DNA of 40,772 nt from Chloroflexota bacterium (GTDB taxonomy: Bacteria > Chloroflexota > UBA6077 > FW602-bin22 > JAMCWG01), in contig JAMCWG010000175.1 of assembly GCA_023475235.1 (NCBI GenBank), forward strand, positions 1 to 40,772, given 5' to 3'. Below the pieces are notes generated by a model. It saw nothing but the letters and a program-made list of their open reading frames with translations, searched no databases and was not told the origin of the DNA. Positions 1 to 40,772 of the stretch are shown here, piece after piece. A program made the translations under genes and the position numbers. Position 1 is the first letter of the stretch; every line of letters starts with the position of its first letter.

Positions 1-639
1 GAGAAAGGCCAATAGCGCGCCGATGACGATGGCGCAGATGGCCGCCAGTTGTGCCTGGCCGTCTCGCCAGGCCAGCACCAGATAGGCCGCGAAGGCCAGG
101 CCCGTGACCCCGGCGGCCAGCCCGTCCAGGCCATCTATCTCGTTCACGCCGCTGGTGCAGCTAAAGATGGCGAGCATGCCCAGGGGAACGTACCACCAGC
201 CCAGGTCGAAGGTCCCCAGCCAGGGGACGGCGAGGGTGTGCCGGCCACTCCAGGCGAAGATCGCGTAGGCAACGCCTAGAGCAATGAGGTTGTGCCACAG
301 GAACTTGTAGCGCACCCGCAGGCCCAGGCCCTCCTGACTGCCCAGCCCGGCCAGGTCGTCGATAGCTCCCGAGACGGCAAACAGGAGAAGCGCTACGAGG
401 ATGGGCACGGCTACCTCCCACTGCCGGAGGAACAGCAGCGAGACGGCGGCGATAGCGCCGGTCATTATCCAGCCGCCCATAGTCGGGGTCCCCGCCTTGC
501 CGGTGTGAGTGCTGGGGCCGGCGGCGCGAATGGACTTGCCCACCCGCCTGTGGACCAGGAAGCCGATCCACCAGGGTGCCCAGAGGAACGCCCAGGCGAA
601 CGCCAGCAGCCCCAGGCCCACCAGGGACAGCACGCTCAC
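1..639 (-). CDS. mraY: MraY, phospho-N-acetylmuramoyl-pentapeptide transferase (partial, C-terminus off window)
   Basis: Integral membrane enzyme that moves phospho-MurNAc-pentapeptide from UDP to undecaprenyl phosphate, making lipid I. The frame opens with GTG at 639, overlapping the murF TGA by four bases, and stays open to base 1 (213 codons). Visible family marks are a hydrophobic N-terminal segment, the GKAGTPTMGG motif near residue 47, an AIDDL Asp pair near residue 92, and NEIDGLDGLA near residue 165, followed by more membrane segments. The family is usually 320-360 residues, so roughly the last third is missing. The overlap implies translational coupling to murF. The identification is firm; only the truncated end is unseen. 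Confidence 0.93.
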   Translation of the reverse strand, partial: MSVLSLVGLGLLAFAWAFLWAPWWIGFLVHRRVGKSIRAAGPSTHTGKAGTPTMGGWIMTGAIAAVSLLFLRQWEVAVPILVALLLFAVSGAIDDLAGLGSQEGLGLRVRYKFLWHNLIALGVAYAIFAWSGRHTLAVPWLGTFDLGWWYVPLGMLAIFSCTSGVNEIDGLDGLAAGVTGLAFAAYLVLAWRDGQAQLAAICAIVIGALLAFL

Positions 640-2021
640 TGGCGCCGCCCCCCCTCCTCGGGCTGCTGCCAGCGCGCCACCAGGTCCTCCATCTTCATCC
701 CCCGCGACCCCTTGATCAACACCCAGTCCACCGGCCCGAACTCCAGCTCCACCTCATCCTTAGTGGCGGCGAACTGCACCGATGCCATGCCGGAGGCCCG
801 CGCCTCCTCCCCGATCAGGCGGGCGCGCTCGCCGACCACCACCAGCCGGTCCAGGACCGCGGCTGCCCAGCGCCCGACCTCCCGGTGCGCCGACTCCTCG
901 TACGGGCCCAGCTCCAGCATATCGCCCAGCACGGCGACGCGGCGTCCGGGCAGGTCTGACAGGAGGTCTAGCGCGGCGTGCACCGACACCGGGGCCGCGT
1001 TGTACGTGTCGTCGATGAGATGGGAGCCGTTGGGACCGGGCACCACTCGCAAGCGCAGGGCCGGCGGCGGGCTGGCTAGGCCCATCGCGATGTCCTCGGG
1101 GGACATCCCCTCCACCATTCCAACCGCCGCTGCCGCCAGGCACGCGTAGACCTGATGCCGGCCCATCAGAGCGCTGCTCACCGATATGCTACGCTCCCCC
1201 AGATGAAGGCGGAAACAGATGCCGGCCAGCCCCAGGCTTTCCAGCTCATCCGCCCGGACCTCGCAGTCCTCTCCCAGGCCGAACAGCAGGCGGCGCGCCG
1301 GCGTCGGCATATCCCTGACCCGCGGGTCGTCGCCGTTCAAGACGGCCCAGCCGGCGGACGACAGCGAGCGCGGCAGCTCCCCCTTGGCCTCGGCGATGCG
1401 CTCAAGGCTTCCCAGGCGCTCCAGGTGGGTCGGCCCCACGTTGGTGACCACGCCGGTATCGGGCTCGGCGATGCGGCACAGCGCGGCGATCTCCCCGGGG
1501 CCGTACATACCCATCTCCAGGACGGCCCGCTGATGGATGGCCTCCAGCTTGAGCAGGGTCAGCGGCAGGCCCGTCTCGGTATTCAGGTTGGCCTCGCTCC
1601 GCAGGACCTGGAACCGCCTGGACAGCACGGCGGCGATCATCTCTCTGGTGGTGGTCTTGCCCACGCTGCCGGTGACCGCGATCACCCGTATCGCGTGCCG
1701 CCTACGCCAGTAATGGGCCAGATCCTGCAGGGCGCGCAGCGCATCGGGCACGATCAGGTAGGCGAGCCGGGAGGATTCCCCGGCGGGCAGCCAGCCGGCC
1801 CCGGGCTCTCGCTCGGCGATCACGCCGGTCGCGCCGCGCCGGACGGCGTCGGGGATGAACTGGTGGCCGTCGGCACTTTCCCCGCGCAGGGCCACGAAGA
1901 GCGATCCGGGGACAGCCTGCCGCGAGTCGTGCACCACGCCGGTGAACTGCATGGTGGCAGAGGTCTCGAAGGCGAGCCGGTGTGCGCCGATCCCCTCACG
2001 CACCTGGGCCAGGAAGATCAT
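636..2021 (-). CDS. murF: MurF, UDP-MurNAc-tripeptide:D-Ala-D-Ala ligase
   Basis: Cytoplasmic ATP-dependent ligase adding D-Ala-D-Ala to UDP-MurNAc-tripeptide. The 461-aa protein has the usual three-domain Mur ligase layout: an N-terminal substrate domain with HDSRQ and GxxFVALRGE-type motifs (about 31-47), a central ATPase with P-loop TGSVGKTTT (117-125) and NVGPTHLERLGS (about 184-195), and a C-terminal domain with DDTYNAAP and AVLGDMLELG. Length is normal. The ATG at 2021 overlaps the upstream PBP stop by four bases and its own stop overlaps the mraY GTG, so three genes are tightly coupled. No murE lies between the PBP and murF, where many dcw clusters carry it. Confidence 0.96.
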   Translation of the reverse strand: MIFLAQVREGIGAHRLAFETSATMQFTGVVHDSRQAVPGSLFVALRGESADGHQFIPDAVRRGATGVIAEREPGAGWLPAGESSRLAYLIVPDALRALQDLAHYWRRRHAIRVIAVTGSVGKTTTREMIAAVLSRRFQVLRSEANLNTETGLPLTLLKLEAIHQRAVLEMGMYGPGEIAALCRIAEPDTGVVTNVGPTHLERLGSLERIAEAKGELPRSLSSAGWAVLNGDDPRVRDMPTPARRLLFGLGEDCEVRADELESLGLAGICFRLHLGERSISVSSALMGRHQVYACLAAAAVGMVEGMSPEDIAMGLASPPPALRLRVVPGPNGSHLIDDTYNAAPVSVHAALDLLSDLPGRRVAVLGDMLELGPYEESAHREVGRWAAAVLDRLVVVGERARLIGEEARASGMASVQFAATKDEVELEFGPVDWVLIKGSRGMKMEDLVARWQQPEEGGRRQ

Positions 2022-3721
2022 TGCTGCACCCCCGCGAGGGTCGTGGAAGGGGGCACCCGATAATAGGCCAGCAACTGCTCGGCCACCGCTCGAAACAGGG
2101 GAGCGGCCACCTCCGGCCCGGAGAAGCTGGTCTGGGGGCGGTCCACCTTCACGACAATGGTAAAGCGAGGCTTGTCTGCCGGCACGATCCCAATGAACGA
2201 GACGCTCTCGTTACTGGGGGAAGCGCTGCCGGGAGCGCTGGCGATGCCGGCCACCACGTACGGCGGAAGGGCCGCCTGGGTGGCCGTGGCCTCCGGCCCC
2301 TGGACCGTGGCGGCCATCATTTCTTTCACCGCCCGCGCCGTGGCAGGCGAGATTACCTGCCTGACCAGGCGCGGGTCGAATGGGATCTTCGCGTCGCCGA
2401 AATGCATCTCCTGTACCAGGTAGGGCTGCATCAGCAGGCCCCCGTTGGCGATGGCGGATGCGCCCGCCGCCAGTTGCAGCGGCGTCGCCAGGATGCCTCT
2501 ACCGAAAGCCTGCGAGCCGAAGTTGGCCTGCGTGCCCACCATCCCAGCGTTCTCGTCCGCCATGCCTATCCCGGTTGCCTGGCCGAAGCCGAACTTCGCC
2601 ATGTACTGGTAGAAGGCGTCTGCCCCCAGCCGGTTGGCGACGTAGGCCACGCCGATTTCCGAGCCGCGCTGGACCACCTGGGTCATGTTCTCGGGACCCG
2701 GCTGGTCCTGGCCACCGCTCGGCGCGGCCCCGTTGCCGGCTGCGGCCGTGCCCTTGTTGAGGAAAGTGTGGTCGGTGGTCACCGCTCCCGTGTCCAGGGC
2801 CGCAGCCATCGTCATTATTCGTATCAACGATACGGGCTCGTAAGCTACGCTTACCGCCGGGTGCCGGTACATCGCTACCTGTCCTTCATCTATTATCTGT
2901 TTTGGATCGATGGCGGGCGAGGCGGCCATCGCCAGGACCGCCCCCGTGCTCGGGTCCATAACCACGACGGCACCGCCGCTGGCCCGCTGCGCGGCCACCG
3001 TCTTCTCCAGCTCCACCTCGGCGATGCGCTGGGCAAAGCGGTCCAGGGTCAGGACCAGGTCCGCGCCCCGATAATACGCATTCCGTCCGTATCCAAGGCG
3101 GCCGCTCAATTCGGCGTCGTACCCGGCCTCCAGCCCCGTGAGCCCGCGTCCATCCCTTCCTACCAGCCCCAGCACGGCCCCTCCCAGCTTCCCCTCCGGG
3201 TAGCCACGCCTCGCCTCCGTGCGCACCATCAGCTCCGGCCGCGCCAGACGGCGCACCTGCTCGACCTGGTCCGCGCTCAGCGCCGACTGGACGAGGACCG
3301 GCTCGCGCTGCCGCGCCAGCAGCCTGGTCCGCAAGTCGCTTTCGGAAGATCCCAGGACCGGAGACAACGTCGAGGCCAGGCGGTCAGGACTGTTCACGCG
3401 GACCGGATCGGCGTATAACGATTCATAGGTTACGTCAGCGGCCAGTAGTTGTCCAGTGGCGTCATAGATGGCACCGCGAACGGTGGCCGGCGGCCGGGAC
3501 AGCGGGCTCGACGCGCCGGCTGTCCTGGAGCGCTCGGCGCCAGGGCTTGCCAGGCTAGCAGCTCCTGGAAACCCAAAGACCTGTACCAGGAGAAGTCCCA
3601 CCAAAAGCAAAGCAGCCGCGCATAATAGGGGCAGCCGCCAACGGGACAGGAACCGTTGGCGGCTTCTCCGTGGTCCAGTGCGTCGTCTCCCCACTGACCG
3701 GTGGGTACGTCCTTGTTCCAT
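2018..3721 (-). CDS. FtsI/PBP2-like protein with degenerate transpeptidase motifs
   Basis: By position (after ftsL-like, before murF) and architecture this is the class B PBP of the division cluster: a basic cytosolic tail, one membrane segment (about 30-50), a PBP dimerisation domain (about 75-215) and a transpeptidase-fold domain (about 240-555). The catalytic motifs are altered. The SxxK position reads S298-L-I-R301 in the context AYEPVSLIRIMT, the SxN position reads G-S-E (353-355), and the KTG position reads I-A-S (503-505) in VAGIASAPG. I checked the first and third against the bases. The frame is open over 567 codons, of normal length, so it is not a simple pseudogene. Inference: a non-catalytic structural PBP in the divisome. 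A true FtsI would have to be elsewhere. Confidence 0.88.
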   Translation of the reverse strand: MEQGRTHRSVGRRRTGPRRSRQRFLSRWRLPLLCAAALLLVGLLLVQVFGFPGAASLASPGAERSRTAGASSPLSRPPATVRGAIYDATGQLLAADVTYESLYADPVRVNSPDRLASTLSPVLGSSESDLRTRLLARQREPVLVQSALSADQVEQVRRLARPELMVRTEARRGYPEGKLGGAVLGLVGRDGRGLTGLEAGYDAELSGRLGYGRNAYYRGADLVLTLDRFAQRIAEVELEKTVAAQRASGGAVVVMDPSTGAVLAMAASPAIDPKQIIDEGQVAMYRHPAVSVAYEPVSLIRIMTMAAALDTGAVTTDHTFLNKGTAAAGNGAAPSGGQDQPGPENMTQVVQRGSEIGVAYVANRLGADAFYQYMAKFGFGQATGIGMADENAGMVGTQANFGSQAFGRGILATPLQLAAGASAIANGGLLMQPYLVQEMHFGDAKIPFDPRLVRQVISPATARAVKEMMAATVQGPEATATQAALPPYVVAGIASAPGSASPSNESVSFIGIVPADKPRFTIVVKVDRPQTSFSGPEVAAPLFRAVAEQLLAYYRVPPSTTLAGVQQ

Positions 3722-3831
3722 AGCCAGACCCGCTAGCCTTCGCCAGTGTTATGGGAAAAAGCCTCGAGACAAGACAGGGCGCTTCTTGGGCCGCTCTGCG
3801 TCAGTCCATGCAGTTCCTCGTTCGGCAGCGC

Positions 3832-4053
3832 TCACGCGCTCCGCACCCGCGATGCTGAGATCGACAGATCAGGGTTGGCTGCCGGCGCGACATCGGCCCG
3901 CCTCGACGAGATAGTCGCGCCCGGCGACGATAGCTGTCCCTTCAGGTCGACGGCAGCTCTCGGGACAACAGTCGAGCGGACCGATGCCCCTGTCATATCC
4001 GCTGCTACGGGTCGCCCGGCTGTGCCGGGGGGCATAAAATCCACTAATCGCAT
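3832..4053 (-). CDS. Possible small protein (73 aa) between ftsL-like and PBP genes
   Basis: The 458 bp between the ftsL-like gene and the PBP gene hold no recognised gene. This ORF is reported because a strong Shine-Dalgarno (GGAGGTGAGG) lies about nine bases before its ATG at 4053, and the direction matches the cluster. The product has no signal peptide, membrane segment or motif I recognise and is rich in Ala, Ser, Arg and Val. A 66-aa ORF from 4069 overlaps it in another frame with no better support. It could be a real small dcw protein, a leader, or chance. Confidence 0.3.
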   Translation of the reverse strand: MRLVDFMPPGTAGRPVAADMTGASVRSTVVPRAAVDLKGQLSSPGATISSRRADVAPAANPDLSISASRVRSA

Positions 4054-4179
4054 TGAACCTCACCTCCAAACATGGAAGCCGTCATACCCGAAAACCCCAG
4101 CCGCCAGGAAAAAGGGGGCCGCCCATCTTCCGGGCGCACTCTCCTCTCCTGGCAGCGCCCCTCCTGCCATTCAGACCGA

Positions 4180-4734
4180 TTAGCGGCGCCCGTAGTCGGA
4201 CTCGCTGGCCGAGACGTCGCCGGGCTTGATGAAAAACATAAGCTGCTCCAGCCATCCCCCTCCCGACGATGGAAGGTCGGCCATACGCGCGCTGGCCAGG
4301 GGGGAGCTGCCGCCCTGCGGGCCGCGCGTGCCCTGGATGGCCGCCAACGCCCCCGCGCCTGGAGCAACCCTGCCTGCGGGCGCGGCGCTGCCGGTCGCGA
4401 CGAAGGTGGGCATTGGGACGAAGGTCAGCTCCGCGGGGGTCGGCGGGCGCATCCCCAACTGCCCCAGGCCGATGGGCACCAGCCGGTCGAGGGACCGCAG
4501 CTCGGCGATCTCCATCCGCAACTGGTCGCCCGTAGTCTGCTCCGAGCGCAACTGCGCCTCCAGACGCTGTACTCGCTGAGTGGCCGCGGCCACCTGGCCG
4601 CTCAGCGTGATGTAAGCCCAGCCAAGGGACGCCAGCAGCAGCAAGCTTGCCAGCAGCCATACCGGCGGTACCAGTGCCTGGCTAGCCGCCCGGTAACGCC
4701 GGGATACGGGTTGGGCCATCAAGTCCACTGCCAC
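4180..4734 (-). CDS. FtsL/DivIC-like septum protein
   Basis: Bitopic membrane protein in the FtsL position between rsmH and the class B PBP. The 184-aa product has a short cytosolic N-terminus, one strong membrane helix (about 25-46), then a heptad-like coiled coil (about 47-82, with QRVQRLEAQL and MEIAELRSL) ending in a LVPIGLGQLGMRPP segment typical of FtsL-type proteins. Beyond residue 105 is a long Pro/Ala/Ser/Gly-rich tail not usual for the roughly 100-residue family. FtsL normally heterotrimerises with DivIC/FtsB and recruits FtsW/FtsI. Sequence identity in this family is too low for a firm gene name, so the call rests on topology and context. Confidence 0.72.
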   Translation of the reverse strand: MAVDLMAQPVSRRYRAASQALVPPVWLLASLLLLASLGWAYITLSGQVAAATQRVQRLEAQLRSEQTTGDQLRMEIAELRSLDRLVPIGLGQLGMRPPTPAELTFVPMPTFVATGSAAPAGRVAPGAGALAAIQGTRGPQGGSSPLASARMADLPSSGGGWLEQLMFFIKPGDVSASESDYGRR

Positions 4735-4778
4735 GGTGCGCCTCCTTTGCGTGTGTTGTTGCGTTTACGACGATGGAC

Positions 4779-5744
4779 CTATGCTGGCGTTAGAGCCTCC
4801 GCCACTCGCAGCTTGGCGCTGCGGGAGCGGGGGTTGGTCTTCTCCTCTTCACGGGTCGGTGTTATCGGCTTACGGGTTATCAGGCGCAGCCGCGGCCGGT
4901 GGCCGCACCTGCACACGGGCAGGCCGGGCGGGCAGATGCAGCCGCGCGCCTCCCTGGCCATAAAGGTCTTCACGATGCGGTCTTCCAACGAATGGAAAGA
5001 GATGACGGCCAGCCGCCCGCCCGGCCGGAGCAGGTCCAGCGCTTGCGGCAGGGCTCGCTCCAGGCTCTCCAGCTCCCGGTTCACGGCGATGCGCAGGGCC
5101 TGGAAAGCACGCGTAGCCGGATCGATACGCCCCCGGCCCCTCGGCACGACCCGCCGCACGATCGCCGCCAACTGCCCGGTGGTGCGAATGGGCGACTGCT
5201 CGCGGGCCGCCGTGATGGCACGGGCCAGTGGCCGGGACCGCCTTTCCTCGCCATACCGGTAGAATATGTCGGCCAATTCTTCCACCGTCAGCCGGTTCAC
5301 CAGGTCTGCGGCAGTCGTCGTCTGCGAAGGGTCGAGCCGCATGTCCAGCGGCCCTTCACTCTGAAAGGAGAATCCTCTTTCGGCGCGTCCTAATTGCATC
5401 GAAGAAACACCCAGGTCGAACAAGACACCGTCTACCGCCGCGAAGCCGTGCTCGACGGCTACGCTGCCCACCTCTGCAAAATTGGCCACCACCAGAACGC
5501 AGCGTTCTCCGAAGTCCACAAGCCGCTGCTTAGCTGATTCAACAGCGTCAGGGTCGGCATCCAACCCCAGCAACCGACCGCCAGGTGCGCTTCGTTCCAG
5601 GATGCCACGGGCGTGTCCTCCCAGTCCAAGGGTGGCATCGATGTAGCGTCCACCCGGCCGTGGCTGCAGCGCCGCCATAACCTCTTCGAATAGTACTGGC
5701 GTGTGCTCATAGCTCGAATTCCTGCTGCCGTTGTCCGACGGCAT
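4779..5744 (-). CDS. rsmH: RsmH, 16S rRNA (cytosine1402-N4)-methyltransferase
   Basis: SAM-dependent methyltransferase acting on C1402 of 16S rRNA in the ribosomal P site. The 321-aa product matches the family throughout: [11 protein letters not shown] near the N-terminus, SAM-binding [10 protein letters not shown] (about 36-45), [38 protein letters not shown] and the signature [12 protein letters not shown]. Cysteines near the C-terminus ([15 protein letters not shown]) are also common in the family. The ATG at 5744 gives a 38-bp overlap with the end of mraZ. No later in-frame ATG precedes the conserved start of the domain, so this start is favoured. Length is normal. Confidence 0.96.
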
Positions 5745-6138
5745 TTGCTCGCTCCCGTTGATTGGCTTCCTCCTGGTCCCAGACCTCTCTTGCCCAGATC
5801 TCGATGAATTCGCTGACCCCCATGATGATCACCTCATTCTTGATCTTGGCGAACTCTCGCATATAGGGCGGAATGACGATGCGGCCCTGCTGGTCCATTC
5901 GGCAATCGGCAGCGCTAGAGAAAATGAGGCGGCGGAAGGACCTGGCATCTGGGTTGGTCAGGGGAAGTTTGGCCATCCGTTCCACCAGCACCTTCCACTC
6001 CGCCTCCGGATAGATGAGGAGACAGTTGTCGAAACCTGTGGTCAGGTATAGACCCGAGGCCAGTTCTGCGCGATACTTGGAGGGGATTGATAGACGTCCC
6101 TTGTCATCGACGCTGTGCTGATACTGGCTTAGGAACAC
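5707..6138 (-). CDS. mraZ: MraZ, transcriptional regulator of the dcw cluster
   Basis: DNA-binding repressor of its own cluster, a ring-shaped oligomer of double AbrB/SpoVT-like folds. Two such motifs are visible: [13 protein letters not shown] near residue 12 and [15 protein letters not shown] near residue 84. The open frame extends to 6249, but the GTG at 6138 is chosen because it gives 143 residues, the family's usual size, starts at [15 protein letters not shown] where MraZ begins, and has GGGAG upstream. The longer start would also put the presumed promoter inside the coding region. Repeat sites matching the known MraZ operator lie about 130 bp upstream. Confidence 0.94.
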
Positions 6139-6239
6139 GGGCGTCCACTCCCAACCGAATCGAATAGGTCGACGCTGTCTCCGCTGGAGCCAGGTGCCAT
6201 GTGTGGTAATTGCTTCCACTATGCACCGCAGCGGCCCAC

Positions 6240-6291
6240 AGTCTACCACTCTGCCCCACCAGAGTCAACCACTTTTCCCCATTTTCTCCCA
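6240..6291 (-). promoter_or_regulatory. mraZ promoter with MraZ operator repeats
   Basis: Read on the minus strand, TGGGA (from 6291), TGGGG (from 6281), TGGTT (from 6271) and TGGTG (from 6261) are spaced exactly 10 bp apart. This matches the known MraZ site, TGGGN repeats with five-base spacers, two perfect and two degenerate. They overlap the -35 box TTGACT (6268-6263), followed after 17 bases by a -10 TAGACT (6245-6240). A 7-bp inverted repeat AGCAATT/AATTGCT (6291-6308) abuts the array. Repression by MraZ occluding the -35 is the natural inference. Confidence 0.8.
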
Positions 6292-6379
6292 GCAATTGGG
6301 AAATTGCTCCCCACGCCCAAATACTCGATCCTCTTGCATAATCACGCATCCAACTGCCCCTGAACGGGCATCTGGCTAG

Positions 6380-6995
6380 TCAGGGGTGGTTCTGGAGCTG
6401 AGGAGCGTGCCTACCGGGTTGTGAGGATGGTCGGGGGACCGAGTGGTATTTGTTGTCTTCGCTGAAGCTGCGTCCCCCTTCGCTCTGCTCAGGGCAAGTT
6501 CCTTTGCTCCTGCCCTTGGCCTCTTTGCTGCCTCTCACTCCCCAACGGGCATCCGGGTCGGCGGCACTTCGCCTCTCGCCAAGACCCGCCTCTCGCCATA
6601 GAGCCTGTGATTTAATTGGTTTGGGCCGCTGAAAACGGCTGCGCCCCAATAATATGATCCGCTGTAATATGGTCCGCTGTGCGAGCCAGTTTGTCCGCCG
6701 CAAATCGAAAAAATCACAAGCTCATAGGCGAGTCGCTCGCCAGTCTCCGCAGGCGACTCGCCTCTGGCGAGAGTCGCCTCGGAGATCAATTGGACACACA
6801 GGACGGAGTGTCGCCTGTCTCCGTAGGCGACTCGTCTGCCAGAGGTCGCCAGAGGCGACGCTAGTCGCCCGGACCTCGCCACGGCGAGTCGCTCGCCAGA
6901 GTCGCCTCGGACACCAACTGGTCACAGAGGCGAGTCTGGCGACCTTCGGAGACCGCCTTTGGCGGGCCGAGGCGAGCGGCGACCGGGCTGGCGAC
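6380..6995. repeat. Palindromic repeat block between the dcw cluster and binding-protein genes
   Basis: No credible gene. From about 6715 the DNA is a dense series of short inverted motifs of the form [C/G]TCGCC-N2-4-GGCGA[C/G], with two loosely tandem larger units. One has GATCAATTGGACACAC in its middle (about 6783-6800) and one has CACCAACTGGTCACAG (about 6911-6926). ORFs here are by-products of the repeat. The part before 6650 contains C-rich stretches but no feature I can name. Confidence 0.7.
6871..6968 (+). repeat. 98-bp dispersed repeat, copy A
   Basis: This 98-bp unit matches the reverse complement of 25216-25313 at 96 of 98 positions by direct reading (differences T/A in the cctNcgg context and T/C in gcctNtgg). 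It contains an imperfect stem, CGCCAGAGTCGCCTC against GAGGCGAGTCTGGCG with one mismatch, around the palindrome ACCAACTGGT. It is probably a REP/MITE-like hairpin element. Confidence 0.85.
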
Positions 6996-7061
6996 CTACG
7001 GAGACTGGCGGGGGCGATTCGCCTGTGGCGACTTCCTTCGGCCCCCGGCTGTAGGCCACCA

Positions 7062-7092
7062 CTCGTCCTTCACCCAGGGGGTGAAGGACGAG
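7062..7092. repeat. 14-bp perfect inverted repeat inside the transposase remnant
   Basis: CTCGTCCTTCACCC (7062-7075) and its exact reverse complement (7079-7092) are separated by AGG. The core CCTTCACCC/GGGTGAAGG recurs at 7213-7235. Confidence 0.85.
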
Positions 7093-7212
7093 TCTGCGAC
7101 ATCGGTGCTGTCTGCCGCTACCGTCTCTCCGAAACCACGGGCCAGTTGGGCAAAGCGCCGCACCAGGTCATCGATACAGGCCTGCAGCAAGTCTTGATGC
7201 TTGGCCAGACGA

Positions 7213-7235
7213 CCCTTCACCCGAAGGGTGAAGGG
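7213..7235. repeat. 10-bp perfect inverted repeat, second copy of the CCTTCACCC palindrome
   Basis: CCCTTCACCC (7213-7222), loop GAA, then GGGTGAAGGG (7226-7235). It has the same core as the hairpin at 7062-7092, suggesting one small mobile or recurrent palindrome. Confidence 0.8.
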
Positions 7236-7314
7236 TGAAGGTGGACTGGCTGGGAATGCGGGAGGAGCTGATGCCACACAGGAAGCGTAGACAAGATGCT
7301 CGTAAGGCAGGACG

Positions 7315-7342
7315 TTGACTTGTCTGCAAAAGGGAGTACTAT
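7315..7342 (+). promoter_or_regulatory. Candidate promoter of the first binding-protein gene
   Basis: TTGACT (7315-7320), 16 bases, TACTAT (7337-7342). It would leave a 5' leader of about 240 bases before the ATG at 7591. I see no terminator in that leader (7343-7590), only a good Shine-Dalgarno (GAGAGGAGAG) just before the start. Confidence 0.45.
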
Positions 7343-7590
7343 GTGGCCGGATTCCGATGGGTGCCGAGTTCGTCAGGGCGCTGGGGAGACAGGGCTATTG
7401 GAACGTCACACAAGTGGCTAGGAAGCGAACGGTAAGGGAAGGGAGGAAATCGAGAGCCGCAAACTATCATTGATCTTTAGTCGATGTATCGCAGCCATCG
7501 AGTCATTCTTCTATCTGGTCGTCTATTAATCGAGCCGAGCTTGGAACTTCGGACAATGAGGTTCAGAAAACACCGAGAGGAGAGAAAAAT

Positions 7591-9252
7591 ATGCGAGCGA
7601 TTGTGCATTTGGCAATCCCAATTGTGGTAGTGTTGGCCCTGCTCGTCGCGTGTGCCCCAGCGGCACCCACTGCAGCGCCTACAAAGCCTTCGGCCCCTGC
7701 CGCGCCTACTGCGGCACCCAAGGCAGCGGCGACCGCGCCGGCCGCCCCCACTTCTGCACCAGCCGTCAAGATCAAGCGTGGCGGTACCCTCAGGGTTGGC
7801 ACCGGCGCCGAATGGACCCCCAACGCTGATCCCATCCAGAACGACCAGTCTGGTAGTGGGAGCTTCGAGGGGCTGTTCTCCACCTTCGCCAAGTTCGTGC
7901 GCGATCCTAAGACCAAGAAATTCGATGTGAAGCCGAATCTGGCTGAGTCCTGGGAGACGCCGGACCCCAAGACCCTAATCCTGAAACTCCGCAAGGGCGT
8001 CACCTTCCACGACGGCAGCCCGTGGAATGCCGAGGCGGCCCGCTGGAACATCGACCGGTGGAAGAATCACAAGAAATCTGGCGCCAAGCAAGACGTTGCA
8101 ATCATCGACTCGATGACGGTCGTCGACGATTACACTTTGAAGCTGAACCTTAAGGCGCCGCCGGCCGGCCTGATGGCCGTGATGAGCGACGGCGCAATCC
8201 GTACCTGGGTCATCTCGAAGGAGACGGCCGAGAAGATGGGCGACGACTCCATAGCCCGCAACCCGGTGGGCGCTGGACCCTTCAAGTTCGCGGAGTGGAA
8301 GACGAACGATAGCATGACCCTCAAGAGGTACGACAAGTACTGGGAGATGGGCGAGGACGGCCAGCCTCTGCCCTACCTGGACAGTGTCGTTTACCGTGTC
8401 ATCAAGGATAACAGCGTCAGGGCCATCGAGCTCAAGACGGGCAATATCGACTTCGCCAACAGTAACATGCTGGCGAAGGATATCCCCGGCCTGGCCGCAA
8501 CGCCATCGTTGCAGAAAGTGGAGATGGACTGGCAAGGCGATGCGTCCTACTTCTTCTTCAATTCCGAAAAGGAACCCTTCGGCAAGAACAAGGCCCTGCG
8601 CCAGGCCTTGCAGTATGCCATCGATCGAGAGAGCCTGGCCAAGACGATGGCCCCCGGTCTGGGCAAGCCGGCCTATTACCACTGGGCGGCGAGCATGATC
8701 GGCTACGACGAGACGCTTCCCAAGTATGATTACCAACCGGAGAAGGCCAAGCAATTGATGGCACAGGCCGGCTATCCCGACGGCGTGGACGTAAGCGTTG
8801 TCATCCTGCAGGGGGAAATCGCCAACAAGGTGGGAGAGATCCTCAAGTCGATGTTCGAGAAGATCGGAGTTCGGCTGACGCTCGACATTCGGGAGCGGGC
8901 GGCTGCCATCGCCGCTTGGGAGAGCGGCAACTTCGAGTTCGGCCTCTCCGGCAAACCCCTGGGCGAGATTGACCCGAATATGCTGAACAACCGCTTCATG
9001 ACCGACATGAACAAGAACTACGGCCGCACCCACAACGCTGAACTGGACAAGTGCTTCGAAGAGGGGATGCAAACCATCGACGAGGCCAAGCGCGCCGAGA
9101 TCTACAAGCGCTGCCAGAAGCTTATCTTCGAGGACGCTTACTTCGGCCTCACCCACTGGACCCCGAACGATCGCTGGGTGAACAAGCGGGTGAAGGGCTG
9201 GGACATCCGCTTCGGCGGCGACCTGCGCCTGGCGGGTATCTGGTTGGAGTAG
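7591..9252 (+). CDS. ABC transporter solute-binding lipoprotein, SBP_bac_5 family (first of four)
   Basis: Extracellular substrate receptor of the peptide/nickel/oligosaccharide (DppA/OppA-like) class. The 553-aa product starts with a lipoprotein signal ending LALLVAC (lipidated C21), an Ala/Pro/Thr linker to about residue 60, then the domain start KIKRGGTLRVG. Family landmarks follow: LAESWETPDPKTLILKLRKGVTFHDGSPWNAE, GAGPFKFAEWK and ALRQALQYAIDRESLAK. A near-ideal ribosome site precedes the ATG. No permease or ATPase gene is adjacent or anywhere in the window. The substrate cannot be read from sequence; a glycoside-hydrolase-like neighbour hints at oligosaccharides. Confidence 0.93.
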   Translation: MRAIVHLAIPIVVVLALLVACAPAAPTAAPTKPSAPAAPTAAPKAAATAPAAPTSAPAVKIKRGGTLRVGTGAEWTPNADPIQNDQSGSGSFEGLFSTFAKFVRDPKTKKFDVKPNLAESWETPDPKTLILKLRKGVTFHDGSPWNAEAARWNIDRWKNHKKSGAKQDVAIIDSMTVVDDYTLKLNLKAPPAGLMAVMSDGAIRTWVISKETAEKMGDDSIARNPVGAGPFKFAEWKTNDSMTLKRYDKYWEMGEDGQPLPYLDSVVYRVIKDNSVRAIELKTGNIDFANSNMLAKDIPGLAATPSLQKVEMDWQGDASYFFFNSEKEPFGKNKALRQALQYAIDRESLAKTMAPGLGKPAYYHWAASMIGYDETLPKYDYQPEKAKQLMAQAGYPDGVDVSVVILQGEIANKVGEILKSMFEKIGVRLTLDIRERAAAIAAWESGNFEFGLSGKPLGEIDPNMLNNRFMTDMNKNYGRTHNAELDKCFEEGMQTIDEAKRAEIYKRCQKLIFEDAYFGLTHWTPNDRWVNKRVKGWDIRFGGDLRLAGIWLE

Positions 9253-9300
9253 GCGCTCAGTGGATCCAGGCCCAGCGTCCGCCGTAAAACAGTCGGACGA

Positions 9301-9346
9301 AACATCTGCATACGGTGGGATGGATGTCCCACCGTATGCAGATGTT
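9301..9346. terminator. 20-bp perfect hairpin between convergent genes
   Basis: AACATCTGCATACGGTGGGA (9301-9320), loop TGGATG, exact reverse complement (9327-9346). It lies between the convergent binding-protein gene (stop 9252) and the hydrolase gene (stop 9427), so a bidirectional terminator is likely. There is no U-tract on either side, and the stem is longer than usual for a terminator. Confidence 0.6.
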
Positions 9347-9426
9347 GGTTGACTCAGCCCGTAGCAGATGCGGGACGACCGTCCGGGAAGTGGACCGGTG
9401 TGCCATCCAGCCGAGCGGCAACGGGC

Positions 9427-11622
9427 TCACTCCAATACGGCGACTTCGTGGTCGGAGATGGATGGCACCTCGAAACCGACCCACCCAGCTTCGATCTTCG
9501 GAGCTACAGTCGATCCTGAGACTAGGAGGCGCACCGACCCTCCCGCTACATCGGCCGGCAGTTGGATGCGCACCCTAAGTGGCCCGACCGGGACCAATTC
9601 GTGCACCGGGGCCCGCCAGGTTCCGGCGCTGGTGAGGTTGACCAGGTGCAGCACGAGCCGTGCCCCTTGTTGGTACAGGTGGCAGTCGACAAAGCCTGGT
9701 CCCTCTACCCTCAGGGGGATGCGGTCGCCGCCTGCCCAGCGGACCAGGTTCGCTAGGAGATCGGCGTGATCCGGCCAGTTGTCTCGCCCGAAGCAGCGGT
9801 CGATGTCGGCTGGCAGGTATGCTACCCGGCCGCTCTCACCGGGCTCGTTCAGCACCAGGGCGGGTAGATCGGTCTTGGGATAGCGCATCCACGAAGTCTC
9901 CGGCGGGTAGATAGGGAAGGGCGGAATGAAAGTCAAAGGCACCTGGGCGCCCGCTTCCGGCCGCACGACCTCCAGGCGTCCTCCAAACAAGATGATATCG
10001 GTATCGTCGAACCCCCGCAGGGCAGGGTGGCGTCCCGCCTTTGGTTGCGGCTCGGTGCCCGTCAGAGGGCCGTAGACGCGGGCGCGCAACTCCGGGCTCA
10101 GACGCAGGTAACTGTGCCTGCCGTATGTTTCCCAACTGGGATCGGCGCTGCCCCGCGAGCCGTGATGGGCGCCGGTAGCGTGAGCGCCGAACAGATCGGC
10201 CAGAGCGAAGTCCCCTCGCCGGTCACCCCACTCGTCGTAGAGGCTCGTCTCCCCTGTGGCCACCAAACCTCCTCCCCGTTCCACGAACCGCCTGATGCTC
10301 TGGCACTGGGAGTCCGATAAAGCACCGATATTGGGCAGAACCAGGGCCGTCAGGTTTCCTGCCTCGCGTTCCACGTGGTCGGCGTGGACCGGGATATATG
10401 GCGTTCGTGCTCGGATGAGGGCGTTTGTTACCCCGCGCTGGGGGAGGCCCACGCGGTCTTCGGCATCGTCCTGGCCATAGAAATCGACGTTGGCCTGGCT
10501 CCAGACGACGCCGACGCTCGCTACCGGCTGGCGGTTGACCAGATACTGCTCGTTTGCCTCGTGCCAGCGGAAGATAGGCTCGGCCGTCCGGTACTGTCGG
10601 CGGTCCTCATGGTAGGCACTGATATGGTGCCACCAGGGCTGCAGGCCGCCGGCGAAACCCTCCACGGCCCACATCCTCACCTCCGGCTCGGGCTTGCTGG
10701 CCATTCGGAATGCCGGTTGTCCGTGCTGGTAAAGCGCTGTGGACTCGGCTATCAACTTGTCCCAGCCCAACAGGCCGTGCAGGAGTTCGCCAGCGTGGCC
10801 GTTGGACTGAAAACCTCGGGCGCTGGTGCGCGCCTGGAAGTCCAGCATGATGACCTCTGCTCGCTCGGCGATGGCCTTGAGGTCTCTGAATCGGTAGCAT
10901 TGATCGATGATCTCCCCGCCGATCATTCCCAGGTACAGGCAATCGGAGCCGCCGGCCTCCTTCGTGGTGCGGTTGAACAGGTCCCAGACCTCTACCCGGC
11001 GGGCGTAGTTCCAGGCGATCCACTGCCGGTAGGCATTGCTATTCCAGTCAGCGGCCTTGGGAAGGTCTAGCCCAGTAGCATCGCGGAACTTGCGCCGACA
11101 GTTCTGGCAATAGCAGATGGACTGGCGCGGCAGGCCGCTCCAACTGTTGTCCGCGAACCCATCGGGGTGGGAGCGCTCGATGATCTCGCGGACAATCGCC
11201 GGAATATGCTCGTCATAATAAGCGCTGTGGATGCAGGTGACATACAAGTCGCCCTGGCGGTAGGGCCTGCCCTCCGCATCCAGGGTGAACCACTCCGGGC
11301 GCTCCAGATAGAAGCGCTCGTCGGCCCGATTGCAGTCCATCCGGGCCAGGACGGCCAGGCCCTCCTCGCGAGCCGCGGCGACCAGTTCGCCGTACAGGTC
11401 CCGCTCGCCCAGGAGGAGTGCACGGTACTGGAGCGGGTGCTTGCTGGGGTAGTAGGCGACGATGCCGCCGGCGTTTATGATCACCCCCTGCACGCGGGTC
11501 CGGCGCCAGTGCTGTCGCCACCATTGAATATCGTAGCGGGTGGGATCGATCTCGGTAATGTTCGTCTGGCCCCAACGGTAGGTGCGTCTGTACCATGGTA
11601 TTTGGCTGATGTTACTCATCAT
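9427..11622 (-). CDS. Glycoside-hydrolase-like protein (TIM barrel plus beta-galactosidase trimerisation-type domain)
   Basis: Probably a cytoplasmic carbohydrate-active enzyme; no signal peptide is visible. From ATG 11622 the product is about 731 aa. The N-terminal half looks like the hypothetical glycosyl hydrolase 6/GH42-type barrel: GVIINAGGIVAYYPS, a DGFADNSWSG segment whose Asp could be catalytic, and CYCQNCRRKF, a Cys motif common in such barrels. The second half (ALVLPNIGALSDSQCQSIRRF, GGGLVATGETS) resembles the glutamine-amidotransferase-like trimerisation domain of beta-galactosidases, followed by a beta-rich tail. The frame opens at 11778, but the MMSNISQIPWYRR start with GGAG ten bases upstream fits better. 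Substrate unknown. It is transcribed toward the first binding-protein gene and away from the second. Confidence 0.75.
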   Translation of the reverse strand: MMSNISQIPWYRRTYRWGQTNITEIDPTRYDIQWWRQHWRRTRVQGVIINAGGIVAYYPSKHPLQYRALLLGERDLYGELVAAAREEGLAVLARMDCNRADERFYLERPEWFTLDAEGRPYRQGDLYVTCIHSAYYDEHIPAIVREIIERSHPDGFADNSWSGLPRQSICYCQNCRRKFRDATGLDLPKAADWNSNAYRQWIAWNYARRVEVWDLFNRTTKEAGGSDCLYLGMIGGEIIDQCYRFRDLKAIAERAEVIMLDFQARTSARGFQSNGHAGELLHGLLGWDKLIAESTALYQHGQPAFRMASKPEPEVRMWAVEGFAGGLQPWWHHISAYHEDRRQYRTAEPIFRWHEANEQYLVNRQPVASVGVVWSQANVDFYGQDDAEDRVGLPQRGVTNALIRARTPYIPVHADHVEREAGNLTALVLPNIGALSDSQCQSIRRFVERGGGLVATGETSLYDEWGDRRGDFALADLFGAHATGAHHGSRGSADPSWETYGRHSYLRLSPELRARVYGPLTGTEPQPKAGRHPALRGFDDTDIILFGGRLEVVRPEAGAQVPLTFIPPFPIYPPETSWMRYPKTDLPALVLNEPGESGRVAYLPADIDRCFGRDNWPDHADLLANLVRWAGGDRIPLRVEGPGFVDCHLYQQGARLVLHLVNLTSAGTWRAPVHELVPVGPLRVRIQLPADVAGGSVRLLVSGSTVAPKIEAGWVGFEVPSISDHEVAVLE

Positions 11623-11847
11623 GCAGCAACCGCTCCATCCTGATGATTCTGGTGCCCGGCCCGCTGTCTCCTCTCGCCACCGGGCTCCCCCGACATCAAT
11701 TGTTACACCGCAGTAGTTGCTTTGGCAATAGGGAAAAGTGACAGCCCACCAAAACGAACTGCCGATCGCTAAATGCATTTCTTCCAGTCGCCGACCGTGT
11801 ACTACCTACCGCTTTTCCCGAAGAGCGAAGACCAGTCTTCGATAGAG

Positions 11848-11877
11848 TTGACGATAGTGCTATCATACTGCTATCAT
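11848..11877 (+). promoter_or_regulatory. Promoter of the second binding-protein gene with repeated extended -10
   Basis: TTGACG (11848-11853), 18 bases, TATCAT (11872-11877) with an upstream TG, giving TGCTATCAT. An identical TGCTATCAT lies at 11858-11866, and GATAG-TG-CTATC (11853-11864) is a perfect palindrome, so an operator may overlap the promoter. Confidence 0.6.
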
Positions 11878-11883
11878 AGTGGT

Positions 11884-12012
11884 AGACATAACGAGTTCAT
11901 TGACTCTTGCCTGTCAGCATGCCCATTTTTGGAAGCAAGAGCGCGCAGGCGTGACGTCGAACTCTGCATACTTGAGACTGACAGGATGAATCGCTGTCAG
12001 TCTTTTTGTTTT
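11884..12012 (+). promoter_or_regulatory. Candidate 5' leader attenuator or riboswitch (terminator/antiterminator)
   Basis: An intrinsic terminator is clear: AGACTGACAG (11975-11984), a nine-base loop, CTGTCAGTCT (11994-12003), then TTTTGTTTT. It lies about 90 bases after the expected transcription start and 175 bases before the binding-protein ATG at 12187, in the same direction. An upstream segment CCTGTCAG (11910-11917) is the exact complement of CTGACAGG (11978-11985) in the terminator's left arm, so pairing there would block the terminator. CTCTTGC (11904-11910) can pair with GCAAGAG (11935-11941) and would sequester the first base of that arm. A short ORF (11919-11954, 11 codons) lacks a ribosome site. 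No known riboswitch class is recognised. It could also be a free-standing small RNA. Confidence 0.65.
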
Positions 12013-12186
12013 CTCCGGGGCAACTGGTACGAGCAACCAGCACTTTATGGAACCGCTAGAAAGGGGTCGAATTCGGAGGCACAAACCGTAGATGACCATG
12101 TAGTTGCCAGGTTGCAACAATCATTCCGCTCTTACCATGTCGTTTCGTCGTTTCGCAAAGTTGGGAACGAGGGAAAGGGGAATGAA

Positions 12187-13833
12187 ATGCGAGGAAGCGC
12201 TTGTCTGGTGATTACCGCATTGGTTGTGTTAGGCTTGGTGACGGCTTGTGCCCCCACAGAGCCCACCAAGCCTGCCGCTCCAGCCCCCACCGTGGTGCCC
12301 GCTGCTCCCACCAAACCGGCGGCTCCTACCGCCACGCCCGCGCCCAAGATCAAACGGGGCGGCACCGCCCGGGTCGGCAGGTCGGCAGATTTCGCCCCTA
12401 ATCTGGACCCCCACCAGTTCACTGCTCCTCTGATGGGGCTGGACGTCATCTTCAACGCCCTGTTGAAAGGCTCCAGGGACGAAAAAACCGGCCAATGGAA
12501 ACTGGGCCCGTGGCTGGCCGAATCCTGGGAACTGCCGAACCCCAAGACGGTGGTTTTCAAACTGCGCAAGGGTGTTACTTTCCACGACGGCTCCGCCCTG
12601 GACGCCAAGGTGGTCAAGTGGAACCTGGATCGGATGCGTACTCATCCGAAGTCGGCTGCCAAGACCGACTTCGAAAAAATCGAAAGTGTTGATGTTCTGG
12701 ACGACTACACTGTCCGCCTGAACCTAAAAACTCCTCCCGCTGGGTTGCTTGGCCTCCTCTCGGATCTGCACCAGAACTATCGCGGGGCCATCATCTCCCA
12801 GGCTACGGTGGAGAAGCAGGGCGACGAGTTCATCACCCGCAATCCCGTGGGCAGCGGGCCGATGACCTTCGTTGAATGGAAGTCCGGCTCTCATATGACC
12901 GTGAAGAAGTGGGACAAATACTGGGAGAAGGGCGAAGATGGCCAATCGCTGCCCTACCTTGACGGGATCACCTACCGTTTTATTGCTGATCCTACAGTGC
13001 TGGCGCTGGAATTAAGAACCGGCAATCTCGAGTTGGGAGACGAGATCCAGGTCAAGGACTTTCCCGCGGTGAAAGCGGACCCCAACCTCCAACTGGTGGA
13101 GTTCGAGTGGTCCTCCGTCGTGCAGTACATATTCTTCAATATGAAGAAACCTCCCTTCGGCAACAACTTGAAACTGCGCCAGGCAGCGCTCTATGCCCTC
13201 GACCACGAAAACATGGCCAAGGCCATCGGTATGGAGGCTGGCCGCCCCGCTTACTATTTCTGGGACAAAGGTGTCTTGGGCTACGACGACACTCTGCCAC
13301 GCTACAATTACCAGCCGGATAAGGCCAAACAACTGGTGAAAGAGGCGGGTTTCTCTGATGGCGTCTCCGTAAATGCCAGTTTCTTTACCCAGGGTGCTAT
13401 CCCGCGCACCGCTGAGGCGACCAAGCAGATGTGGGACGCAGTGGGCATTAAGACGACGCTGGAGGTGCTGGAGCGCGCCGCCGCGGTGGCCAAGTGGCAG
13501 ACCGGTGGACACGAAGTGGCCCTCTCCCAACGACCCTCCAGTGTGATGGACCCCGACGACGATGCGTACCGGATCGTGACCGGCGGCGTCTTCAACTTTG
13601 CCCAATGGGAGAACAAAGAGCTGGACAAGTGTATGGAAGAGGGCCGCAGCATCATTGAAGAGGCCAAACGGGCCGAGATCTACAAGCGCTGTCAACGAAT
13701 CATCTATGAAGATGCTCCTTATGGCCAGAGTTGGTCTATGCCCAGGAATGTGGTGGTCTCGAAAAAACTGAAGGGCTTTGAGGCGCACCGCTTCTTGGGA
13801 GCGCTGCTGGGTCGAGCCTGGTTGGACAAGTAG
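12187..13833 (+). CDS. ABC transporter solute-binding lipoprotein, SBP_bac_5 family (second of four)
   Basis: Extracellular receptor of the DppA/OppA class, 548 aa. The open frame runs back to 11773, but that part contains the promoter and a terminator. The ATG at 12187 is chosen because it follows GAGGGAAAGGGG and opens a proper lipoprotein signal ending LGLVTAC (C21). An Ala/Pro/Thr linker leads to KIKRGGTARVG, then LAESWELPNPKTVVFKLRKGVTFHDGS, GSGPMTFVEWK and KLRQAALYALDHENMAK. It closely parallels the first and third binding proteins and probably arose by duplication. No transporter membrane genes are near. Expression may depend on the leader attenuator. Confidence 0.93.
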   Translation: MRGSACLVITALVVLGLVTACAPTEPTKPAAPAPTVVPAAPTKPAAPTATPAPKIKRGGTARVGRSADFAPNLDPHQFTAPLMGLDVIFNALLKGSRDEKTGQWKLGPWLAESWELPNPKTVVFKLRKGVTFHDGSALDAKVVKWNLDRMRTHPKSAAKTDFEKIESVDVLDDYTVRLNLKTPPAGLLGLLSDLHQNYRGAIISQATVEKQGDEFITRNPVGSGPMTFVEWKSGSHMTVKKWDKYWEKGEDGQSLPYLDGITYRFIADPTVLALELRTGNLELGDEIQVKDFPAVKADPNLQLVEFEWSSVVQYIFFNMKKPPFGNNLKLRQAALYALDHENMAKAIGMEAGRPAYYFWDKGVLGYDDTLPRYNYQPDKAKQLVKEAGFSDGVSVNASFFTQGAIPRTAEATKQMWDAVGIKTTLEVLERAAAVAKWQTGGHEVALSQRPSSVMDPDDDAYRIVTGGVFNFAQWENKELDKCMEEGRSIIEEAKRAEIYKRCQRIIYEDAPYGQSWSMPRNVVVSKKLKGFEAHRFLGALLGRAWLDK

Positions 13834-14061
13834 TAAGCAAGCGAGGTTGCGGGCCTCGCCATCGGGAAGGATAGACGATTTCCGAGCCCGTGGGCGGTGG
13901 AGGGTGGACGAAGCGACACAATGGCTCACGGGCTTTGAGACGTCATTGGTGTGGTAGTCACGGAGGGTAGCCTATGGATGTCTAGGGGCTTTGTGCTCCG
14001 ATGATGGTGCCCGTGTCTGGAAGTTGTCTATTCGGGTAGCAAAGAAAGGAGATTGGCTCTG

Positions 14062-15738
14062 ATGACTAAGGTTCGACTTGTCTTAGCATTGGCCACGATA
14101 TTGGCTTTGCTGATGGCCTGCGCCGCGCCGGCCGTCCCTACCGTGGCTCCGAAGCCGGCTGAGCCCACCAAGCCCGCCGCACCGGCTCCCACCGCCGCGC
14201 CCGCGGCGCCTGCCGCCACGCCTCGCCCAGGCGAGTCGCCTGTGGCGACAGCCCCCAAGATCAAGCGAGGGGGAACGTTGCGGGTCGCTGCCACTGAAGA
14301 ATACCAGCCCAACCTCGACCCCCACCAAATCACCGTGCCCTGTTGGGCCTTCGACGTCATCTTCGGCAACCTGACTCGAATGGACATCGACGTCAAGACC
14401 GGCAAACGCACCCTGCAGCCCGGGCTTGCTGAATCCTGGGAGCAGCCCAACCCCAAGGCCATCGTGTTCAAACTGAGGAAAGGAGTGGTATTCCACGATA
14501 ACAGTCCGTGGAATGCCGAGGCGGCCAAGTGGAACTTAGACCGAATGAGGACCCATCCCAAGGCTGCTACCAAGACCGATATGGCCGTCGTTGACTCCGT
14601 AGACCTGGTGGACGAGTACACTGTTCGAGTGAACCTCAAAGTCGCGCCCGCTGGTCTCCTGGAGCGGTTGAGCGATGGCCTATCCATCAGGGCATGGATG
14701 ACCTCTAAAGCTGCCGTAGATAAGTATGGCGATGAATATACAGCCCGCAATCCTGTCGGCACTGGGCCGATGCAGTTTGTCGAATGGAAGACGGGTGACC
14801 AACTCACGGTCAAGAAATACGACAAGTATTGGGAGAAGGGTGCAGACGGTCTGCTCTTGCCTTACCTGGACGGGATCGTCGTCCGGCTCATCATTGATGA
14901 GGCTGTGCGCACCACGGAGGTACGCACCGGAAACGTAGATATGGCGATGAGAGTCCACCCCCGCAATTTCGCAGCCGTGAGAGCCAACCCGAAGATAGAA
15001 TTGATCGAGTATCCTTGGACTGCACTTGTCCAGTACAACATTTTCAACGTCAAGAAGTCGCCCTTTGACAACGTGAAACTGCGTCAGGCAGCCCTCTACG
15101 CCATAGATCGGGAGAGTATGGCTAAGGGGCTGGGAATGGGCTCAGGCCAACCTACCCCCTATTATTGGGGGCCCAATGATCTAGGCTATGACGAGACGCT
15201 GCCCCGTTATACTTACCAACCAGACAAGGCCAAGCAACTAATCAAAGAGGCGGGCTATCCAGGAGGCTTGGACGTGGTCAATCCATACTTCACCTCTGGG
15301 CTGATCCCGCAAACAGCTGAGATGCTCAAGAGCATGTGGGACGCCGTCGGCATTCGCACCACCCTAGAACCCTTGGAGAGGGCAGCCTTCGTTCCCAAAC
15401 TGCAGACCGGGAACTATCAGGTAGCCAACTCCAATCGGGACTGGGGTGCGGCTGATCCGGACGACTACTCTTTCCGGCTCACTACCGGCGGCGTGTTCAA
15501 CTTCGCTCAATTTGAGAATGCAGATATGGACAAATGTATGGAGGAGGGCCGCAACACTGTAGAGGACGCCAAGCGGGCCGAGGTCTACAAGCGCTGCCAA
15601 AAGATCCTTATTGAGCAGGCTCCCTACGGCGAGATGTGGCATAGCCCCAAGAACTTGGTGGTCGGCAAGGATGTCAAAGGCTGGCAGCCTCACTTCTTCG
15701 ACATGACCCGCCTGGGCTACGTCTGGCTGGACAGGTAG
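14062..15738 (+). CDS. ABC transporter solute-binding lipoprotein, SBP_bac_5 family (third of four)
   Basis: Same family and plan as the two before it, 558 aa from ATG 14062, with AAAGGAG ten bases upstream; a TTG nine bases earlier sits too close to that site. The signal ends LALLMAC (C20). The linker carries an extra RPGESPVAT segment just before KIKRGGTLRVA, encoded by a copy of the dispersed palindromic repeat. Domain landmarks are LAESWEQPNPKAIVFKLRKGV, GTGPMQFVEWKTGDQ and KLRQAALYAIDRESMAKGL. It lies 228 bases after the second binding-protein gene with no promoter I can call confidently, so it may be co-transcribed. Confidence 0.93.
   Translation: MTKVRLVLALATILALLMACAAPAVPTVAPKPAEPTKPAAPAPTAAPAAPAATPRPGESPVATAPKIKRGGTLRVAATEEYQPNLDPHQITVPCWAFDVIFGNLTRMDIDVKTGKRTLQPGLAESWEQPNPKAIVFKLRKGVVFHDNSPWNAEAAKWNLDRMRTHPKAATKTDMAVVDSVDLVDEYTVRVNLKVAPAGLLERLSDGLSIRAWMTSKAAVDKYGDEYTARNPVGTGPMQFVEWKTGDQLTVKKYDKYWEKGADGLLLPYLDGIVVRLIIDEAVRTTEVRTGNVDMAMRVHPRNFAAVRANPKIELIEYPWTALVQYNIFNVKKSPFDNVKLRQAALYAIDRESMAKGLGMGSGQPTPYYWGPNDLGYDETLPRYTYQPDKAKQLIKEAGYPGGLDVVNPYFTSGLIPQTAEMLKSMWDAVGIRTTLEPLERAAFVPKLQTGNYQVANSNRDWGAADPDDYSFRLTTGGVFNFAQFENADMDKCMEEGRNTVEDAKRAEVYKRCQKILIEQAPYGEMWHSPKNLVVGKDVKGWQPHFFDMTRLGYVWLDR
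14222..14251. repeat. Dispersed palindromic repeat core inside a coding linker
   Basis: Two adjacent mini-hairpins, CTCGCC-CA-GGCGAG and GTCGCC-TGT-GGCGAC, lie in frame in the lipoprotein linker. The second closely matches TTCGCCTGTGGCGAC near 7019 and CTCGCCTATGGCGAC near 21711. Confidence 0.7.
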
Positions 15739-15750
15739 AAGCCGCGTCGC

Positions 15751-15774
15751 GGCTGGCGCCCGAGCGCGCCAGCC
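15751..15774. terminator. Hairpin between convergent genes
   Basis: GGCTGGCGC (15751-15759), loop CCGAGC, GCGCCAGCC (15766-15774). It sits 12 bases after the third binding-protein stop and before the end of the convergent hydrolase gene, and is probably bidirectional. No U-tract. A degenerate copy of the dispersed repeat follows at about 15785. Confidence 0.55.
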
Positions 15775-15855
15775 GGCCTTGGTTGCTCGCCAGAAGCGAC
15801 TCTACTTATGGATTGCCTGCGGCGAGTGTTTCGGCACGTCCGCGAGCAGATGGCA

Positions 15856-17034
15856 TTACACCAGGGCCATAATCTGGTAGAGGATGCCGTAAAGCTTGGC
15901 CAGGTCTGGTACGTACAGCGATAGCAGGTTAGATGCTGTGAGTGGCGGGAAGACCGGGTTGACGTGGTGGAACAGCCAAAACAGTATCAGTTGTGCCTTT
16001 CCTCTGGGACGGATTGCCTCGGCGAGGGCCTGGGACTCGCAGTAGGGCGTGGTAGGGTCGGCGATGCCGTGAAGGATGAGCAGTGGCGCCTGCAGTCGGG
16101 CCAGCCCGGTCTCTGGCGACAGCGCCGCCAGCTCTTCCTTTGCATAATCGGGTAGCTGCTCCACCAATTCGTCAACCCGGTATGGATCGCGATTCGTCAA
16201 CAGCTCGTATGTCGCCCGGCCGCTGGGGGATAGTTGTTCTACCAGGCTTGGCTCGCCCGCCCCTACCAACTTATCATCCGTGAAGATCTGCTGCAGCAGG
16301 GTCGCGTCGCTCGCGTTGCGCTGCATCTCGATGACCTTGCGCACCATCACCAATTCAACGTGGGCTTCCGGCGCCCAGGGACGGGCCTCCCCTTGGCAGA
16401 AGTAAGTCTCAGTGGTCAGGGCCCGTAGCATATTGGTGAGGCTGTAGTATGAGCCAAACGAAATCACTAAGGCCACCCCTTCGTTGATGCGGGGATCTTC
16501 CGCTGCCAAGAGTGAGAAGGCGGCACTCACACAGAAGCCGCCCAGGACAATACGATGTGGGTCTACCTGAGGATGGCCGGCCAGATAGCTGACGCCGCCT
16601 ACTAGCGCATCAACATCCTCCCGCACCATGCGCATCTGCACCATCGCCTCCAACTGAGGCATAAGCACGACGATCCCTGACCTGGCCAGACTCTCCGCCA
16701 GACGGACCAGCCGTGGGTCGCGCATCCCCTGCGGCACCCCCACACCGTGGACGGCGATGATAGCCGGATGGCGCCTCTCACCCGCGGGCGGCAGGTATAG
16801 ATCTGCACGGATGGTTCGGCCACCGGCCGGGTAGGACACTTCTGCTACTGTCGGGGCTGGCCGGAAAGCGGTCAGCGGGCGCCAGGGGGAGCCGGGGAAC
16901 AGATCGAGCATCAGAACGGCGGCGCGCAGGGCTGTGCGTGGAGGGCCGGTTTCAGCCCAGTGCCACGTGCCTGCCAGCAACAGTACTGCCGCCACCCACC
17001 TGTACCAGCCCGGGGGCAGAAATGGACCTTCCAT
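15856..17034 (-). CDS. Alpha/beta hydrolase with cysteine nucleophile, membrane anchored
   Basis: A 392-aa protein with one N-terminal membrane segment (about 11-24) and a dienelactone-hydrolase/peptidase-like alpha/beta fold from about residue 65. PAIIAVHGVGV (oxyanion loop, about 91) and LILHGIADPTTPY (acid Asp) are visible, and FWLFHHVNP supplies a candidate catalytic His. The nucleophile elbow reads GGFCVSA with C168 where most family members have Ser, as in dienelactone hydrolase. The last Gly of the elbow is also replaced. Substrate unknown. It is convergent with the third binding-protein gene and downstream of the hndC-like gene in the same direction, separated by 107 bp. Confidence 0.78.
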   Translation of the reverse strand: MEGPFLPPGWYRWVAAVLLLAGTWHWAETGPPRTALRAAVLMLDLFPGSPWRPLTAFRPAPTVAEVSYPAGGRTIRADLYLPPAGERRHPAIIAVHGVGVPQGMRDPRLVRLAESLARSGIVVLMPQLEAMVQMRMVREDVDALVGGVSYLAGHPQVDPHRIVLGGFCVSAAFSLLAAEDPRINEGVALVISFGSYYSLTNMLRALTTETYFCQGEARPWAPEAHVELVMVRKVIEMQRNASDATLLQQIFTDDKLVGAGEPSLVEQLSPSGRATYELLTNRDPYRVDELVEQLPDYAKEELAALSPETGLARLQAPLLILHGIADPTTPYCESQALAEAIRPRGKAQLILFWLFHHVNPVFPPLTASNLLSLYVPDLAKLYGILYQIMALV

Positions 17035-17141
17035 TGTCTACGTCCCCATCGGTCCAGATTAGACTGCAAGTGCAATGCAAGTGAATGCTATTCAGAATGT
17101 AGAGTCTGGCGCGGGAGCCACGGTCCTGGACCTTCAGGCCA

Positions 17142-19019
17142 TCAAGCTTGCACACGACCGTCGTCCTTCCCGCCTATCTTCACCGCATCGAACCGGCAGA
17201 CCTGGTAACAGACGCCACACTTGACGCATTTATCCCTGGCAATGATATGCACAGAGCGGCGCTCGCCGGTGATGGCTTCCTCAGGGCACTCTCGGCTGCA
17301 CAGGCCGCATCCGGTGCATCTATCAGCATCGATCTCGTACCAGATCATGGTCCGGCAGACCCCGGCCGGGCAGCGCTTATCCCGAATGTGAGCCTCGTAC
17401 TCTGACCGGAAGTACTTGAGGGTGGTGAGGACCGGGTTGGGAGCACTCTGCCCCAGGCCGCAGAGAGAAGCGTCCGCTACGACATTGGCCAGGGCCTCCA
17501 GACGCACTAGGTCACTATCCTGGCCACGGCCCTCGCTGATATCGGTAAGCATCTGCAGCATCCGCTTGATGCCCTCCCGGCAAGGAGCGCACTTGCCGCA
17601 GGACTCGAACTGGCAGAAGTTCAGGAAGTACTTGGCGATATCCACCATACAGGTGTCCTCGTCCATCACGACCATCCCTCCTGAGCCCATCATCGAGCCC
17701 AGGCCAGACAATTGTTCGTAGTCCACAGGTATATCCAGGTACCCTTCGGGGATGACGCCGCCCGAGGGCCCACCGGTCTGCACGGCCTTGAAATGTTTGC
17801 CCCTGGGGATGCCGCCCCCGATGTCGTAGATCATCTTCCGCAGGGTGATGCCCATCGGCACCTCCACCAGGCCGGTGTTGTTGATCTTGCCCACCAGGGA
17901 GAAGATCATAGTCCCCTTGCTGGTCTCCGTGCCGATGCGGGAGTACCAGTCAGCCCCTCGGTTGATGATGGGTGGCACGCTGGCCCAGGTCTTGACGTTG
18001 TTCAAGGCGGTGGGCCTGCCCCAGAGGCCGCTCTCGGCCAGGTGGATGTGCTTGGCGCGGGGCTCGCCGATGCGCCCCTCGATGGAGGCCACCAGCGCCG
18101 TCGATTCCCCGCAGACGAAGGCGCCGCCGCCCCTGCTCAGGCGCAGGCGAAAGCTGAAGCCGGAGCCGAGGATGTTGTCGCCCAGCAGGCCGAACTCCTC
18201 GGCCTGGCGGATGGCGATGCCGGCGTGCTTGACGGCCAGCGGGTATTCATTGCGCACGTAGATGTAGCCCTCGCGGGCGCCGATCGCATAGGCCCCGATG
18301 AGCATGCCCTCGATTATGCTGTGGGGATTGCCCTCCACCAGGCTGCGGTCCATGTAGGCGCCGGGGTCGCCCTCGTCAGCATTGCCGATGACATACTTGA
18401 TGTCTCCTTTGGCCCGCCAGCACGTCTCCCACTTCTGGCCAGTGGGGAAACCGCCGCCCCCACGTCCGCGCAGGCCCGAGCGTTTCACCTCATCGATGAT
18501 CTGGGTCGGCGACATCTGGTCGAGGGCCTTGGCCAGGGCGGAATACCCGCCGATGGCGATATAATCCTCGATCCGTGTGGGGTCGATCACTCCGTTGCCG
18601 GCCAACAGCAGCCGCGTCTGTTCCCGGTAGAAGGGTACGTCGCGCTCCTGCACGGTCTTCTTGCCGCTGGCCGGGTCGACGTAGAGCAGACGCTCCACGA
18701 TGCCCCCGGCTAGCACGCTGGAGACGATATCCGGCACGTCCTCTGATCTCACCCCCTGGTACAATACATCCTCGGGCTGGGTCACCACCAGCGGCCCCCT
18801 CTCACAGAAGCCGTGGCAGCCAGTACTCACCAATTCGATTTCGGCGCCCAGGCATTGCCTGGCGATTTCACTCTCGAACGCCAGCCTTACCCCAGCGGCG
18901 CCGTTGGCCAAGCAACCCGTCCCGTTGCATACCCTAACCAACCGTCCGGTTGCACTACGACGAGAGAGGATCGACCGGCGCAACTCTCCCAGTCGAGCAG
19001 GAGCACCGACCGCGGTCAT
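17142..19019 (-). CDS. HndC/NuoF-like NADH-binding flavo-iron-sulfur subunit
   Basis: Electron-transfer subunit of the type found in NADP-reducing hydrogenases, bifurcating hydrogenases and NAD-dependent formate dehydrogenases. Order in 625 aa: thioredoxin-like [2Fe-2S] domain with four Cys (C31, C36, C68, C72); FMN/NADH domain with GRGGGGFPTG (185-194) and GNADEGDPGAYMDR; SLBB region; NuoF-type cluster CGKCAPCREG (about 483); and a C-terminal 2x[4Fe-4S] ferredoxin (CTGCGLCSRECP, CVKCGVCYQVC). All ligands look intact. ATG 19019 follows AAGGGGGG. The matching HndA gene directly upstream is decayed, and no catalytic hydrogenase or FDH subunit lies in the window, so the partner is unknown. Confidence 0.9.
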   Translation of the reverse strand: MTAVGAPARLGELRRSILSRRSATGRLVRVCNGTGCLANGAAGVRLAFESEIARQCLGAEIELVSTGCHGFCERGPLVVTQPEDVLYQGVRSEDVPDIVSSVLAGGIVERLLYVDPASGKKTVQERDVPFYREQTRLLLAGNGVIDPTRIEDYIAIGGYSALAKALDQMSPTQIIDEVKRSGLRGRGGGGFPTGQKWETCWRAKGDIKYVIGNADEGDPGAYMDRSLVEGNPHSIIEGMLIGAYAIGAREGYIYVRNEYPLAVKHAGIAIRQAEEFGLLGDNILGSGFSFRLRLSRGGGAFVCGESTALVASIEGRIGEPRAKHIHLAESGLWGRPTALNNVKTWASVPPIINRGADWYSRIGTETSKGTMIFSLVGKINNTGLVEVPMGITLRKMIYDIGGGIPRGKHFKAVQTGGPSGGVIPEGYLDIPVDYEQLSGLGSMMGSGGMVVMDEDTCMVDIAKYFLNFCQFESCGKCAPCREGIKRMLQMLTDISEGRGQDSDLVRLEALANVVADASLCGLGQSAPNPVLTTLKYFRSEYEAHIRDKRCPAGVCRTMIWYEIDADRCTGCGLCSRECPEEAITGERRSVHIIARDKCVKCGVCYQVCRFDAVKIGGKDDGRVQA

Positions 19020-19087
19020 AATGCATCCCCCCTTGTCTCCTATACAATGATGTTCAGTGCCGCATTACCTCCCGCACAACCACGTTA

Positions 19088-19355
19088 TCAATTAAGACCG
19101 CCATAGTGTTTCAGTAGCGTATCCACTTTGGTGATGTTTACCTTGATGTAAATCTCGCCGTCAATCAGGGCTGACCGCGAAATCTCCGATGCGGTTGATG
19201 ACATTTAGCGTGAAGAGGCCATCTGGCCTTGTCTGCCTGGCCTTCACTCCTGGCTTGAGCCGGACCTCCTCCAGGATGACGTCGGCCCCTGGCGCGTGCC
19301 AGGCGGTTTCCGGGCAGACAGTGATTACATGCTTGCCGCAAGGCCTCGCGCTGAA
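19088..19355 (-). pseudogene. Decayed hndA/nuoE ([2Fe-2S] thioredoxin-like subunit) remnant
   Basis: In the minus-strand frame ending at 19161, HVITVCPETAWH, GADVILEE and RPDGLFTLNVI align with the C-terminal half of HndA/NuoE. After an apparent one-base shift near 19168 the other frame continues LIDGEIYIKVNITKVDTLL to a stop at 19088, matching the family's closing strand and helix. Only the first cluster Cys remains. The second reads Trp (TAW for TAC) and the other pair reads Arg and Phe (NRIGDF for RCLGAC). A stop at 19425 and loss of similarity remove the N-terminus. Its position directly upstream of the hndC-like gene supports the call. Confidence 0.68.
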
Positions 19356-19778
19356 CGCCCTGAGCGAGATGGCCCTGGTGGGCGCTGTAGTCGACGCTGC
19401 TGGAGAGTGGATGTGCGCCAGGGGCTAGCGTGATGACCTTTGCCCGCCATAATCCTACTACTCGGCCCAGTCTTCGTCAAGGACATGTATCCACGTTATC
19501 CACGCATTTCGGGAGTTATCAACTCCCCTACTACTACCACTACTACTAGAACCCATATCCTATGTACGTCACGTACCTGAACCAGCGCAGCATTTTGGGA
19601 ATAGGGGACTCTTTCCGCGACTATCTGAACGGAAATCCTGTGGCGGACCAATTGCGTTTAAGCCAGCAGGGACCGGTGCCCGTCAGCCGTCAACGGAAGA
19701 GGCTGGCGGGCACCGGCTCCTACCAAGAGGAAGTCGGAGTCCCTGGCTTAATTGCCAGGGACAGGTTACGCTTGGATG
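19356..19778. other. Intergenic region with two strong hairpins
   Basis: No gene recognised. CCGGTGCCCGTCAGCC (19673-19688) pairs with GGCTGGCGGGCACCGG (19701-19716), 16 pairs with one wobble. GTCCCTGGC-TTAATT-GCCAGGGAC (19739-19762) lies just after the stop of the fourth binding-protein gene and may end its transcript. At 19487-19527 are TTATCCACG, a similar TGTATCCACG and the 7-bp hairpin GGGAGTT-ATC-AACTCCC, then a short CTA-rich run to about 19549. Confidence 0.6.
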
Positions 19779-21482
19779 CTACTCCATCCAGAGATCGGCC
19801 CAGAATGGCATCACTTCGGCGTAAGGGACCAGACCATGCAATTTCTTGTTGTAGGCGACGTAGTCCTCCAGCACCCAGAGGTGGACGAAGTAAGCATCGT
19901 CATAGGCAATCTTGTCGGCTCGCTGGAGGGCCTCTCCCCGCTGCTGCTCGCTGGTGGACAGCTCGGAGTCCTTGAGGGCCGCTTCGAACTGGGGATTGCA
20001 CCAGCCCGGAAAGTTGGAGGCTCCAGCGCAGGCCATCCGTCGTTGCAGCGTGACGTACGAGTCTACCCCGCCTCCAACGCTGTATGTCATGGCCTCGAGG
20101 CTGAACGTGCGGACCTTCGCCGACCAGGCCACCCGCTCCAATACCTCGATGGTGGTGCGAATGCCCGCCTTGTCGAGCATGTTCTTGATGATCTCCGATT
20201 GCGGCCGGTCGGGCTCGCGGCCGATGATGGTAAGCGTTGTGTCCGCGCCGTTCGGATATCCGGCCTCGGCCAATAACTGCTTGGCCTTGTTCAGGTCGTA
20301 CTTGTAGACGGGCAGATCCTCTCTGTAGCCTGTTTGTCCCTTGAATATCATCGTCTCCGGCAAGGCTCCGGCTCCCTGCCCGAGGGCGTTTACCATTGCC
20401 TGTCGGTCAATGGCGTACTGGGCAGCCTGTCGCAGCTTAAGGTTGTCCTTGAAAGGCCCGGTCTTGGCGCTGAGGGCCATCACCTTCAGATCACCACGTC
20501 CCTCCCACTTCTTGACTACCAGGTCCGGGTTCGCCTTGAGCGTCGGTATGTCGCGGGGCTGAATGGCGTTCTGGAACTGCGTATTACCCGTGGAGAGTTC
20601 TATCCTGGCCACGGCCGAATCGGCGATGAAGCGCAGTTCGACGCCATCCAGATAGGGCTTCGGTTGTCCGTCCACTCCCTTCTGCCAGTAGTTCGGAAAC
20701 TTCTTGAAGATCATTCGGTCGCCGGCCCGCCACTCCACCAGTTGGAAAGGCCCTGTACCAACTATGTGAGTGGCCAGGTACTCCTCACCCTGCTTTTCAA
20801 CCGTTTCCTTAGAGATCATCGGTGCCCGGCTGGTGGCCATCGACATAGACCACAGCGCGGCGGCTGAGGGTTCTTTGAGGTTGACCTTAATGGTGTAATC
20901 GTCCACTGTGTCTACGGACGTTACCTCCCGCACGGCGTCTTTTGTCAGAGACATCGGGTGATCCCGCATCCTGAGCAAGTTCCACTTGGCTACCTCAGCG
21001 TTCCAGCCGCTTCCGTCGTGGAACTTAACGCCTTTACGCAGTTTGAAGATGATCGTCTTTGGGTCCGGCCGGTCCCAGGACTCCGCCAGTTGGGGAACCA
21101 ATTCCATCTTGTTCGTCTTTTCGTCGATCTTGACGTCGATCAAACCCTCGGTGTGCACCTCGTGGTCCGATCGAGTCAACTGCGCCAAATGGAGGTCGCC
21201 TGTGCCCCAATCGCTGTTGAAACTGGTGCGGACGATGCCCCCACGCTTCACTTTCGGTGCGGCAGCCGTGGGCGTAGCTGCTGGTGCCGTGGCGGCTGCT
21301 TTCGGCGCGGCGGTGGGAGCGGCAGCCGTAGGCGCGGCTGGCGCCGCAGTGGGCGCCCCTGTGGTGGCTGGCTTAGTGGGTACCGGTGCAGGCGTCGCCG
21401 GCGCACAGCCTGCAACCGCTAAGCCGACACCGATCAAGAGCGATAAGGTCATTATCAAGCTTCGATGATACGGATGCCACAT
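19779..21482 (-). CDS. ABC transporter solute-binding lipoprotein, SBP_bac_5 family (fourth of four)
   Basis: Extracellular substrate receptor, 567 aa, on the opposite strand from the other three. The lipoprotein signal ends GLAVAGC (C26). A long Ala/Pro/Thr linker of repeated AAPTAAP-like units reaches about residue 77, then KVKRGGIVRTS. Landmarks are LAESWDRPDPKTIIFKLRKGVKFHDGSGWNAE, GTGPFQLVEWRAGDRM, KLRQAAQYAIDRQAMV and KAKQLLAEAGYPNG. AAAGGAGAAGAGG precedes the ATG. It is more divergent than the first three but shares the same linker style. No permease genes flank it. The operon end upstream at 21717 suggests its own promoter in 21483-21716, which I could not pin down. Confidence 0.92.
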   Translation of the reverse strand: MWHPYHRSLIMTLSLLIGVGLAVAGCAPATPAPVPTKPATTGAPTAAPAAPTAAAPTAAPKAAATAPAATPTAAAPKVKRGGIVRTSFNSDWGTGDLHLAQLTRSDHEVHTEGLIDVKIDEKTNKMELVPQLAESWDRPDPKTIIFKLRKGVKFHDGSGWNAEVAKWNLLRMRDHPMSLTKDAVREVTSVDTVDDYTIKVNLKEPSAAALWSMSMATSRAPMISKETVEKQGEEYLATHIVGTGPFQLVEWRAGDRMIFKKFPNYWQKGVDGQPKPYLDGVELRFIADSAVARIELSTGNTQFQNAIQPRDIPTLKANPDLVVKKWEGRGDLKVMALSAKTGPFKDNLKLRQAAQYAIDRQAMVNALGQGAGALPETMIFKGQTGYREDLPVYKYDLNKAKQLLAEAGYPNGADTTLTIIGREPDRPQSEIIKNMLDKAGIRTTIEVLERVAWSAKVRTFSLEAMTYSVGGGVDSYVTLQRRMACAGASNFPGWCNPQFEAALKDSELSTSEQQRGEALQRADKIAYDDAYFVHLWVLEDYVAYNKKLHGLVPYAEVMPFWADLWME

Positions 21483-21716
21483 CTACCTCTTCTCCTTTTT
21501 TCTTTACTGGTTCCCTGTTCTGCTCTACTGTTCACCCTTCACTGAAACATTCTTGTTCAGGACTGACTTGTCGAGCTGTCGATTATCTAGCCGCACCTCC
21601 TATCGTCTGGATAGATTCCATTTTTGGCTCTGTTTGGATTTGGTCTGGTGAACCCGGTCTGGCCACGTGTATTCCGTGCTCCTCTCCCTGCGAGGCCTTC
21701 GGCGAAGCAAGCTCGC

Positions 21717-22679
21717 CTATGGCGACATCACCTGCTGTAAGCGCTGCGACAGCCGGGCGGGCTTGCTGGGCACCGGACAGATGCGAATGCAGTCGCCGTA
21801 GAAGCAGCGGTGCGGAGACCCCCCGGTCCGGTCCTTCCGATGGCGGCACGAGGGTGCGTGGACTTTGGCCGGCGTGTCGATGAAGATCTCGTTGCGGTCC
21901 ACGCTCTCCACCGACCGATAGTCCTTTACGTCCGGGTCGTCCCGCATCGTGAGCGCGAACATCGGGCACGCCTTGAGGCAGAGGAGGCAGTTGTCGCGCA
22001 GGCAGATCGGCTCGGTGATGAGGGGATCAGGCACCAGCTCTGCCTCGGTGATGATGGAGTTGAACCGCTGGCGAGGGCCGAACTCCGGCGTCAGGACGAC
22101 GCTGCTGTAGCCGAACTCGCCCAGGCCGGCGCGGGTGGCGGCATGGCGATGGGAGAATGCTCCGAGGGCGTAGCCGAACGGGTTGTGCGCTCGCCTCCAT
22201 GTGTCCGATGGGCCTTCCCACATCTGGTGCTCGGTCAGCGGGGGCGCCGGAGGGTCCATAGCCGGGTGCATCCCCGGTGTGGGGAAGATCATCGCGTCGA
22301 ACCCGTCCATCTGAAGCCGCTGGCCGACGTGCTGCGAGATGTACTCCAGCATCCTGTCTTGCACAGCATGCCCGCCCGTGTCGTATAGCTTTTCCAGGTA
22401 GGCGTACTTGATGTCCGGGGCGATCATCGCATAGTCGGTGTCGGCCAGGGCAGCCGGGGCCTCCATTACCGCGTTCAGCACAGGCTGGGCGATGGAAATG
22501 ACCGATCTGGCGTTGGGCACGTAGTCCCTGGGGTGCCGTCCACCGGGGGCCTTGTCGTGGAACGGCGGCATTGGATCGAACCGGTCGATGGAAGCCACAC
22601 CTACCAGCACCGCTCCATGCAGCCGGGCCAGGGCCTTCACTTCCTGGGTCAGCTTGTCCATGTCTAGCTTGGCAGTCAA
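21717..22679 (-). CDS. QueG/reductive-dehalogenase-like 4Fe-4S protein
   Basis: A 320-aa cytoplasmic protein (no Tat or Sec signal) resembling the catalytic half of epoxyqueuosine reductase and short reductive-dehalogenase relatives, families that use cobalamin and two [4Fe-4S] clusters. Seen: the GLGEFGYSSVVLTPEFGPRQRF segment (about 190-211), a first cluster motif CLRDNCLLCLKACP, and a second formed by an isolated Cys (APSCRHRK) plus CFYGDCIRICP. The start is TTG 22679, because GAGGAGGG lies eight bases upstream and the next ATG is six codons in. The stop codon lies within a copy of the dispersed repeat. Last gene of the apparent GntR operon; function unassigned. Confidence 0.75.
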   Translation of the reverse strand: MTAKLDMDKLTQEVKALARLHGAVLVGVASIDRFDPMPPFHDKAPGGRHPRDYVPNARSVISIAQPVLNAVMEAPAALADTDYAMIAPDIKYAYLEKLYDTGGHAVQDRMLEYISQHVGQRLQMDGFDAMIFPTPGMHPAMDPPAPPLTEHQMWEGPSDTWRRAHNPFGYALGAFSHRHAATRAGLGEFGYSSVVLTPEFGPRQRFNSIITEAELVPDPLITEPICLRDNCLLCLKACPMFALTMRDDPDVKDYRSVESVDRNEIFIDTPAKVHAPSCRHRKDRTGGSPHRCFYGDCIRICPVPSKPARLSQRLQQVMSP

Positions 22680-22830
22680 GATACAAACCCTCCTCGATTT
22701 ATCCCCTCAGGGTGTTTCGTGGCTCCGCTGCGGGTCCGGCCCGTCAGATGCAGCGGGCCTTCCCCGGTATTCTAGAGCATCACCTCGCGACCATTCCAGG
22801 ATCTGCATCAAGACCTGCATATCCCAGGAA

Positions 22831-23934
22831 TCACAGGTTGATCGGGTACTTCCCATACTTGAGCGCTGCCTCGACCATAGCCTTGAAGTTGGCCAGGGGC
22901 ACGTAGTCGGGGATACTGCCGCTTCCGGAAGCAAGGCAGTAGCCTCCCCCTGGAGCCAGTTGCTTGATGCGCAGCTTTACCTCTCCCTCCACGTCCTGGG
23001 GCGTTCCTCGGGTCAAGGTGTAGGCCGGGTCGATATTGCCGATGAGGCACAGCCTGTGGCCGTACTTTCTCTTCACCTCCACGATATCCATGGCCTGCGG
23101 CTGAATAGGGTTCAGCCCTCTGAAGCCGCAGTCGATAATGTCCTCCATAACCTCACTGACGTCGCCATCTGAGTGATAAAGGTACGGGATTCCTTTCCTC
23201 TTGCACAGGTCGCCGATGCGCTTGTACCAGGGGAAAAGGTACTGCCGGAGAAATCTGGGCGCAATCATAAGGCCCCGGTTGTAGGCGATGTCGTCGGGCA
23301 TTATGAGGGCTCCCACACAGTCGAAGCTGGTGACGATTTCGGCGGCCTGGTACTGAATGCTGCCCACCCTTTCAAACATCCTGGCCACCAGGTCTGGATT
23401 GTCATACAGGGAGATGAAGAGGTTTTCCTGCCCCAGCAATGACCTGTTGGACCCCATAATGAAGCCCATGCTCGCGATGACTTTCATCCCCGGCGGGAGA
23501 AGAGGCCCAATCTTTTCGAAGTTTGTATAATCAAGGTCCTCGGCCTTCGGCCACGGGTAGGCTTCGAAATCGGCCAGACTGGCGATGACCCCTGTTCCTT
23601 CCTCCTCCCACACGCGCTCTGTCGGTGTATCGGTATAGACACTGTAGTTGGCGACCGCCCTTCTGCTTGACGGATTGGCGGATATGCCCCCTCTCTCACG
23701 GAGAAATGGCCTGTAGCCGGGACCGCCCCTTAGTTGGCGTCCCAGCCCGCAGCCCAACCCGACGTAGTCGAAGCCGGCCTTCACCCGGAACTCTATTTCG
23801 TCGGCCAGGGTCGTAACGCGCCGGCCCAGAAAGCCACTCATCACATCCCTATCCACCCCGGCGTAGAGTGGCACGCGGTCGGGTTCTCCCTCCAGAAGAA
23901 AGGCTTTTCTCAGTCGCTCAAAGTTCGGCTCCAT
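22831..23934 (-). CDS. Uroporphyrinogen-decarboxylase-family methyltransferase (MtaA/CmuA-like)
   Basis: A 367-aa UroD-fold protein. The lineage includes MtaA/MtbA/CmuA-type enzymes that move methyl groups between corrinoid proteins and coenzyme M or tetrahydrofolate. Seen: an N-terminal RVPLYAGVD segment, GALIMPDDIAYNRG, YLYHSDGDV whose His is a likely zinc ligand, GLNPIQPQAMD, LCLIGNIDPAYTL, and a C-terminal GGYCLASGSGSIPDYVP whose Cys is another candidate metal ligand. It lacks the family of haem UroD residues that would mark a biosynthetic enzyme. GGGAGGAG precedes the ATG. Next to a corrinoid-domain-like stub and a GntR regulator, it suggests one-carbon demethylation. Substrate unknown. 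Confidence 0.8.
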   Translation of the reverse strand: MEPNFERLRKAFLLEGEPDRVPLYAGVDRDVMSGFLGRRVTTLADEIEFRVKAGFDYVGLGCGLGRQLRGGPGYRPFLRERGGISANPSSRRAVANYSVYTDTPTERVWEEEGTGVIASLADFEAYPWPKAEDLDYTNFEKIGPLLPPGMKVIASMGFIMGSNRSLLGQENLFISLYDNPDLVARMFERVGSIQYQAAEIVTSFDCVGALIMPDDIAYNRGLMIAPRFLRQYLFPWYKRIGDLCKRKGIPYLYHSDGDVSEVMEDIIDCGFRGLNPIQPQAMDIVEVKRKYGHRLCLIGNIDPAYTLTRGTPQDVEGEVKLRIKQLAPGGGYCLASGSGSIPDYVPLANFKAMVEAALKYGKYPINL

Positions 23935-23983
23935 CGGTGGCTCCTCCCATCGCTAGGTCAGTTTCTTCCGGCAAGGCGCTGGA

Positions 23984-24142
23984 CTACTGTTGCTGCAGCC
24001 TCTTGGCCAAAGCTACGACGGAGGCAGCATCGGGAGCGTAGCCATCAGCTCCGAGAGCCAGTCCCGCCTTGGTCAACTCCACGGCTTTAGTGGCATTGCC
24101 GGCTATCACTGCCGAGGCTAGTTCTGCTGTCAGGCTGGTCAT
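23984..24142 (-). CDS. 52-aa protein resembling the first helices of a corrinoid-protein cap domain
   Basis: ATG 24142 follows a very good AAGGAGG seven bases upstream and the frame ends at TAG 23984. The first part, LASAVIAGNATKAVELTKAG, looks like the opening helical hairpin of B12-binding corrinoid proteins (methionine-synthase cap-like). The sequence then departs into GYAPDAASVVALAKRL and stops, before any cobalamin-binding DxHxxG. It lies 12 bp after the GntR gene and 49 bp before the UroD-family gene, in the same direction. It may be a truncated corrinoid protein still translated, or a small protein with its own role. Confidence 0.6.
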   Translation of the reverse strand: MTSLTAELASAVIAGNATKAVELTKAGLALGADGYAPDAASVVALAKRLQQQ

Positions 24143-24154
24143 GTAGCTTCCTCC

Positions 24155-24874
24155 TTACCCGCTTGCTTGAGAATCCCATCTATCTGGGATTTCCAGACCT
24201 GCTTCCCGCAGCCGCGCCAAGAAAGAGGTGCGCGAAGTATCTCGGTGCCGTCTCACTGCTGCAACCGCCGCATTTCCGTCCCGCGCCCTGAGCGCCTCGA
24301 GAATACCGCGATGCTCCTCTACCGACTTCTCAGAGTATGCCCCGGCCACCTTGAGGAGAAGAAATGACTTGATATGCATGTTAGCTTGCTGATACCAGGC
24401 TTGCGCCTTCCGATTGGGCCAAAGCGAAACGACGTGGCGATGGATATCGCGGTCGACCGCCGACAGATTGCGTTGCCACTCATAAGTGCCATCCCGCTGC
24501 GCCATCAGCGCGGACTCGCTGGCGATAAGCTCCTCCATACGGGCCAGAAAAGCATCGTTCACTCGCGAGATGCCCCTCTGCGCGGCTTGCTCCTCCAAGA
24601 TGCTCCGCAACTCGTAGAATTCGAGGAGCTCGCTCACGGTGGGCTCTGCCACGTAGGGACCCCGGCCGGGCCTCAGCTCTACCAGCGCCTCTCCCGCTAA
24701 ACGCTCCAGGGCCCGGTCCACCGGGGAGCGGCTGAGGCCAAGCTGAGCCGCCAGGTCGTTAGGCGATAGTCTCTCACCAGGCTTGAACTCGTGGCTTAGG
24801 ATCGCATCCAGGATGGCGCGATAGGCGGCATCCACGAAGCTTGTCTTGGCAGTCCGGAAGTCCAGGGCTCGCAT
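24155..24874 (-). CDS. GntR-family transcriptional regulator, FCD subfamily
   Basis: A 239-aa repressor/activator with an N-terminal winged helix (about 15-80; FKPGERLSPNDLAAQLGLSRSPVDRALERLAGEALVELR seen in pieces) and an FCD effector domain (about 90-225) with candidate metal or ligand residues in DRDIHRHV and EEHRGIL. FCD regulators usually bind organic acids. It heads a minus-strand run with the corrinoid stub, UroD-family gene and QueG-like gene. A palindromic site 70-100 bp upstream of the ATG may be its own operator. GGGAG lies eight bases before the ATG. Confidence 0.88.
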   Translation of the reverse strand: MRALDFRTAKTSFVDAAYRAILDAILSHEFKPGERLSPNDLAAQLGLSRSPVDRALERLAGEALVELRPGRGPYVAEPTVSELLEFYELRSILEEQAAQRGISRVNDAFLARMEELIASESALMAQRDGTYEWQRNLSAVDRDIHRHVVSLWPNRKAQAWYQQANMHIKSFLLLKVAGAYSEKSVEEHRGILEALRARDGNAAVAAVRRHRDTSRTSFLARLREAGLEIPDRWDSQASG

Positions 24875-24943
24875 TACACAGCTCCCTGTGGGCTCAGTCC
24901 ACTATTAAGCATCTACTCTGTCCCCTACCTGGACGATGATAGT

Positions 24944-24970
24944 GTCATGATGTAATTACAAAATCATGAC
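24944..24970. promoter_or_regulatory. Palindromic operator upstream of the GntR gene
   Basis: GTCATGAT (24944-24951) and ATCATGAC (24963-24970) form a perfect 8-bp inverted repeat with an 11-base spacer. The offset palindrome TGTAATTACA (24951-24960) lies between them. GntR/FCD proteins bind such AT-rich palindromes, often their own; the pairing here is inference. Confidence 0.55.
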
Positions 24971-25120
24971 CGAATTATAGGCGGCGATAATGCTGGTGTC
25001 AATCTGCCGATCCGCCTCATGATAAGTGTTACCGAAAGGGGTAAACTTGCTTCAGCAGGGTCTGCTCTTAAAATAGCGAAGCATTTTCATCCGCGGTGGT
25101 GTCCCAAAGGAACATGGGAA

Positions 25121-25479
25121 CTTTTCAAAGTCGCCGACCCAGAACCACCAGGCAATCCAAATAGCTTGCTGCTCAGAATTGACCTCACCTCCGGCCTGCG
25201 GCCACCCCTCGCCACGGCCCGCCAGAGGCGGTCTCCGTAGGTCGCCAGACTCGCCTCTGTGACCAGTTGGTGTCCGAGGCGACTCTGGCGAGCGACTCGC
25301 CGTGGCGAGGTCCGCCTTCGGCAGACGACTCGCCTCCCGCCAAGATGCCTGCGGCACTCTCGCCGTGGCGAGGGGTCGCCTTCTTTGACTGCTGGTGAGG
25401 ATGGCGGGTCTGGCGACTGGCGAGGGGCCAGGGGGTGAGGTGGACCCCAACTGCAACCAGATCACTGGACTTTGAAAAG
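25121..25479. mobile_element. Candidate 359-bp MITE-like element containing the dispersed repeat
   Basis: CTTTTCAAAGTC (25121-25132) and its exact reverse complement (25468-25479) bound a block packed with [C/G]TCGCC/GGCGA[C/G] hairpins, including the 98-bp copy B. No target-site duplication is evident and no gene lies inside. The flanks (24975-25120 and 25480-25504) show nothing else. Confidence 0.5.
25216..25313 (-). repeat. 98-bp dispersed repeat, copy B (inverted relative to copy A)
   Basis: The reverse complement matches 6871-6968 at 96 of 98 positions. The two copies lie 18.3 kb apart in opposite orientation. Confidence 0.85.
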
Positions 25480-25504
25480 GCCCTATTGCTTGAGGAGGAT
25501 TGAG

Positions 25505-25533
25505 TTGCATTCCCCCTGCTTCTCTGCTAGAAT
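25505..25533 (+). promoter_or_regulatory. tRNA-Ala promoter
   Basis: TTGCAT (25505-25510), 17 bases, TAGAAT (25528-25533) with an extended TG (TGCTAGAAT). It ends 20 bases before the tRNA. Confidence 0.75.
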
Positions 25534-25553
25534 GTTTCTTGCATCATCGAAAC

Positions 25554-25629
25554 GGGCCTGTAGCGCAGCTGGGAGCGCGCGACACTGGCAGTGTTGAGGT
25601 CAGGGGTTCGAGTCCCCTCAGGTCCACCA
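25554..25629 (+). tRNA. tRNA-Ala (anticodon GGC)
   Basis: A 76-base cloverleaf with encoded CCA. The acceptor GGGCCTG pairs with CAGGTCC and includes the G3-U70 wobble, the alanine identity element. D stem GCGC/GCGC, anticodon stem CGACA/TGTTG with loop CTGGCAG (anticodon GGC), T stem AGGGG/CCCCT with loop TTCGAGT. All stems pair. It reads GCC (and GCU) codons. Confidence 0.96.
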
Positions 25630-25648
25630 ACGGGCACAGGGGCTTTCG

Positions 25649-26044
25649 TTGCAGCAATGGCGAGTGGCCAAAGCCCAAAGGTTCCTGACAGCCGCCGAGG
25701 CTGCCTTTCAGCGAGAGGACTGGGAGACGTCTGTTTCCCGGTCCTATTATGCTGTGTATCACCTGGTGGTGGCGCTGCTCACCACGAGGGGACAGGTAAG
25801 GCGCCCGCGCTGGGATCACGACACATTGATCAACGATTTTCGTAACCAGTTCGGTCGCAGGGGGTTCCTCTTCACAAGCAAAGATGCCGATACTGTCGCT
25901 GCGATGTTTGAGGAACGATTGAAAGTAGATTATGAGCAAGAGGCCTGGACGAGCCGGACAGTCGCCAGGCGACTGAATGCGGCAAAAGACTTGTTTGATC
26001 GCTTGTTAACGGCAATCGGGGAGCGTGAGGGTGCGCAAGACTAA
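25649..26044 (+). CDS. HEPN-domain protein
   Basis: A 131-aa all-helical HEPN protein. R31-x6-H38 in RSYYAVYH matches the RX4-6H motif of HEPN ribonucleases, and AAEAAFQREDWETSVS before it is typical of the family. The TTG at 25649 is the only early start in frame, 20 bases after the tRNA CCA end, so the tRNA and this gene may share the upstream promoter. HEPN proteins of this kind are usually paired with MNT nucleotidyltransferases as toxin-antitoxin systems. Here the following gene is a different small protein overlapping by 20 bases. RNase function is inference. Confidence 0.8.
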   Translation: MQQWRVAKAQRFLTAAEAAFQREDWETSVSRSYYAVYHLVVALLTTRGQVRRPRWDHDTLINDFRNQFGRRGFLFTSKDADTVAAMFEERLKVDYEQEAWTSRTVARRLNAAKDLFDRLLTAIGEREGAQD

Positions 26045-26294
26045 GAATCGTATTCGCGACGTGGCTCAGATATACGCCGATGAGATGCGGCGCCGGTTCC
26101 CGGACCTTGAGTACGAGATAATACCCGAGCGCTGGTACGGCGCCGACGCTTGGGTTCGCCTTGGCGTATCCGCAGAAGAAGTTGAAGCGGCGACCGAGGC
26201 AAGCGTCCAGGTGAAGTTCGACCTCTACGACCGTACAGGTGTCAGTATCATCGCCACAGTAAGCGAGCATCGATATTTCGCTGAAGTGGCGTAG
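26025..26294 (+). CDS. Small protein (89 aa) paired with the HEPN gene
   Basis: GTG 26025 starts inside the HEPN gene, with a 20-base overlap, implying coupled translation. The sequence is charged and predicted alpha/beta: an N-terminal basic helix (RVRKTKNRIRDVAQIYADEM), then YEIIPERWYGADAWVRLGV, and a closing strand pair (VQVKFDLYDRTGVSIIATV). No GSx10DxD nucleotidyltransferase motif is present, so it is not the usual MNT partner. It could be an antitoxin or accessory subunit of the HEPN protein. I do not recognise the family. Confidence 0.65.
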   Translation: MRVRKTKNRIRDVAQIYADEMRRRFPDLEYEIIPERWYGADAWVRLGVSAEEVEAATEASVQVKFDLYDRTGVSIIATVSEHRYFAEVA

Positions 26295-26311
26295 CCGCAA
26301 ACGCGCCAACC

Positions 26312-26353
26312 TGCTATCATCAGGGCTAGAAGCCAGCCGGTTTCTGGCCTTTT
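26312..26353 (+). terminator. Intrinsic terminator ahead of leuS, with an overlapping extended -10
   Basis: GGCTAGAAGCC (26324-26334), loop AGCC, GGTTTCTGGCC (26339-26349) give an 11-bp stem with two G-U pairs, followed by TTTT. It would end the tRNA/HEPN transcript. TGCTATCAT (26312-26320) just before it looks like an extended -10. If used, leuS mRNA would begin with this hairpin, 22 bases before the GTG start, and it could act as an attenuator. Confidence 0.65.
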
Positions 26354-26375
26354 GTGTGTTAGGGAGTACACTTAA

Positions 26376-28847
26376 GTGGCAGAGAGATACGATCCGGTAG
26401 CCATCGAGAAGAAATGGCAGGCCCGCTGGGAGCAGACCGGCCTGTACCGGGTGACGGAGGACCCGGCGCGGCAGAAGTACTACGCGCTGGTCATGTTTCC
26501 GTATACCTCCGGCGACCTGCACATCGGCCACTGGTACAACTACGGCCCCGCCGATGCGCACGCCCGCTACAAGCGGATGTGCGGCTACAACGTCCTCGAG
26601 CCCATCGGCTTCGACGCGTTCGGCCTGCCCGCAGAGAACGCGGCCATCCGCAGCGGCATCCACCCCTTCCAGTGGACGATGCGTAACATTGAGAATATGC
26701 GTCGCCAGTTGCGGTCCATCGGCGCGATGTACGACTGGGGCCGTGAGGTGGTGACCTGCCTGCCGGAGTACTACAAATGGACCGAGTGGCTGTTCCTGCA
26801 GCTCTACAAGCACGGCCTGGCCTACAAAGCGAAGGCCGCGGCTAACTGGTGCAGCGGCTGCGCCACCGTCCTGGCCAACGAGCAGGTGGTGGAGGGGACC
26901 TGCGAGCGGTGCCACACACCGGTCGTCCGCCGCGAGCTGGAGCAGTGGTTCTTCCGCATCACCCGCTACGCCGACGAGCTGCTGGAAGACCTGGATGGGC
27001 TGGAGTGGCCGGAGCGGGTCGTCAATATGCAGCGCAACTGGATCGGCAAGAGCTATGGCGCCGAGATCGTCTTCCGCAGCGAGGCCGGCGACGCCATGCC
27101 TGTGTTCACCACCCGGCCGGACACGGTGTACGGCGTCACCTTTATGGTGCTGGCGCCGGAGCATCCCCTGGTGGAGCGGCTCACCACCCCCGACCGCCGC
27201 GCCGACGTGGAAACCTACGTCGATATGACGCGGAAAGAGACCGAGATCGAGCGGCTCTCCACCGAAAGAGAGAAGACCGGCGTCTTCACCGGCGCTTACG
27301 CCGTCAACCCGCTGAACGGCGAGCGCGTCCCCATCTGGATCGCCGACTATGTGCTGCTGACCTACGGCACCGGCACGGTGATGGGCGTGCCGGCCCACGA
27401 CGAGCGCGACTTCGCCTTCGCGAAGAAGTACGGCCTGCCCATCCCCGTGGTCATCGCCCCTTACGGCTGGCAGCAGGGCGAAGAGCTGACGGAGGCCTAC
27501 ACCGATGAAGGGATGATGGTCAACTCCGGCCCCTTCAACGGAATGCCCTCATCCGAGGGCTACGAGTGCATCTGCGACTACCTGGAAGAGCAGGGCATGG
27601 GGGGTCGCAAGGTCACCTACCGGCTGCGGGACTGGCTGGTCTCCCGGCAGCGCTACTGGGGCGCGCCCATCCCGATCATCTACTGCGACAAGTGCGGCGA
27701 GCAGCCCGTGCCGGAGGACCAGTTGCCGGTGCTGCTGCCGGAGGATGCCGAGTTCCGGCCCACCGGCGAATCGCCGCTGAAGTACCACCGCGGCTTCTAC
27801 GAGACCACCTGCCCGCAGTGCGGCGGCCCGGCGCGGCGTGAGACCGACACAATGGACACCTTCGTGTGCTCGTCCTGGTACTTCCTGCGCTACGCCAACG
27901 CCCACTACGAGGTGAGCGCGGCGGACCCGGCGGCGGTGCGCTACTGGCTGCCGGTGGACCAGTACATGGGCGGTGTGGAACACGCCGTGATGCACCTGCT
28001 CTATGCCCGGTTCTTCACCAAGGCCCTGCGGGACGTCGGCCTCATCGACTTCGGTGAGCCTTTCCTGCGACTGGCCAACCAGGGCATCATCCTGGGCGAA
28101 GACAACGAGAAGATGAGCAAGAGCCGCGGCAATGTGGTCAACCCCGACGACTATGTGCAGCGGCTGGGCGCCGATACGGTGCGGGCGTTCCTCATGTTCC
28201 TGGGCCCCTGGGACCAGGGTGGAAGCTGGAACAGCCAGGGCATCGGCGGTATCTCCCGCTTCCTGAACCGGGTGTGGAACCAGGTGCAGGCCACTATCGA
28301 CCAGGGTGAGGCGGGGCCCAAGACCAATTCCGAGCGGGCGAGGGAGGTGCGTCGGCTGACCCATAAGACCATCAAGCGGGTGACCGAGGACATAGAGAAG
28401 TTCCGCTTCAACACGATGCTGGCGGCGCTAATGGAGTTCAGTAACGGGCTGCAGCGCGTCCAGGAGGCGGGCCCGGTGGGCGGCGCGGCCTGGCGAGAGG
28501 CAATGAAGACCATACTTCTGCTGCTGGCCCCGACCGTGCCTCACTTCGCCGAGGATCTCTGGGAGCAGTTGGGCAATCCTTACAGCATCCACAATCAGGC
28601 CTGGCCGAAGTGGGACCCAGACCTGGCTGCGGACGAGCTGGTCACCGTGGTGGTCCAGGTGAACGGCAAGGTGCGCGACCGGTTGACCGTGCCCGCCGAC
28701 GCTGACGAGGCCAGCGTGCGGGAGCAGGCCCTGGCCAGCGAAAAGGTGAGGAGATTCCTCGGCGACGGAGCCGCGCCGAAGGTGGTCTACGTGCCGGGCC
28801 GGCTGGTGAACATCGTGACGGGACGGAAGCAGGGTGAGGCAGGATGA
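26376..28847 (+). CDS. leuS: LeuS, leucyl-tRNA synthetase
   Basis: Class I aminoacyl-tRNA synthetase charging tRNA-Leu, 823 aa, the normal bacterial size. Seen: HIGH at 49-52 in the PYTSGDLHIGHWYNYGP context, a zinc-ribbon pair CSGCATVL and CERCHTPV, the CP1 editing domain with TTRPDTVYGVTF and GTGTVMGVPAHDERDFAFA, the second zinc-binding region YCDKCGEQPVPE, KMSKSRGN near residue 576, and a C-terminal anticodon-binding and VQVNGKVRDRL domain. The start is GTG 26376 with AGGGAGT upstream. It immediately follows a terminator hairpin and is probably transcribed alone. Confidence 0.97.
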   Translation: MAERYDPVAIEKKWQARWEQTGLYRVTEDPARQKYYALVMFPYTSGDLHIGHWYNYGPADAHARYKRMCGYNVLEPIGFDAFGLPAENAAIRSGIHPFQWTMRNIENMRRQLRSIGAMYDWGREVVTCLPEYYKWTEWLFLQLYKHGLAYKAKAAANWCSGCATVLANEQVVEGTCERCHTPVVRRELEQWFFRITRYADELLEDLDGLEWPERVVNMQRNWIGKSYGAEIVFRSEAGDAMPVFTTRPDTVYGVTFMVLAPEHPLVERLTTPDRRADVETYVDMTRKETEIERLSTEREKTGVFTGAYAVNPLNGERVPIWIADYVLLTYGTGTVMGVPAHDERDFAFAKKYGLPIPVVIAPYGWQQGEELTEAYTDEGMMVNSGPFNGMPSSEGYECICDYLEEQGMGGRKVTYRLRDWLVSRQRYWGAPIPIIYCDKCGEQPVPEDQLPVLLPEDAEFRPTGESPLKYHRGFYETTCPQCGGPARRETDTMDTFVCSSWYFLRYANAHYEVSAADPAAVRYWLPVDQYMGGVEHAVMHLLYARFFTKALRDVGLIDFGEPFLRLANQGIILGEDNEKMSKSRGNVVNPDDYVQRLGADTVRAFLMFLGPWDQGGSWNSQGIGGISRFLNRVWNQVQATIDQGEAGPKTNSERAREVRRLTHKTIKRVTEDIEKFRFNTMLAALMEFSNGLQRVQEAGPVGGAAWREAMKTILLLLAPTVPHFAEDLWEQLGNPYSIHNQAWPKWDPDLAADELVTVVVQVNGKVRDRLTVPADADEASVREQALASEKVRRFLGDGAAPKVVYVPGRLVNIVTGRKQGEAG

Positions 28848-29358
28848 CACGGGCGGGTGCAATGGCGGGGTGCGCCCCCCGTTGCGGTCCACTTATTCAT
28901 AATATGTTACTATCTTGGCGGTGTCATATTCCCCCAGACAGCTTCCAGGCAAAGCCCCCGCCGGCGGGGATCAACCGGTTGTTCGGATCTTGAGTGGTGA
29001 CATACCTAGACTCTTACATCATGGTGCCTGATCATGCAAGACCACGCTTCACCATACCAAGGCCATATCAAAGTACCCTGCCGCAAGAGTGAAGTGCCAG
29101 TGGTTGAATTACTTCACCCCTCCGACCTCCCCTCTACACGCGGAAAGGCCTCCTGCGGTGGCTCTTTGAGGGGAAAGACGCAGTCCAGGGGTGAAGCCGC
29201 GGACTGTCCAACCGGGCCGAGGTGCCTTCGTCAGTTGTCAGATCGGACTTTGGCATGACCCTGCTGCCGAATACCTGTCTAATGCGACATTGCTAAGGTC
29301 TAGGTGGCTTGCCAATCCGCCAAATGATGCCATTTCGCCCGACACGCCCTAAGAAGGC
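28848..29358. other. Intergenic region after leuS
   Basis: No convincing gene. GCAATGGCGGGG, TGCG, then CCCCCCGTTGC (about 28859-28886) forms an imperfect G/C-rich hairpin that may stop leuS transcription, though no U-tract follows. A 74-codon plus-strand ORF at 29034 has no ribosome site or recognisable content. Confidence 0.5.
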
Positions 29359-29402
29359 TTGACAATGGTGATTAGTAACTGTAAGATACTAACAGTTACT
29401 AA
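29359..29402 (+). promoter_or_regulatory. Strong promoter with 31-bp palindromic operator
   Basis: TTGACA (29359-29364), 17 bases, TAAGAT (29382-29387). TTAGTAACTGT (29372-29382) and ACAGTTACTAA (29392-29402) form a perfect 11-bp inverted repeat with a nine-base spacer that covers the -10 and start point. This geometry fits a dimeric repressor site. Confidence 0.8.
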
Positions 29403-29417
29403 TACAGGAGGATTGCA

Positions 29418-30098
29418 GTGAACGACAGTAGCGAACGCGGATACCAGATCCGGCCAGGCCTTACTGAGGGATTGATCCTAGCTGTGTTGTCACTGCCCAA
29501 GCCGGAAAAGGTAAAGCTCATCAGCCGCCTAGTCGAAGATCCCGAGGCCCGGGGTATTTTGGGACAGTTGCTGGTAGGCATCCTCGCAAGTTCAGGGTCG
29601 TCCAATCAAGAACAACGTCCCTCAGGTGCGCTCGTTCAGAGGAATCCAGCGCGAACTCCGATCCTGACGAGCAGGGAGCACGGGGAGCAGGAGCGTCAGA
29701 AGTATATATCGGGATTGCAACATACCGGGATCGTTATCACCCGCCAAGATGGAATATGGGCTACGACCAGTTCCGGTATCCGCGTCGGCCTCGCATTCGC
29801 AACGGAACGACGGCTCAACCGCTGGTTCCTCGGCCTTAAGGAGGACGAAGTGTTGAAGGGAATGCGCGGCCGTGGAGCATGCGCGGTTCTACTATGCCAG
29901 CCCCAGTCAGGCCCGATTCTCGACTTCGTATTACCTGCTGAAGAGATTAGAACTCTTGTCAATGCCTTGTCTAAGTCACAGGGCCAGTTGAAGTTCAACG
30001 TGACACGGACGGGCAACCACTATCAACTGCTCCGTCGTGGTCAGGAGCCGCTAGACATTACCGAGTACTTGGGCAAGGCGGATATCCTCAAAGCCTAG
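29418..30098 (+). CDS. Uncharacterised protein (226 aa) under operator control
   Basis: GTG 29418 follows AGGAGG by six bases. No signal peptide or membrane segment. The N-terminal 45 residues are helical (LTEGLILAVLSLPKPEKVKL), residues 55-95 look disordered, and the C-terminal 130 residues look like a compact alpha/beta domain (GIWATTSSGIRVGLAFATE, RRLNRWFLGLKEDEVL, ACAVLLCQPQSGPILDFVLP, LKFNVTRTGNHYQLL). The WFLGL and DFVLP pattern recalls restriction-endonuclease-like folds, but I see no clear PD-(D/E)xK set, so no function is claimed. It stands alone between leuS and a repeat region, under a strong palindrome-controlled promoter. Confidence 0.75.
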   Translation: MNDSSERGYQIRPGLTEGLILAVLSLPKPEKVKLISRLVEDPEARGILGQLLVGILASSGSSNQEQRPSGALVQRNPARTPILTSREHGEQERQKYISGLQHTGIVITRQDGIWATTSSGIRVGLAFATERRLNRWFLGLKEDEVLKGMRGRGACAVLLCQPQSGPILDFVLPAEEIRTLVNALSKSQGQLKFNVTRTGNHYQLLRRGQEPLDITEYLGKADILKA

Positions 30099-30215
30099 GC
30101 CTGCAGGCCGGATACACCCTTGTCACGAACCGGGGCGAATCCGGGGTTCTGATGGGAATCGCCGACAGTGGTCTCCACCTCACCGAGTCAAAGCGCTGTC
30201 GCGGTGCTTCCCTCA

Positions 30216-30305
30216 CCCCTAGCCCCTCTCCCATTTTGGGAGAGGGGAACACCTGCCTCCGAGCGAGGAACGCCCGCCCCCCTCTCCCACAAGGAGAGAG
30301 GGGGG
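30216..30305. repeat. Pair of C-rich palindromes upstream of the broken MNT gene
   Basis: CCCCTCTCCC-ATTTT-GGGAGAGGGG (30223-30247) and CCCCCCTCTC (30277-30286) with GAGAGGGGGG (30296-30305). They resemble the CCCTCACCC...CTCTCCC repeat found in many bacterial genomes. Confidence 0.7.
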
Positions 30306-30354
30306 TTGGGGGAACGAGGGGTGTCCCGCAAGCCTGCCGGCGATTGCCGACGGA

Positions 30355-30601
30355 GTGCCGGGCGCGAGCGGGGCGTGCCGCGATGTGCGCGTGTTCGGCT
30401 CGGCGGCCCGCGGCGAAGCGACGGCCGAGAGTGATATCGATTTCTTGGTCGAATTGGAGCCAGGCCGGAGCCGGTTCGACCTTGGCGGTCTGTTGATGGA
30501 CCTGCAGGAACTGCTCGAACGTGATGTCGATGTAGTGACCGAAAAGGAGACTGCACCGGTACATCAGAGATCGGGCTCCGGCCGAGGCCAGACCGCTGTG
30601 A
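30355..30601 (+). pseudogene. Frameshifted MNT-type nucleotidyltransferase (minimal, MntA-like)
   Basis: [22 protein letters not shown] carries the GSx10DxD active-site pattern of minimal nucleotidyltransferases, followed by [15 protein letters not shown] and VDVVTEK. Near 30546 the frame breaks. Moving one base forward restores [16 protein letters not shown] and a stop at 30601, the expected family end. The usual N-terminal helix before VRVFG is also lost, the region upstream being occupied by palindromic repeats. Such proteins normally neutralise a HEPN toxin, but no HEPN gene is adjacent; the only one in the window is 4.3 kb away. Confidence 0.72.
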
Positions 30602-30622
30602 GGACGGGCCGCATTTCTTGTG

Positions 30623-31276
30623 CTACCGCGTGATGCCCAGCACCGGGTCCAGCCCGTCCATGCCTATCAGGTGCGACGTATCGTTGATCCCCAGGACTCG
30701 AGAGCCCTTTTCCGATACCTCGAGGGTACTCACTGCGGTGTTGTCCATCGCCAGCCGGCGCATGAGCTCGAGCGGGGCGCCAAACATCCGGCACAGCACC
30801 AGCCGGGTGAAGGTGCCGTGCGTGACCACGGCCATCCGCCTTGCCGCCGAGTGGCCGGCCCCGGTCCTGAGCCACTCCACGAAGTCCTCCGCCCGCTGCT
30901 CGCCGCTCTCCGGCGACTCGTCACCATAGTGCCAGTCGTCGTCGGCGAAGTCCGCCGGCAGTGTCAGACCGGGGTAGCGAGCGCGGAGCTCCCTCGCGCC
31001 CCAACAGGGATAGCCCGGTGTAGCCCGATACTCGTAGCAGCGAGGCCAGACCTCGACAGGGAGGCCAAGTACATCAGCGATGATACGGGCGGTCTCGATC
31101 GTCCGCACCATCGGGCTTGAGATAAGCCGGCCCACCTTGATGGCCTTGAGCCGTTGGGCCACCAGCCTCGCCTCGGCCTGTCCCACAGGCGTCAGCGGCG
31201 GGTTGATCGGCGCCGGGTCGTCAGGGCCGGGATGCGTGTTGTAGGACTGGCCGTGGCGCACGAGGTAAACTAGCAT
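30623..31276 (-). CDS. Histidine phosphatase family protein (phosphoglycerate-mutase-like)
   Basis: A 217-aa cytoplasmic phosphohydrolase of the branch-1 histidine phosphatase superfamily. The N-terminal YLVRHGQS carries the RHG catalytic His (H8), [12 protein letters not shown] supplies the Arg, and [10 protein letters not shown] the second His. Length is typical of GpmB/CobC-like enzymes. The substrate cannot be told from sequence; GpmB, alpha-ribazole phosphatase and broad-specificity sugar phosphatases all look like this. It lies 45 bp after the nitroreductase gene in the same direction, so the two may be co-transcribed. Confidence 0.88.
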
Positions 31277-31321
31277 CCGTCATTCACTGGGCCCACGCCT
31301 AGCCACACTCCTCGATTGCTG

Positions 31322-31936
31322 CTAGCTGAACTTCTCGTAGCAGACGACGTCCGCCAACGGCTTTCGGGGGCGGGGCTCAGGCCAGGGACCGGCGGGATAG
31401 CCCACGGTCATCGCTATCGGGGCCCGCCACCCATCGGGCAGCGATAAGGCCTCGCCGACGAGCCTCTCGTCGAGCCCCGCGACCCAGCAGGTGCCCAGGC
31501 CCTCGTCCATTGCGGCCAGCGACAGGTGGTCTATGGCAATGGCCAGGTCCACCAGGAGGCTGCTCCGGCCTGGGGTTGCGCCGGCCTTCACTTCCTGCTC
31601 CGCGGTGCTGCCGTCGGTAACGAAAAGCCGCCCATCCCTGAAATAGCGGGCCCCGGCCAGCCGCTCCGCGCCGCACGCGACGATGATCACAGGGGCCTCG
31701 GCGATCCACCGCTGGACCCGCAGCTCGCCGGACGGCCGGTAGAACGCACATGCCTCGGCCAGCCTCGTTTTCGTTTCCTTGTCCCGGACGACGATGAACT
31801 TCCAGGGCTGGCGGTTGGAGCCCGATGGAGCCAGGCGCATCGCGTTGAGGAGCCTGCCCAGCACGTCGTCTGGGACGGGGTCTGGCCTGTAGTCTCTTAT
31901 GCTTCGTCGCTTCTCGATGGCTTCTATGACATTCAT
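31322..31936 (-). CDS. Nitroreductase-family FMN oxidoreductase
   Basis: A 204-aa flavoprotein of the nitroreductase fold. KRRSIRDYRPDPVP (FMN phosphate contact), MRLAPSGSNRQPWKFIVV (second FMN segment) and GLGTCWVAGLD (third) are all present. AGGAG lies ten bases before the ATG at 31936; a TTG three codons earlier is less likely. Members reduce nitroaromatics, quinones or enones or act in cofactor metabolism; the natural substrate is unknown. Confidence 0.9.
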   Translation of the reverse strand: MNVIEAIEKRRSIRDYRPDPVPDDVLGRLLNAMRLAPSGSNRQPWKFIVVRDKETKTRLAEACAFYRPSGELRVQRWIAEAPVIIVACGAERLAGARYFRDGRLFVTDGSTAEQEVKAGATPGRSSLLVDLAIAIDHLSLAAMDEGLGTCWVAGLDERLVGEALSLPDGWRAPIAMTVGYPAGPWPEPRPRKPLADVVCYEKFS

Positions 31937-32029
31937 TGCTGGCAATCTCCTGACAGTCGATCATCAACGCCGTGTCAATACGCTAAAGGCAGACCGCAAG
32001 CGCGGGCAAAACTCGAAACCTGCCGTAGC

Positions 32030-32197
32030 CTACGGCAGCCTGCTCACGATCTGGGCGAACTCGTCTTCGCTGAAGGCCCGCATGGTCTGCGTGGTGAGGT
32101 TCCCCTGACTTGCTTGCCGCAGCACCCCAACCGCGACTGTCTGGTCGTCTGGCGCGTCAATCACTACCACCAGGTCATAGATGTCGCCGTCAGATCT
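32030..32197 (-). pseudogene. GYD-domain protein remnant
   Basis: The frame from about 32197 to the TAG at 32030 reads DIYDLVVVIDAPDDQTVAV, then GNLTTQTMRAFSEDEF and a final IVSRLP, matching the C-terminal half of GYD proteins. The N-terminal half, including the usual start and GYD-proximal region, is missing, and no start codon in frame follows the strong promoter directly upstream. It is either truncated or a promoter capture. It lies 94 bp upstream of the nitroreductase gene, so the promoter may now serve that gene. Confidence 0.65.
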
Positions 32198-32211
32198 GAC
32201 GGCACGACGCC

Positions 32212-32239
32212 ATTATAGGCGCGCAACGTTCGGTGTCAA
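32212..32239 (-). promoter_or_regulatory. Near-consensus promoter
   Basis: On the minus strand, TTGACA (32239-32234), 16 bases, TATAAT (32217-32212). Both boxes are perfect. Transcription would cross the GYD remnant toward the nitroreductase and phosphatase genes. Confidence 0.8.
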
Positions 32240-32287
32240 GGAACCGGCGCCATCACCGTCGGTACGGAGTTGTGGCCGGAAAAACAC

Positions 32288-32345
32288 GAAGGCACAAAGA
32301 GCGCGGGCGCTATGGCCAGCACCCTGCACCGCTCTTTGTGCCTTC
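32288..32345. repeat. 16-bp perfect inverted repeat
   Basis: GAAGGCACAAAGAGCG (32288-32303) and its exact reverse complement (32330-32345) around a 26-base loop. Repeats with a GAAGGCACAAAG core are common in many genomes. Here it abuts the hairpin array at 32374-32536. Confidence 0.8.
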
Positions 32346-32373
32346 TATGCTTCTGCGATTGAGGAAACTGTAG

Positions 32374-32536
32374 CCGCAGCCTTTACGGCTGCGCTGTCCG
32401 CAGGGATAAACCCTGCGACTACAACGGGCAGCCCGCAGCCTTTATGTCTGCGATGCCAGCGAAGGCGCAGGCTCAAGCCTGCGGCTACCCTGCTGCGCCG
32501 CCCGCAGGGATAAACCCTGCGACTACAACGGGCAGC
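32374..32536. repeat. Array of four REP-like hairpins with a 35-bp direct repeat
   Basis: CGCAGCC-TTTAC-GGCTGCG, CCGCAGGG-ATAAA-CCCTGCG, a CGCAG...CTGCG pair and GCAGGCT-CA-AGCCTGC follow in order. The 35-bp unit starting CCGCAGGGATAAACCCTGCG occurs at 32398-32432 and again at 32502-32536, 104 bp apart and identical. Confidence 0.85.
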
Positions 32537-32552
32537 GACCTGTGTGGCCGCC

Positions 32553-32822
32553 CTACTCTACCTCCACCTTGCGAGCACGGCGGGCGGCGCGCCGTCGCTC
32601 CCGCTCCTCGATCTTGCTGACGCCGGCATCCAGGAGGCTGCGCATCGCCAGCAGCATCTCTTTCTGGGCCGCCCGCATATGCTGCACAAACTCGTCGGGC
32701 AGCATACCTGCCATCTTCTCCTGCATTTCGTCGAATTCTCGCGTCATGTCTCCCATGCGGTGTCTGCGGCGCCGCTCCCCCTCGGTGGGTTGCTCCTGGG
32801 CTTTCTCCTGCTCCCCTTCCAT
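32553..32822 (-). CDS. Small charged coiled-coil protein (89 aa) downstream of ArsA
   Basis: ATG 32822 follows AGGAGGT. The product is almost entirely charged and helical: an acidic, Gln-rich start, a middle amphipathic part (MTREFDEMQEKMAGMLPDEFVQHMRAAQKEMLLAMRS seen in pieces) and a strongly basic Arg-rich end. It follows the ArsA gene by 22 bp on the same strand, so it is probably co-transcribed. I do not recognise the family. A scaffold or chaperone-client partner of ArsA is possible but unsupported beyond position. Confidence 0.7.
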   Translation of the reverse strand: MEGEQEKAQEQPTEGERRRRHRMGDMTREFDEMQEKMAGMLPDEFVQHMRAAQKEMLLAMRSLLDAGVSKIEERERRRAARRARKVEVE

Positions 32823-32844
32823 GTATTGATCTACCTCCTAGGCC

Positions 32845-34038
32845 TCACCTGGGCCGGCTGCTGCCGGCGCTTACGCTTTCGCCGAAACGGACATGCAACG
32901 TGTGGTCTTCCATCTTGGCTCCCAGGGTCTCCAGGCCCATCAGGGAATGAGGCAGTATCAGGTTTCGTCTCCAGTTGCCTACCTGTACCACCAGCTCTTC
33001 CCCTTTGCGCACGAGGTTGACCTCTTCCTTGCTGACGAAAGGCAGTGGAATGCTCAGGACATAGTGCCCGTTCAGTCGCTCGAGCTTCTCCGTGGCACCC
33101 TGATAGTATATCTGAGCGGGGTCCGTATCGTCGAAGAGGCTCTCCCCCATTCGCTCCAGCATCCTGGTCCCCACCACCTCATCGTCGAAGAAGGGGACGC
33201 GGAAGATGGGCACCGGCGAAAAGGCCTCATCCACCAGACGGTTGTACTTCTCCTGGATTTCCCGCCAGTTGTGGAAGTAGCCCTTCTCCGCGTCCTCTGG
33301 GAAAACCCGATTGCAGATTATGGCGTCGGTCTTGTACCCGTAAAGGTTGAGATAGGTGTAGGTGCGCTGTGCCTCCTTGATCACCATCTTCTCCGGGTTC
33401 AGGACCAGGCGCACGGTCGATAGCTCCTGGTCACTGAGCAGCCGGTGCATATGGTCGAGGGACAGGAGGAAGTTCTTGATGGACTCCATCACATCGTCCC
33501 CCGGCACCGGTAGGTCGGTGAACGGGCGCATTATCGGGCGGATGAGCTTGTAGGCCTGGCGCTGGATGGGGAAGATATTCTTCAGCCACCAGCGCGCCAC
33601 CTCCGGGAAGCTGAGCAGCCGCAGCGTCTCGCCGGTAGGGGCGCTGTCGATGATAATCACATCGTATTTCTGGCTGTCGTGGTGCTTGGTGATGAGGAGA
33701 AGGCTGGAAAGCTCCTCCATACCCGGGAAGATAGCCATCTCATCGGCTACCGTCCGGTCCAGCCCCTGCCAGGTGAGCACCGACTGGACATAGGACTGGA
33801 TGGTACCCCAGTGCTGGCTGACCTCGTGATAGATACTGATTTCCTGGGCCCACAGATTGGGGGCCACGGGTGTGGGCTCGGCGCCCAACGGCATATCAAA
33901 GGAATCGGCCAGGCTATGGGCGGCGTCGGTGCTGACCACGATGGTCCGGTAGCCGCGCTGAGCGCAGCGCAACGCGGTGGCCGCCGATACGCTGGTCTTG
34001 CCCACGCCTCCCTTTCCTGTGTATAGGATTATTCGCAA
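32845..34038 (-). CDS. ArsA-family ATPase with C-terminal HSP20-like domain
   Basis: A 397-aa SIMIBI-class ATPase of the ArsA/GET3 family. The deviant P-loop GKGGVGKTS (8-16), VVSTDAAHSLADSF (switch I) and IIIDSAPTGETLRLL (switch II) are intact. The last 80 residues (SIPLPFVSKEEVNLVRKGEEL, then LHVRFGE) form the alpha-crystallin-like tail of the ArsA_HSP20 group. Only one ATPase half is present, unlike the tandem arsenite-pump ArsA, and no arsB, arsC or arsR is near. Arsenic transport is therefore not supported; a targeting or chaperone ATPase role is more plausible. Start ATG 34038. Confidence 0.88.
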   Translation of the reverse strand: MRIILYTGKGGVGKTSVSAATALRCAQRGYRTIVVSTDAAHSLADSFDMPLGAEPTPVAPNLWAQEISIYHEVSQHWGTIQSYVQSVLTWQGLDRTVADEMAIFPGMEELSSLLLITKHHDSQKYDVIIIDSAPTGETLRLLSFPEVARWWLKNIFPIQRQAYKLIRPIMRPFTDLPVPGDDVMESIKNFLLSLDHMHRLLSDQELSTVRLVLNPEKMVIKEAQRTYTYLNLYGYKTDAIICNRVFPEDAEKGYFHNWREIQEKYNRLVDEAFSPVPIFRVPFFDDEVVGTRMLERMGESLFDDTDPAQIYYQGATEKLERLNGHYVLSIPLPFVSKEEVNLVRKGEELVVQVGNWRRNLILPHSLMGLETLGAKMEDHTLHVRFGESVSAGSSRPR

Positions 34039-34108
34039 ATCAAACTCCCTAAGTGTCTTTACTCGATTCTATGTCGAGGGTTGAGCAGCGTCAAGCCGTA
34101 TGAAATGC

Positions 34109-34162
34109 TTGACAATTCGAGCTTAATGCTTTAGATTGCAGTTAACTAAGCCGTCGGCTTAG
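34109..34162 (+). promoter_or_regulatory. Promoter and palindrome upstream of the sedolisin gene
   Basis: TTGACA (34109-34114), 17 bases, TAGATT (34132-34137). CTAAGCCG-T-CGGCTTAG (34146-34162) is a perfect 8-bp inverted repeat at the expected start of transcription, a likely operator or 5' hairpin. Confidence 0.65.
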
Positions 34163-34196
34163 CATCATATGGTGGCTGGCGTTGGAGGTGGTGGTG

Positions 34197-35414
34197 ATGA
34201 TGTTTCGTAAGGCCGCAGTTATCAGCCTCTTTGTTGTCCTCTCCCTTCTGGTCCCCTTCGACCTGGGCACGGCGGAAGGCGCTCCGCCCGAGCGCACGGC
34301 TCACCCGCCCATTCACGTGCACGGCAAGGCTGCCGTGGTCCCGAGCGGCTACAGTCCGGCCCAGGTGCGCCACGCGTACGGCTTCGATCAGCTAACCAAC
34401 AGTGGCGATGGCCAGATCATCGGGATTGTCGACGCCTTCGATGATCCGACGGCCGCCAGCGACCTTAAGATGTTCATCAGCACCTACGGGCTGCGCATGA
34501 TGAACGGCCTGCCCAATACTCCTTCCTGCACCGTCGCTGCCGGCCCCCATCCCTGCTTCCAGAAGGTCTACGCCCAGGGCGGCAAGTACCGCACGGATGG
34601 TGGCTGGGCCCTGGAGACCTCGCTGGATGTCCAGTGGGCGCACGCCATCGCTCCGGGGGCGGATATCTTGCTCGTCGAGGCCAGGACCAGCAGCTTTTCG
34701 AATCTGCTGGGCGCGGTCGACGTCGCCGTGAGTAGGGGCGCCAGGGCGGTATCGATGAGCTGGGGCGGAAACGAGTTCACCAGCGAGACTTCTTACGATG
34801 TCCACTTCAACAAGCCAGGCGTGACCTTCACTGCCGCCTCCGGTGACAGCGGTGACGGCGTCATTTACCCGGCTGTCTCGCCTTATGTCGTCGCCGTCGG
34901 CGGCACAAGCTTGAGCCTTGACTCCGCTGGCAATTTCGTCTCGGAAACGGCCTGGAGCGGCTCCGGCGGCGGCATCAGTAAATATGAGACCGAGCCAGGC
35001 TACCAGTTGGGCTACCCGATACCGTACACCAGTGGCAAACGCGGCTCTCCCGACGTCGCCTATAACGCCGACCCCAACACGGGCTTCCCTGTATACGACT
35101 CGACTCCTTATTATGGCCAGAGCGGTTGGTTCCAGGTGGGCGGCACCAGCGCCGGCTCTCCCCAGTGGGCGGCCCTCGTCGTCCTTGCCGACCAATCGGG
35201 GACGGGGGGCTCGCTCTCCAGCAACAACCTCGGTAGCTCGCCCGAGTACAACGCCGCGGCCAGTTCGGTCTACAGCTCGGACTACCGTGACATTATTTCG
35301 GGGACGAATGGTACTTGCGGTGGCAACTGCACCGCGGCGACCGGCTACGACTTCGTGACCGGCCTGGGCTCGCCCCTAGCCAACAGCCTGGTGCCGTACC
35401 TGGCATCCCATTAG
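34197..35414 (+). CDS. Secreted sedolisin-type serine-carboxyl protease (peptidase family S53)
   Basis: Exported acid-type endopeptidase, 405 aa from ATG 34197 (GGAGG eight bases upstream; frame open from TTG 34182). A Sec signal with hydrophobic core AVISLFVVLSLLVPF is followed by only about 30 residues before the catalytic domain, far shorter than the usual S53 propeptide of about 180. The catalytic set is visible: E140 and D144 in WALETSLDVQW, D217 in ASGDSGDG, S318 in GGTSAGSPQ. The C-terminal DIISGTNG and GYDFVTGLGSP form the calcium site. It may supply peptides to the binding proteins elsewhere in the window. Confidence 0.9.
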   Translation: MMFRKAAVISLFVVLSLLVPFDLGTAEGAPPERTAHPPIHVHGKAAVVPSGYSPAQVRHAYGFDQLTNSGDGQIIGIVDAFDDPTAASDLKMFISTYGLRMMNGLPNTPSCTVAAGPHPCFQKVYAQGGKYRTDGGWALETSLDVQWAHAIAPGADILLVEARTSSFSNLLGAVDVAVSRGARAVSMSWGGNEFTSETSYDVHFNKPGVTFTAASGDSGDGVIYPAVSPYVVAVGGTSLSLDSAGNFVSETAWSGSGGGISKYETEPGYQLGYPIPYTSGKRGSPDVAYNADPNTGFPVYDSTPYYGQSGWFQVGGTSAGSPQWAALVVLADQSGTGGSLSSNNLGSSPEYNAAASSVYSSDYRDIISGTNGTCGGNCTAATGYDFVTGLGSPLANSLVPYLASH

Positions 35415-35591
35415 CGGAAGGGCCTGGCCGGCCTTCTCACCGGCGATGGTCTGAAGGGCATATCCGCGGACGCAAGCTTCATCGGGTGCTGTCGCCTCCA
35501 TTACGAGGCGCCAGCACTTTCTTTGGCTACCCGGCTGCCACCGCAGCGGGCCGGCCTGCACTCTCTGATAGATATCGATGCTCGCCATCAG

Positions 35592-35620
35592 TTGCCTTCG
35601 CCGCTCGCCATAAGTATAAT
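35592..35620 (+). promoter_or_regulatory. Candidate promoter in the gap before fmdB
   Basis: TTGCCT (35592-35597), 17 bases, perfect TATAAT (35615-35620), about 100 bp before the FmdB-like start. The rest of the 35415-35727 gap shows no gene and no clear terminator. Confidence 0.6.
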
Positions 35621-35727
35621 TTGCGGTGAAGACCCCGGTATTTACTCACCTACATCGCGCATCGCTTGCACGTGAAGTGTATGTTGGTGTATCGTATCTT
35701 GGTGCACATAATGGAGCGGATGCAGCT

Positions 35728-36087
35728 ATGCCCGTATATGAATACCGGTGCAGCCGGTGCGGCCGGCTGACCAGCCTCCTAGTGCGAAGCTACCAGCCAC
35801 CTGCGTCTCCGCGCTGCGCGCGCTGCGGCTCGGACCAGGTGCAGCGTACCGTATCCAGGGTGGCTGTGCTCCGCTCGGAAGAGAGCCGGCTCGAGAGCCT
35901 GGCCGATCCCAGCCAGTTCGGCGATGTGGACGAGAACGATCCGCGTAGCGTGGCCCGCTGGGCGAGGCGTATGGGCAGCGAGCTGGGCGAAGATATGGGT
36001 GATGAGTTTGATGATATGGTAGAACGTATGGAAGCGGGCGAGATGCCCGAGGAGGCACAAGGCTTCGGGGAAGAACCCGAGCCGTAG
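35728..36087 (+). CDS. FmdB-family zinc-ribbon protein
   Basis: A 119-aa cytoplasmic protein. MPVYEYRCSRCGR and PRCARCGSDQV give the four-Cys zinc ribbon of the FmdB putative regulatory family. The remainder is acidic and helical (SRLESLADPSQFGDVDENDPRSVARWARR seen in pieces). ATG 35728 starts exactly at the conserved MPxYEYxC and follows GGAG; the frame is open further upstream, but without similarity. The role is unproven in the family; it was first noted near formamidase and formylmethanofuran genes. Confidence 0.85.
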   Translation: MPVYEYRCSRCGRLTSLLVRSYQPPASPRCARCGSDQVQRTVSRVAVLRSEESRLESLADPSQFGDVDENDPRSVARWARRMGSELGEDMGDEFDDMVERMEAGEMPEEAQGFGEEPEP

Positions 36088-36175
36088 CGATGGACGCTGG
36101 CCTGCCGGCGAGAGGGGTGCGCTTCGGCCGGCAGGCAGATCAGATGTACTTATTGACATTGAGGAGGAAGGATAG

Positions 36176-37027
36176 GTGTACAAGATTCTCGCCACAGAGA
36201 CTTTGACCGTAAACAGCAAGCTGTTTAGGGTCGAAGCTCCCTATGTGGCACGCAAAGCTCGGCCCGGCCAGTTCGTGGTGGTCGTGGTGGACGAGCAGGG
36301 GGAACGTATTCCCCTCACCGTCGCCGATATCGACGCAGGGGCCGGCGTTATCACTATCATCGTGCAGCAGGTGGGCAAGACGACCTGTCAGATGGCTACC
36401 CTGGAGGCGGGCGACAGCCTGGCGGTGGTCGCCGGGCCGATGGGCCTGCCCAGTCATTTGGGGAACTACGGTACGGTGGCCTGCCTGGGCGGCGGCTTCG
36501 GCATGGCCGCGATGTTCCCCATCGCCCGCGCCTTGAAGCAGGCCGGGAACAAGATCATCGGCATCATCGGCGCCCGCAATCTAGACCTCCTCATCTGGGA
36601 GGACCGGCTTCGCGGGATCAGCGACGAGTTCTACGTTACTACCGATGACGGCTCCAAGGGCCGCAAGGGCTTCGTGACCCAGGTGCTCCAGGAGAAGCTG
36701 GAGGCGAAAGAGAAGATCGACCTGGTGTTCGGCGTCGGGCCGGTTCCGATGATGCGGGCGATGACCCGCACCACCCTGCCCTACGGCGTGAAGACCATCG
36801 TCAGCCTCAATCCCGTGATGATCGACGCCACCGGTCTCTGCGGCGTCTGCCGGGTTACCGTGGCAGGCGAGACGAAATTCGCCTGCGTGGACGGACCGGA
36901 GTTCGACGCCCACCAGGTGGACTGGGACCAGTTGGTGGCCCGCCAGGCCCTCTTCGTCCCCGAAGAGAAGCTGGCACTGGCCCGCTTCCAGGAGCGCATC
37001 GCCGCTCAAGCCGGGGCCAAGGCATAA
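36176..37027 (+). CDS. NfnA/SudB-like FAD, NAD-binding subunit
   Basis: A 283-aa ferredoxin-NADP+ reductase-type subunit of the NfnAB/sulfide-dehydrogenase group. An N-terminal flavin domain (KARPGQFVVVVVDE, RIPLTVADID) is followed by an NAD(P) domain (VACLGGGFGMAAMFPIARAL) and, near the end, TGLCGVCRVTVAGETKFAC, the Cys motif of the [2Fe-2S] cluster. In NfnAB it transfers electrons from NADH to the partner. The start is GTG 36176 after GAGGAGG. The next gene, the GltA-like subunit, lies 21 bp downstream, so the two form an operon. Which bifurcating reaction they perform is inference. Confidence 0.88.
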   Translation: MYKILATETLTVNSKLFRVEAPYVARKARPGQFVVVVVDEQGERIPLTVADIDAGAGVITIIVQQVGKTTCQMATLEAGDSLAVVAGPMGLPSHLGNYGTVACLGGGFGMAAMFPIARALKQAGNKIIGIIGARNLDLLIWEDRLRGISDEFYVTTDDGSKGRKGFVTQVLQEKLEAKEKIDLVFGVGPVPMMRAMTRTTLPYGVKTIVSLNPVMIDATGLCGVCRVTVAGETKFACVDGPEFDAHQVDWDQLVARQALFVPEEKLALARFQERIAAQAGAKA

Positions 37028-37048
37028 GGACGGGGAGAGGAGAATACG

Positions 37049-38443
37049 ATGCCTAAAGCAAATTTCAGTCGCCACGGTATGCCCAGCCAGGACGCGGCGG
37101 AGCGCATAAAGAACTTCGGGGAAGTAGCCCTGGGCTACTCCGAGGAGATGGCCGTCGAGGAGGCCAATCGGTGCCTCCAGTGCAAGAACAAGCCGTGCGT
37201 GGACGGCTGCCCGGTCAACGTCCGCATCCCCGAGTTCATCAAGGCCATGCGGGAGGGCGACTTCCCCGAGGCGGCCCGCATTATGAAGAGCACCAATATG
37301 CTCCCCGCCATCTGCGGCCGCGTCTGCCCGCAGGAGACTCAGTGCGAGGAGAAGTGCGTCTACTTCAAGCGGGGCGCATCGGTCGCCATCGGGCGGCTGG
37401 AGCGCTGGATCGCCGACTGGGAGCTGGACCGTGGGGTGGAGCTGCCCCAGCTAAGCGAGTTGTCCGGCAAGAAGGTGGCGGTTGTGGGGTCCGGCCCGTC
37501 CAGCCTCACCGCGGCTGGCGAACTGGCCCGGATGGGCCACCAGGTCACCATATTCGAGGCGCTGCACCGGCCCGGCGGCGTGCTCACCTACGGCATCCCG
37601 CCCTTCCGGTTGCCGCGGACCGTGTCCGGTGCCGAGATCGCCAACCTCCAGAAGCTGGGGGTCGACATAGTCTACAACTTCGTGGTCGGGAAGACGGCCA
37701 CCGTGGACGAGATGCTCGCCGATGGGTACGACGCCGTTTTCCTGGGCACGGGCGCCGGCCTGCCCCAGTTCGTGGGCGTGCCGGGCGAGAACCTGGCCGG
37801 CGTCTACTCGGCCAACGAGTTCCTCACCCGGGTCAACCTGATGAAGGCCTATGCATTCCCCGAGTACGATACGCCGGTGAAGGTGGGCGATCGGGTGGCC
37901 GTGGTTGGCGCCGGCAACGTGGCGATGGACTCGGCCCGCTGTGCCCTGCGCCTGGGGGCCAAGGAAGTATCCATCGTCTACCGCCGGTCCCGCACGGAGA
38001 TGCCGGCCCGGGCCGAGGAGGCCGAGCACGCCGAGGAAGAAGGCGTCAGGTTCCTGCTGCTCACCGCACCTACCAAGATGATCGGCAACGACAAGGGCGC
38101 GGTATGTGCGATGGAATGCCAGCAGATGCAATTGGGCGAGCCGGACGCCTCCGGCCGGCGGCGGCCCCTGCCGATGCCGGGCTCGGAGTTCACCCTGGAG
38201 GCGGACACGGTGGTGGTGGCCATCGGCACTTCGCCCAATCCGCTGGTGCCGCGGTCGACGCCCGGGCTGGAGGTCAGCCGGCACGGCACGGTAGTGGTCG
38301 ACCCGGCGACGGGTGCCACGACCAAGAAGGGTGTTTGGGCCGGCGGCGACCTGGTGACCGGCGCGGCCACCGTCATCTCGGCGATGGGCGCAGGCCGGCG
38401 CGCGGCCGCCTCCATCGACAAGTACCTGAAGGGCGAGGAGTAA
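37049..38443 (+). CDS. gltA: GltA/NfnB-like NADPH-dependent glutamate synthase small-subunit-type flavoprotein
   Basis: A 464-aa NAD(P)H-dependent flavin and iron-sulfur protein. The N-terminal ferredoxin-like domain has CLQCKNKPCVDGCP and CGRVCPQETQCEEKC. A FAD domain starts VAVVGSGPSSLTAAGELARMG (about 144), and a second nucleotide domain has VVGAGNVAMDSAR. The layout and 464-aa length match NfnB and GltA. Pairing with the NfnA-like gene favours NADH-dependent ferredoxin:NADP+ oxidoreductase over glutamate synthase, because no large glutamate synthase subunit is near. Confidence 0.9.
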   Translation: MPKANFSRHGMPSQDAAERIKNFGEVALGYSEEMAVEEANRCLQCKNKPCVDGCPVNVRIPEFIKAMREGDFPEAARIMKSTNMLPAICGRVCPQETQCEEKCVYFKRGASVAIGRLERWIADWELDRGVELPQLSELSGKKVAVVGSGPSSLTAAGELARMGHQVTIFEALHRPGGVLTYGIPPFRLPRTVSGAEIANLQKLGVDIVYNFVVGKTATVDEMLADGYDAVFLGTGAGLPQFVGVPGENLAGVYSANEFLTRVNLMKAYAFPEYDTPVKVGDRVAVVGAGNVAMDSARCALRLGAKEVSIVYRRSRTEMPARAEEAEHAEEEGVRFLLLTAPTKMIGNDKGAVCAMECQQMQLGEPDASGRRRPLPMPGSEFTLEADTVVVAIGTSPNPLVPRSTPGLEVSRHGTVVVDPATGATTKKGVWAGGDLVTGAATVISAMGAGRRAAASIDKYLKGEE

Positions 38444-38503
38444 CCCGACTCCCTAGCCTCTCGCCGCGACCCGCCAAAAGCGGTCGCCGATGGTCCGTAA
38501 CGC

Positions 38504-38589
38504 AGCGGGGTGGTCGGGTCGAGCCTGACTACCCCGCTCCGCGAGATATACTCATAGGGTCCGTGGGGTGCGGTCCTGGGCCGCACCCC
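38504..38589. terminator. Two strong hairpins after gltA
   Basis: AGCGGGGT (38504-38511) pairs with ACCCCGCT (38531-38538) with further internal pairing, and GGGGTGCGG (38565-38573) pairs with CCGCACCCC (38581-38589). Neither has a U-tract. The 38444-38739 gap shows no gene. Confidence 0.55.
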
Positions 38590-38739
38590 AGCACGGCCTT
38601 CGGTCATGTCAGGAATTCCTCAAGTTCTCTCTCGCTACCCCGTACATTCTCTGCCCCTTCTTCGACTATACTACATAGGTAAGCACCATCTGGTGTCGGC
38701 TCACAACGGATTTGGGCTGCCTGCCAAAGGAGGTATGAA

Positions 38740-40772
38740 ATGCGCATCAGCCGGCGAAAGTTCATCGTGTCTATGGCGACCGCGGCCGCTGGCTCCGCCG
38801 TGGCCGGCTACAGCGGAGGCCGCGCCAGTGCTTCGAAGTCGAGGGCAGCGTTCGCAGCACCGCCCGGCGCGCTGCCCTTCGCCCACGACGGCCACACCGA
38901 GTACGGCGACTGGCACGCCGAGGCCTCCGTTTCTTCATCCGCCTGGCAGCCCGGGACGCCGCTGAGCATCGGCGTCGCCCTGACCCTGGCCGGTGGGCAT
39001 CTGGCCGGGCTGGAAGCCAGGGCCGGGAAGATCGACCAGCTTTGCATGCTGGTGACGGCCGAGCGGTCCTTCGACGCCGATGGCTGGGTCCGCCTAGCGG
39101 GCGACGAGCGGATGTCTACGCTGCTGACGCCGACCGGGCTGGCCATCGAAGGGGGCGTGTCCAGCGCCCTCACCAACCGCCTGGGGTATCCCTACCGGAC
39201 GCCCCTGGACGAGCTGCAGAACCGGCCCGCCTCCTCGCTGGTGGATGTCGAAGGCGGCCAGCAGGTCCGCTTCGCCATCAACACCAGCCTGCCCGACGAC
39301 CTGCCGCCCGGCATCTACCGGCTGCGACTGGACTTCGGCGTGGTAGCCAACAAGCGCCGCTACAGCCTCAACGGCGACGCCTTCGCCCAGCGGCCGCCGG
39401 CGCGGGAGCGGCAGGTCGATTGCCAGATGTACTCGTCGCCCATCCGGGCCAGCGGCACCCACGCCTCCGGCCAGTGGGTCGACGCCAGCGCCATCCAGCC
39501 GCGCATCCCCTGGCTTCTCCTGGCCGGGTATAACTCCAACGGCTACCGGGGCGTCGTCGCCGACGAGGACCAGGGGCGCTTCGCGATGTCGGAGCGCAAC
39601 CTCATCCCCGACGAGGTCATCCTTCCCCTGTACGGCGAGCGCGGGAACAGGCTCGCCTACTCGCTGGAGCCGCAGTTCCCCATCGATATCATCGATCCCC
39701 GTAACAACATCCCCTGGGACTACGGCAGCGGCGAGCTGAGCGTGCAGGTGACCGGGCCGGACGGCGAGACAACCGACCTGGGCACGGCGCCCTTTGTGGA
39801 GAAGCGGGGCTTCGGATCGACCACCAGGCAGCCGGCCTTCGCGGCCTGGCGGCCCGCCGGCTACGGCCGCTACACGGTGACGGCTACCGGCTGGATAGCC
39901 GACATATGGGGCAACCGCTACCAGGGTGGCGGCACCTACCACTTCTGGATCGCCAAACGGATGACCTTGGCCACAGCCACCTTCCAGGGGCAGTCCTACC
40001 CCGCGGGCAGCCGCTACGGCCGCGACATCGGCTTCGCGCCCGCCGTTCCGGCCGACGTCGAGGTGACGGCCACCCTGTACCCCGACTCCGACCCGGCCCT
40101 GGCGCGGACGATCACCTACTCGGGCAAGGCGACGCCCGGCGGCATCTTCGGGGCCGCCCAGGGGATGCAGCCCCTGGTCCTCGACGCGCCCGGCGAGTAC
40201 CACGCTCACGTGCTTGCCACCTACACCGACCCCGACGGCCACCTGTGGGTGTGCAGCATGCGCCACGCCGGCGTGGTCTATCCCCAGGACTCGCCCATCA
40301 TCGCCCACGGCAAAAAGCTGCCGGTGAACAACAAGAAGGACCTGGTCGACCGCGGTGAGACCCACTTCGAGGGCTACGTGGAGCCGGGCGACGACTTCCG
40401 CCATCTGGACCACATCAATTTCCCTTACCAGGCGGGCGACGCCCTGCTCATCGCCAGCGAGCACCAGGGGGCGAACAAGATCGAGCCGGTGATGACCTAC
40501 GAGGTCGCCGGGGAGAACAGGCCCTACGACCGGCGCATCCAGGCCATCGGCGTCACCAATATCCAAACCAAGAGCGCCAACCGCTACGCGCCGCATATGT
40601 TCCCGGAGTACATCACCGACATCGAGTACTACTACGGCAGCGCCGCGCGGCCCGGCTTCATGTCGCGCTTCCTGGTGGGCGACAGCGGGGTCCGGGCACC
40701 GTACTGGCCGACCAGCCCCAACCGCTTCGGCGGCCAGATCAACACCTCAGCCAACGGCGACCTGCCGGGCGA
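38740..40772 (+). CDS. Tat-exported protein of unknown function (partial, C-terminus off window)
   Basis: The frame from ATG 38740 (AAAGGAGGT upstream) is open for 677 codons to the window end. The N-terminus SRRKFIVSMATAAAGSAVAG is a clear twin-arginine signal, so it is folded before export and perhaps carries a cofactor. The body is Gly/Tyr/Pro-rich and beta-like, with YPYRTPLDELQNRP, DIIDPRNNIPWDYGSG, GTYHFWIAKR and a His-containing HAHVLATYTDPDGH. No cofactor motif I can name is visible. I checked the frame at several points and saw no break. A long opposite-strand ORF in the same place is a codon-bias shadow. Confidence 0.8.
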   Translation, partial: MRISRRKFIVSMATAAAGSAVAGYSGGRASASKSRAAFAAPPGALPFAHDGHTEYGDWHAEASVSSSAWQPGTPLSIGVALTLAGGHLAGLEARAGKIDQLCMLVTAERSFDADGWVRLAGDERMSTLLTPTGLAIEGGVSSALTNRLGYPYRTPLDELQNRPASSLVDVEGGQQVRFAINTSLPDDLPPGIYRLRLDFGVVANKRRYSLNGDAFAQRPPARERQVDCQMYSSPIRASGTHASGQWVDASAIQPRIPWLLLAGYNSNGYRGVVADEDQGRFAMSERNLIPDEVILPLYGERGNRLAYSLEPQFPIDIIDPRNNIPWDYGSGELSVQVTGPDGETTDLGTAPFVEKRGFGSTTRQPAFAAWRPAGYGRYTVTATGWIADIWGNRYQGGGTYHFWIAKRMTLATATFQGQSYPAGSRYGRDIGFAPAVPADVEVTATLYPDSDPALARTITYSGKATPGGIFGAAQGMQPLVLDAPGEYHAHVLATYTDPDGHLWVCSMRHAGVVYPQDSPIIAHGKKLPVNNKKDLVDRGETHFEGYVEPGDDFRHLDHINFPYQAGDALLIASEHQGANKIEPVMTYEVAGENRPYDRRIQAIGVTNIQTKSANRYAPHMFPEYITDIEYYYGSAARPGFMSRFLVGDSGVRAPYWPTSPNRFGGQINTSANGDLPG

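Follow-up and report, generated by a model that had tools for sequence, protein, structure and literature searches.

FtsI and PBP2 are credited with two jobs, the cross-linking of peptidoglycan and the switching on of a SEDS polymerase, which laboratory point mutants have been able to uncouple. In Bacillus subtilis a catalytically inactive PBP2B sustains division if PBP3 is active, and PBP3 is then essential (PMC5656894). Structural and genetic work showed that contact between the pedestal of the class B PBP (bPBP) and ECL4 activates the SEDS polymerase FtsW, and this activation was offered to explain how a cell can require FtsI without requiring its transpeptidase activity (PMC8078798). The same logic holds for SpoVD and PBP3 of C. 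difficile, where loss of catalysis leaves a bPBP able to serve its SEDS partner (PMC12713402). SEDS activation by a dead bPBP is established for engineered mutants; no report of a natural dead-bPBP state was found in the literature searched, from which most subscription journals were missing.

The window analyzed here is a stretch of 40,772 nucleotides from a Chloroflexota bacterium. Its ftsI gene is read from 3721 to 2018 without internal stops, whereas the plus-strand reading of the same segment is interrupted by stops (Table 1). An earlier note, made from the letters of the window, had described an FtsI in normal position and of normal length, and both points held, the gene lying on the minus strand between ftsL and murF. 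The protein has the build of an FtsI-type class B PBP, with a transmembrane helix, a PBP_dimer pedestal (E 3.8e-13) and a transpeptidase domain matching positions 1-298 of the 299 of Pfam PF00905 (E 1.6e-55). Its best matches are the FtsIs of dcw clusters, at 38-45% identity, and PBP2 is a separate gene on another contig (C119); the window protein is accordingly assigned as the orthologue of the FtsIs of its order rather than of PBP2. A wider scan of genome contigs returned a distant Parachlamydiales FtsI at 26% and nothing else. An AlphaFold2 model of the protein, built from an alignment with one relative, reached a pLDDT of 31 and was discarded.

Table 1. Coordinates of the dcw genes of the window and of the parts of its FtsI.
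Feature	Position	Strand	Remarks
mraZ	5707..6249	-	
rsmH	4779..5744	-	
ftsL-like gene	4180..4734	-	position and weak similarity to FtsL of relatives
ftsI pseudoenzyme	2018..3721	-	567 aa, full length
Single N-terminal transmembrane helix, about residues 29-49	3575..3637	-	hydrophobic run in the sequence
Pedestal / PBP_dimer region, about residues 81-215	3077..3481	-	usual terminal AERDxxGDE segment deleted
Transpeptidase domain	2081..2974	-	PF00905 match
SxxK position, S298-L-I-R301	2819..2830	-	alignment to relatives
SxN position, G353-S-E355	2657..2665	-	alignment to relatives
KTG position, I493-A-S495	2237..2245	-	alignment to relatives
murF	636..2021	-	overlaps the ftsI stop
mraY	1..753	-	cut by the contig end; open frame, start codon inside

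The protein shares domain order, length and dcw position with the canonical FtsI/PBP3 of E. coli and P. aeruginosa, but differs from them in the three catalytic motifs, SxxK, SxN and KTG, which are intact there. Alignment to relatives confirmed the earlier reading of these motifs as SLIR, GSE and IAS: YEPGSxFK of the relatives has become YEPVSLIR, RSSN has become RGSE and AGKTGTA has become AGIASAP. Of the catalytic side chains of the three motifs, the nucleophile S298 alone is retained: SxxK has lost its general-base Lys (K301R), SxN both its Ser (S353G) and its Asn (N355E), and KTG all three of its residues. No acylation is to be expected of serine acyltransferases of the FtsI family with such residue losses, and at the level of sequence the window FtsI can be said to lack all acyl-transfer chemistry. 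An enzyme of altered chemistry, using S298 with Arg301 and Glu355 in place of Lys and Asn, could be imagined from the retained serine and from the parallel gain of R and E in a second genome of the order (G012), but the window KTG is wholly gone and the dead PBP2s of G001, G006, G010 and G011 considered below have lost the Ser too, making this reading very unlikely.

The genes of the cluster lie on one strand in the order mraZ, rsmH, ftsL-like, ftsI, murF and cut mraY, which is the usual order of the group (G003, G005, G009 and G007). Between ftsL and ftsI the window has about 430 bp (3749-4179), compared with almost none in relatives; this gap contains a 73-aa minus-strand ORF (4053-3832) preceded by GGAGG, and no regulatory RNA or strong promoter was found in it. 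Another contig of the same genome (C37) continues the cluster with murC-murB-ddl-ftsQ, followed by a gene of the metallo-beta-lactamase fold and metabolic genes; ftsA-ftsZ follow ftsQ in G003, G005, G007 and G009 and not on C37. Elsewhere the window carries four similar solute-binding lipoproteins of the peptide-transporter type (7591-9252, 11773-13833, 14053-15738 and 19779-21482) with Ala/Pro/Thr-rich linkers, and two more are found on C37.

The distribution of the dead state was determined in 13 genomes of the order (the window genome and 12 others), none of them nearer to the window genome than the order itself. Ten of the 13 have a dcw FtsI, of which seven are fully intact, one carries KPG (G011) and two are dead, those of the window and of G012, in which all three motifs are lost (SLFR, SSE and AEG). 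Outside the order, all 15 FtsIs read from the class keep the catalytic residues, and so do 47 taken as a sample across the remainder of the phylum, with SxxK, SxN and K[TS]G in each except for one KTA. Since SxxK, SxN and the Lys of KTG are present in 62/62 FtsIs outside the order, the motif loss of the window FtsI is judged not to be ordinary variation, and among the genomes read the dead state is restricted to the order. In G011 (KPG) and G066 (KTA) the third motif alone has changed. The FtsI of G011, the sister genome of the dead G012, may be partly impaired.

The earlier note had held that intact motifs in relatives would point to recent decay or sequencing error. Most relatives do have intact motifs; the independent loss in G012, together with dead PBP2s in the same order, nevertheless indicates a recurrent change and not an isolated error. 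A chimera or a consensus error might be suspected in a metagenome-like draft of 196 contigs (74.8% complete), but the changes fall at many sites and none breaks the frame, all being substitutions or gaps of whole codons, the window genome is placed consistently in the order by its flanking dcw genes, and the same kind of loss occurs in an independent assembly (G012). Artefact is the least probable of the readings considered.

A single origin for the dead state of the two FtsIs was rejected. In a species tree built from seven other dcw proteins, with the wrongly assigned Mur ligase of some genomes of family f7 left out as murF, G012 groups with G011 inside f7, whereas the window genome has a different place in the order, and the FtsI tree agrees. 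Forcing the dead FtsIs into one clade was 42.6 log-likelihood units worse (AU p 0.0002, full length), and the same constraint on the transpeptidase domain alone gave an AU p of 0.008. The match between the trees and the rejection of a single dead clade indicate that the losses in the window genome and G012 were independent. Both proteins carry the same replacement at four lost invariant positions aligned without gaps (K301R, N355E, V412A and T505E), and a fifth, T493I, hinges on the alignment at the former KTG. The new Arg-Glu pair across the former active site is possibly a structural patch. Such parallel replacements at former active-site positions, and the acceleration of all domains of the window FtsI, would also suit a protein repurposed for a role outside division (for example, ligand sensing), which would explain rapid change throughout; the gene has, however, kept its dcw place, flanked by ftsL and murF, and its product has no extra domain, and we regard repurposing as improbable.

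The earlier note had also taken the open frame and preserved fold as a sign of selection, a claim that was sustained in part. The window FtsI keeps 84 of the 116 residues invariant in eight intact FtsIs (72%), against an overall identity of about 40%. Had the changes on the FtsI branch in excess of the 0.53 per site of the species branch been neutral, they would be expected to produce about 15 stops (0.029 stops per amino-acid-changing mutation), and none was observed; codon-position GC is coding-like (69.5/53.0/78.5), and the open frame and coding signature persist despite long divergence. On the other hand, the FtsI branch has about 1.47 changes per site compared with 0.53 on the species branch, approximately three times faster than the neighbour genes, and the protein lacks EHWR, conserved in the juxtamembrane region, as well as the AERDxxGDE segment of the pedestal. 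Pairwise dN/dS of the window gene to members of the order is below 1, but dS is saturated, and the value to G005 (0.37-0.45) exceeds that of the intact G005-G009 pair (0.15-0.17). Losses of invariant residues number 6/37 in the N-terminal and pedestal regions and 26/79 in the transpeptidase domain (p 0.076), so that loss specific to the catalytic domain, for the window protein taken alone, falls short of significance. In the FtsI of G012 the pedestal has lost 0/37 and the transpeptidase domain 16/79 (Fisher p 0.0025).

The fast branch, the pedestal and juxtamembrane losses and the raised dN/dS are what would be seen if the window FtsI were a relict, in a lineage where septal FtsWI synthesis had become dispensable, constraint on ftsI had relaxed and deletion lay ahead. 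Family f3 (G002 and G008) lends this reading an example: its contiguous dcw cluster runs rsmH-murF-mraY-murD-murG-murC-ddl-ftsZ, and ftsL, ftsI and ftsW were found neither in these clusters nor elsewhere in the two genomes. Each f3 genome has one SEDS gene and keeps FtsZ, and ftsA does not belong to the cluster. A known system given as "C. [quoted passage not shown]" parallels the f3 loss of ftsL, ftsI and ftsW and differs from the window genome, which keeps a dead FtsI gene. Against a relict stand the 567 codons free of stops and frameshifts, the coding-like base composition, the share of invariant residues kept at so low an identity, and the intact flanking cluster. We consider the relict reading rather unlikely, though it is still a live rival.

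A parallel within the order is PBP2 (MrdA), the class B PBP encoded beside rodA, which is dead in five genomes, four of family f7 and G001. The motifs read ATFH, SCN and VVG in G006, AAFH, SCN and EVG in G010, ATFQ, SCN and VVG in G011, and APFQ, GCN and HAA in G001; the G012 copy is truncated and reads SIFQ. In G001, G006, G010 and G011 the transpeptidase domain has lost 13-16 of 73-74 invariant residues and the N-terminal and pedestal regions at most 1/33, so the confinement of loss to the transpeptidase domain, with the pedestal conserved, is seen for the full-length dead PBP2s as for the FtsI of G012. Pairwise dN/dS of the transpeptidase domain among the dead PBP2s of f7 is about 0.07-0.13, much like the 0.06 of an intact one, with dS near saturation, and the dead PBP2s are under purifying selection. 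Since their losses spare the pedestal and dN/dS in f7 is low, these proteins provide strong evidence that non-catalytic SEDS partners are kept by selection in the order. The RodAs adjoining the dead PBP2s of G001, G006, G010 and G011 keep the Asp equivalent to D297 of E. coli FtsW, and G012 has an FtsW with this Asp; only D297 served as the catalytic check, since positions 289 and 370 of that E. coli protein are conserved in none of the SEDS proteins compared. Separate origins of the dead PBP2s of G001 and f7 are likely from the species tree; the PBP2 tree groups them at 92/90. The same conversion seems to have happened repeatedly in the order, in FtsI (window and G012) and in the RodA partner PBP2 (f7 and G001).

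Taken together, we favor the reading that the window FtsI is a natural pseudo-transpeptidase kept as a non-enzymatic scaffold or activator of its SEDS polymerase, with a probability of roughly 0.58. The earlier proposal of a non-catalytic divisome protein is the best-supported one, given the second, independent loss in G012 and the dead PBP2s, without having displaced the relict reading. SEDS polymerases of the FtsW type need a structural and allosteric partner, and the protein would be retained in that capacity: through its transmembrane helix and pedestal it would dock onto FtsW and switch it on, septal cross-links would be made by other transpeptidases, and the window protein would work like the FtsI of G012.

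Candidates for the cross-linking enzyme exist. Class B PBPs with a MecA_N domain (PF05223), about 705-840 aa long, occur in G001, G002 and G005-G012, with two copies in G006, G008, G010 and G011, and none occurs in G003 or G004; a scan of five of them confirmed PF05223 in each, and length and motif served to assign the rest. Their architecture is that of B. subtilis PBP3 and staphylococcal MecA. The motifs read YPTGSIFKV, SCx and KTGSAE, apart from minor differences in f3 and an ambiguous alignment of the third motif in G007. Each of the other genomes whose SEDS-partner PBP is dead has a MecA_N PBP with intact motifs. Neither a MecA_N PBP nor, as the earlier note had asked to be checked, a second, intact FtsI was found in the assembly of the window genome, which is 74.8% complete. 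The other PF00905 matches there are PBP2 and PBP1A, both with intact motifs, and one below threshold, which is read as a DacA-type carboxypeptidase; one YkuD-type L,D-transpeptidase is also present. The suggestion that another transpeptidase does the chemistry thus has candidates in the PBP3/MecA-type enzyme of the relatives and in PBP2, PBP1A and the L,D-transpeptidase of the window genome, but the MecA_N enzyme is missing from its own assembly. FtsW, FtsZ, MurD and MurG were likewise not found in this assembly; FtsW should not be called absent, since the gap between mraY (C77) and murC (C37) would hold murD, ftsW and murG.

The nearest experimental counterpart is B. subtilis PBP2B(S309A) with PBP3/PbpC (PMC5656894), in which a non-catalytic division PBP suffices while a MecA_N-type PBP cross-links, a pair that the relatives of the window genome carry. 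That strain is an engineered point mutant, whereas the window protein lost all three motifs in nature, and the incomplete assembly of its genome shows no MecA_N enzyme. The redundancy of SpoVD/SpoVE and PBP3 in C. difficile (PMC12713402) is alike in that a dead bPBP serves its SEDS partner, and differs in being an engineered mutant studied in sporulation division.

A wider version of this reading, held more tentatively and at somewhat less than even odds, is that throughout the order SEDS-attached transpeptidases have been turning into dedicated non-catalytic activators, several independent times and with either polymerase, FtsW or RodA, as partner, while free-standing class B PBPs of the MecA_N (PBP3) type take over the cross-linking; the window FtsI would be one instance. 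If the interpretation is correct, the repeated natural separation of the two functions would show that activation by itself suffices for the protein to be retained, the natural variants would allow the activation surface to be mapped free of catalytic constraint, and division in these bacteria would be predicted to be independent of beta-lactam acylation of FtsI.
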